NCBI GenBank assembly: GCA_937142855.1
Contig: CAKZQZ010000036.1
Coordinates: forward strand, 1-44,569
DNA length: 44,569 bases
From: an uncultured Alphaproteobacteria bacterium
Lineage (GTDB): Bacteria; Pseudomonadota; Alphaproteobacteria; Puniceispirillales; Marisalimonadaceae
Direction of reading: 5' to 3'
Of the stretch, positions 1 through 44,569 are shown piece after piece. The notes beneath the pieces were generated by a model. That model made no database searches. It had not been told where the DNA came from and worked only from the letters and a program-made list of their open reading frames with translations. Both the position numbers and the translations under genes were made by a program. Numbering within the stretch: the stretch's first letter is position 1; each line of letters starts with the position of its first letter.

Positions 1-507
1 ATATTATTAGTTATTTTTGGATTGTCTTCCTATACTCTAGATGCTTTTGCTCATTCAGCTGAGTCTACAGTTGGAGTATCTATTGGTTCTAAAAACAAAG
101 AAAATATTTATAAGTCTATTAAAACCACAACTGAATTAGCTCTCTTCTTTTCAATTTTTATAGGAATAATCTTATATACTTTTAACTATTATGTGTTAGC
201 TATGTTTACTGATTTAATGGTGTTAAGAGAAATGATTGATGATCTATGGGGACTTGTTGTTATTACCCCATTTGTTTCAATGTTAGCATTCCAACTAGAT
301 GGGATTTTTATTGGAGCTACTTTAGCTAAAGAAATGAGAAATTGTATGATTTTATCATCTTTAATTTTTTGCTTAATTATAGAATTTTTTTATCCCACTA
401 CTCTAGATTTAAAAACTCTCTACTCATGTTTTCTTTTATTTTTAATTTTAAGAGGAGTTTTTTTAACAATGTATTTAAACAGAGTTTTTAAATTAGTTAG
501 AAGTTAA
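1..507 (+). CDS. MATE/DinF-family multidrug efflux protein, C-terminal part (partial)
   Basis: The reading frame is open through the left edge, so the true start lies outside the window and 168 residues of the C-terminal half are visible. Family features are the LDAFAHSAESTVG stretch near the left edge, which matches the DGFA-x-AAE-x-LVG motif of DinF-type MATE exporters, and LDGIFIGAT-x-A-KEMRN, which matches the second-half LDG-x-FIGAT motif. Several hydrophobic segments fit the last membrane helices. MATE proteins use a Na+ or H+ gradient to expel cationic drugs and metabolites across the inner membrane; the substrate here cannot be told. The next gene starts 35 bases later behind a CAGGA ribosome site. 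A TTG at 22 is in frame but would cut into the conserved domain, so it is not a credible start. Confidence 0.85.
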   Translation: MLLVIFGLSSYTLDAFAHSAESTVGVSIGSKNKENIYKSIKTTTELALFFSIFIGIILYTFNYYVLAMFTDLMVLREMIDDLWGLVVITPFVSMLAFQLDGIFIGATLAKEMRNCMILSSLIFCLIIEFFYPTTLDLKTLYSCFLLFLILRGVFLTMYLNRVFKLVRS

Positions 508-542
508 CTTAATGTATTGATTACATTTAATCAGGATGAAAC

Positions 543-998
543 ATGAATTTTAATAATGCATTTACTGATAAAATAATCTTCAGGCGCGCTATTTTACTTA
601 TGGTTTTTCTGTCGATTTTATTGGAGTTGATACCAACTATTTTTGATTTCGAAAGATATTATGGTTTAAGTCGCTTTATAAATCAGGGATTATTATCGAT
701 TTATCTTGATAACAAACTTGAATTGTATTTAACAGCTATCATGTCTTTTTTTTCTTTAACGAGTATAATCTTAATATATTTTTTTGTACCTATAGGTAAA
801 TATTTTTTTCTTGTTTTTACTATATTTAATTTTTTTACAATTATGTTTGGAGGAGACATTATAAACTATGGTTTTTTATATCCAATTCAGTGGTTAAAAA
901 ATGTCACGGAGGCGCTTTTAATTTATTTTATGTTTTGGGGATTAGCTAAAAATCATTTTAAAATTAGTAAAACTTATACTCAAGATAACAATTTATAA
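543..998 (+). CDS. hypothetical four-helix membrane protein
   Basis: I do not recognise this 151-residue protein. It shows about four hydrophobic segments (roughly residues 14-32, 61-80, 84-103 and 117-134), with a positively charged N terminus (KIIFRR) and a polar C terminus, so an inner-membrane location is likely. It has no cysteine pair or catalytic motif that I can see. It follows the MATE gene by 35 bases and may share its transcript. The coding assignment rests on an uninterrupted frame, an ATG behind CAGGA and consistent hydrophobic composition. It could be a DoxX-like or DUF-type small membrane protein, but nothing in the sequence decides that. Confidence 0.6.
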   Translation: MNFNNAFTDKIIFRRAILLMVFLSILLELIPTIFDFERYYGLSRFINQGLLSIYLDNKLELYLTAIMSFFSLTSIILIYFFVPIGKYFFLVFTIFNFFTIMFGGDIINYGFLYPIQWLKNVTEALLIYFMFWGLAKNHFKISKTYTQDNNL

Positions 999-1056
999 TT
1001 TGTAAAAAAACTCTAGTTAGATAATTTTAGATATTAATATACTGAAAGGATATCTA

Positions 1057-1575
1057 ATGAGCAGCAATATAATTCCAGGTAAAAAAGCACCACTTTTAAA
1101 TATTGATACTATCAGTGGAAACACTTGGTCGTTAGATATGTATTTAAATAAATCTAAATGTATGGTTGTGTTTTATAGGGGCTTACATTGTCCAGTTTGT
1201 TCTGTTTTTTTAAAGCAAATTGATAGTCAGTTGTTAGAATATAAAAAATCTAATACTCAAGTCATAGCCGTGTCTATGGATAATAAAGAAAAAGCTCTTA
1301 AAACAAAATCTGATTGGTCAATTAAAAATCTTAACATTGCCTACGGCCTAAGTGAAGACGATGCTAGGAAGTGGGGGCTTTATATTTCAAAGTCTATTAA
1401 GGAAGCCGAAAGCGATATATTCTGCGAACCTGGCTTATTTATAATAAGGGAAGATGGTACACTTTATCTTGCTAATACATCAAATATGCCATGGGCAAGA
1501 CCTGATTTAACTGATTTTCCAGCTAAACTTATATTTGCTGAGGAGAATAATTATCCAGTTAGAGGAAATTATTAA
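1057..1575 (+). CDS. AhpC/TSA-type peroxiredoxin-like protein
   Basis: A 172-residue thioredoxin-fold protein of the AhpC/TSA superfamily. Residues 5-35 give the opening strand (PGKKAPLLNIDTISG), followed by VVFYRGLHCPVC with Cys45 and Cys48, then VIAVSMDN and a late GLFIIREDGTLY strand. In classical peroxiredoxins the active site reads T-x-x-C; here it is a CxxC pair like that of the peroxiredoxin-like PRX_like families, which may make it a thioredoxin-like reductase or a one-site peroxidase. There is no signal peptide, so it is probably cytosolic and may detoxify organic hydroperoxides. The start sits behind AAAGGAT. It is convergent with the photolyase-family gene, with only 10 bases between the stops. 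Confidence 0.85.
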   Translation: MSSNIIPGKKAPLLNIDTISGNTWSLDMYLNKSKCMVVFYRGLHCPVCSVFLKQIDSQLLEYKKSNTQVIAVSMDNKEKALKTKSDWSIKNLNIAYGLSEDDARKWGLYISKSIKEAESDIFCEPGLFIIREDGTLYLANTSNMPWARPDLTDFPAKLIFAEENNYPVRGNY

Positions 1576-1585
1576 ACTATAAAAA

Positions 1586-3091
1586 TCAATTTGTTGAAGT
1601 TTTATTCTCTATAAATATTGATGCTTTTTCAAAAATTGAATTTTTCTTATCTTTATCCATTCTTTCTAAAGATTTTATCAATATTGAAAGCCTGGGGTTG
1701 GTTTTAAAGAAAGATAAATTGTCATTCATAAACTTCCAATACAAACCATCAACTATATCGCACCATGCATCCCTTTTGTAATTGCTCATTTTGAGTATAT
1801 AATTTGAACCACAAGAATAAGGTTTTGTAGCAAAAATGCCTCCATCAGCAAATGTACCCATTCCATAAACATTAGGAACCATTACCCAGTCAGAAGAGTC
1901 TACAAACATTTCCATAAACCATCTATAAATTTCATCAGGATGTATTCTTGAGAGATTCATTATATTACAAACAATCATTAACCTTGGAATATGATGTGTA
2001 TATCCATATTTCAAACAATCATTGATTACATCATCAAGAGGTTTGATGCCAGTTGTTCCTTCATACCAGTCTTTAGTTAATTTTCTATTATGTTGCCAAA
2101 AATTTAATTTTTTTTCCTCTCGACCTTTATAATGATAAATGCCTCTAATAAATTCTCTCCATCCTATTATTTGTCGAATGAAGCCCTCTAAAGAATTAAG
2201 CGGTACAGAGTTTTCTTTTGAATAATTAATAGCTCTTGTAATAATTTCTTTTGGAGTTAAAAGTCCCATATTAATAATGGGACTTAATGCGCTATGAAAT
2301 AGGAAATTATTATTGTCGATTATAGCGTCTTCATATGTTCCAAAATTATGAAATTTGGTCTGAAAAAATACTTCCATCCAACTCAAAGCATCCTCTCTAT
2401 TTGTTGGCATCCAAAGGTAATCAGAAGATCCTGGGTGATCTTTAAATATAATATTGATTTTTTCCTTTAGATCATTGATTTTATTGTCTTTTATAGTTTT
2501 TGGTGTTTCAGGTACATTGATATCCCTTGGAATTTTCTTTCTATTTTCTTCATCAAAAGACCATTTTCCTCCAATTGGTTTTGTATTTTCGTCAATTAAA
2601 ATTGACAGTTTAATCCTGATTTTTTGATAAAAACTTGCCATTCTAATTAAATTTTTTTGAGTATTTGCAAATTCTAAAAACTCAGATCTTGAAACTAGAA
2701 ACATTGGACTTTGTAACAATTTAGTTTGTATATTATTTGTGATTACGAATTTATTAAAAATATCTTCAAAGAAATGATCTTCGATTTCAAAATAGTTGAT
2801 CGTTTCAATTTTTTGGTCTTTTAAAATACTTAGTAATTTATCTTCATATGAAACTTTGAAATTTTTATCATCTATTGAGTAATAATAAACTATGTAGCCA
2901 TTCTCTATTAACTTGTCTCTATACTGCCTCATAGCCCATAAAAACATTAATATTTTTAGTTTATGGTGTTTATGATAGGTCGTTAAGCCAAAATCTTCGG
3001 CCATAAAAATTTTTTTTATTTTTGTCTTTTCTAAATACTCTAATGGAAAGAGCTGATTGCCTAAAATTAATAATAAATCATTATTTTGCAT
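1586..3091 (-). CDS. cryptochrome/photolyase-family protein (FeS-BCP clade), lacking two Fe-S ligands
   Basis: About 501 residues from the ATG at 3091; a GTG at 3112 (508 residues, overlapping the upstream stop) is also possible. It opens with the Rossmann-like antenna strand LLLILGNQLFP, has the R-QIIGWREFIRG motif in the middle and HHIPRLMIVCN, then MGTFADGG-FATKPY and KMSNYKRDAWCDI in the FAD-binding domain. This is the bacterial (6-4) photolyase/CryB-like group (COG3046), flavoproteins that repair UV lesions or sense blue light. Family members hold a 4Fe-4S cluster with four cysteines. Numbering from the GTG, Cys366 matches the first ligand and Cys451 probably the last, but the C-x-x-C segment between SNY and LYW is missing, about ten residues shorter than in Agrobacterium PhrB. 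It lies 7 bases downstream of the enolase-family gene, so the two are likely co-transcribed. Confidence 0.88.
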   Translation of the reverse strand: MQNNDLLLILGNQLFPLEYLEKTKIKKIFMAEDFGLTTYHKHHKLKILMFLWAMRQYRDKLIENGYIVYYYSIDDKNFKVSYEDKLLSILKDQKIETINYFEIEDHFFEDIFNKFVITNNIQTKLLQSPMFLVSRSEFLEFANTQKNLIRMASFYQKIRIKLSILIDENTKPIGGKWSFDEENRKKIPRDINVPETPKTIKDNKINDLKEKINIIFKDHPGSSDYLWMPTNREDALSWMEVFFQTKFHNFGTYEDAIIDNNNFLFHSALSPIINMGLLTPKEIITRAINYSKENSVPLNSLEGFIRQIIGWREFIRGIYHYKGREEKKLNFWQHNRKLTKDWYEGTTGIKPLDDVINDCLKYGYTHHIPRLMIVCNIMNLSRIHPDEIYRWFMEMFVDSSDWVMVPNVYGMGTFADGGIFATKPYSCGSNYILKMSNYKRDAWCDIVDGLYWKFMNDNLSFFKTNPRLSILIKSLERMDKDKKNSIFEKASIFIENKTSTN

Positions 3092-3098
3092 TTCTAAT

Positions 3099-4274
3099 TT
3101 ACTCAAACACACTTAATTTTGTTGTATTTGATTTAATAAAATCCCAATTATATTTAACGCCTAAACCCACACCACTAGGTACAGATACGCATCCATCAGT
3201 ACCTATACAGTCTATCATATCTGTGTATCCACATGTGTAAACTGGTGCCATTGTGTTTGGGCAGTCTGGGCCTACTAGTGCTACCTCATAAAAATTAGAA
3301 TTTCTTGTTGCAGCCATTACATGCCTATGTGCAGGGCCACATGCATGAACTTCTACATCAACTCCAAATGCTTCTGCCAAGTGAGAAATTTTCATAGCTC
3401 CAGTTATCCCCATATCATATTCAGGATCAGATCTTAAGAAATCAGTTCCTCCAGCAATTAAAAAATCACATTTGGTCTCAATACCCCTTATATGCTCTGT
3501 TTGTAAAATAGGTGTTTTTAACATTTCACGTAGTCGCTTGTGAGAAAATGCTGAAACACCGCTATCTCTATACGGATCTTCTAGCCAGAAATAACCGGCT
3601 TCGTCGCAAGCCCTTCCAACGTATAAAGCGTCTGCAAACGTTCTTAATTGACAGGCTGGATCAAGCATTAAAGTCATTTTATTGCCCACTTCTCTAGCAA
3701 CATGTAGGACATTTTCAGCTTCTTCTTTAGCATTACCTTCATGCCAGCCGTGAACCTTAAAAGCCCTGTATCCCATATCAAAACATTCATGAGCAAAATC
3801 ACTAAAAGCTTCTTTGCTATCAAGTCCGCCGTTTCTGTCTCCATGATAAGTACTTGCATATGCAGGTAAACGTTTTCTATAACCTCCCAATAAAACACCA
3901 ATAGAACAATTTAGGGATTTACCAGCCCAATCCCATAATGCAATATCTAGGGGGCCATGACCCATATGATCAAATTGTCTTAACTCTCTTTTGAAATCAT
4001 CATAAATTTTTTCTCTTTCTACTGCATTATATTCAAGTAATTTAGGGGCCAACATTTTTGTTTGTGCACAAGCTACTTGGTTCCCACCCCAATGAGTAAC
4101 GTATTCACCTCTGCAACCATCTTTAGTTTCTATTACAACAGCATATTTATCTAATTCAATTGATTGACCCTTAGCATAACCAACTGCACCGATAGTATTG
4201 GCATTTGTTAAAAGGCCAAGATTTTGTGCAATGTGTTTAAATTCGTGTATCTCAACTCTTTTAATTTGGCTCAT
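3099..4274 (-). CDS. mandelate racemase/muconate lactonizing enzyme family protein (enolase superfamily)
   Basis: 391 residues with the enolase-superfamily layout: an N-terminal capping domain to about residue 130, then a TIM barrel. Metal ligands are readable as Asp205 (MLDPACQ), Glu232 (WLEDPYRD) and Glu260 (LQTEHIRG). Asp283 or Asp287 and His310 (VEVHACG) fit the Asp-His dyad of the mandelate racemase/acid-sugar dehydratase groups. The usual K-x-K catalytic pair after the second strand is K-V-H (residues 173-175). Such enzymes abstract the proton alpha to a carboxylate and either racemise or dehydrate sugar acids; the substrate is unknown. It starts behind GAGG and is divergent from an LldD-like 2-hydroxyacid dehydrogenase, which suggests sugar-acid or hydroxyacid catabolism (inference). 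Confidence 0.87.
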   Translation of the reverse strand: MSQIKRVEIHEFKHIAQNLGLLTNANTIGAVGYAKGQSIELDKYAVVIETKDGCRGEYVTHWGGNQVACAQTKMLAPKLLEYNAVEREKIYDDFKRELRQFDHMGHGPLDIALWDWAGKSLNCSIGVLLGGYRKRLPAYASTYHGDRNGGLDSKEAFSDFAHECFDMGYRAFKVHGWHEGNAKEEAENVLHVAREVGNKMTLMLDPACQLRTFADALYVGRACDEAGYFWLEDPYRDSGVSAFSHKRLREMLKTPILQTEHIRGIETKCDFLIAGGTDFLRSDPEYDMGITGAMKISHLAEAFGVDVEVHACGPAHRHVMAATRNSNFYEVALVGPDCPNTMAPVYTCGYTDMIDCIGTDGCVSVPSGVGLGVKYNWDFIKSNTTKLSVFE

Positions 4275-4368
4275 TTATATTTTCCTCAAAAAAAATTGAA
4301 TAGACAAAATTATAAAAACTTATATGTTTTTTTATTTTAAATAATATTTATTTAAAACTACTTATTAC

Positions 4369-4374
4369 CATAAT
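4369..4374 (+). promoter_or_regulatory. possible -10 element for the lldD-like gene
   Basis: The 118-base divergent gap between the enolase-family gene and the lldD-like gene is almost pure AT. CATAAT matches the sigma-70 -10 consensus at five of six positions, 18 bases before the ATG, and would give a very short leader. No good -35 box precedes it at the right distance, and several other AT hexamers in the gap compete, so this is only a suggestion. Confidence 0.25.
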
Positions 4375-4392
4375 CCATGTAAAGGATATTAA

Positions 4393-5541
4393 ATGAATTT
4401 AAATGATTGTTATAATTTTCAAGACTTTAGAAAATTAGCTAAAAAACGTCTTCCTTCACCTATTTTCCATTATATAGATGGCGCCGCTGATGACGAAGTT
4501 ACTTACAATAGAAATACCGCAGCTTATAATGATGCAGATTTAATACCAAATGTGCTCAGGGGCGTTGAAAACGTTGATTTATCAACCACAATATTTGGTA
4601 AAAAATTAGACTTACCATTTTATTGTGCACCTACTGCCTTGCAGAGATTATTTCATTACGAAGGTGAAAGGGCTGTAGGTAAAGCAGCTCAAAAATTTGG
4701 AACCATGTTTGGTGTTTCATCATTAGGCACAGTTAGCGTTGAAGAAATTGCTTCTATTGTTTCCACACCTAAAATGTTTCAATTTTATTTTCATAAAGAT
4801 AGAGGCTTAAATGATAGTATGCTTGAAAGAGTAAAAGCTGCAAAATTTGATGTCTTAGCTCTAACGGTAGATACAATCACAGGGGGAAACCGTGAGAGAG
4901 ATCTTAGGACTGGATTTACTTCTCCACCTAGATTAACTCTATCTAGCCTCTTTAGCTTTGCTTCTAAGCCAATGTGGGCAATAAATTATCTTACAAAACC
5001 AAAATTTGAGCTTCCACAATTACAAGATCATGTTAGTGAAGGAACGAACACGGCAACATCTATAGGATCATATTTTTCTTCTATGTTAGATCAATCAATG
5101 AATTGGAAGGATGCTGAACAGCTTTGTTCAAAATGGGGTGGTCATTTTGCTCTTAAAGGCATCATGAGTGTTGAAGATGCAAAGAAAGCTGTCGATATAG
5201 GATGTACTGGCATAATGGTGTCTAATCATGGAGGCAGGCAGCTAGATGGAGCAAGGGCACCTTTTGATCAACTAGCAGAAATAGTTGATGCAGTTGGTGA
5301 TAAGATAGATGTTATTTGTGAGGGAGGAATTCAGCGAGGCACTCACATATTAAAAGCTTTGTCAGTAGGAGCAAAGGCATGCTCAGGTGGAAGGATGTAT
5401 CTTTATGGTCTTGCTTCTGCTGGGCAGGCTGGTGTTGAGAGAGCATTGAGTTTGTATAAAGCTGAACTTGAGAGAGACATGAAATTAATGGGTTGTACTA
5501 ATATTAAAGAATTAAATAGATCTAATATTAAATTTAGATGA
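4393..5541 (+). CDS. lldD: FMN-dependent alpha-hydroxy-acid dehydrogenase, L-lactate dehydrogenase-like
   Basis: 382 residues, the family's usual length. It starts with the FQDFRKLAKKRLPSPIFHYI helix typical of LldD and glycolate oxidase, has YCAPTALQRLFH and GVSSLGTVSVEEIA in the FMN-binding barrel, Lys255 (ALKGIMS), the catalytic SNHGGRQLDG with His279 and Arg282, and the late EGGIQRGTHILKALSVGA phosphate-binding region. These enzymes oxidise L-2-hydroxyacids such as L-lactate or glycolate to the 2-oxoacid. The electron acceptor may be quinone or oxygen; the loop that would decide (about 175-230) is not distinctive to me. The start is behind AAAGGA. The next gene overlaps by four bases (ATGA), so translation is coupled. 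The exact substrate, and therefore the gene symbol, is uncertain. Confidence 0.87.
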   Translation: MNLNDCYNFQDFRKLAKKRLPSPIFHYIDGAADDEVTYNRNTAAYNDADLIPNVLRGVENVDLSTTIFGKKLDLPFYCAPTALQRLFHYEGERAVGKAAQKFGTMFGVSSLGTVSVEEIASIVSTPKMFQFYFHKDRGLNDSMLERVKAAKFDVLALTVDTITGGNRERDLRTGFTSPPRLTLSSLFSFASKPMWAINYLTKPKFELPQLQDHVSEGTNTATSIGSYFSSMLDQSMNWKDAEQLCSKWGGHFALKGIMSVEDAKKAVDIGCTGIMVSNHGGRQLDGARAPFDQLAEIVDAVGDKIDVICEGGIQRGTHILKALSVGAKACSGGRMYLYGLASAGQAGVERALSLYKAELERDMKLMGCTNIKELNRSNIKFR

Positions 5542-6221
5542 ATTTAATCAATACATATATAAAACCATTATCTAAAATTTTTCTTATTACCTCAGTTCCT
5601 CATACCTCTTGGAGTGCGTTAAAAACAGAATTTTTTAGACCAAGGTTGAAAACATTTTTTTCCCTTTGTTTTGGTTTGTTTATTTTCGGTTTAGGAGAGA
5701 GTGTATTAGTTATTTCTAATAACGGAGTAACACCATGGACAGTTTTAGCAGAGGGTGTTGCTGAAAAGATAGATGTTGGTATAGGTCTTTCTACTTTTAT
5801 TATTAGCGTTTTGGTATTTTTATTGTGGGTTCCTCTTAAATTAAAACCAGGAATTGGGACAATAATGAATATTTTTATTATTGCGATGACAATGGGCGGG
5901 GTAATACCACATTTATATTTTTTAAATAATATTTTAGACCCTCTGTTTTTGTCATTTTTGGGAACTTTTTTAGTAGGTCTAGGAAGTGGCATTTATTTGA
6001 TTGCTAACCTTGGCCCAGGCACAAGAGATGGCCTAATGACAGGTATATCAAAAAAATATGGTAAGCCAATAAGTCTTGTAAGGTTTACAATTGAGTTTTC
6101 AGTAGTGTTAGTTGGATGGATTTTGGGTGGAACTCTAGGAATAGGTACCATTATATTTGCAGTTTTTATTGGTCCTTTTGTTTCTATTAGTTTAAAACTT
6201 GTATCGTCTCTGTATAAATAA
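5538..6221 (+). CDS. YczE/YitT-like integral membrane protein
   Basis: 227 residues with five or so membrane helices. Diagnostic stretches are SNNGVTPWTVLAEGVA (about 67-82) and IANLGPGTRDGLMTG (about 154-168), the paired N/D-LG-x-x-PWD and LGPG-x-RDGLM motifs of the YczE/YyaS family of inner-membrane proteins of unknown transport role. The start overlaps the stop of the lldD-like gene (ATGA), so the two are made together. This suggests a role linked to hydroxyacid use, for instance moving a substrate or product, but no family member known to me has a proven substrate. It is convergent with the TauE-like gene, two bases apart. Confidence 0.75.
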   Translation: MNLINTYIKPLSKIFLITSVPHTSWSALKTEFFRPRLKTFFSLCFGLFIFGLGESVLVISNNGVTPWTVLAEGVAEKIDVGIGLSTFIISVLVFLLWVPLKLKPGIGTIMNIFIIAMTMGGVIPHLYFLNNILDPLFLSFLGTFLVGLGSGIYLIANLGPGTRDGLMTGISKKYGKPISLVRFTIEFSVVLVGWILGGTLGIGTIIFAVFIGPFVSISLKLVSSLYK

Positions 6222-6223
6222 CT

Positions 6224-6964
6224 TTAAATTGTTTTTAAAAACAAAGATATACCTAGAACTATTAAAGTAAAGAGTACCAAATTTCTAAATTGTTTATGAT
6301 TAATTTTGTCTCTTATTTTTGTTCCTATCTGTTGGGATATAAAAGCTGGTATTATTAAAATCAAACTAAAAATTAGATCTTCTTTTGTTGCAAATCCATA
6401 ATAAATTAAAGATCCATAAAGAGGAAAAGAACCAATAAAATACATTGTAGACACAGTTCTTACAAATTTTTCTTTTGGCAAATCAACTGCAACTAAATAT
6501 GCAAGCATAGGTGGACCATAAAATGTTGAAAGTCCTCCTAAAATTCCTGAGCCAAAACCAATAATTGTAGTTATGATCTTTTCATAATTTTGTTTTATAT
6601 TATTTATTTTGAAACCAAAACAATTGACTAATGCAGCAAAAATGATTGAGACAGCAATTATTTGAGTAATGGTGTTTATATCTATCTCTAAGATTAATCG
6701 GGCTCCAATTATTAAGCCAACTACAAGACTTAAAAACATGGGTAAAAATCTGTAACTACTTACCCCTTCTTTAAATTTTATTTGTAAAAAATTTGTTAAA
6801 AAAATGGGGGCACAAAGAAGAATCATTGCTGTTGTAGGTGGTATTATGAAGGCGATTATTGGTAAAGCAACCATTGGCATTCCAAAACCTAATGTTCCTT
6901 TAACAAGACCACCTGCCAGTACTGCTAAAATAATAACTAAAACTATAGAAGGATCATTATACAT
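6224..6964 (-). CDS. TauE/SafE (TSUP) family sulfite/anion exporter-like permease
   Basis: 246 residues, seven or eight hydrophobic helices. The N-terminal LAGGLVKGTLGFGMPMVALP (about 16-35) and the second-half repeat GFGSGILGGLSTFYGPPMLA (about 136-155) are the paired signature repeats of the TSUP family. Members move sulfite, sulfoacetate, sulfolactate or other anions across the inner membrane; the substrate cannot be read from sequence. There is no strong ribosome site before ATG 6964. No sulfonate-degrading gene is nearby, so the neighbourhood does not help assign a substrate. It is divergent from the nitroreductase gene across an 82-base AT-rich gap. Confidence 0.85.
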   Translation of the reverse strand: MYNDPSIVLVIILAVLAGGLVKGTLGFGMPMVALPIIAFIIPPTTAMILLCAPIFLTNFLQIKFKEGVSSYRFLPMFLSLVVGLIIGARLILEIDINTITQIIAVSIIFAALVNCFGFKINNIKQNYEKIITTIIGFGSGILGGLSTFYGPPMLAYLVAVDLPKEKFVRTVSTMYFIGSFPLYGSLIYYGFATKEDLIFSLILIIPAFISQQIGTKIRDKINHKQFRNLVLFTLIVLGISLFLKTI

Positions 6965-7046
6965 TGTGTGTCTTTAAAAAAAATGTAATTAATATAGTTG
7001 TTTGTATTATTTTAATTAACATGTAAAGTTTTTTTATTTTTATATA

Positions 7047-7622
7047 ATGAATGAAATAATAAATTTTTTAAAAAAAAGAAGATCCGTCACAGCTAAAGCC
7101 ATGAATGATGGTCAAGTAAGTTTAGACCATTTAAATGAAATTTTAGAATGTGGTCTTAGAGTTCCAGATCATGGTGCGTTAAACCCATGGAAAATCACTG
7201 TAATTCAAGGTGAGGCAAAAAAAAGAATTGGTAATGAAATTCTTGCTAAAGAGTATAAATTATCAAATCCTGAAGCTAGTAATGATGATTTGGATTATGA
7301 AAAAAATAGGTTAAATAGAGCTGCCATTGTAATTGTTGTTCTATGTACACCTGTCTTCCATCCTAAAATTCCTAAATGGGAAATGGAACTTTCAAGTGGT
7401 GCAGTGTGTTCAAATTTATTAATTGCAGCACAATCCTTAGGTTATGCTGCTCAATGGCTAACTGAATGGTATTCTTATAATCAAAATGTATTAAAAGAGT
7501 TTGGGGGAGATCCTAAAACTGATAAAATTGCTGGATTTATCTACATCGGAAATAAACAAAAAGAACCTGTAGAAAGAAGAAGGCCTATCAAAAATAAAAT
7601 AATAAGCTTTATAGATAAATGA
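7047..7622 (+). CDS. nitroreductase family protein, YdjA-like
   Basis: 191 residues, the short nitroreductase length. It opens with FLKKRRSVTAKAMNDG, whose Arg pair binds the FMN phosphate, then LRVPDHGALNPWKITVI, which matches the APDHG-x-x-PW motif of E. coli YdjA, and ends with GFIYIG-x-KQKEPVERRRP. These small FMN enzymes work as dimers and reduce nitro or quinone compounds with NAD(P)H, though YdjA's natural substrate is unknown. No Shine-Dalgarno precedes the ATG; the bases just before it read TATATA, so the leader may be short or the start unusual. It is convergent with the dehydratase gene, two bases between stops. Confidence 0.88.
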   Translation: MNEIINFLKKRRSVTAKAMNDGQVSLDHLNEILECGLRVPDHGALNPWKITVIQGEAKKRIGNEILAKEYKLSNPEASNDDLDYEKNRLNRAAIVIVVLCTPVFHPKIPKWEMELSSGAVCSNLLIAAQSLGYAAQWLTEWYSYNQNVLKEFGGDPKTDKIAGFIYIGNKQKEPVERRRPIKNKIISFIDK

Positions 7623-7624
7623 TT

Positions 7625-8608
7625 TTAAATAGTATCAATTTTAAAACATTGTTCAAAAACATCCTTATCAACGTTTCCACCAGATGCAATTACTAGCACG
7701 TTTTTTTCTCTAACATCAATTTTAGAGGTAATGGCCGCTGCAAGGGCTACTGCACCACCAGGTTCAAGAATTATTTTAAAATATTTGAAAGCAGCATGCA
7801 TTGCCATAAGAGACTCTTTATCTGATACTGATAGTCCAGCTGTTAAATTTTTTTGGTTAATTTCAAATGTTATATTACCAGGCTTCTCGGCTAAGAGTGC
7901 GTCACATATTGATTGGTCACGCATAGAATTCGTTACTATTTTATTAGCTTCTAGAGATTTTTTTGTATCATCAAAATTATCAGGTTCAACAGAATAAATT
8001 TTAGAATTTTTAAATTTTTCTTTAATTGCAGTACTTATGCCTGCTATTAACCCACCACCTCCACAACAGCAAAGTACAATATCTGGTTTTACATTTTTAA
8101 TTTCTAGTTGTTCAATACATTCTAAGCCAGTTGTACCTTGACCATTTATAACATCAATATGATCAAATGGGGGTATTATAGCAGCATTTGTTTTGTTAGC
8201 TATTTCCCTTCCAATTTGTTCTCTATCTTCTTTTTTTCTATCATATTTAATAATTGAAGCACCCCAAAAAGCGGTTCCTTCTAACTTTGCTTTTGGAGAA
8301 TCTATTGGCATTACTATTGTTGCCTCTCTGCCAGTTATTTTAGCCGCAGCAGCAACAGCTTGAGCATGGTTACCACTAGACCATGCAACAACTTTTTTGA
8401 TATTATCCGGTAGCTGTAAGACGGCATTCAAAGCGCCTCTATACTTAAAAGCTCCAATTGTTTGTAAATTTTCTGCTTTTAAAAAAAGGTTTGTTTTAAA
8501 TTTTTGATTTAAATATGAAGATTGTAAAAGAGGGGTTTTAACAACTTTATCTTTCAATCTATTTGATGAATTCATTATTTCATTGAATGAAACTTTTCGG
8601 TCTGTCAT
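7625..8608 (-). CDS. threonine/serine dehydratase-like PLP enzyme (fold type II)
   Basis: 327 residues, catalytic domain only, without the C-terminal ACT-like regulatory domain of IlvA. Lys55 in the AFKYRGA motif forms the PLP Schiff base, SSGNHAQ (79-85) binds the substrate carboxylate, and CCGGGGLIAG (about 181-190) holds the cofactor phosphate. The size and motifs fit a catabolic threonine dehydratase (TdcB-like), serine racemase or 3-hydroxyaspartate ammonia-lyase; these cannot be separated by eye. The likely reaction is L-threonine or L-serine to 2-oxobutyrate or pyruvate plus ammonia. The start is behind AGAGGT. It is transcribed away from dapA. Confidence 0.88.
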   Translation of the reverse strand: MTDRKVSFNEIMNSSNRLKDKVVKTPLLQSSYLNQKFKTNLFLKAENLQTIGAFKYRGALNAVLQLPDNIKKVVAWSSGNHAQAVAAAAKITGREATIVMPIDSPKAKLEGTAFWGASIIKYDRKKEDREQIGREIANKTNAAIIPPFDHIDVINGQGTTGLECIEQLEIKNVKPDIVLCCCGGGGLIAGISTAIKEKFKNSKIYSVEPDNFDDTKKSLEANKIVTNSMRDQSICDALLAEKPGNITFEINQKNLTAGLSVSDKESLMAMHAAFKYFKIILEPGGAVALAAAITSKIDVREKNVLVIASGGNVDKDVFEQCFKIDTI

Positions 8609-8639
8609 TGTTTACCTCTAAACATTTTAATAGTATGTC

Positions 8640-8668
8640 TTGTTAAATTTATTTCACATGATTATGAT
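8640..8668 (+). promoter_or_regulatory. sigma-70-type promoter for dapA-smpB
   Basis: TTGTTA (8640-8645), a 17-base spacer and TATGAT (8663-8668) lie 33 bases before the dapA start in the divergent gap. The -35 matches consensus at four of six positions and the -10 at five of six, with ideal spacing. It is likely to drive dapA and the genes after it. Confidence 0.55.
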
Positions 8669-8701
8669 ACAATAATTTTATTATTTTTGGCGAGGTTTTT
8701 T

Positions 8702-9577
8702 ATGATATTTCATAGTTCTTACACTGCTCTTTTGACACCTTTTAAAGATAAAAAAGTAGATTATGATGGGTATAGAAAGCTTATAGATTTTCAAATCGAA
8801 AATGGTACCCACGGTTTAGTTCCTGTTGGCACTACTGGAGAGTCACCAACTCTATCTCACGATGAACATAAAAAACTTGTTGAAGTTTGTATTGAGCAAT
8901 CTAATGGGAGGGTGCCGGTTATTGCGGGAGCTGGTTCTAACTCAACTGCAGAAGCTGTTGATTTTGTTAAGCATGCATGTGATGCAGGTGCAGATGGGTT
9001 ATTGGTAGTGACGCCATACTACAACAAACCGACACAATCCGGTTTACTAGCTCATTACAATGAACTAATTAAAAATTCGAATAAGCCTATTATTATTTAC
9101 GATATTCCAGGTAGATCTGTTATCAAAATGTCAGATGAAACCATGGCTGAGCTGGCTAAGAATGACCTTATAGTAGGAGTAAAAGATGCAACAGCAGACC
9201 TGGCAAGGCCAACAAGATTACAGAATATAATAGGCGATGATTTTATCCAACTTTCAGGAGAAGATGGTACTGCTTTAGCTTATTTAGCAGCAGGCGGGCA
9301 TGGCTGTATATCAGTAACTGCTAATATTGCACCTAATTTATTATCTAGAATGCATAATGCTTGGAAACAAGGAGATATCACAACTGCTCAAGAGATAAAT
9401 AAGAAATTAATGCCTTTGCACGATGCTTTATTTTGCGAAACAAGCCCTGGCCCATTGAAATATGCTGCCTCCTTAATGGGTATTTGTTCGTCAGAAGCTA
9501 GGCTTCCAATAGTTGATATTGAAGATTCTAGTAAAGTAAATGTTAAAAATGCTCTTAAAAAAGCCGCTTTGATTTAA
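8702..9577 (+). CDS. dapA: 4-hydroxy-tetrahydrodipicolinate synthase
   Basis: 291 residues from ATG 8702, which follows a GGCGAGG ribosome site; an in-frame TTG at 8687 contains that site and is rejected. With this start the catalytic residues fall at the same numbers as in the E. coli enzyme: Thr44-Thr45 (VGTTGES), Tyr133 and Arg138 (YDIPGRS), and Lys161 (GVKDAT), the Schiff-base lysine. DapA condenses pyruvate with aspartate semialdehyde, the first committed step to diaminopimelate and lysine, in the cytosol as a tetramer. smpB follows 11 bases later, as in many alphaproteobacteria. The LSGEDG loop (about 188-193) is normal. No truncation is seen. Confidence 0.96.
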   Translation: MIFHSSYTALLTPFKDKKVDYDGYRKLIDFQIENGTHGLVPVGTTGESPTLSHDEHKKLVEVCIEQSNGRVPVIAGAGSNSTAEAVDFVKHACDAGADGLLVVTPYYNKPTQSGLLAHYNELIKNSNKPIIIYDIPGRSVIKMSDETMAELAKNDLIVGVKDATADLARPTRLQNIIGDDFIQLSGEDGTALAYLAAGGHGCISVTANIAPNLLSRMHNAWKQGDITTAQEINKKLMPLHDALFCETSPGPLKYAASLMGICSSEARLPIVDIEDSSKVNVKNALKKAALI

Positions 9578-9588
9578 ATAGTTTATAC

Positions 9589-10071
9589 ATGAAAAAAAAT
9601 GAAGCTAAAGGAATTTCTGTCGGTAGAATAGCAGAAAATCGTAGAGCTAAGTTTGACTACTCTATAATCGATACTATTGAAGCTGGTATAATTTTACTGG
9701 GAAGTGAAGTCAAAAGCCTTAGGCTTGGCAGGGCAAGTATCGCAGAATCTTATGCAACTGAAGAACATGGTCACATTGTTTTAATAAATTCAAATATTCC
9801 TGAATATAGTTCTGCAGCGCGCGGTCAAAACCATGAGCCAAAAAGAATTAGACGTTTGTTAATTCACAAAAAAGAAAGAAATAAAATTTTTGGTCAAATT
9901 AAAAAAGAAGGTTGTACTGTTGTTCCACTAAGTTTGTACTTTAATCAAAAAGGAATTGCCAAATTATCTCTTGGTATAGCCGAGGGAAAGAAAAAAGTTG
10001 ATAAAAGACAAGTAATAAAAAAACGAGATTGGGATAGGGAAAAACACCGACTACTAAAAATTAATAATTGA
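9589..10071 (+). CDS. smpB: SsrA-binding protein SmpB
   Basis: 160 residues, usual length. NRRAKFDYSI (about 18-27), GIILLGSEVKSLR (33-45) and the RASI-x-ESYA stretch are the OB-fold core that binds the tRNA-like part of tmRNA. The lysine/arginine-rich tail KKKVDKRQVIKKRDWDREK is the part that enters the empty mRNA channel of the ribosome. It rescues stalled ribosomes together with tmRNA and EF-Tu. The ssrA gene itself is not in this window. It lies 11 bases after dapA and 38 before folK, on the same strand. Confidence 0.96.
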   Translation: MKKNEAKGISVGRIAENRRAKFDYSIIDTIEAGIILLGSEVKSLRLGRASIAESYATEEHGHIVLINSNIPEYSSAARGQNHEPKRIRRLLIHKKERNKIFGQIKKEGCTVVPLSLYFNQKGIAKLSLGIAEGKKKVDKRQVIKKRDWDREKHRLLKINN

Positions 10072-10109
10072 AACACTAGTATTTTACTTGATATGAATTT
10101 TATGTATTT

Positions 10110-10610
10110 ATGAAAAATGATAATTTAATCATCGCTGTAGGTGGTAACATAACTAACAAACAAGGTGTTCATCCCACTAAAGTCTGTGATGACGCTATTA
10201 ATCTTTTAAAAGATCATAAAATATATATAGAAAAACAATCAAAGTGGTATATTTCTGAGCCAATACCAGTTAGTTCACAACCTAAATATTTTAACAAAGT
10301 TATAATGGCCAAATCTTTTTTAAATGAATTAGAAATATTGAAAATTTTACATTTAATAGAGAAAAAATTTGGAAGGATTAGAAAAAAAGTTAATGAACCA
10401 AGAATAATAGATTTAGATTTAATTGATTGTTTTGGTTTAATTTTAGATAATGAAAACATTTCTATTCCTCACCCGAGGGCCCATCTCAGGAGATTTGTAA
10501 TGGAACCATTATCTGAAATTAATTCAAATTGGATACATCCCATTTATAAAAAAAGTGTTAGTCAAATTTTAAAAGATCTAAATAGACAAAACATTCAAGT
10601 TTTTAATTAA
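10110..10610 (+). CDS. folK: 2-amino-4-hydroxy-6-hydroxymethyldihydropteridine diphosphokinase (HPPK)
   Basis: 166 residues. It begins IIAVGGNI, the first strand of HPPK; SKWYISEPIP (about 44-53) precedes the substrate loop; PRIIDLDLID (about 99-108) carries the two metal-binding aspartates; and IPHPRAHLRRFVMEPL (about 119-134) is the ATP-binding signature. The enzyme transfers pyrophosphate from ATP to 6-hydroxymethyl-dihydropterin in folate synthesis. Other folate genes are not adjacent, so it is a lone member here, placed between smpB and rpoZ. The ORF is complete. Confidence 0.94.
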   Translation: MKNDNLIIAVGGNITNKQGVHPTKVCDDAINLLKDHKIYIEKQSKWYISEPIPVSSQPKYFNKVIMAKSFLNELEILKILHLIEKKFGRIRKKVNEPRIIDLDLIDCFGLILDNENISIPHPRAHLRRFVMEPLSEINSNWIHPIYKKSVSQILKDLNRQNIQVFN

Positions 10611-10618
10611 ATAATAGA

Positions 10619-10646
10619 TTGATTTTTTAAAGTTTTTCATTATAAA
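10619..10646 (+). promoter_or_regulatory. sigma-70-type promoter before rpoZ
   Basis: TTGATT (10619-10624), 16-base spacer and TATAAA (10641-10646) lie just upstream of the rpoZ ribosome site (TTGGAGA). Match to consensus is four of six and five of six. It would give rpoZ a short leader independent of folK. Confidence 0.5.
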
Positions 10647-10666
10647 CATCCTTTTTGGAGATTTAA

Positions 10667-11068
10667 ATGGCACGTGTTACTGTTGAAGACTGTATAGAAA
10701 AAATTCCTAATAGATTTGATTTAGTTATTGCTGCTGCTCAACGTTCTAGAGAAATATCAAATGGTATGCCAATTGAAATCGACCGTGATAATGATAAGAA
10801 CCCAGTTGTTTCTCTCAGAGAAATAGCATGCGATGCTGTGGATGCAGAAAGCTTGCATGAAAGATTTATCAGATCTATGCAAAAAAATCTAATTAATGAA
10901 GATAAGAATTCAGAAGAAGAATTATCTCTTGAAGAAGAATTTGCTGCATATCTTAATGAGTCTAAAAGTCCTGAATCCGCAGATAAAACACTTTTCCCAC
11001 AAGTTAATATTAGTAACGAAGATTCTTTTGAGGACATATCTGAAGAATTACTCAAAAAAGAAGATTAA
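10667..11068 (+). CDS. rpoZ: DNA-directed RNA polymerase omega subunit
   Basis: 133 residues. [19 protein letters not shown] (1-19) and [10 protein letters not shown] (23-32) are the omega core that clamps the beta-prime C terminus and helps form a ppGpp site in proteobacterial polymerase. The C-terminal third is unusually acidic (many Glu and Asp after residue 75), longer than E. coli omega but common in alphaproteobacteria. The start is behind TTGGAGA. The next gene is the ppGpp synthase/hydrolase, so target and signal enzyme are neighbours, as in E. coli. Confidence 0.95.
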
Positions 11069-11113
11069 ATTTATTTATATATTTAATTAATTAATTAGGA
11101 TTTATTTATAGAT

Positions 11114-11137
11114 ATAATACTAAGAATTTAGTATTAT
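11114..11137. promoter_or_regulatory. 10-bp perfect inverted repeat overlapping a TATAAT box before spoT
   Basis: Two 10-base arms (ATAATACTAA and its complement) are separated by GAAT and end seven bases before the spoT ATG. The left arm overlaps TATAAT at 11113-11118, so the repeat sits where an operator or a start-proximal RNA hairpin would act. A -35-like TTAATT at 11091 is weak. Its function is not proven by sequence. Confidence 0.4.
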
Positions 11138-11144
11138 TCTTAAA

Positions 11145-13262
11145 ATGTTATCCACCGCATCAGAACTTTATAGTAAAATTTCTAAATATGATAATTTCGT
11201 TTGTGAGCGCACAATAGAAAAAGCTTATTATCTATCTGAAAAAGCTCATTCAAACCAATTTAGATCTAGTGGTGAGAAATATTTCACTCATCCAGTGGCA
11301 GTAGCGGAATACCTTATTGAAATGAAACTAGACAGTGCGACAATCATCACGGCACTCTTGCATGATGTTGTGGAAGATAGTGAGGTAACTCTTGATGAAA
11401 TTAGCAAAGAATTTGGAAATGAAATTTCTAAATTAGTTGATGGTGTAACTAAATTATCAAAATTGGAATTAAAGTTTGGATTTGCTCAAGCTGAAAATTT
11501 TAGAAAACTTCTTCTAGCTTCCTCTGATGATATAAGAGTTTTACTAGTTAAACTAGCAGATAGATTACATAACATCAGAACGATTGATGGAATTAAAAGC
11601 TATGAAAAAAAATCTAGAATTTGCTTTGAGACTTTAGAAATTTTTGCACCTTTGGCTGAACGTCTTGGTATTAATGCAATTCAAAGAGAATTAGAGGATA
11701 GATGTTTTGCTATAGTGAAGCCAGAAACTCAAGATTCAATTGTAAGGCGTTTGAAATTAATTTATTCAAAAGATGAATTGAATATACCGGCTATAGCTAA
11801 AGAAATTGAAACTCTTTTAAATCAAAATAATATTAACTGTAATGTGACAGGAAGAGTTAAAAGTAGCTATTCTATTTGGAAGAAAATGCAACGTAAAAAC
11901 TTAAGTATGGATCAATTATCTGATATTATGGCCTTTCGTGTTATCGTTGATGATGTTTCGTCCTGTTATAAAAGTGTTGGAATACTCCATCAAGAATATA
12001 CGGCGGTGATGGGAAGGTTTAAAGACTATATATCTGCTCCTAAAAGAAATGGTTATCAATCTCTTCATTCCAGCTTGGTAGGTCCACAAAAAACAAAAAT
12101 AGAAGTTCAAATTCGTACATCAATTATGAACGAATTTGCTTTAAATGGTATTGCTGCTCATTGGATGTATAAAGATGGAGCTAAATGGTCAGAAGGTATA
12201 AAATATAAATGGGTCAGAGAACTTATACAAATACTTGAAGAGAGTAATGAGCCTGAAGAGTTTTTAGAAAATACTAAATTAGAGATGTATAATGACCAAG
12301 TTTTTTGTTTCACTCCAAAAGGTAATCTAATTATTTTACCTAAAGGTGCTAATGCAGTTGATTTCTCTTATGCCGTACATTCAGAAGTTGGAAATGCTGC
12401 AGTTGGAGCCAAAATCAACAATAAAAAAAGATTAATTACAACTGAAATAAAAAACGGAGACCAGGTAGAGATTTTAACCTCAAAAAATAGTTTTCCAGAC
12501 CCTAAATGGATAGACACTTGTATTACTGGTAAAGCAAAATCAGCTATTAGAAGATTTATAAGAATAAGAGAAACAAAAGAATTTTTACAATTGGGAACCG
12601 CTTTGCTTCAAAAAGAATATAGGCAGCAAAATAAAAGAATGAATGCAACCAGTCTTGGTAAAATAATAAATGAATATGGCCTCTCAGATTTAGATGAGTT
12701 GTTAATAGAAATTGGAAAGGGTAATATAAATTCTAGAGATGTTTTGAATTTTTTATATCCTAAAATAGATAATCAAAAAAAAGAATTACCAAAACTACAA
12801 AAAATTAATTCCCAAGAAAGTATAAAAATCAAGGGTGTGGTTGATGGTATGGCTATACATTATGCCCATTGCTGTCACCCTTTACCTGGAGAGAGAATTG
12901 TTGGCATAGTAACAACTGGAAAAGGCATTACCATTCATGCATTAGACTGTTTTGCGTTAGAAAAATTTAACGATACACCTGAAATGTGGCTAGAAGTATC
13001 CTGGGATGCAGAAAATATTAAATTTCACAAAGGAAGTTTGGTAGCTACACTATCTAACGAACCTGGCAGTTTAGCTGATGTTACAAAAATAATTAGCATA
13101 AATAATGGAAATATATCTAATATTCAAGTAATATCCAGAGGCTTAGATTTCTATAAGTTTAATATAGATTTAGAAGTGCAAAATATAAATCACCTTAACC
13201 AAATTATAGCTGCTATGAGATTGTCTCAATTTGTAGAAAGCGTTGATAGGGGCAAAGACTGA
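11145..13262 (+). CDS. spoT: bifunctional (p)ppGpp synthetase/hydrolase (RelA/SpoT homologue)
   Basis: 705 residues, typical of long Rsh enzymes. The HD hydrolase domain is intact: His49 (FTHP), His73-Asp74 (LLHDVVED) and ADRLHNIRT (about 136-144). The synthetase domain has VKSSYSIWKKMQRK and RFKDYISAPKRNGYQSLH followed by EVQIRT, so both activities are likely. Next come a TGS domain (FCFTPKGNLIILPKGANAVDF), a conserved YAHCCHPLPGE stretch and a C-terminal ACT domain. It sets the alarmone level in response to amino-acid and carbon shortage. No other Rsh is in the window. The start lies just after an inverted repeat. Confidence 0.96.
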   Translation: MLSTASELYSKISKYDNFVCERTIEKAYYLSEKAHSNQFRSSGEKYFTHPVAVAEYLIEMKLDSATIITALLHDVVEDSEVTLDEISKEFGNEISKLVDGVTKLSKLELKFGFAQAENFRKLLLASSDDIRVLLVKLADRLHNIRTIDGIKSYEKKSRICFETLEIFAPLAERLGINAIQRELEDRCFAIVKPETQDSIVRRLKLIYSKDELNIPAIAKEIETLLNQNNINCNVTGRVKSSYSIWKKMQRKNLSMDQLSDIMAFRVIVDDVSSCYKSVGILHQEYTAVMGRFKDYISAPKRNGYQSLHSSLVGPQKTKIEVQIRTSIMNEFALNGIAAHWMYKDGAKWSEGIKYKWVRELIQILEESNEPEEFLENTKLEMYNDQVFCFTPKGNLIILPKGANAVDFSYAVHSEVGNAAVGAKINNKKRLITTEIKNGDQVEILTSKNSFPDPKWIDTCITGKAKSAIRRFIRIRETKEFLQLGTALLQKEYRQQNKRMNATSLGKIINEYGLSDLDELLIEIGKGNINSRDVLNFLYPKIDNQKKELPKLQKINSQESIKIKGVVDGMAIHYAHCCHPLPGERIVGIVTTGKGITIHALDCFALEKFNDTPEMWLEVSWDAENIKFHKGSLVATLSNEPGSLADVTKIISINNGNISNIQVISRGLDFYKFNIDLEVQNINHLNQIIAAMRLSQFVESVDRGKD

Positions 13263-13290
13263 ATGGAGTATTTAAATTAATAAAATTAGT

Positions 13291-13776
13291 ATGTCTTTGA
13301 AATTTTTATATAATAAATCAAAAAGATTTGTCTCCTATTATAAATTAAAGTTAGCTCGATTACCTGCTTCTTCCTATGCTATCTCTTCTGGTTTTGCATG
13401 TGGCTCTATGGTATCTTTTACCCCGCTTTTAGGTTTTCATTTTTTGTTAGCTATTATGTTTGCTTATTTGCTCAGAGCTAATTACATAGCTGCTTTACTT
13501 GGTACAATAATTGGAAATCCTGTAACATTCCCATTTATTTGGGGTTTAATATACAAAGTGGGTGCATTTGTAGTTGATAAACCAAATAGTAATCTTAGCC
13601 CTAACATTAATTTTGATATGATTGTTAATCAAACGTATGAAATATTTATTCCCATGGTTGTCGGGGGAGCAATTTTAGCAATTCCTATTTGGGTATCAAC
13701 CTACTATATAACTTATAGTTTTGTTTCTTCTTTTAAGAAGGCCAGACTTAAAAAAAAGAAAAAAATCGAGAGGTAG
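13291..13776 (+). CDS. DUF2062 family membrane protein
   Basis: 161 residues. The stretch SGFACGSMVSFTPLLGFHF followed by LLRANYIAALLGTIIGNPVT (about 33-75) is the DUF2062 signature: a G-x-x-G-x-F-x-x-x-x-P-x-x-G-F/H pattern with a GNP-x-T helix. Three membrane helices are visible and the C terminus is very basic (KKKKKIER). The function is unknown in the family. Its position between the Rsh gene and pdxJ is recurrent in alphaproteobacteria. pdxJ starts three bases after its stop, and the pdxJ ribosome site lies in its last codons. Confidence 0.88.
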   Translation: MSLKFLYNKSKRFVSYYKLKLARLPASSYAISSGFACGSMVSFTPLLGFHFLLAIMFAYLLRANYIAALLGTIIGNPVTFPFIWGLIYKVGAFVVDKPNSNLSPNINFDMIVNQTYEIFIPMVVGGAILAIPIWVSTYYITYSFVSSFKKARLKKKKKIER

Positions 13777-13779
13777 ATT

Positions 13780-14517
13780 TTGGATAGATATATAAAATTA
13801 GGAGTTAACATAGATCATGTTGCCACTCTTAGAAATGCAAGAGGAGGTAACTATCCTGATGTAATCGCAGCTGCTAAGATTGCAGAACAGTCAGGAGCTG
13901 ACTCAATAACTGTCCATCTTAGAGAGGATAGAAGACACATAAATGAAAACGACCTAGAAAACTTATTAAACAATATAAATGTTCCATTAAACCTAGAAAT
14001 AGCAGCTAAACAAGAAACTATTGAAATTGCATTAAATAACCAACCAAAATCAATTTGTTTTGTTCCAGAAAATAGACAAGAAATTACCACTGAAGGTGGT
14101 CTAGATGTAAAAAAAAACTTTAATTATTTAAAAGAAATAATTGATCCTATCTTAAAAACAGATATAGAAATATCAGTTTTTGTTGACCCTTCTGAAGAAC
14201 AATTGCAAGCGACTAAAGAGTTAGGAGTTAAAACTATAGAACTTCATACAGGGGCATATGCAAACGCCTTTGAAAACAAATTAAATATTGAATTTGAATT
14301 AGATAAATTAAGATCTAGTGCTTTTTTAGCAAAAAAACTCCTTTTAAATTGTCATGCTGGTCATGGACTAAATTTTGATAACGTTGTTTCAATTGCTAAG
14401 ATTTCAAATATATTAGAGCTTAATATTGGACACTTTATTATTGCAGACTCTATTTTTAATGGCTTAAAAAAATCAATTCAAAAAATGAGAACAATCATTA
14501 ACGAAGCTTCATTATGA
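13780..14517 (+). CDS. pdxJ: pyridoxine 5'-phosphate synthase
   Basis: 245 residues from a TTG start behind GAGAGG (13768-13773). LGVNIDHVATLRNARGG (about 6-22) contains the catalytic and phosphate-binding residues, followed by DSITVHLREDRRHI and later LLLNCHAGHGLN. PdxJ condenses 1-deoxy-xylulose 5-phosphate with 3-amino-2-oxopropyl phosphate to make pyridoxine phosphate, as an octameric TIM barrel in the cytosol. DXP is also the substrate of Dxr, encoded further along at 40225. No ATG lies near the conserved N terminus, so TTG is the best start. The acpS start overlaps its stop by four bases. Confidence 0.95.
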   Translation: MDRYIKLGVNIDHVATLRNARGGNYPDVIAAAKIAEQSGADSITVHLREDRRHINENDLENLLNNINVPLNLEIAAKQETIEIALNNQPKSICFVPENRQEITTEGGLDVKKNFNYLKEIIDPILKTDIEISVFVDPSEEQLQATKELGVKTIELHTGAYANAFENKLNIEFELDKLRSSAFLAKKLLLNCHAGHGLNFDNVVSIAKISNILELNIGHFIIADSIFNGLKKSIQKMRTIINEASL

Positions 14518-14939
14518 TTTTAGGTATTGGAACAGATATTGTTGACGCTAATAGAATAGATAAAATTTATAATAAATTTAATTATAAGTTTGTTGAGCGT
14601 TTATACGGTTCTAATGAAATCAATATTTTGAATGATAGAAAAAAAACATCTATTAATTTTTTAGCAAAAAGGTTTGCTGCGAAAGAGGCTACATGGAAAG
14701 CTTTAAGCTTTAGCAGAGGGGATGGTCTTTTTTTTAAAGAAATGGAAATATTAAATGATAAAAATGGACAACCCTATTTGTTTTTTTCAGGTAAAACAAG
14801 GGACTATGTTTGTCAAAGAGAAAGATCTTTAGGAGGTAACTTAAACTTTAGTATTTCCATGTCAGATGAGCCTCCATATGCACTTGCATTTGTTGTAATT
14901 TCCCTTGCTCCAATTAAAAAGGTGTTGCATAAGATTTAA
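14514..14939 (+). CDS. acpS: holo-[acyl-carrier-protein] synthase
   Basis: 141 residues. ILGIGTDIVDANRI (2-15) has the metal-binding aspartate, and RFAAKEATWKAL (about 52-63) has the glutamate and lysine that hold Mg2+ and CoA. It transfers the 4'-phosphopantetheine arm from CoA to apo-ACP, switching on fatty acid synthesis. It starts inside the pdxJ stop (ATGA), which implies coupled translation, and lepB follows after 33 bases. Length is slightly above E. coli AcpS because of a short C-terminal tail. Confidence 0.94.
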   Translation: MILGIGTDIVDANRIDKIYNKFNYKFVERLYGSNEINILNDRKKTSINFLAKRFAAKEATWKALSFSRGDGLFFKEMEILNDKNGQPYLFFSGKTRDYVCQRERSLGGNLNFSISMSDEPPYALAFVVISLAPIKKVLHKI

Positions 14940-14972
14940 TTTGAAAAAGTTTTTTTTATTGGAGATTGTTTG

Positions 14973-15719
14973 ATGAATGTTAATAAAAGTAAAAGCAATA
15001 ATTCTATAAAAGAACTTTTCAAGACTCTTCTAATTGCGGGTTCTATAGCTATTTTTTTTAGGTCAATCTTTTTTGAGCCTTTTAATATACCTTCGGGTTC
15101 TATGATACCGTCTTTATTAGTTGGCGATTATTTATTTGTATCGAAATATTCTTATGGTTATTCAAAATATAGTTTTCCTTTTGGTGTTGTTCCAATTACT
15201 GATAGGATATTTGAAAAATCCCCTAAAAGAGGGGATATAATTGTTTTCAGAAAACCAGGTGACGAAACTATAGACTATATCAAAAGGTTGGTCGCACTTC
15301 CTAATGATACTGTTCAAGTTAAAAATGGAGTTCTTTATATTAATAAAAAAATGGTAGAAAGAACTAAGTCTAATGTTGGTGTCATGAAGAATAATTTTGG
15401 TGATGAGAAAATATTTACTCAATACAAAGAAACCTTCGATGGATTAAATTTTCATGAGATAATTGAAGCAAGTGATCAAGATCTTTTTGATGATACAATC
15501 GAATTTAAGGTTCCTGATAATCATTTTTTCTTTATGGGAGATAATAGAGATAATAGTCGAGATAGTCGAAGTCCTGAAGTTGGTTTTGTTCCCAAAAGAA
15601 ACTTAATTGGTAAAGCTCAAATTATATTTTTTTCTCATAACAGTTCTGCTTCCATTTTTGAATTCTGGAAATGGCATAAAGCAATTAGGTTTTCTAGGAT
15701 TGGTAAGGCAATAGAATAG
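14973..15719 (+). CDS. lepB: signal peptidase I
   Basis: 248 residues from ATG 14973, eight bases after GGAG; an in-frame TTG three bases earlier is less well placed. There is one N-terminal membrane anchor (about 20-37). The catalytic serine is in FNIPSGSMIPSL, the catalytic lysine in YIKRLVALPND, and box E is MGDNRDNSRDSR. It cleaves signal peptides from Sec- and Tat-exported proteins on the periplasmic side. It shares one base with the rnc start, as in many proteobacterial lepB-rnc-era-recO clusters. Confidence 0.96.
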   Translation: MNVNKSKSNNSIKELFKTLLIAGSIAIFFRSIFFEPFNIPSGSMIPSLLVGDYLFVSKYSYGYSKYSFPFGVVPITDRIFEKSPKRGDIIVFRKPGDETIDYIKRLVALPNDTVQVKNGVLYINKKMVERTKSNVGVMKNNFGDEKIFTQYKETFDGLNFHEIIEASDQDLFDDTIEFKVPDNHFFFMGDNRDNSRDSRSPEVGFVPKRNLIGKAQIIFFSHNSSASIFEFWKWHKAIRFSRIGKAIE

Positions 15720-16438
15720 TGCTGATTTCTGAACTTGAAAAAAAGATTAACTATAAATTTATTAATGAGGATATTTTAAAAGAAGCCTTAATTCATTCTA
15801 GTTATGTATCTAAAAAGAATAATCCCAGAAATCAAAGTTATGAAAGGTTAGAATTCCTGGGTGATAGGGTTCTTGGGTTAATTTTGGCTGAATATTTTTA
15901 TAAAACATTCCCTAATGCGAATGAGGGTGCTCTAAATAATTATTTTCAAAAAAATGCTAATCAAGATTTTTTGGCACAATATGCTAAACAAATTAATTTA
16001 TCTAAGTTTATAATGACTCAAAAGGGTGATAATTTAAGTAATAATAATTCTGTATTAAGCGATGTTGTTGAAGCAATCATTGCTGCAATATACTTGGACT
16101 CGGGTATTGAAAAATCTAAAAAGTTTATAGTGAACGAAATTATTAATAAAATTCCTACATCTTTTGACAATGAAAAGCATTCTAAATCAACACTACAAGA
16201 ATTTTGTCTCAAAGAGTTTAGGTGTTTACCAGAATATAAGATGTTAGATAAATCTGGTTTAGAACATAAACCAATTTTTAAGGTATCTGTTAGCATCAAA
16301 GATTTTAAATCAGTCACAGCAATTGGACCTAATTTAAAAAATGCAGAAGAAACAGCAGCATCAAAGCTACTGTTTATTTTAAAAAATAAAATCAATTTAA
16401 AAGCTAGTGGTTACAATAATTTTGAGTCAAAAACTTAA
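15719..16438 (+). CDS. rnc: ribonuclease III
   Basis: 239 residues from a GTG that overlaps the lepB stop by one base; AAGG upstream may serve as ribosome site. The nuclease signature YERLEFLGDRVLGL (about 41-54) and DVVEAIIAAIYLD (about 115-127) supply the metal-binding acids. A double-stranded RNA-binding domain covers about 160-225. It processes rRNA precursors and double-stranded mRNA structures. The gene overlaps era. Confidence 0.95.
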   Translation: MLISELEKKINYKFINEDILKEALIHSSYVSKKNNPRNQSYERLEFLGDRVLGLILAEYFYKTFPNANEGALNNYFQKNANQDFLAQYAKQINLSKFIMTQKGDNLSNNNSVLSDVVEAIIAAIYLDSGIEKSKKFIVNEIINKIPTSFDNEKHSKSTLQEFCLKEFRCLPEYKMLDKSGLEHKPIFKVSVSIKDFKSVTAIGPNLKNAEETAASKLLFILKNKINLKASGYNNFESKT

Positions 16439-17342
16439 TACCAAGTCTGGATTTGTAAATATTTTAGGTGTCCCAAATTCAGGAAAATCTACACTTATAA
16501 ATACTTTAGTGGGAAGTAAAATTTCTATTGTATCACATAAGGTGCAAACAACTAGATTTTGTGTTAGAGGCATTTGTAATTTTACATTAAGTGACAAATC
16601 CCAATCCCAAGTCATTTTAATTGATACACCAGGTGTTTTTTCTGCAAAAAGAAGGCTTGATAAAGCGATGGTGTCTGCTGCGTGGTCTGAATTAGGTCAC
16701 TCTGATAAAGTAATTTTTATTCACGATGTAACAAAGTCATTGGACGATAATACAATAGATATTCTTAAAAAAATTGAAAAAGTTAAAGTAAATATAATAT
16801 TAGTTTTAAATAAAATAGATTTGTTAAAAAAAGAAAAACTTTTGAGCAAAATATCTGAATTTAAAAGTTTTTATAATTTTGAAAAAACCTTTTTAATTTC
16901 TGCAAAAAATGGAAATGGTTGTAAGGAATTAGTTGAATATTTGGCATTTTCTATGCCTTCGCATCCATTGATGTATGATGATCAAACCGTTTCTGATTTA
17001 CCTCAATCTATTTTGGCTTCAGAAATTACTAGAGAAAAATTATTTCAAAGTTTAAATAAAGAGTTGCCATACAATTTAATGGTTGAAACTGAAAAATGGG
17101 ATGTTAATAAAGATAAAAGTATAAATATTCAACAAACCATTTACATCAATAAAAATAGCCATAAACCAATAATTCTAGGAAAATCGGGTCAAAATATAAA
17201 GAGGATAGGTATTCTTTCCAGAAAAGATCTAGAAAAGCTATTTAAGACCAAAATTCATTTGTTTTTATTTGTTAAATTTAAAAAAAATTGGATGGAAGAT
17301 CCCTCTAATTATAAAAATATTGGCTTAGATTATAATGCCTGA
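16407..17342 (+). CDS. era: GTPase Era
   Basis: 311 residues from GTG 16407, overlapping rnc by 32 bases; a TTG at 16422 gives an N terminus closer to that of E. coli Era and may be the real start. G1 is GVPNSGKS (21-28), the switch region KVQTTRF follows, G3 is DTPG and G4 is NKID. A KH domain near the C terminus carries KSGQNIKRIGI. Era binds the 3' end of 16S rRNA and acts in small-subunit assembly at the membrane. The overlap with rnc is deeper than usual. recO starts eight bases before its end. Confidence 0.94.
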   Translation: MVTIILSQKLNTKSGFVNILGVPNSGKSTLINTLVGSKISIVSHKVQTTRFCVRGICNFTLSDKSQSQVILIDTPGVFSAKRRLDKAMVSAAWSELGHSDKVIFIHDVTKSLDDNTIDILKKIEKVKVNIILVLNKIDLLKKEKLLSKISEFKSFYNFEKTFLISAKNGNGCKELVEYLAFSMPSHPLMYDDQTVSDLPQSILASEITREKLFQSLNKELPYNLMVETEKWDVNKDKSINIQQTIYINKNSHKPIILGKSGQNIKRIGILSRKDLEKLFKTKIHLFLFVKFKKNWMEDPSNYKNIGLDYNA

Positions 17343-18093
17343 ATGGAAAGATAAAGGTATTGTTCTGTCGGCAAAAAAATATGGAGAAAAGGGTTTAATT
17401 TTAAATATCCTAACTGAAAAACAAGGTAGACATCTAGGCTGGTTTAATAATTACAAAAACAAAAAAACCTCTTTTGACATTCAACCTGGTAACGTTGTTG
17501 ATGTTACATGGAAATCGAGATTGTCTGATCAAATCGGTAATTATAAGATAGAACTTCTTTCTTCCGTTTCTGGAAAAATATTTGACGACAGGTTAAAGTT
17601 ACAAGCTTTGTCGTCTACATGCTCATTGATTGATGTTTTGTTGCCAGAAAGAGAAAGTTATTCTGAAATATTTAGAGCGACCATCGCTTTTGTTGATTTG
17701 ATTTCATTAATTGATGAAAATGAAAACCATGCTTGGGTTGAAGGTTATGTGAGATGGGAAATAGGTGTGCTATCATCCATTGGATATTCATTGGATCTAA
17801 GCAAATGTGCTGTTACAGGTGAAAAAAATAATCTTTGTTATGTTAGCCCCAAGACAGGTAAGGCTGTAACTTTTGAAGGAGCAGGTGAGTATGCTCCTAA
17901 ATTATTGCATTTACCTTTCTTTTTAGGTGGAATAAAAAATAAAAATTATTATTTTTACAGTGACATATTAAATGGACTGAAAATTACCACTTATTTTTTT
18001 AAAAACAAATTATTTACAACTATCAATAATAATAAGATTGTAAAATTGCCAGACTCAAGAAATAGGTTAATTGAGATGATTGAAAAACTATAA
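17335..18093 (+). CDS. recO: DNA repair protein RecO
   Basis: 252 residues. The N-terminal OB-fold begins KDKGIVLSAKKYGEKGLILN and continues TEKQGRHLGWF (about 5-38). The central helical part contains LSKCAVTGEKNNLCYVSPKTG (about 156-176), where two cysteines remain of the zinc-binding site seen in some RecO proteins. RecO helps load RecA onto gapped, SSB-coated DNA in the RecFOR pathway. It overlaps era by eight bases. Conservation of this family is low, and the call rests partly on position. Confidence 0.9.
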   Translation: MPEWKDKGIVLSAKKYGEKGLILNILTEKQGRHLGWFNNYKNKKTSFDIQPGNVVDVTWKSRLSDQIGNYKIELLSSVSGKIFDDRLKLQALSSTCSLIDVLLPERESYSEIFRATIAFVDLISLIDENENHAWVEGYVRWEIGVLSSIGYSLDLSKCAVTGEKNNLCYVSPKTGKAVTFEGAGEYAPKLLHLPFFLGGIKNKNYYFYSDILNGLKITTYFFKNKLFTTINNNKIVKLPDSRNRLIEMIEKL

Positions 18094-18110
18094 TTACTTG
18101 AAAGAAAATT

Positions 18111-20324
18111 ATGGATAATAAAGAATTACAAAAAGAAAATATCGATTTAACTAGTTTTTCTAAAGCTATATCAGAAAGATATCTTTCATATGCCTTGTCA
18201 ACAATAACTTCAAGATCTTTGCCTGACGTAAGGGATGGTTTGAAGCCTGTTCATAGAAGAGTTTTATATGCAATGATGCAATTAAAACTTAATCATAATT
18301 TAAGCTTTAAAAAATCTGCTAGAGTTGTTGGCGATGTTATGGGAAAATTTCATCCTCATGGTGATGCAGCCATATATGATTCAATGGTTAGAATGGCTCA
18401 AGAGTTTGCACTAAGATATCCTTTGGTAGATGGCCAAGGTAACTTTGGTAATATTGACGGTGATAATGCGGCAGCCATGAGGTACACTGAAGCAAGAATG
18501 ACTAACGTTGCTGAACTTCTGCTTTCTGAAATTGATAAAGACACAGTTGATTTTAGAGTTACATATGATGATGAAGGACAAGAGCCAGTAGTTTTACCAT
18601 CTGCTTTTCCTAATTTGTTAGCAAATGGTTCTCAAGGAATTGCCGTAGGCATGGCTACTTCTATCCCACCTCATAATATTTATGAATTGATTGATGCACT
18701 TTTACATTTAATAAAATTTCCTAATGCCACAGATCAAACAATTTCAAATTATGTTAAAGGACCAGATTTTCCAACTGGAGGTGTTTTAGTCGAGCCAATA
18801 GAGTCTATACACGATTCTTACAAGAATGGTAAAGGTGGGTTTAGATTAAGGGCCAAGTGGTTTGTCGAAAAAATAAAAGGTGGGCAGTGGCAAATTATTG
18901 TTAATGAGATTCCTTATCAAATACAGAAAAGTAGATTGTTAGAAAAAATTGCAGAATTAATGGAAAATAAATCTTTACCTATGCTGTCAGATGTTAGGGA
19001 CGAAAGTGCTGAAAATATTAGGTTGGTAATTGAGCCTAAAAGCAGAAATTTATTACCTGAGATGGTAATGGAAACTCTTTTTAAAAAAACTGATTTAGAA
19101 ACAAGAGTTTCTTTAAATTTAAATGTAATAGATGATAAAAACGTTCCTGGTGTTAAGTCACTTAAAGATGCTCTAAAAAGTTGGCTTGATCATAGACAAA
19201 TTATTCTCCAAAGAAAAAGTCAATATAGACTCTCTCAAATTGAAAAAAGAATAAATATTTTAAATGGATATATAACAGTTTACTTAAATCTTGATAAGGT
19301 AATTGAAATAATCAGGGAGGAAGATAAGCCTAAGGAAGTACTTATTTCTTTCTTTTCGATTAATGAAATTCAAGCTAATGCGATTTTAGATATGAGACTT
19401 AGGTCTCTTAGAAAGTTAGAAGAAATTGAACTTAAAAAAGAGTTAAATGATTTACAAAATGAATTAAATGAAATCAAAAAAATACTTAATAGCCAAGAGG
19501 ATCAATGGAAACAGATATATAAAGATATAAAAGGTTTAAAAAAAGAATTTGTAGATATTGGTAACAGAAGGACTCTAATTCAAGAGTTGCCGAAGGTTGA
19601 AGATTTTGACGAAGACCAATTTATTGTTAAAGAACCAATTACAATAATTCTTTCTCAACAAGGTTGGGTAAGATCTCAAAAAACACATTTAGGCGATGAC
19701 GTGGAATTAAAGTATAGGGAAGGAGATCAAGAAAAGTTTAAAGTACATGCATCCAGTACAGATAAAATCATATTTTTTGCTGATAATGGAAGGTTTTTTT
19801 CTGTTTCTGCTAATAAATTACCATCAGGGAGAGGCTTTGGTGAACCGATTTCTTTAACAATTGATCTCAAAGCAGATGTAAAAATTATTGCTTGTTTTCC
19901 ACTATTCAAAGGATATCTTATAGTCGCATCCGACAAAGGGCATGGATTTAAAATAAATACTGATAATATAATAGCTCAAACCAAATCTGGAAAACAGATT
20001 ATTAACGTTAAGGGTGATAATAAAGCAAAAGTTTGTAGAAAAATTGATGGTGACACTATTGCTGTAGTTGGAAATAATAGAAAACTTATAGTGTATTCTG
20101 TTGAAGATGTTCCCGAGCTTACTAAAGGGAAAGGTGTAATTCTTCAAAGATATAAAGACGGAACCTTATCAGACATAACAACTTTTAATAAAGATGACGG
20201 CATTAGCTGGAAAATGATTGGTGGTCGCCAAAGAACAGAAAAAGATTTGTTGACTTGGCAAGGAAAGAGAGGTGGAGCAGGTAAAATGGTTCCTAATGGG
20301 TTCCCTAGACCTCCTTTGTTTTAA
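18111..20324 (+). CDS. parC: DNA topoisomerase IV subunit A
   Basis: 737 residues. [17 protein letters not shown] (34-50), the quinolone-determining region [12 protein letters not shown] (81-92) and catalytic Tyr125 in [10 protein letters not shown] are all intact. A long coiled coil lies at about 420-475. The C-terminal region is a reduced beta-pinwheel of about 200 residues and lacks the GyrA box, which favours ParC over GyrA. With ParE it unlinks daughter chromosomes. No parE is present here. It ends a long co-directional block; the next 110 bases hold only the leader of the TRAP operon. Confidence 0.93.
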
Positions 20325-20393
20325 GAAATTTTAAATTTTTATATATTTCATTAGTATTATTTTTTTAAGTAATTTATATTAACAAAATAGTAC

Positions 20394-20434
20394 ATTTATA
20401 AACTCTATTCATAAATTTAAGGGAGGACTAATTA
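20394..20434 (+). promoter_or_regulatory. dctP leader: ATTTAT...ATAAAT dyad and strong ribosome site
   Basis: The 110-base gap before dctP has a 6-base dyad, ATTTAT (20394) and ATAAAT (20411), with 11 bases between, and then GGGAGGA at 20421-20427, seven bases before the ATG, one of the best ribosome sites in the window. The dyad could be an operator but such AT pairs arise easily by chance. No promoter with both boxes is convincing here. Confidence 0.35.
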
Positions 20435-21535
20435 ATGAAACGTCGTGATTTTATAAATAAAGCTGGATTAGGGATTGCTACAGGAGCAGTTGCTGCTTCT
20501 GCTTTATCAACACCTGCTTTAGCTCAATCAAAAAAAACAATTACAATAGTGTCTACTTGGCCAAGAGACTTTCCTGGCTTAGGAACTTCAGCCCAAAGAT
20601 TAGCAGCCAGAATCACTGAATTATCAAAAGGAGCACTTACAACTGAGTATTTCGCTGCTGGCGAAAAAGTTGGTGCATTTGACGTTTTTGATGAAGTTGC
20701 ATCAGGAAATTCTACCGCATATATTGCTGCTGACTATTACTGGGTTGGAAAACATCCTGGGTTTGCATATTTCACTTCTGTTCCATTTGGAATGACAATG
20801 GTAGAATGGAATGCTTGGATCAAATTTAATGGTGGTCAACAATTATGGGATGAAATATCTGGTGAGTTTGGATTGAAAGCGCTTACCTGTGGAGGAACAG
20901 GAACTCAAGCAGGTGGCTGGTTTAACAAAGAAATAAATTCTGCAGATGATCTCAAAGGGTTAAAAATGAGAATTCCTGGTCTTGGCGGTAAGGTAATGTC
21001 AAAATTAGGTGCATCAACAGTATCACTGCCTGGTGGTCAAATATATGAAAATCTTGTGTCAGGCGCCATAGACGCGACTGAATGGGTAGGTCCTTATAAT
21101 GACTACTTTATGAAGTTTTATGAAGCTGCTAAATTTTATTACACAGGAGGTATGCATGAGCCTGGTGGTGGTTTAGCATTTGCTTTTAATGCAAGTTTTT
21201 GGGGTAGTCTCAGTGACTGGGAAAAGTCAATAATTGAAGCCGCTGCAATGGAAGAAAATGCTGCACAATTTGAAGAATGTGTTGCTAATAATGGAAAGTA
21301 TTTATCAAAACTCGTAAATGATCATGGCGTTCAAATAAGGTCATTTGGCGATGATACTTGGGATTCATTTGGTAGGGCAGCTGCAGAAGTTTTTGAAGAA
21401 ACTAGAGATCATTCTGCTCTTGCAGCAAAAATTGATACTTCATTCCAGAAAAACCTTCGTGAAATTGGTGGTTTTATGGCCAATTTTGAAACTACATTCC
21501 TAAATCAAAGAAATAGAGTTTTAGGATTAGTTTAA
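20435..21535 (+). CDS. TRAP transporter substrate-binding protein, TakP-like
   Basis: 366 residues with a twin-arginine-type leader: RRDFINKAGLG (3-13), a hydrophobic stretch and a cleavage site near ALA-Q (28-31). The mature part has KMRIPGLGGKV (177-187, the conserved substrate-carboxylate arginine region), LPGGQIYENL and GAIDATEWVGPYNDY (210-224), then GGMHEPGGG. These match the family of Rhodobacter TakP and Thermus lactate-binding protein, which bind 2-oxo or hydroxy monocarboxylates, often with a cation; ligand choice here is an inference. It works in the periplasm with the DctQ and DctM proteins that follow. A very strong ribosome site fits the high expression usual for binding proteins. 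Confidence 0.92.
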   Translation: MKRRDFINKAGLGIATGAVAASALSTPALAQSKKTITIVSTWPRDFPGLGTSAQRLAARITELSKGALTTEYFAAGEKVGAFDVFDEVASGNSTAYIAADYYWVGKHPGFAYFTSVPFGMTMVEWNAWIKFNGGQQLWDEISGEFGLKALTCGGTGTQAGGWFNKEINSADDLKGLKMRIPGLGGKVMSKLGASTVSLPGGQIYENLVSGAIDATEWVGPYNDYFMKFYEAAKFYYTGGMHEPGGGLAFAFNASFWGSLSDWEKSIIEAAAMEENAAQFEECVANNGKYLSKLVNDHGVQIRSFGDDTWDSFGRAAAEVFEETRDHSALAAKIDTSFQKNLREIGGFMANFETTFLNQRNRVLGLV

Positions 21536-21541
21536 AAAATA

Positions 21542-21569
21542 TTTAAGATCGGGGAAACCCGATCTTAAA
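21542..21569 (+). terminator. 12-bp GAAA-loop hairpin between dctP and the permease genes (processing or partial-terminator element)
   Basis: Arms 21542-21553 and 21558-21569 are perfectly complementary (TTTAAGATCGGG and its complement) around a GAAA tetraloop. It starts seven bases after the dctP stop. No T-run follows the right arm, so it is not a classical intrinsic terminator on the + strand. Its likely role is to protect the 3' end of dctP mRNA or reduce readthrough, giving more binding protein than permease; this is inference. Confidence 0.7.
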
Positions 21570-21592
21570 CCTCTGTCAATCATATTTTAAGC

Positions 21593-22561
21593 ATGGAGAA
21601 TTTATTGGTTAAAAGTGATATTTTAATTAATAAAAATTTATTTGCTAATCGCTTTTTAGGTTGGTTCTTAATTAACGCTCTCGTTGCTTTCATGATTAAT
21701 AATATTTTGTATTTAACTTTTAACATACCATTTGCAATAGACTTCATATTCAAAAACGACATTTTTGCTATTATTCCGACATTCATCTATTTGATTGCTT
21801 TTGGTTTATCCTTCTTTATTGCCTTAAAAAATTCTCATAAATCTTACATATGGGATGCAGACTTATTACATAATTTTAATCTTTACTTTATTAGATCCTG
21901 TTTTTGGTCAGTTTTTCTAATTGGATCCATAGATGTAATAATTGCATTTATGCGAGTTGAAGAAGTTTCTAATATGATTTTTAATGACGAACTTGTTAGG
22001 GCTCTAAAAAAACCAAGTTTTGTTTGTACATTTGTTCATATTCCTCTTGTTTTTATTAGTTTTGTTATTGGTTATTTTAGCAAAACATTAGGTTTTACTT
22101 GGTTAGCTTTGATGATTGTTTGTGCAGAATTAATAATTGTAATCACAAGATTTGTATTTTCGTATGAACAATCCTTTATGGGAGATTTAGTAAGATATTG
22201 GTATGCAGCACTTTTCCTTTTTGCTTCTGCTTATACCTTGTTTGAAGATGGGCATGTTAGAGTAGATGTATTTTATACAAATTTAAAAGTTAAAACTAAA
22301 TCTTTTGTAAATGCAACCGGGTCTATTTTTCTTGGTATATCAACATGTATTGCAATATTATTTGTTGGTTTTAACGGTAAACAATCAATCATTAATAGTC
22401 CTATATTAAATTTTGAAATTACTCAGACTGGTAGTGTGGGTATGTTTGTTAAGTATCAGTTGGCAGCTTTTTTAGGAATTTTCGCTATATCTATGTTAGT
22501 TCAGTTTGTTAGTTATTATTTTTCATCACTTGCAAAGATGAATGAATTAAAAGAGAGTTGA
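21593..22561 (+). CDS. TRAP transporter small permease (DctQ) with four extra N-terminal helices
   Basis: 322 residues, almost twice the usual DctQ length. About eight membrane segments are visible, near residues 22-44, 57-79, 97-119, 141-161, 166-188, 200-220, 243-263 and 285-310. The last four carry the DctQ pattern, including YWYAALFLFASAYTLFEDGHVRVDVFY. The first four are an added module. Long DctQ proteins of this kind go with TakP-type binding proteins. ATG 21593 has a poor ribosome site; a TTG at 21605 lies seven bases after GGAG and could be used. DctM starts four bases after the stop. Confidence 0.85.
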   Translation: MENLLVKSDILINKNLFANRFLGWFLINALVAFMINNILYLTFNIPFAIDFIFKNDIFAIIPTFIYLIAFGLSFFIALKNSHKSYIWDADLLHNFNLYFIRSCFWSVFLIGSIDVIIAFMRVEEVSNMIFNDELVRALKKPSFVCTFVHIPLVFISFVIGYFSKTLGFTWLALMIVCAELIIVITRFVFSYEQSFMGDLVRYWYAALFLFASAYTLFEDGHVRVDVFYTNLKVKTKSFVNATGSIFLGISTCIAILFVGFNGKQSIINSPILNFEITQTGSVGMFVKYQLAAFLGIFAISMLVQFVSYYFSSLAKMNELKES

Positions 22562-22565
22562 CGTT

Positions 22566-25220
22566 TTGGAACTTTTATTTTTATTAATTCTTATATTAAC
22601 AATGGCAGTAGCATTAGGCTCTGGATTTCCTGTAGCGTTTGCCCTACCAGGATCTGCGATCTTGTCTATATCACTTGCTGCTATATGTGGTCTTATTTTT
22701 GAAAATAATTTAGATGCTTATTTTCATTCTGGGAGTGCCTCTCAGTGGATTTCAGCTGGTGTCACCAATTTGAGAGGTATTTATTGGGAAGTAGAAAGAG
22801 ATACTTTAATAGCAATCCCATTATTTATTTTTATGGGCATTATGCTACAGCGATCTAAAATAGCAGAAGATTTGTTGGTAACAATGGCACAACTTTTTGG
22901 AAGAGTGCCAGGTGGTTTAGGAATTTCAGTTGTTTTTGTCGGTGCATTACTAGCTGCAACAACAGGCATTGTTGGTGCCACAGTTGTTGCTATGGGGTTA
23001 ATTTCATTACCTGCAATGTTGAGAAATAATTATTCTCCATCTTTAGCTACTGGGACAATAGCTGCATCTGGTACATTAGGTCAAATAATCCCACCATCTA
23101 TTGTTTTAATAATTTTAGCTGATCAACTAGCTTCAGCAACTGATCAAGCTAGTACGCTTAGAAAAAATCTTTTTAAAGAAAATACTGGTGAATTAATGAT
23201 GCCATCTGTATTTGATGTGACTTCAACAAGCGCAGGTGAAATGTTTTTAGGCGCATTCCTACCTGGATTAGTCTTAGTTGGTCTTTATATGTTGTTTATT
23301 TTAATTCTTGCTTTACTTTTTCCTAAAACTGCCCCCGCAGTTCCTTATGATGGTAAAGTTGACAAAAGTTTTTGGATAAAGGTTTTTCTTACTCTTGTGC
23401 CGCCATTAACATTAATAATAATTGTTTTAGGATCTATTATTACTGGCATAGCAACTGTAAACCAAGCTGGTGCAATAGGAGCTGCTGGCGCTATTGTTAT
23501 GGCAGGCTATAGACTTCAAAGCTCCTCTAAAACAGCTTTTTATCCTGCTTTTATATTAATTGTTTCATTGGCGTTGATTACTTATTCATTAATTAACTAT
23601 GAAATGAATGTTAAAGCTGCAGATACAGCAGAAGATAAAATTGGAATTTTTATTGGTGCCATAGGGGCGCTACTTTTAATTATTTCTCTTATTTGGAGTG
23701 GAGTTAGATTATTTGATGCTGAAAATACAATGAAAGGAGTTATGTTAGAAACAGCTAAAACAACTTCATTAGTATTTATCATTCTTCTTGGTGCTGCAAT
23801 GTTAACAGCAGCCTTTAGAGCTTTTGGTGGAGAAGATTTAGTAAGAGATTACTTGAATTCTTTAGCTGGTGGATTCTGGACAAAATTCATTGTAGTTATG
23901 GCCGTTATATTTATTTTAGGCTTTTTCTTAGATTTTATAGAAATAGCAGTTGTAGTTGTTCCCATTGTTGCACCAATTTTGTTAGCTGATCCATCTGCTA
24001 ATATTACAGCGGTTTGGTTGGGTGTAATGATTGGACTAAATATACAAACCTCCTTTCTTACTCCACCATTTGGTTTTGCTCTTTTTTACCTTCGTGGTGT
24101 TGCTCCTGCTATAGTAAAAACTGTCCAAATGTATAAAGGTGTTATACCATTTATTACTTTGCAGTTATTAGCACTTGCTGTTGTTGGGTTATATCCATCT
24201 TTAGTGAATTATTTACCAAACAGAGTAAGTTTTCTTTCTGAAACGTCTCCACCACCCAAAAACCCTAAATTACAATACTGTATAGAAGAATATGTAAGAG
24301 AAAATGTACTTACGGACAATAATGACGTTAAAAATGCAATTTTCAAAGCTAGTGAAATTGATAGAGAAACTTTGCCTAAATCATATCAATTGTTACTAAC
24401 AAAATCCATAAGTGACGTTACCAAGGGAATAGAACACCTGAGCCAAGCTTTTAATATTGAAAAAGAAATAAATAAAAAATCATTGGATTATGAGCCACAA
24501 TTATTATTTGTTAGAAATATCGAGAAAGATATAAGATCTATTGAAAAAGAAACAAAAGAAATAAAAGTACTGATATCAAGACTGTCAACAAATCAAGATG
24601 ATGAAGAAAAAATTTTACAAAAAAAATTAATTGCTAAAAATACGTTAATCGAAAAATATAGATCTCAAATACCTAAAGATTGGCCAAGTAGGTATAAAGA
24701 ATTTCAGTCTCTAATCAAAAAAGAAAAAATTGAGAGATCTAAGTATAGAAGATTAATGGATGGGTCTTATAACGAAATTTTTAAACTCTATTCAGTTATT
24801 AGCCTTAAGGATATGTTCTTTAAATTTGAAACTAAATTCAACATTATATCTACTAAATTAGAAACTAATGATCCTTCAGAATTAATTAAAGAAATTAAAT
24901 TGCTTACAAGAGAATTGAGTAAAATTCCAGATAATAGAAATATAATTTCAAGTTTAAATAAGTCTGTTAGAAATTTAAAAAAGAAAAAAGTTGATTATGT
25001 TAAAATCAAAAAAGATTTCGAAACAGCTTATATGTTATACGTCCAGAAAAGTAATGATTTAAAGGTAATTGATAACAGAGTTGTATCTGAATTAGATAAT
25101 TATTTAAAAACTGTTTCAACTTCGATTGGGGTAAGGCAACAAAGTAAATTACCTAGAGAATTGGCTCTTTACCTCGCAAACTGTAGGGCTTCTCATAAAA
25201 ACCTTACTCTGTTCTTTTAA
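22566..25220 (+). CDS. TRAP transporter large permease (DctM) with a long C-terminal coiled-coil tail
   Basis: 884 residues from a TTG behind GAGAG. Residues 1 to about 551 are membrane: SGFPVAFALPG (19-29), PLFIFMGIMLQRSKIAEDLL (85-104), the GTLGQIIPPSI motif (169-179) and SFLTPPFGFALFYLRG (496-511) are DctM hallmarks, and residues 316-380 add two helices not found in short DctM proteins. After residue 552 the protein changes to about 333 charged, Lys/Glu-rich residues with several coiled-coil stretches (645-700, 757-835) and no membrane segment. This is the channel-forming, Na+-driven subunit. The tail's function is unknown to me. There is no frameshift or start signal at the junction, so it is one polypeptide. 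Confidence 0.88.
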   Translation: MELLFLLILILTMAVALGSGFPVAFALPGSAILSISLAAICGLIFENNLDAYFHSGSASQWISAGVTNLRGIYWEVERDTLIAIPLFIFMGIMLQRSKIAEDLLVTMAQLFGRVPGGLGISVVFVGALLAATTGIVGATVVAMGLISLPAMLRNNYSPSLATGTIAASGTLGQIIPPSIVLIILADQLASATDQASTLRKNLFKENTGELMMPSVFDVTSTSAGEMFLGAFLPGLVLVGLYMLFILILALLFPKTAPAVPYDGKVDKSFWIKVFLTLVPPLTLIIIVLGSIITGIATVNQAGAIGAAGAIVMAGYRLQSSSKTAFYPAFILIVSLALITYSLINYEMNVKAADTAEDKIGIFIGAIGALLLIISLIWSGVRLFDAENTMKGVMLETAKTTSLVFIILLGAAMLTAAFRAFGGEDLVRDYLNSLAGGFWTKFIVVMAVIFILGFFLDFIEIAVVVVPIVAPILLADPSANITAVWLGVMIGLNIQTSFLTPPFGFALFYLRGVAPAIVKTVQMYKGVIPFITLQLLALAVVGLYPSLVNYLPNRVSFLSETSPPPKNPKLQYCIEEYVRENVLTDNNDVKNAIFKASEIDRETLPKSYQLLLTKSISDVTKGIEHLSQAFNIEKEINKKSLDYEPQLLFVRNIEKDIRSIEKETKEIKVLISRLSTNQDDEEKILQKKLIAKNTLIEKYRSQIPKDWPSRYKEFQSLIKKEKIERSKYRRLMDGSYNEIFKLYSVISLKDMFFKFETKFNIISTKLETNDPSELIKEIKLLTRELSKIPDNRNIISSLNKSVRNLKKKKVDYVKIKKDFETAYMLYVQKSNDLKVIDNRVVSELDNYLKTVSTSIGVRQQSKLPRELALYLANCRASHKNLTLFF

Positions 25221-25226
25221 TTAACA

Positions 25227-26819
25227 ATGCTTACCGCAACAATGTCATATAAAAATATGATGGTAGCACCTCATCACCTTGCTGCAAAAACTGGTTCGGA
25301 TATTCTTAAAGAAGGTGGAAATGCTGTAGAAGCGATGATTGCATCTGCCGCCATGATATCTGTTGTTTATCCACACATGAATTCTATGGGTGGCGATAAT
25401 TTTTGGTTAATTTCTGACAAAAACAAAAAAGTTAAATCAATCGATGCTTGTGGTGGTGTAGCTAATTCCGTCTCAATAGATTTTTATAAACAAAAAGGTT
25501 ATAATTCTATTCCTTCTCGTGGTCCTTTGGCTGCATTAACAGTTCCTGGAGCCGTTTCTGGATGGAAAATGGCTTACGATTATAGTGTAAAAGAACTAGG
25601 TGGTAAATTATCATTAGAAAGACTATTGCTAGATGCTGCAGAAGCGTCAAAAGAAGGTATAGCAGTTACTAATACCTTAAGAAATAATCTTCAAGCGAAA
25701 GCTCATCAATTAGAAGATATACCCAACTTTAAAGATATTTATTTTAAAGATGGAAAAATTCCAAACGTAGGTGATAAATTACAGTTTAATGCAATGTCAA
25801 AAACATTTTCATCACTAATTAAAAATGGTTTAGATGATTTCTATAGTGGAGAAATTGCAGAAGATATTTTGTCTGATTTAGAAACTTTAGGCTCTCCTCT
25901 TAAAAAAATAGATTTTGATAATTATGCTGCGTCTTTTGTAAATCCATTAGAGCTTGAGATAAAAGATGCAAAGCTATTTAATTTACCACCTCCAACTCAA
26001 GGTCTTGCTTCTATATTAATTTTAGGTGTTCTTGACGAGTTAACAGATAAATATGAAAATGATACTGACTTGATACATAAAATTGTTGAAGCCACTAAAG
26101 TTGTTTTTAAAATTAGGGATAAATATGTTTGTGATCCTAATTATATGACGAAAAAAACCTCTGATTTTCTCAACAAAGATTTTATTAGACAATTAGTCAA
26201 CAAAATAGATTTAAACAAAGCCTTGCCATGGCCAGATGCTAACGTAGGAGGTGATACTGTCTGGCTTGGTGCCTCTGACTCATACGGAAACACAGTCAGT
26301 TTCATTCAAAGTATTTACTGGGAATTTGGTTCTGGTTTAATTCTACCTAAAACTGGGATAACTATGCAAAATAGGGGAATTAGTTTTTCCTTAGATGAAG
26401 AAAATTTTAATAAGTTATTACCATCTAGAAAACCTTTCCATACTATACAACCTGCTTTGGCCCACTTTAATGATGGTAGAGTGATGGCATATGGTACTAT
26501 GGGTGGAGAAGGACAGCCACAAACTCAAGCTACAATTTTTTTGCGTTATGCTATTCAAAATTTAGATCTTCAAAAAGCAATTAATGAACCTAGATGGCTT
26601 TTAGGAAGAACTTGGGGTGATGAAACAACATCCCTTAAAATTGAAGGTAGATTTAATAATTCTACCCTTGCTGATCTAAAAAATTTAGGACATATTATTG
26701 AAAAAGTTGGAGATTTTGAAGAAATTATGGGGCATGCTGGTGCTATTGTGGATCATCCTAATGGTTTAAAAGAGGGTGGGTATGATTTGCGTAGCGATGG
26801 AGATGCAGTTGGTGGTTAG
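25227..26819 (+). CDS. gamma-glutamyltransferase (gamma-glutamyltranspeptidase)-family protein
   Basis: 530 residues. Early GGNAVEAMIAS and GGDNFWLI (30-62) are N-terminal GGT motifs. The likely self-cleavage nucleophile is Thr344 in VGGDTVWLGASDSYGNTVSF, followed by the MGGEGQPQTQ oxyanion region (425-434). GGT-family enzymes are Ntn hydrolases that cut themselves and then hydrolyse or transfer gamma-glutamyl groups. No signal peptide is visible, whereas classical GGT is periplasmic, so this may be a cytosolic amidohydrolase of the wider family. It begins seven bases after dctM, so it may act on the imported compound (inference). It ends tail-to-tail with bpt with no base between. Confidence 0.87.
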   Translation: MLTATMSYKNMMVAPHHLAAKTGSDILKEGGNAVEAMIASAAMISVVYPHMNSMGGDNFWLISDKNKKVKSIDACGGVANSVSIDFYKQKGYNSIPSRGPLAALTVPGAVSGWKMAYDYSVKELGGKLSLERLLLDAAEASKEGIAVTNTLRNNLQAKAHQLEDIPNFKDIYFKDGKIPNVGDKLQFNAMSKTFSSLIKNGLDDFYSGEIAEDILSDLETLGSPLKKIDFDNYAASFVNPLELEIKDAKLFNLPPPTQGLASILILGVLDELTDKYENDTDLIHKIVEATKVVFKIRDKYVCDPNYMTKKTSDFLNKDFIRQLVNKIDLNKALPWPDANVGGDTVWLGASDSYGNTVSFIQSIYWEFGSGLILPKTGITMQNRGISFSLDEENFNKLLPSRKPFHTIQPALAHFNDGRVMAYGTMGGEGQPQTQATIFLRYAIQNLDLQKAINEPRWLLGRTWGDETTSLKIEGRFNNSTLADLKNLGHIIEKVGDFEEIMGHAGAIVDHPNGLKEGGYDLRSDGDAVGG

Positions 26820-27539
26820 TTAAATAGATTGCCACTCATTATTTTCTAGAATCTGACCTGGCTTAAATCTGTTTTTATATGACATGCTAGTTATTTCTTT
26901 TATATAATAGCCTAAGTATAAGTACTTATAATTACGTTGTTGACCAAACAAGATACATTGAATAATCATATAATTTCCTAAGCCTAATTTATCTAGGCTA
27001 GGGTCAAAAAAACTGTATACTGCAGATAAATCTTTATCGCCTACATCTAATAGAACAGCCCCCATTAATTTTTTATTTTTATCCCTAAACTCCATTAATG
27101 AGGTTTTAATTGGCGATGTCTCAACCATTGAGGTAAATTCATCCTCGTCCATCTCGGACATTGATCCTCCTGAGTGACGGTTAAGCTGGTACTTTTTGAA
27201 AAGTTGATAATGTTCCAAAGTTACAGAATTTTGAATTATTTTATAATTTAAAAAATTTAAATTTTTATTAACTCTTTTTAAACTTTTGGTTAATTTAAAT
27301 TTTTTTATTTCAACTCTGTAAGATTTACAAGAACTACAATTGTCACAAATTGGTCTATACATCCAATTCTCAACTCTTCTAAAACCATTAATGGCAAGTT
27401 CATTATATATTTCGTTATTGTGACTTAGGTCTGTGGCAATCCTTTTTTCAACTCTTCCTTTTAAATAAGGGCAGGGGGTAGCTTTAGTTAATAAATATAT
27501 AGGTTGTTCTAGTATGTTTTTGGGCTTTATATCTATCAT
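26820..27539 (-). CDS. bpt: aspartate/glutamate leucyltransferase (Bpt/Ate family)
   Basis: 239 residues. The N-terminal domain has TPCPYLKGRVEKR (about 21-33) and a cysteine cluster CDNCSSCKSYRVE (about 63-75). The C-terminal GNAT-like domain ends YLYLGYYIKEITSMSYKNRF (about 205-224), a signature of arginyl/leucyl-transferases. Bacterial Bpt adds leucine from Leu-tRNA to proteins with N-terminal Asp or Glu, marking them for ClpAPS. The related eukaryotic ATE1 has been reported to bind an Fe-S cluster through its N-terminal cysteines, a possibility here. It lies 30 bases after hemB on the same strand and has no clear ribosome site. Confidence 0.93.
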   Translation of the reverse strand: MIDIKPKNILEQPIYLLTKATPCPYLKGRVEKRIATDLSHNNEIYNELAINGFRRVENWMYRPICDNCSSCKSYRVEIKKFKLTKSLKRVNKNLNFLNYKIIQNSVTLEHYQLFKKYQLNRHSGGSMSEMDEDEFTSMVETSPIKTSLMEFRDKNKKLMGAVLLDVGDKDLSAVYSFFDPSLDKLGLGNYMIIQCILFGQQRNYKYLYLGYYIKEITSMSYKNRFKPGQILENNEWQSI

Positions 27540-27569
27540 ATACTTATATACGGCTTAAAATTTAATATT

Positions 27570-28598
27570 TTATGAATTTTGCCCTTTTAGTAAATTAGCT
27601 ACATATGGAGCAAAGTAAGTTATTATTCCATTACACCCGGCTCTTTTAAAGGCAATAAGGCTTTCAAAAATTATTTTTTGTTCATCGAACCAGCCATTGT
27701 CAATGGCACCCTTTATCATGGAGTATTCACCTGATACTTGATAGGCATATAAAGGAATTTTAAATTCCTGTTTTATTTTATAAATGATATCTAAATAAGG
27801 CATGCCCGGTTTGACAATGAACATATCTGCACCCTCATTTATATCTAGAGCTATTTCCCTTATAGCCTCGTCTGAATTTCCTGGATCCATTTGATAACTT
27901 TTTTTTGATTTATTGGATAAATTCAATGTAGAACCAACAGCGTCACGAAATGGACCATAGAATGCAGAAGCATATTTTACAGCATAAGACATAATTTGCA
28001 CATTAATGAAACCTTGATTATCAAGTGTATCTCTAATAAATCCTACTCTTCCGTCCATCATATCACTGGGTGCAATTATATCGCATCCAGCCTCAGCTTG
28101 AACAAGAGCTTGATTACAAAGAATTTCTAAAGTTTTATCATTATCAATTTGGTTGTTAAATATAATACCGTCATGTCCATGATCTGTAAAAGGATCCAAA
28201 GCTACATCACATATAACTCCTAAGTTAGAATTAACTTTTTTGGAAATTTTAATTGCCTTGCATATGAGATTGTTTTTGTTAAGAGCTTCACTACCATTTG
28301 GATTTTTTAAACTTTTTTCTATCTTGGGAAAAAGAGCAATTGCAGGAATCTCTAATGAAGATATACGTTCAATCTCTTTTGGTAAAAGATCTAAAGAGAA
28401 TCTATAAATACCAGGCATTGATTCAATTTCTTCTTTGGTATTAGAGCCATAGGTTACAAAAATTGGGTATATTAAATCATTTATGGACAAATTGTTTTCT
28501 GCAACCAGTTTTCTTGAAAAATCTGACATCCGATTTCTTCGTAATCTTGTTCTAGGAAAGTTGCTAACAGAAAATCCTTTATTTATGGTTTGTTTCAT
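27570..28598 (-). CDS. hemB: delta-aminolevulinic acid dehydratase (porphobilinogen synthase)
   Basis: 342 residues from ATG 28598; an in-frame ATG at 28658 (362 residues) would add 20 residues not expected in the family and overlaps the proS promoter region. FPRTRLRRNR opens the conserved part. The metal site reads DVALDPFTDHGHDG (131-144) with aspartates where zinc enzymes have cysteines, so this is the Mg-dependent, Zn-free type. Lys208 (YAVKYAS) and Lys263 (IVKPGMPYLD) are the two active-site lysines. It joins two 5-aminolevulinate molecules into porphobilinogen for haem. It is divergent from proS and probably co-transcribed with bpt. Confidence 0.94.
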   Translation of the reverse strand: MKQTINKGFSVSNFPRTRLRRNRMSDFSRKLVAENNLSINDLIYPIFVTYGSNTKEEIESMPGIYRFSLDLLPKEIERISSLEIPAIALFPKIEKSLKNPNGSEALNKNNLICKAIKISKKVNSNLGVICDVALDPFTDHGHDGIIFNNQIDNDKTLEILCNQALVQAEAGCDIIAPSDMMDGRVGFIRDTLDNQGFINVQIMSYAVKYASAFYGPFRDAVGSTLNLSNKSKKSYQMDPGNSDEAIREIALDINEGADMFIVKPGMPYLDIIYKIKQEFKIPLYAYQVSGEYSMIKGAIDNGWFDEQKIIFESLIAFKRAGCNGIITYFAPYVANLLKGQNS

Positions 28599-28657
28599 TT
28601 TGACGACCTGATATTTTTCCAAAGGTTGTAATTTGTAATTTAATAAACTATCAATCA

Positions 28658-28685
28658 TTGTATATATAATTTAACTTAATATAAT
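28658..28685 (+). promoter_or_regulatory. sigma-70-type promoter for proS
   Basis: TTGTAT (28658-28663), 16 bases, then a perfect TATAAT (28680-28685), 21 bases before the proS ATG. The -35 is only a three-of-six match. AAGGAA follows as ribosome site. The -35 overlaps the distal in-frame ATG of hemB, which supports the shorter hemB start. Confidence 0.45.
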
Positions 28686-28706
28686 CTTTTATAAGGAATA
28701 ATTACA

Positions 28707-30029
28707 ATGTTATTGTCACGTTTTTTTCTTCCAGTATTAAAAGAAACGCCTAAAGATGCAGAAATTGTTTCTCATATTTATATGTTAAGAGCTGGCATGA
28801 TACAACAATCATCCTCTGGTATTTATTCTTGGTTACCACTTGGGAAAATTATTTTAGATAATATTACAGATATTTGTAGAAATGAGATGATTTTAGCTGG
28901 AGCTAATGAAATCTTAATGCCAACTCTACAGTCAGCCAACATTTGGAAAGAGTCTGGTAGATATGAAGACTATGGTAAAGAAATGCTTCGTATAAAAGAT
29001 AGAAATGAAAGGGATCTTTTATACGGACCTACAAATGAAGAGTTGGTAACTGAAATTTTCAGAACACATGTAAAAAGTTATAAAGGTTTGCCTCTAAACT
29101 TATTTCATATTCAGTGGAAATTTAGAGATGAACTTCGTCCAAGGTTTGGCGTAATGAGAGGCAGAGAGTTTTTAATGAAAGACGCCTATTCATTTGATGT
29201 TGATTATGAATCTTCAATAAAATCTTACAACATAATGTTCATTTCTTACATGCAGTTATTTAAAAAAATGGGTCTTAAAGCTATTCCTATGAAAGCTGAC
29301 ACAGGACCTATAGGAGGAGATTTAAGTCATGAATTCATTGTTATAGCAGATACTGGAGAAAGTGAAGTTTTCTTAGAAGAAGATTTTCTCTCATTTGAAG
29401 GTTCCTTAAATGAAATAAATTATGAAAGAGACCTTCAAAATGAAGTAGATAAATTCACATCCTTTTATGCTGCAACAGAAGAAAAACACAATCCTAATGA
29501 TAAGAAAATTCAATCTTTAAACCTAATAAAAACAAGAGGTATTGAAGTAGGTCATATATTTCATTTTGGTCAAAAATATTCTAAGCCAATGAATGCTATC
29601 GTGAATAAAAATGATGGTAAAAATACCCCTGTTTACATGGGGTCATATGGAGTTGGTTTATCTAGATTGGTTGGAGCTGTTATAGAAGCTAATCATGATA
29701 AAGATGGGATTGTTTGGCCTCAAGAAATAGCTCCTTGGCATTATAATTTAATTAATTTAAAAAGTGGAGATAAAAGCTGTGATGACACTTGTAAAAATTT
29801 ATATAAATTAATCCAAGAAAAAAATTACACAGTTCTTTATGATGATACTGATGAAAGAGCAGGAGCTAAACTTGCAAGAGCAGATTTGTTAGGTTTGCCT
29901 TTTCAGATAATAATTGGCCCAAAGGGTATTAAAGAGAAATTATTTGATTTGAAAAATAGAAAGAACGGTAAAATTGAAAGACTATCTTACGATGAATTAT
30001 CAAACTTTATTAATCAAAATAATAGGTAA
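28707..30029 (+). CDS. proS: prolyl-tRNA synthetase, short type
   Basis: 440 residues, the compact form without the editing insertion found in E. coli ProRS (about 570). Class II motif 2 is around FRDELRPRFGVMRGREFLMK (about 137-156), with YGPTNEE just before it and motif 3 at GSYGVGLSRLVGAVIEA (about 312-328). The anticodon-binding domain follows to the C terminus. Short ProS without the insertion is common in alphaproteobacteria and mitochondria. It charges tRNA-Pro in the cytosol. It leads a run proS-lolC-lolD-dnaE with spacings of 3, -8 and 11 bases. Confidence 0.95.
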   Translation: MLLSRFFLPVLKETPKDAEIVSHIYMLRAGMIQQSSSGIYSWLPLGKIILDNITDICRNEMILAGANEILMPTLQSANIWKESGRYEDYGKEMLRIKDRNERDLLYGPTNEELVTEIFRTHVKSYKGLPLNLFHIQWKFRDELRPRFGVMRGREFLMKDAYSFDVDYESSIKSYNIMFISYMQLFKKMGLKAIPMKADTGPIGGDLSHEFIVIADTGESEVFLEEDFLSFEGSLNEINYERDLQNEVDKFTSFYAATEEKHNPNDKKIQSLNLIKTRGIEVGHIFHFGQKYSKPMNAIVNKNDGKNTPVYMGSYGVGLSRLVGAVIEANHDKDGIVWPQEIAPWHYNLINLKSGDKSCDDTCKNLYKLIQEKNYTVLYDDTDERAGAKLARADLLGLPFQIIIGPKGIKEKLFDLKNRKNGKIERLSYDELSNFINQNNR

Positions 30030-30032
30030 AGA

Positions 30033-31292
30033 TTGAGCTATTTTATTTTCAATGAAACAGAAAGAACAATAGCTTTTAGGTATATAAAATCTAGAAGAGC
30101 TGAGGGTTTTATTTCTATTTCTGCATGGTTCTCACTTATTGGGATTACATTAGGTGTTGCTACATTAATTGTTGTCATGTCAGTTATGAATGGTTTTAGG
30201 GCTGAGTTAGTAGATAGAATATTAGGTATTAATGGTCATCTTATAGTTTATAAAAAAAACCAACCCTTAATATCTAATTATAATGAAATTGTGAGTCAAA
30301 TTTTGGATGTTAAGGACGTCGTTGCTGTAACTCCACATTTAGAAGGTCAAGCTTTAGCTAAAACTAAAAGTGCTGTCACAGGAGTAGTTATAAGAGGAAC
30401 TAATTGGTCTGATCTTGCTCCAAAAAAATTACTATGGGACTCTCTGGATAAGGATTCTTTTAATAACTTTAAAAATAAAAAACAGATAATCATTGGTTAC
30501 AGGTTGGCGCAGAGACTTAATGTTAAAGAAGGAGATTTCATTTCACTGGTATCTCCTAATGGAATGGAGACTGCTTTAGGGTCATTACCTTTAAGTCAAA
30601 ATTTTATAGTTGGTGGTTTTTTTAACATAGGTATGTATGAGTACGATAATAATTTTATATTTATTCCATGGGAAAAAGCAGAGTCTTTTCTTTCTGTGAA
30701 GAATACTGCTCATGGAATTGAAATTTTTTTAAAAGATCAAAATCTGACTTCTATTGTATATTCTAACCTAATTAATAAATTGGGTAATGATCTAATCATT
30801 GTGGACTGGAAAAAAAGAAATTCATCTTTTATGAATGCTTTGGCTGTCGAAAAGAATGTAATGTTTGTAATACTGACATTAATAATTATAGTCGCTGCTT
30901 TTAATATTATTTCTTCTATGATTATGTTAGTTCAATCTAAGAATTCCGATATTGCTCTTATGAGAACAATGGGAGCTTCTAAATATTTAATCATGAGAAT
31001 TTTCTTGCTAACGGGCTCTATGATAGGTTTTTTAGGAACCTTTGGTGGAACAGTTTTAGGTTTGATTTTTGCCTCTAATATTCAAGAAATTAGAATTTTT
31101 ATAACTAAGTTATTAGGTGAGGAATTATTTTCACCTGAAATTTATTTTTTATCGCAGTTACCATCAAAAATAAATTTTGATGAAGTTTTAATGGTAATAA
31201 TTATTTCAGTCTTTCTTACTTTGTTAGCTAGCCTATTTCCCGCTTGGAAAGCTTCGAAAATATCTCCGGCAGAGGCTTTAAGATATGAGTGA
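30033..31292 (+). CDS. lolC: lipoprotein-releasing ABC transporter permease (LolC/E family)
   Basis: 419 residues from a TTG behind AGGTAAAG. The N-terminal FRYIKSRRAEGFISISAWFS and the following helix with GITLGVATLIVVMSVMNGFR (about 37-56) are LolC/E hallmarks. A large periplasmic loop spans about 60-270, then three helices near 278-300, 320-345 and 385-405, ending with [20 protein letters not shown]. It extracts mature lipoproteins from the inner membrane and hands them to LolA. Only one such permease gene is present, so it may form a homodimer (LolF-like) rather than a LolC-LolE pair; a second copy elsewhere cannot be excluded. It overlaps lolD by eight bases. Confidence 0.93.
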   Translation: MSYFIFNETERTIAFRYIKSRRAEGFISISAWFSLIGITLGVATLIVVMSVMNGFRAELVDRILGINGHLIVYKKNQPLISNYNEIVSQILDVKDVVAVTPHLEGQALAKTKSAVTGVVIRGTNWSDLAPKKLLWDSLDKDSFNNFKNKKQIIIGYRLAQRLNVKEGDFISLVSPNGMETALGSLPLSQNFIVGGFFNIGMYEYDNNFIFIPWEKAESFLSVKNTAHGIEIFLKDQNLTSIVYSNLINKLGNDLIIVDWKKRNSSFMNALAVEKNVMFVILTLIIIVAAFNIISSMIMLVQSKNSDIALMRTMGASKYLIMRIFLLTGSMIGFLGTFGGTVLGLIFASNIQEIRIFITKLLGEELFSPEIYFLSQLPSKINFDEVLMVIIISVFLTLLASLFPAWKASKISPAEALRYE

Positions 31293-31977
31293 TGATATAG
31301 ATTTTGAAATTTTATCATTAAAAAATATATCTCATATTTATGACCAAGAAAACCATAAGCTAAAAGTGCTAAGTAATATTAACATTGTCATTAAAAAAGG
31401 AGAAATGGTCTCCCTTATAGGTCCAAGTGGTTCTGGAAAATCAACGCTATTAAACATAGCAGGCTTGCTTGAAAAGCCTTCTATTGGTTCAATATATTTG
31501 ATAGGTAAAAATTGTAAAAATATCAATGAAGAGGCTAAAGCAAACTTAAGAGGCTCTAACATAGGATTTGTTTTTCAATCACACCGATTATTTCCAGAGT
31601 TTTCAGCCTTAGAAAATGTAATGTTACCTCAATTAATAATGGGAACTTCTAAAAAACAAGCTGAGAGTAATTCTAAAGAATTATTAGCAATGCTTGGATT
31701 AGAAAAAAGGTTTTCACATAGGCCAGCAAAACTCTCTGGTGGTGAATCACAAAGGGTAGCAATTGCAAGGGCCATAGCCAATTCTCCAAATTTAATTTTA
31801 GCTGATGAGCCTACAGGTAATCTGGACCCATTAAGTGCCCAAAATGTTTTTGACATTTTATATAAGGTTGTAAAATCACTTAATATAAGTTGTCTTATAG
31901 CGACTCATAATCTTGTACTAGCGAAATCAATGGATAGATGCCTTTTTTTAGAAAATGGCGCAATTAAAGAACAGTAA
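31285..31977 (+). CDS. lolD: lipoprotein-releasing ABC transporter ATP-binding protein
   Basis: 230 residues. Walker [10 protein letters not shown] (about 47-55), Q-loop [18 protein letters not shown] (about 95-112), signature [14 protein letters not shown] (about 151-164) and Walker [13 protein letters not shown] (about 171-182) are all present. It powers the Lol permease encoded just before, with which it overlaps by eight bases, so the two are made in step. The closest relatives are LolD/MacB-type ATPases, and the neighbour settles the choice. Confidence 0.95.
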
Positions 31978-31988
31978 TTTATTTAACT

Positions 31989-34900
31989 ATGAGCATAACT
32001 AAAAATTTATTTGTCCATTTAAGAGTGCATTCAACTTATTCATTATCAGAAGGAATGCTTTCTTTTGATTATTTATCAAATTTTTGTATAGATAACAATC
32101 AACCAGCAATGGCGATTACTGATACCTCTAATATGTTTGGGGTATTAGAATTTTCTTTAAAAATGGTTTCGGCTGGTATCCAACCCATTATTGGTATGCA
32201 AGTTAATATCGCCGAAAGAACAGAATCTGAGGAAAATGTTGGTGAAGTTGTTTTAATAGCAAAGAATAAGATTGGGTATAAAAACTTATTAATTCTTGCC
32301 AGTGATTTATCTATTAATGATAATTTTGAAAAATACTTAAGTTTTACTAATTTAGAAAAATTTAAAGATGGATTAATTTTATTAACAGGTGGGGTGGAAA
32401 ATGGTTTTATTGGTCAGCCTGCAGCCCAAGGTAACAAAAATAAAGTTTATAACCGCCTTAAGGAACTTGAGCGTTTATTTAAAGATAATTTATATATTGA
32501 GTTGCAGAGACATGGACTTGTTGCTGAGAATACAGCTGAAAAAATACTTTTAGATTTATCTCAAAAATTAGATCTTCCACTAGTAGCAACAAATGACTGT
32601 TTTTTTCAAAATAAAGAAAAATTTAACGCTCATCAAGTTTTAACTTGTATAGACAAAGGTCTTACTATTTCGTCAGATAATAGAAGGTTGTTAACAAAAG
32701 AACATTATTTAAAAGATAGTGGCGCCATGATATCCTTGTTTAAGGATATACCTGAAGCCATTGAAAACACTATTATTATTGCAAAAAGATGTTCTTATTT
32801 TGTAGAGCCTCATGATCCTATTCTCCCTAAATACCCAGGTCTTAAAAATATGAATGAGACTGACTATTTATTTAAAATTTCTATCGAGGGTTTAGATCAG
32901 AGGTTTAATGTTTCATCAAAAAAATTTAATGAAAAAGAAAAGGAAATTTATAAAAACAGGTTAATTGAAGAGCTGGAAATCATTAATAAAATGGGTTTTG
33001 CAGGATATTTTTTAATAGTTTATGATTTTATTAAATGGTCAAGAGATAATTTTATACCAGTTGGCCCTGGCAGAGGTTCTGGTGCAGGGTCTATAGTAGC
33101 ATGGGCCCTTAAAATAACAGATTTAGACCCAATAAGATGGGGGTTGTTATTTGAAAGGTTTTTAAATCCTGAGCGTATTTCGATGCCTGATTTTGATATT
33201 GATTTTTGTCAAGACAGAAGAGAAGACGTTATCAACTATGTTAGAAATAGATACGGCCATGATAAAGTGGCTCAAATTATTACTTTTGGTAGTTTACAAG
33301 CTAAGGCGGCTATTCGTGATGTTGGTAGAGTTTTGGAAATGCCATATGGTCAAGTAGATAAAATTGCTAAATTAATCCCATTTGTTCCGGCAAAACCACC
33401 TACAATTAAAGAAGCTATAGATAGTGAAGAAGAATTACAAAGAGAAATTTCAGAGAACCAAGAAGTAGAAGCTCTTATTAAAACTGCAATTGATCTTGAA
33501 GGTCTAAATAGACATGCATCAACTCATGCTGCTGGATTAGTAATAGGTGATAGACCTCTAAATCAATTAGTACCGTTATATAAGTTTAATGAAGAGGAAA
33601 TGCCGGCCACTCAATTTAATATGAAATTTGTTGAAAAGGCTGGTCTCGTTAAATTTGATTTTTTAGGACTTAAAACACTTACAGTCTTATCAAAAGCGGA
33701 AAGTTTAATAAAACAATCAGTCAAAAACTTTGATCTAAGCAAAATATTATTGGATGATAAGAAAACTTATGAAATGTTATCTACTGGATCTACTACAGGT
33801 ATATTTCAATTAGAATCTTCTGGTATGAAAGATGTCTTAACCGGTTTAAAGCCTGATAGGTTTGAAGATATCATTGCTGTTGTATCTTTGTATAGACCAG
33901 GTCCAATGGAAAACATTCCAAGTTACATAAATAGAAAACATGGAAAAGAAAAAATTACTTATATGCATTCTTCTTTAAAAGATGTTTTGGAGGAAACTTA
34001 TGGAATTTTTATTTATCAAGAGCAGGTTTTAAGAGCTGCTCAAATATTAGCTGATTTTTCCCTTGGTAGCGCAGATATTTTAAGAAGAGCAATGGGTAAA
34101 AAAGATAAAATTGAAATGGATCAGCAGAAAAAATCTTTTATAGCAGGTGCCCAAAATAATAATATTGATGAATTTAAAGCTAACGAAATTTTTGAACAAA
34201 TTGCAGCTTTTGCAGGATATGGGTTTAATAAATCACATGCAGCTGCCTATGCCTTAATAGCATATCAAACAGCATGGATAAAATGTAATTTCCCACATGA
34301 ATTTTTTGCAGCAATGATGACTGTCGAGTATAACAATACTGATAAATTATCTGTTTTTGTGTCGGACTTAAAAAGGTTAGGTATTTCAATCCTTCCCCCT
34401 TGTATCAACAAAAGTGGTAGTGAGTTTCTAATTGAAAAGGAGAATGATAAAACTTCTTTAAGATATTCATTATCATCTTTAAAAAATGTTGGTAACGATG
34501 CAATTAATAAGATTGTCAAAATCAGAAATGAATTTGGTATATTCAATAATATTGATTCTTTTCTTGCCAATGTACCATATAGTTTAATTACTAAAAAAAC
34601 ATTTGAAAGTTTAATAAAATCTGGTTCTTTGGATTCTATAGAAAAAAATAGAAATAAGTTGTTTAACTCAGTTGATTTAATGTTAAACCATTGTCAATCG
34701 ATAGAAAAAGACAAAATTTCAAACCAACAAAATCTATTTAACGAAAATAATAATGCTCAATTGTCAATTAATCTATTTGATATTCCCGATTGGGGAATTG
34801 AAGAAAAATTAAATAATGAATTTTCATCTCTTGGTTTATATTTAAAATTACACCCACTTGATAATTATTCAGAAGTTTTAAAAAGCTTAGATATTAAAAC

Positions 34901-35420
34901 AAATTTGGATGTTCTTGATAACCCTCAAAATTATTCTAAAAAAAATATTCAACTATGTGGACTAATCTTCAAAATATTTAAAAAGCAATCAATTAGAGGG
35001 AAATGGGCTACCATTTTATTGAACGATTTAAGCGGCTCATCAGAAATTAATATATATTCTGATGTATTAGTTAAACATGAAGATGTATTAGTTGAAAAAC
35101 AGTTAATTCTTGTAGATGCTGAAATAAAAAATGACACAAACCAAGGCTGCAAAATAGTTGCAAGAAGGCTAACGCTTTTAAATGATTTTATTTCTGAAAA
35201 AAAATTTAATCTAACACTAGTTATGGATAATTTTAATAATATGAAAGAAATATATAATTTTTCTAAAACTTTATTTCCTGGTAATTCGTCTTTAATAATT
35301 AATATTCACCTTAACGGACAAGCAATTAAATTTAGTGTGAAAGAAAATATAAAAATTTCTTCCGAATTAATTAGTAATATAACAAAAATTAATAACGTTA
35401 GATCAATTAGTTTTGCCTAA
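31989..35420 (+). CDS. dnaE: DNA polymerase III subunit alpha
   Basis: 1143 residues. A PHP domain begins HLRVHSTYSLSEGM and ITDTSNMFG (about 10-47). The palm has PGRGSGAGSIVAWAL (about 359-373) and PDFDIDFCQDRREDV (about 399-413), carrying the catalytic aspartates. Later stretches GLNRHASTHAAGLVI, SLYRPGPMENIPSYI and GYGFNKSHAAAYALIAYQTA are typical. An OB-fold lies near the C terminus. It is the replicative polymerase's catalytic subunit. Length is close to E. coli DnaE (1160). No ribosome site is obvious before the ATG. It ends the proS-lol-dnaE run, 137 bases before rpsB. Confidence 0.96.
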   Translation: MSITKNLFVHLRVHSTYSLSEGMLSFDYLSNFCIDNNQPAMAITDTSNMFGVLEFSLKMVSAGIQPIIGMQVNIAERTESEENVGEVVLIAKNKIGYKNLLILASDLSINDNFEKYLSFTNLEKFKDGLILLTGGVENGFIGQPAAQGNKNKVYNRLKELERLFKDNLYIELQRHGLVAENTAEKILLDLSQKLDLPLVATNDCFFQNKEKFNAHQVLTCIDKGLTISSDNRRLLTKEHYLKDSGAMISLFKDIPEAIENTIIIAKRCSYFVEPHDPILPKYPGLKNMNETDYLFKISIEGLDQRFNVSSKKFNEKEKEIYKNRLIEELEIINKMGFAGYFLIVYDFIKWSRDNFIPVGPGRGSGAGSIVAWALKITDLDPIRWGLLFERFLNPERISMPDFDIDFCQDRREDVINYVRNRYGHDKVAQIITFGSLQAKAAIRDVGRVLEMPYGQVDKIAKLIPFVPAKPPTIKEAIDSEEELQREISENQEVEALIKTAIDLEGLNRHASTHAAGLVIGDRPLNQLVPLYKFNEEEMPATQFNMKFVEKAGLVKFDFLGLKTLTVLSKAESLIKQSVKNFDLSKILLDDKKTYEMLSTGSTTGIFQLESSGMKDVLTGLKPDRFEDIIAVVSLYRPGPMENIPSYINRKHGKEKITYMHSSLKDVLEETYGIFIYQEQVLRAAQILADFSLGSADILRRAMGKKDKIEMDQQKKSFIAGAQNNNIDEFKANEIFEQIAAFAGYGFNKSHAAAYALIAYQTAWIKCNFPHEFFAAMMTVEYNNTDKLSVFVSDLKRLGISILPPCINKSGSEFLIEKENDKTSLRYSLSSLKNVGNDAINKIVKIRNEFGIFNNIDSFLANVPYSLITKKTFESLIKSGSLDSIEKNRNKLFNSVDLMLNHCQSIEKDKISNQQNLFNENNNAQLSINLFDIPDWGIEEKLNNEFSSLGLYLKLHPLDNYSEVLKSLDIKTNLDVLDNPQNYSKKNIQLCGLIFKIFKKQSIRGKWATILLNDLSGSSEINIYSDVLVKHEDVLVEKQLILVDAEIKNDTNQGCKIVARRLTLLNDFISEKKFNLTLVMDNFNNMKEIYNFSKTLFPGNSSLIINIHLNGQAIKFSVKENIKISSELISNITKINNVRSISFA

Positions 35421-35557
35421 ATTTTTTAGCCTTTAAAGCTTGCAAAAATAATAAGTTTACTTTAATTAAAAATTAATTTTGTGCAATATCTGGTTTATTT
35501 AACCATCCGGTGTTTTTTTAGGTATTGCTTTAACATTAACCGGTAAAGGAAAATACA
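35421..35557 (+). promoter_or_regulatory. rpsB leader with possible CCGGT/ACCGG stem
   Basis: This 137-base gap is the longest in the window. A GC-containing stem can form between CCGGT (35507-35511) and ACCGG (35539-35543), closing just before the AAAGGA ribosome site; a T-run lies in its loop. In other bacteria rpsB leaders fold and are bound by S2 for autoregulation, so this is a candidate for that role. Promoter boxes are not clear: TTGCAA at 35440 and TTTAAT at 35461 are 15 bases apart. Confidence 0.35.
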
Positions 35558-36400
35558 ATGTCACTCCCAACTTTCACAATGAGACAACTTTTAGAAGCAG
35601 GCGTTCATTTTGGTCATCATACAAGAAGATGGAATCCCAAAATGGATCCATATATTTTTGGTAAAAGAAACAATATTCATATAATAAATTTAGAAAAAAC
35701 AGTCCCAATGTTATATGAAGCTTTAGATGCTATACAGTCTATAGCAAAAAATGGTGGAAAATTTTTATTTGTAGGTACAAAAAGGTCCGCTTCTGAATTA
35801 ATAGCTCAAGCTGCAATTAATTGTGGTCAATATTATGTAAATCATAGATGGCTTGGTGGAATGTTAACCAACTGGGAAACAGTTTCCAAATCTATAAGAA
35901 AGCTAAAAAACTTAGAGGAAAGAATTGAAACTGGTGAGATAAACAGCCTTACAAAAAAAGAAAGGCTTCAGATTGAAAGGCAAAAAGAAAAGCTGGATTT
36001 AACGCTAGGTGGTATAAAAAATATGAACGGTATCCCAGATGCCATTTTTATAATCGATACTAATAAAGAATCAATAGCCGTATTGGAAGCCAATAACTTG
36101 AACATACCAGTTATAGCAATATGCGATACGAATACTAATCCATCTGGAGTTGATTATCCTATTCCTGGAAATGATGATGCTTTAAGAGCTATTTCATTAT
36201 ATTGTGATTTAGTTGCTGCCTCAGTTTTAAAAGGTTTAGAAAGTAATTTAGAACAGAGTGGTGTGGATATTGGCGAGTCTGAAGTTATAGTTGAAGAAAA
36301 TACAAGCCAAAATATTAATTCAGATAATATTCCTGAAGTTGTTTCTGCCGATCCAGTTGCCTTGGATAGTGATAACCCAGAAAATGTTGTTAAAGATTAA
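35558..36400 (+). CDS. rpsB: 30S ribosomal protein S2
   Basis: 280 residues. It opens [24 protein letters not shown]-type sequence (5-28), the S2 signature, with [16 protein letters not shown]-like text next and [11 protein letters not shown] (about 105-115) after it. The second signature is near [12 protein letters not shown] and [20 protein letters not shown]. The last 50 or so residues are an acidic tail (many Glu, Asp and Val), a common alphaproteobacterial extension. S2 joins the small subunit late and works with S1. It heads the rpsB-tsf-pyrH-frr operon. Confidence 0.97.
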
Positions 36401-36465
36401 ATTAAATTTTGTTTTTAAGTTACAAATATTTAAATATTTTTTAATTAAATGAGAAAGGTAATGAA

Positions 36466-37392
36466 ATGTCTCTTACAGCTTCAATGGTAAAAGAATTAAG
36501 AGAAAAAAGTGGAGCAGGCATGATGGACTGCAAAAAGGCTCTAACTGAAAATAATGGTCAAATGGAAGAGGCCATTGACTGGCTTAGAAAAAAGGGACTT
36601 GCTTCTGTTTCAAAAAAGTCAGGAAGAGTTGCAGCTGAAGGGTTAGTAGGAATTACGATAAAAAATAATTCTGGTATAATTTTAGAAATAAATTCAGAAA
36701 CAGATTTCGTTGCAAGAAATGAAATTTTTCAAAATTTTGTTAAAACTTGTTGTGAATTAGCATTATCTAATAAAAGTGATGTTGAAAGCCTTAAAAGTTT
36801 AGCTTATCCGGATTCAGGAAGAACAGTTGAACAAGAGTTAGCAAATAATATCGCAACAATTGGTGAAAATATGAATATTCGGCGTTTAGAATTTCTAGAT
36901 GTCAATGAAGGTGGTTTATTTTCATATATTCACAATAATGTAGCTGATGGTTTAGGAAGGTTGGGTGTATTAGTTGCACTTGAAAGTAAATTGGGCATGG
37001 ATGATTTGTCAACAATTGGCAAACAAATAGCTATGCATATTGCAGCAACGTCTCCAAAATCTTTAAGCATTGAAGACCTTGATAAAAATATTGTTGATAG
37101 AGAACGTCAAGTGCTAACTGATCAAGCTGTAGCGTCTGGCAAACCAAAAGAGATTGCTAACAAAATAGTTGAAGGTAGAATGCATAAATTTTTTCAAGAA
37201 GTAGTTTTAAATGAACAAATCTCAGTCCTTGATGGAGAAACAAAAATCAAGGATGTGATTAAAAAACTCGCTAATGAAAAAGGGTTTGATATTAAACTTA
37301 AAGGTTTTAAAATTATTAAATTAGGCGATGGCATTGAAGTTGAAGAAACTAACTTTGCAGAAGAAGTTGCTGCAACGGCGAGTAAAAATTAA
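36466..37392 (+). CDS. tsf: elongation factor Ts
   Basis: 308 residues. ASMVKELREKSGAGMMDCKK (5-24) is the N-terminal signature, followed by the UBA-like domain with AIDWLRKKGLA. The core continues with INSETDFVARNEIF (about 75-88), where the TDFVAR motif contacts EF-Tu's nucleotide site. A C-terminal coiled-coil-like part ends the protein. It exchanges GDP for GTP on EF-Tu. It is 65 bases after rpsB; the gap holds an AT-only palindrome at 36424-36439 and a GAGAAAGG ribosome site. Confidence 0.97.
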   Translation: MSLTASMVKELREKSGAGMMDCKKALTENNGQMEEAIDWLRKKGLASVSKKSGRVAAEGLVGITIKNNSGIILEINSETDFVARNEIFQNFVKTCCELALSNKSDVESLKSLAYPDSGRTVEQELANNIATIGENMNIRRLEFLDVNEGGLFSYIHNNVADGLGRLGVLVALESKLGMDDLSTIGKQIAMHIAATSPKSLSIEDLDKNIVDRERQVLTDQAVASGKPKEIANKIVEGRMHKFFQEVVLNEQISVLDGETKIKDVIKKLANEKGFDIKLKGFKIIKLGDGIEVEETNFAEEVAATASKN

Positions 37393-37417
37393 ACTATTTA
37401 ATATAGCGTGAATTATA

Positions 37418-38134
37418 TTGAAAAATTTTAAATGGAAAAAAATTCTTCTTAAAATTTCTGGTGAATCATTAATGGGAAATGATGCATTTGGAATTAACAC
37501 AGATGTTGTTAAATCTTTTGCTGTTGAAATAAATGACGTTGTTAAGACTGGTGTTCAAATTTGTATTGTTGTTGGTGGAGGTAATATATATAGAGGTTTA
37601 TCTGGAAGTAAAAATGGAATGGACAGAGCGACTGGGGACTATATGGGAATGTTAGCAACGGTAATGAATAGTCTAGCTATCCAGAATGCGCTTGAACAAA
37701 TAGGTGTGCAAACTCGTGTTCAGTCAGCTTTACCTATATCTGCAGTTTGTGAACCTTATATAAGAAGAAGAGCTAAAAGGCATATGGAAAAGGGGAGAGT
37801 AGTTATTTTTGCTGCAGGTACAGGTAACCCTTACTTCACAACTGATACAGCTGCAGCTTTGAGGGCATCAGAAATGAATTGTGACGCTTTAATTAAAGCT
37901 ACTTTAGTTGATGGTGTCTATTCTGCTGATCCTAAACATGATAAAAATGCAACTAAATATGATAATCTTAGTTATCTTGATGTATTAACCAAAGACCTGA
38001 AGGTGATGGATGCATCGGCAATATCATTAGCTAGAGAAAATAATATACCAATTTTAGTTTGCTCTATTATAAAAGATAAGAATCTTGCAAAAGTTTTAAG
38101 TGGTAAAGGTTCTTTCACTATAATTTCTAATTAA
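37418..38134 (+). CDS. pyrH: uridylate kinase
   Basis: 238 residues from a TTG; no in-frame ATG is near, and the conserved [14 protein letters not shown] starts at residue 7, so TTG is the real start. [11 protein letters not shown] (about 49-59) binds phosphate, [11 protein letters not shown] (about 73-83) lines the UMP pocket, and [21 protein letters not shown]-type sequence (about 129-149) follows. It is a hexameric, amino-acid-kinase-fold enzyme that phosphorylates UMP and is controlled by GTP and UTP in relatives. The weak start may lower its output relative to tsf. frr's ribosome site overlaps the stop. Confidence 0.96.
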
Positions 38135-38145
38135 AGGAGATTTAC

Positions 38146-38703
38146 ATGGCAGAATTAGATGTAAATGAAATTAAAACACGTATGGAAAAAGCTATAGATT
38201 CTTTTAAAAAGGATTTAAGTGGATTAAGAGTTGGAAGAGCTTCTTTGAATATGCTTGATCAAATAAATGTTAATGCATACGGAAGTATAATGCCATTAAA
38301 TCAAGTAAGTACTGTCAGTGTTCCTGAATCACGCATGTTATTGGTTTCTGTTTGGGATAACTCTCTAGTGTCAGCAACAGAAAAAAGTATTAAAGAAAGT
38401 CCACTGGGTCTTAATCCAATGGTAGAAGGTAACATTATTAGAATATCTATTCCACCTCTCTCTGAAGAAAGGAGAGTTGAAATAACTAAGATTGCCGCTA
38501 AATATGGAGAAAATGCCAGGGTATCTGTAAGAAATATCAGAAGAGATCATATAGAGACTGTCAGAAAGCTTCAAAAAAATGGTGAGATTAGTGAAGATCA
38601 AAAGCATAAAGATGAATTGAGCATTCAAGAAATCACAAACCAAATAATAGAAAAAATTGATAGCATCTTGTCTATTAAAGAAAAAGAAATATTAGAAAAT
38701 TAA
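38146..38703 (+). CDS. frr: ribosome recycling factor
   Basis: 185 residues, the exact family length. DLSGLRVGRASLNMLD (about 24-39), the PLNQVSTVSVPESRMLLV stretch, and the second long-helix part RVSVRNIRRDHIETV (about 126-140) are diagnostic. With EF-G it splits post-termination ribosomes. AAGGAG overlaps the pyrH stop codon and gives it one of the best ribosome sites here, in contrast to the TTG of pyrH. uppS starts two bases after its stop. Confidence 0.97.
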   Translation: MAELDVNEIKTRMEKAIDSFKKDLSGLRVGRASLNMLDQINVNAYGSIMPLNQVSTVSVPESRMLLVSVWDNSLVSATEKSIKESPLGLNPMVEGNIIRISIPPLSEERRVEITKIAAKYGENARVSVRNIRRDHIETVRKLQKNGEISEDQKHKDELSIQEITNQIIEKIDSILSIKEKEILEN

Positions 38704-38705
38704 TT

Positions 38706-39386
38706 ATGTCTATAAAGCATTTAGCTATAATTATGGACGGAAATAGACGTTGGGCACTGTCTAGGAATCTTAAATCATATGAAGGACATATAAAAGGCGC
38801 CAACAACCTTTTTAATATTATAGAATCTGTAAATAAAAATAAAATTGATTTTCTGACTGTTTTTGTTTTTTCAACTGAAAACTGGAAAAGATCCAAAACT
38901 GAAATTTCTTTTCTTATGGATCTTCTTGTAAAATTTTTAGACGATACTATTCAAAAAATTAATTCTAATGATTATAAAGTTAGATTCATTGGTAATCTAG
39001 TACCTTTTAAAAAAAATATAATTAAAAAAATTAATTTTATTCAAGATAATACTTCTAATAATAAAGGTATAACAATTACTATTGCACTTAATTTTGGTGG
39101 TAGATATGATATAATAAATGCCACTAACAAAATCCTAAATACTCAACCTAGACTAAAACTTATAGATGAAGAAAACTTCAAAAATTTCACTTTTAATAAT
39201 TGTATTCCTGATCCTGATTTATTAATTAGAACCGGTGGCGAAATGCGTTTGTCAAACTTCCTTCTTTGGGATTTAGCCTACACAGAATTAATGTTCTTGC
39301 CACAGATGTGGCCAGAGTTTGATGAGCAAATTTTAAATGAATGTATTATGAATTATAATAATCGTATAAGAAAGTATGGTGAGTGA
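38706..39386 (+). CDS. uppS: undecaprenyl diphosphate synthase
   Basis: 226 residues. LAIIMDGNRRWA (about 5-16) holds the catalytic aspartate and diphosphate-binding arginine. Later signatures are TVFVFSTENWKR (about 51-62), ALNFGGRYDI (about 128-137) and DLLIRTGGEMRLSNFLLW (about 169-186). It extends farnesyl diphosphate with cis isoprene units to make the C55 lipid carrier for peptidoglycan. Its isoprene supply comes from the MEP pathway, whose second enzyme Dxr is encoded two genes on. cdsA overlaps its end by four bases. Confidence 0.96.
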   Translation: MSIKHLAIIMDGNRRWALSRNLKSYEGHIKGANNLFNIIESVNKNKIDFLTVFVFSTENWKRSKTEISFLMDLLVKFLDDTIQKINSNDYKVRFIGNLVPFKKNIIKKINFIQDNTSNNKGITITIALNFGGRYDIINATNKILNTQPRLKLIDEENFKNFTFNNCIPDPDLLIRTGGEMRLSNFLLWDLAYTELMFLPQMWPEFDEQILNECIMNYNNRIRKYGE

Positions 39387-40219
39387 TTATTAATATTTTA
39401 ATCAAACTTAAGGACCTAATAGAATTAAAGGAATTTAGGTTAAGAATAATTTCTTCTATAATTCTTCTCACAGTATTTTATTTGTTTTTTAAAATTGGAA
39501 ATCCTTTATTTGTAATCTTATTATCTTGTATTTTTCCTATGATTTTTATTGAAATGGTTAAAATGAGCTTTGATAAAGTTTCTATAAGTCAATTTTTTAA
39601 TATTTTTTTTTTACAAAGTATTTTTTTTATATACTTAATCTCAAAGTTAAATAATTTTAATTTTGGGTTTATTATTGATTATGATTTTTTAATTTTATCC
39701 TCTTTTTTAATTAACCTTTATTATTATAAGACATATAATGATTTTATTACGTTCTCTTTTTCAAATCTGATTATAATTTCATTTTTTTCTCTGATAGAAA
39801 TCCTCTTGATGTCGAATGGGTTAAATCTTTTTTTATATTTAGTTCTATTAATAAGTTCTATGGATGTGTTTGCTTATTTAGGTGGAAAATTATTAGGTAA
39901 TATTAAAATTATTCCCAAAATTAGTAATGGTAAAACTGTAGAAGGTACATTGATAGGTTTGATTTCTACAGTTTTCATCTCTTTTATGATTAAAGGTTTA
40001 ATAAATTTAGATATTTTATCCTCATTATTATTAGGTTTTGTGATTGGTATATTATCTTTTTTTGGTGACATGTTTGAATCTTTTGTTAAGAGAAAAAAAG
40101 GCATTAAAGATAGTGGTAAATTGATACCTGGCCACGGTGGTTTGATGGATAGGTTTGATGGTTATATTTTAGTTTTACCTTTTTTCTATATTCTCTCTTA
40201 TTTTATTTTATTAAGTTAA
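39383..40219 (+). CDS. cdsA: phosphatidate cytidylyltransferase
   Basis: 278 residues from a GTG inside the uppS stop (GTGA). It has about seven hydrophobic helices. The family signature is at the C-terminal end: SFVKRKKGIKDSGKLIPGHG (about 234-253) followed by GLMDRFDG. The earlier stretch with NGKTVEGTLIG matches the usual SPKKTVEG motif. It makes CDP-diacylglycerol from phosphatidate and CTP in the inner membrane, the branch point for all phospholipids. The N-terminal part is poor in conserved sequence and very hydrophobic, common in this family. Confidence 0.94.
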   Translation: MIINILIKLKDLIELKEFRLRIISSIILLTVFYLFFKIGNPLFVILLSCIFPMIFIEMVKMSFDKVSISQFFNIFFLQSIFFIYLISKLNNFNFGFIIDYDFLILSSFLINLYYYKTYNDFITFSFSNLIIISFFSLIEILLMSNGLNLFLYLVLLISSMDVFAYLGGKLLGNIKIIPKISNGKTVEGTLIGLISTVFISFMIKGLINLDILSSLLLGFVIGILSFFGDMFESFVKRKKGIKDSGKLIPGHGGLMDRFDGYILVLPFFYILSYFILLS

Positions 40220-40224
40220 TTATA

Positions 40225-41367
40225 ATGTATCCCAAAAATATTATTTTATTAGGTTCAACAGGGTCAATTGGAAAATCAACTCTCAAGTTATTGAGAAATA
40301 ATAGAGATAAATTTAATTTAATAGGTGTGTCTGCTCATAATAATGTTTCGTTATTAAGTGAAATAGTAAACGAATTTCAAGTTCCACACGTTGTTTTGTC
40401 AAACCCATTAAATTCAAAAAATTATTTTGGTAAAAGTGAATTAAATGTTGGTCATGAGGCTCTTGTTGAATTAGCCAAGATTAATTGTGATTTAGTTGTG
40501 TCTGGTATTATCGGAATATCAGGTCTTTACTCTGCCTTTGCAGCTATAAATGCTGGCAATCATCTAGCAATAGCTAATAAAGAAACACTTGTTACTGCGG
40601 GTAAGATATTTATAGATAAAGCTAATGAAAAAAAATGTAATCTTTTACCTATTGATTCTGAGCATAGCGCCATATTTCAGTGTTTAGATATAAATAATAC
40701 TAAAAATTTAGATTTTATTACTCTTACATCTTCAGGAGGGCCATTTTTAAATAAAAAAGTTGAAGACTTTAAGGATATTAAGCCTGAAAATGCTCTAAAA
40801 CATCCTATATGGGAAATGGGTAAAAAAATTTCTATTGATAGTTCAACTATGATAAACAAAGCTCTTGAAATTATTGAGGCTTCAGTTTTATTTGATTTAA
40901 GTGCAGATAAAATAGAAGTGGTTGTTCACCCTGAACATATTATTCATGGCCTAGTGCATTATAATGATGGTTCAATAATAGCTAATATGGGTTTCCCTGA
41001 TATGATAACCCCTTTAAGTGTTGCGCTAAATTGGCCTAAAAGATTAAATTTAAATTTGAAAAAAATGTCATTATCTAATATTGGAAAGTTAACCTTTTTT
41101 GAACCGGATCTAAAAAAGTTTCCAGGGTTAAAGTTTGGTTGGGATGCAATAAGTAATATTAAATGCTCACCAATTGTATTAAACGGTTCAAATGAAGTAA
41201 CTGTAGATTATTTTTTAAAAGGAAAAATCAATTTTACTGATATACATTACGTCATAGAAAAAACTCTAAATAATTATTCACCTACAAAACCTGAAAATAT
41301 AGATGATGTTATTGAAATTGATAAAATAACCAGAATTAAAACTTTGAATATAATTAAGGAAATATAA
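40225..41367 (+). CDS. dxr: 1-deoxy-D-xylulose 5-phosphate reductoisomerase
   Basis: 380 residues. ILLGSTGSIGKSTL (6-19) binds NADPH. ANKETLVTAG (about 117-126), PIDSEHSAIFQCL (about 137-149), the flexible-loop region TSSGGPFLNKK, and MGKKISIDSSTMINKALE (about 198-215) are the metal and substrate sites. Dxr turns DXP into 2-C-methylerythritol 4-phosphate, committing it to isoprenoids; DXP is also used by PdxJ (13780). It lies five bases after cdsA and three before rseP, clearly in the same operon. Confidence 0.96.
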   Translation: MYPKNIILLGSTGSIGKSTLKLLRNNRDKFNLIGVSAHNNVSLLSEIVNEFQVPHVVLSNPLNSKNYFGKSELNVGHEALVELAKINCDLVVSGIIGISGLYSAFAAINAGNHLAIANKETLVTAGKIFIDKANEKKCNLLPIDSEHSAIFQCLDINNTKNLDFITLTSSGGPFLNKKVEDFKDIKPENALKHPIWEMGKKISIDSSTMINKALEIIEASVLFDLSADKIEVVVHPEHIIHGLVHYNDGSIIANMGFPDMITPLSVALNWPKRLNLNLKKMSLSNIGKLTFFEPDLKKFPGLKFGWDAISNIKCSPIVLNGSNEVTVDYFLKGKINFTDIHYVIEKTLNNYSPTKPENIDDVIEIDKITRIKTLNIIKEI

Positions 41368-41370
41368 AAA

Positions 41371-42441
41371 TTGTTTGAATCTTCATTTTTTTTGTCTTTT
41401 ATAGGTTTTTTCCTTGTATTAACTCCATTGGTTTTTGTACACGAGTTTGGCCATTATTACGCGGCAATCAAATCGGGAGTGAAAGTTGAAACTTTTTCAA
41501 TTGGTTTTGGCCCAGAATTATTAGGGTTTAATGATAATAAAAATACGAGATGGAAGTTTTCTTTAATACCATTAGGTGGTTATGTTAAAATGAAAGGAGA
41601 ACTTATAAATATTAATGATAATTCTAATAAAAACTCACTAGAAAAAGACTCTTTTTTAAAAGCAAGTTTGTTGTCAAGATTTATAATTGTAAGTTCTGGG
41701 CCTCTTGCAAACTTACTTCTTGGCCTGTTGTTGATTACGAGTTTGTATGCTTTAAATGGCAGGTATATTTCATCTACAATAATAAATAGTGTTGTAGATT
41801 CTAAACCTGCTCAATTAGCAGGAATTTTGCCAAATGATAAAGTCATTTCTATCGATGGTGAGTTGGTTGAAAATTTTCAAGAAATTAAACAAATTGTTGA
41901 AAACAAGCCCAAGGTTTCTTTAAATTTTAAAGTTTTAAGAGATAATGATGTTTTAAACATTAATGTAATTCCTATTGATTTTTTTGATGAAAAAACAAAT
42001 AAGTTAGTTGGTAGAATAGGTGTTACAGCTAAACCTATGGTCTTAACAAAATTATCTCTGATTGAAGCTTTTAAATCTGGTGTTTACGACACTTATAGAC
42101 TTACGACAGATTGGCTAATTGGTTTTAAATCATTGTTATCATTAAATATTGACAAAAAGGACGTTGTTGGCCCAATTGGAATAGCAAAAATTTCAGGTTC
42201 TAGTTTAGATCAAGGTTTTTTTTCAATAATCTTTTTGATGGCTATATTATCAATTAATTTAGGTTTAATTAATTTATTACCTATTCCTGCATTAGATGGT
42301 GGTTATATTTTATTATATGCATATGAGTTAATATTTAAAAAACCGTTACCTAGTAAAATTCAAATTTTATTATTAAAATTTGGTTTTATATTTTTGTTAA
42401 TGTTAATGTTTTTAATTACTGCATTTGATTTGGGTTTCTAG
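41371..42441 (+). CDS. rseP: RIP metalloprotease RseP (site-2 protease)
   Basis: 356 residues from a TTG three bases after dxr. VFVHEFGHYYA has the zinc ligands His24 and His28 with Glu25 as general base. A single PDZ domain lies at about 130-200 (PAQLAGILPNDKVISIDGEL), where E. coli RseP has two. The third zinc ligand is in LLPIPALDGG near residues 305-314. It cuts membrane-embedded anti-sigma factors and leftover signal peptides. No rseA- or rpoE-like gene is in the window. About four membrane helices are visible. Confidence 0.94.
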   Translation: MFESSFFLSFIGFFLVLTPLVFVHEFGHYYAAIKSGVKVETFSIGFGPELLGFNDNKNTRWKFSLIPLGGYVKMKGELININDNSNKNSLEKDSFLKASLLSRFIIVSSGPLANLLLGLLLITSLYALNGRYISSTIINSVVDSKPAQLAGILPNDKVISIDGELVENFQEIKQIVENKPKVSLNFKVLRDNDVLNINVIPIDFFDEKTNKLVGRIGVTAKPMVLTKLSLIEAFKSGVYDTYRLTTDWLIGFKSLLSLNIDKKDVVGPIGIAKISGSSLDQGFFSIIFLMAILSINLGLINLLPIPALDGGYILLYAYELIFKKPLPSKIQILLLKFGFIFLLMLMFLITAFDLGF

Positions 42442-42487
42442 ATTGAAAAATGGTATACTTAAATAAGTAATTATATAAGATAGATAT

Positions 42488-44569
42488 ATGGATAGATTAT
42501 TATTAAAAACTTTGATTTTTATAAAATTTTTTATTTTATTAAATTTTATTTCACCTTTAGGCTTTGCTCAAAATGAAGAGTTAAAAATCAACAAAATTAT
42601 TATAAATGGTGAAAAAAGATTTTCTGAATCATTTATTCTTAATTATCTACCTAATTATCCCAATACAAGATTTACAAATGAAGTATTAGATGAATTTATC
42701 AAAAATTTATATAAAACAGAATTTTTTTCTAACATTAAATTAGATATTCAAGATAAAGTTTTAGTTATTAATTTGGAAGAGTTTCCAATTATTAATCAAA
42801 TTACTTTTTCCGGCAATGATTTATTAGAAAACAAGCAACTTTCAGAAATTGTATCTATTAAATCTCGAGATGTTTTAAATTTAGAAAATTTAAATATTGC
42901 TGTTGAGCGAATAAGGCAGGAATATCAGAAACTTGGTAGGTATTTGGCAGAAATAAATATTAAAAAAAATATTTTATCTCAAGGTAGAGTGAATATTAAT
43001 TTTGATATTGATGAAGGCTCACTGCTTGTGGTTAAAAACGTTAATTTTATAGGTAATAAGAATTTTTCTGATGCGGAGTTGAAATCAACAATTACAACAA
43101 AAGAAGACGCATGGTATAAAATTTTTGGATCAAACAAATTTATACCTGAAAGACTGGATTATGATAAAGAAAAATTAAAAAAATTTTATAATGATAGAGG
43201 ATATATTGATTTCAAAGTAATTTCCGCTAAAGGAGATCTTTTACCAAACATTTCTGGTTTTAATATAAATTTTATATTAAATGAGGGGCAGAGATACAAG
43301 GTAAATGACTTAGACTTTATTTCTACTTCAATAAAAGACATAAATAAAAATTTACTATTTGAAAAAATTTCCATTAAAAAAGATGATTTTTTTGACTCTA
43401 GGGCTTTAGATTATTCAACAGATAATCTAGTAACCTTTTTTGAAAACAAAGGTTATAATTTTATAAACGTTGTTCCATCTATTACAAAAGAAAATGATCT
43501 AGTTAATATAAAGTTTTCAATACAAGAAGGCCCTAATAAATTTATTAATAGAATAAATATAGTTGGAAACACTAGGACGAGTGACACTGTAATTCGGAGG
43601 GAACTTAAATTTTTTGAAGGTGATCCATTTAATAAAAGTAAGTTAACATCTTCAATTAAATCTCTTAATAGACTTGGGTATTTTCAAACAGTTAACTATA
43701 AATTATTAAACTTAGATAATAATTTGCTTGATATAATAATAAACGTTCAAGAGATAAATACTGGGTCAGTAAGTTTTGGGGTTGGATATTCATCACTTGA
43801 TAGCACAAGTTTAAATTTTGGTTTAAGTGAAAAAAACTTTCTGGGAGAAGGAAAGAAAATTAACGTACAAGCTAGTTTGTCAGATAAAAAATCTTCATAT
43901 AACTTAGGTGTAACAGAACCATATTTTTTAGATAGACACTTATCATTATCTGGTAATGTTTTTAATCAAGAAAGAGAAAATCAAAAAGGTGATGTTAAAT
44001 ACAGCACTCAAGGATTAGGTTTTGGTTTTGGGTTTAAACAGGAAAATATTTCTCAAAACTTTAATTATAATATTTCAATATCAAAATCTACAACTTCTTC
44101 AACCTCAACTGCTGATTCATCTACAGGTGAAGAAGGAAAGGACATAACCTCTTCTTCTATTAGTCATAACTTAGTTAAAGATACAACAAATAGCTTTTTT
44201 AATCCAACATCTGGTTATAGAGTGAACTTTTCTAATACATTATCTGGAATTGGTGGAGATACATCTTTTTTAAAGTCAGTTGTTAATTATGGGTATTATA
44301 TCCCGATTAATTATGGTGATTATATTTTTTCATTAAAATCTGGATTAGGTTTTATCACTGGCCTAGATGATAAAGTTACTGCTTCAAATCGTTTTTTGCT
44401 TGGAGGCAATACTTTACGAGGTTTTGATAGTGCGGGATTTGGCCCGAGAGATACTGGAAACAATCAAGCGGTTGGTGGAAATAATTTTTATAATCTTTCA
44501 CTTGAAATTAAATCGGATATGTGGCTACCAGCTGAATCTGGTCTGGACTGGTTATTGTTTACTGATATA
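42488..44569 (+). CDS. bamA: outer membrane protein assembly factor BamA (partial, C terminus beyond the window)
   Basis: 694 residues are visible from ATG 42488 and the frame runs open off the right edge. A signal peptide with cleavage near GFAQ (24-27) is followed by five POTRA domains of roughly 75-80 residues each (to about 415), then the 16-strand barrel. The loop-6 motif reads LGGNTLRGF with Arg644, the conserved arginine of the V-R-G-F/Y motif, here with Leu in place of Val. A serine/threonine-rich extracellular loop occurs at about 537-550. BamA folds and inserts outer-membrane proteins. It directly follows rseP, as in most proteobacteria. The last strands are missing from the window. 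Confidence 0.95.
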   Translation, partial: MDRLLLKTLIFIKFFILLNFISPLGFAQNEELKINKIIINGEKRFSESFILNYLPNYPNTRFTNEVLDEFIKNLYKTEFFSNIKLDIQDKVLVINLEEFPIINQITFSGNDLLENKQLSEIVSIKSRDVLNLENLNIAVERIRQEYQKLGRYLAEINIKKNILSQGRVNINFDIDEGSLLVVKNVNFIGNKNFSDAELKSTITTKEDAWYKIFGSNKFIPERLDYDKEKLKKFYNDRGYIDFKVISAKGDLLPNISGFNINFILNEGQRYKVNDLDFISTSIKDINKNLLFEKISIKKDDFFDSRALDYSTDNLVTFFENKGYNFINVVPSITKENDLVNIKFSIQEGPNKFINRINIVGNTRTSDTVIRRELKFFEGDPFNKSKLTSSIKSLNRLGYFQTVNYKLLNLDNNLLDIIINVQEINTGSVSFGVGYSSLDSTSLNFGLSEKNFLGEGKKINVQASLSDKKSSYNLGVTEPYFLDRHLSLSGNVFNQERENQKGDVKYSTQGLGFGFGFKQENISQNFNYNISISKSTTSSTSTADSSTGEEGKDITSSSISHNLVKDTTNSFFNPTSGYRVNFSNTLSGIGGDTSFLKSVVNYGYYIPINYGDYIFSLKSGLGFITGLDDKVTASNRFLLGGNTLRGFDSAGFGPRDTGNNQAVGGNNFYNLSLEIKSDMWLPAESGLDWLLFTDI

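Follow-up and report, generated by a model that had tools for sequence, protein, structure and literature searches.

A conserved, predicted periplasmic tail on the DctM subunit of alphaproteobacterial TRAP transporters is inherited together with an enlarged DctQ

The stretch of DNA analyzed in this study (44,569 nucleotides, hereafter the window) comes from a SAR116-type genome, as judged by its nearest loci, and carries a TRAP transporter operon on its forward strand. The first of its genes encodes the periplasmic substrate-binding protein DctP (20435-21535, 366 aa), which has a Tat-type RR signal and was identified by PF03480 and by structure matches (4pet_A, E 2.9e-63; 7ug8, E 2.7e-61; TakP 2hzk_A, E 6.4e-58); among its relatives of known structure are binders of keto acids and of lactate. 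The small membrane subunit DctQ (21593-22561, 322 aa) is enlarged: the PF04290 DctQ match spans residues 181-305 only, and residues 1-152 (21593-22048) constitute an N-terminal extension with about four hydrophobic segments, for which no Pfam match was found. With dctP and dctQ directly upstream, dctM is one continuous open reading frame (22566-25220, 884 aa), and its TTG start lines up with an ATG in relatives. A GGT-like gene (25227-26819) follows in the same direction after a gap of 6 bp. Based on these similarities, we describe the system as a TRAP transporter with a TakP-like binding protein, a predicted keto-acid-type relative.

The membrane domain of DctM comprises residues 1-551 (22566-24218) and is assigned to the TRAP elevator fold by PF06808, whose match (209.1 bits against a cut-off of 23.8) is confined to this part, and by VIA-align alignment to PpSiaM (7qha_B). 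The remaining 333 residues (552-884; 24219-25217) follow in the same reading frame as a hydrophilic tail. An earlier, sequence-only reading of this DNA had described an unbroken tail of about this length, devoid of hydrophobic segments and rich in Lys and Glu, and our results bear out each of these points: the last predicted transmembrane (TM) helix ends near residue 542; the maximum hydropathy of the tail over 19 residues is 0.61, and it thus contains no hydrophobic segment; and Lys and Glu amount to 13.8% and 8.7% of the tail, compared with 2.7% and 2.5% of the membrane part. The heptads proposed in that reading for residues 645-700 and 757-835 fared less well, their periodicity being weak when compared with shuffled sequences (p=0.06 and p=0.15, respectively; p=0.03 for the helix at 605-672), and a simple coiled coil was rejected on these grounds. 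A helical hairpin plus a four-helix bundle is the better description of the modeled tail. Nor does the tail correspond to a known annotated domain: residues 552-884 of the window DctM gave no significant Pfam or NCBIfam match, the other tailed members matched scattered coiled-coil families only, with no consistent Pfam or NCBIfam domain over the tail, and no specific match to any Pfam, NCBIfam, or PDB family was obtained.

Full-length relatives of the tailed DctM are present throughout the window's order, and the tailed relatives among the matches listed include Rhodobacteraceae, Rhizobiales, Sneathiella, Geminicoccaceae, and others. In our class sample, 32 of the 385 genomes have a tail match, one of them (G333) weak and chance-like. 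The DctMs of this sample with a membrane-part identity of at least 60% are encoded in open frames of 838-960 aa, apart from two cases at contig ends (G000:C34 and G067), and no DctM with an identity of 51% or less has a tail. Outside the class, the tail was not found in the phylum sample, apart from one weak coiled-coil match, and the plasmid records contained no match to a Rhodobacteraceae tail. We also considered the tail as an independent mobile domain and rejected this possibility, given that the tail profiles matched these DctMs only, apart from two weak matches in unrelated frames (5.7e-4 and 1.7e-4). In the membrane-domain tree, a single change accounts for the presence of the tail (SH-aLRT 100), in a topology whose outgroup branches are very long and whose root beyond the sister group is unsure. 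The tail was gained once and is obligate in its clade, a large and predominantly marine group of alphaproteobacteria; it is not a general property of TakM-type DctMs, since those of the sister group are tailless.

The length of the tail is near-constant, most tailed proteins having 878-888 aa, and this conservation, together with the residues that are invariant across the class (see below), indicates that the tail is not a product of chance. Between families its identity drops to 20-30%, as against about 70-80% over most of the membrane part. In close pairs, the pairwise dN/dS of the tail is 0.07-0.28, compared with 0.014-0.043 for the membrane part; the tail is under purifying selection.

A pairing that the sequence-only reading missed concerns DctQ. 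A long DctQ, of at least 305 aa, was found in all 75 assessable tailed loci out of 80 named ones; in the other five, DctQ could not be assessed owing to contig ends (L073, L074, and L134), the lack of a DctQ in range (L122), or a frame break (L113), the tblastn match in this last locus nevertheless spanning residues 20-234. The DctQ proteins of tailless and outgroup systems have 171-238 aa in 18 of 18 assessable loci and match the C-terminal half only; two further loci, to a total of 20, were ambiguous (L195) or had no DctQ found (L207). The DctQ extension is therefore present with tailed DctMs and absent with tailless ones; it is co-inherited with the DctM tail and arose in the same clade. 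Across the sampled loci, dctP and dctQ are the only flanking genes conserved with the tail, and no third conserved neighbor was found. Separately, 32 DctP residues specific to tailed systems were considered as a link to the tail and discarded, as they were indistinguishable from shared ancestry.

To place the tail with respect to the membrane, we relied on homologous structures. The N-terminus of DctM is periplasmic (PMC5812351), HiSiaQM consists of 15 TM helices and two hairpins and M-P fusions occur in nature (both PMC9352664), and the C-terminus of FnSiaQM has been placed on the periplasmic side (PMC11801797). Residues 6-556 of our DctM model align with nearly the whole length of PpSiaM (7qha_B; VIA-align Z 39.9, rmsd 2.8, 424 aligned residues). 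The window DctM has two extra TM helices in a cytoplasmic loop (residues 322-384; 23529-23717), which it shares with the tailless sister group and which, being even in number, leave the side of the C-terminus unchanged. With the helices assigned to TM2-TM11, HP1, and HP2 from sequence repeats and helix order rather than from coordinates, the loops contain 0.107 Lys/Arg per residue inside and 0.044 outside. The termini of the SiaQM/IseQM homologues, the fold alignment, the even number of extra helices, and the loop bias together make a periplasmic location of the tail the most likely one. We regard this location, combined with the module anatomy presented below, as highly probable.

The structural model of DctM was built with AlphaFold on a 123-row alignment (pLDDT 90.4, pTM 0.85), which replaced a run with 16 close sequences whose membrane part was poor. 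In the model, the tail is made up of a helical base, a long hairpin arm (helices 605-672 and 678-746; 24378-24803), and a four-helix-bundle module (residues about 752-837; 24819-25076); an arm helix has 68 residues, and the arm would be about 100 A long if straight. Among 94 tailed sequences, P563, N566, C572, W706, C873, and F884 are invariant, and P562, P567, V649, R650, G855, R857, and H877 are near-invariant. The tail also has a conserved linker with Cys572 (PPPKNPKLQYC, residues 560-572; 24243-24281) and a C-terminal docking segment (25122-25217) that contains Cys873, His877 (93/94), and the terminal Phe884. Cys572 and Cys873 are present in 94/94 sequences, and no other position has a Cys in more than 11 of them; this invariant pair suggests that a disulfide probably closes the base of the tail. 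The C-terminus is also predicted to touch the elevator. Only two residues in the whole model, 479 and 878, are classified by DSSP as bridge residues, and each is therefore expected to be the partner of the other. The loop between HP2 and TM10 to which residue 479 belongs (residues 475-481, DPSANIT; 23988-24008) is situated at the periplasmic side of the elevator. It has a three-residue insertion specific to tailed proteins at 476-478, gapped in 27 of 29 tailless rows, and N479 is present in 94/94 tailed sequences. The 479-878 contact is predicted from this single AlphaFold model.

Natural deletions follow the same modules: the bundle is absent in L209-L213 and the distal arm (about 643-698) in L101 and L103, and none of these has lost either cysteine or the C-terminal segment. 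Of the tail as modeled within DctM, only residues about 745-835 gave fold matches, to four-helix bundles of a generic kind (Z 9-10.7); no match to the tail as a whole rose above the background of helical bundles. Individual matches to HPt, to a cytochrome b562 fusion, and to the TorS sensor were dismissed as common helical arrangements. In L213 (1-1638), two adjacent DctP genes, one of them truncated where the stretch ends, lie downstream of the bundle-less tailed DctM.

Several known TRAP systems resemble the one described here. Residues 1-556 of the window DctM have the same elevator fold as SiaQM and IseQM (7qha, 8thi, 9pym; PF06808; VIA-align Z 32-40), to which it adds two mid TM helices, a periplasmic loop insertion, and the 333-residue C-terminal domain. 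Its DctP is related to TakP of TakPQM (2hzk; PMC1839085) and equals it in length, including the C-terminal stretch that in TakP forms the dimerization helix. The passages on TakP considered here make no mention of a tail. The TakPQM-type sisters share the DctP type and the two-TM insertion, but their DctQ is short and their DctM has no tail. Natural M-P fusions also exist, such as that of Acidaminococcus intestini (G4Q5D7, PMC9352664), which likewise has a periplasmic domain on the M subunit; in the fusion, however, this domain is the binding protein itself, whereas the window encodes a helical domain on DctM and a DctP of its own. The open-licence literature on TRAP C-terminal extensions and periplasmic coiled coils contained no earlier account of such a tail; within that literature, the tail is an undescribed domain present in many alphaproteobacterial genomes, and the N-terminal membrane extension of DctQ is likewise undescribed.

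We propose that the elevator-mounted periplasmic tail and the enlarged DctQ provide an extra docking surface for the TakP-like binding protein, a statement to which, as a whole, we assign a probability of about 0.5. According to this proposal, the tail would emerge at the periplasmic face from the final helix of the moving (elevator) domain, its base would probably be closed by the Cys572-Cys873 disulfide, and its C-terminus would fold back on the HP2-TM10 loop of its own elevator domain, a mounting suggested by the model. The hairpin arm and the four-helix bundle would project from this base and, with the enlarged DctQ, capture or hold the binding protein, probably a dimer, on the transporter, so that the movement of the docked protein would be coupled to that of the elevator. 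In the model of HiSiaPQM (PMC9352664), the binding protein has its N-lobe seated on the stator, and the elevator carries its C-lobe. Any periplasmic domain mounted on the elevator would lie beside that C-lobe, and the hypothesis that we favor is accordingly one of docking or holding. Taken by itself, this role falls somewhat short of even odds. The rapid divergence of the tail between families fits a spacer equally well, and two of its submodules are dispensable in nature. Furthermore, sister systems without a tail rely on a DctP of the same type, so transport with such binding proteins does not require the tail. A stronger version, in which the tail and the enlarged DctQ would act as a mast keeping a binding-protein dimer near-permanently on the transporter, is doubtful; if true, it would represent a TRAP architecture between the tripartite systems with a free P component and the M-P fusions.

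It is important to consider that TRAP transporters are a main uptake route for organic acids in marine bacteria and that the engagement of the binding protein with the elevator is an open question in the field. This clade, in which both membrane subunits gained parts together at the docking face, can be compared directly with its tailless sister clade, and the association of the tail with an always-enlarged DctQ points to a modified delivery complex.

The joint inheritance of the tail and the DctQ extension might also reflect oligomerization, with the extension lying between two QM units in the membrane and the arms pairing to form a dimeric TRAP; the arm is a long helical hairpin, and, going by the titles of 8thi and 8thj, HiSiaQM has been deposited in both a parallel and an antiparallel form. 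We consider this unlikely, given that the tail is modeled with high confidence as a monomer whose C-terminus folds back onto its own elevator domain and that deletions have shortened it without visible loss of the DctQ extension. Less likely still is that the tail anchors the transporter to a periplasmic or envelope structure or recruits a periplasmic partner: the reach of the arm and a divergence of the kind usual in scaffolds would suit such a function, but no third gene accompanies the tail, no peptidoglycan- or envelope-binding domain was consistently found with Pfam or NCBIfam, and the tail appears to be tied to the elevator at either end. This last feature, together with the retention of the base and its Cys pair in all natural variants, would agree with a tail that regulates the elevator itself, clamped between TM11 and the HP2-TM10 loop as a lid, brake, or periplasmic gate and making no contact with DctP; we judge this improbable, as it leaves the arm, the bundle, and the co-inherited DctQ extension unexplained. 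The sequence-only reading had suggested that the tail scaffolds, anchors, or regulates the transporter, which is consistent with our data, or that it recruits the adjacent GGT-like enzyme, which is very improbable: the two genes are 6 bp apart and co-directional, adjoining ones occur in SAR116 and nearby ones in L113, L115, and L127 (Planktomarina and Flavimaricola among these loci), and L119 has a weaker GGT relative on the other strand, but co-occurrence fails beyond SAR116 and these few loci, GGT is absent from most tailed loci examined and lies outside the conserved system, and its protein start has no evident hydrophobic signal peptide, at odds with a tail predicted to be periplasmic.

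Several individual loci merit separate mention. L215 (2545-4896) encodes another enlarged TRAP of a different kind: its DctM of 784 aa has a central insertion of ~190 residues and did not match the tail, and its DctQ has 314 aa. In L214 (2662-2702), the frames of DctM and the tail overlap but differ; the change of frame falls on a poly-C run at the PPP codons and is probably an assembly error and possibly slippage. The window's genome has a second tailed DctM (L040; G000:C34:3-1859), 71% identical in the membrane part, which is truncated by the contig end. Finally, in the Sneathiella loci L097, L116, L128, and L146 (about 1200-8650), the tailed operon is immediately preceded by a gene for a tailless DctM, which runs in the opposite direction.
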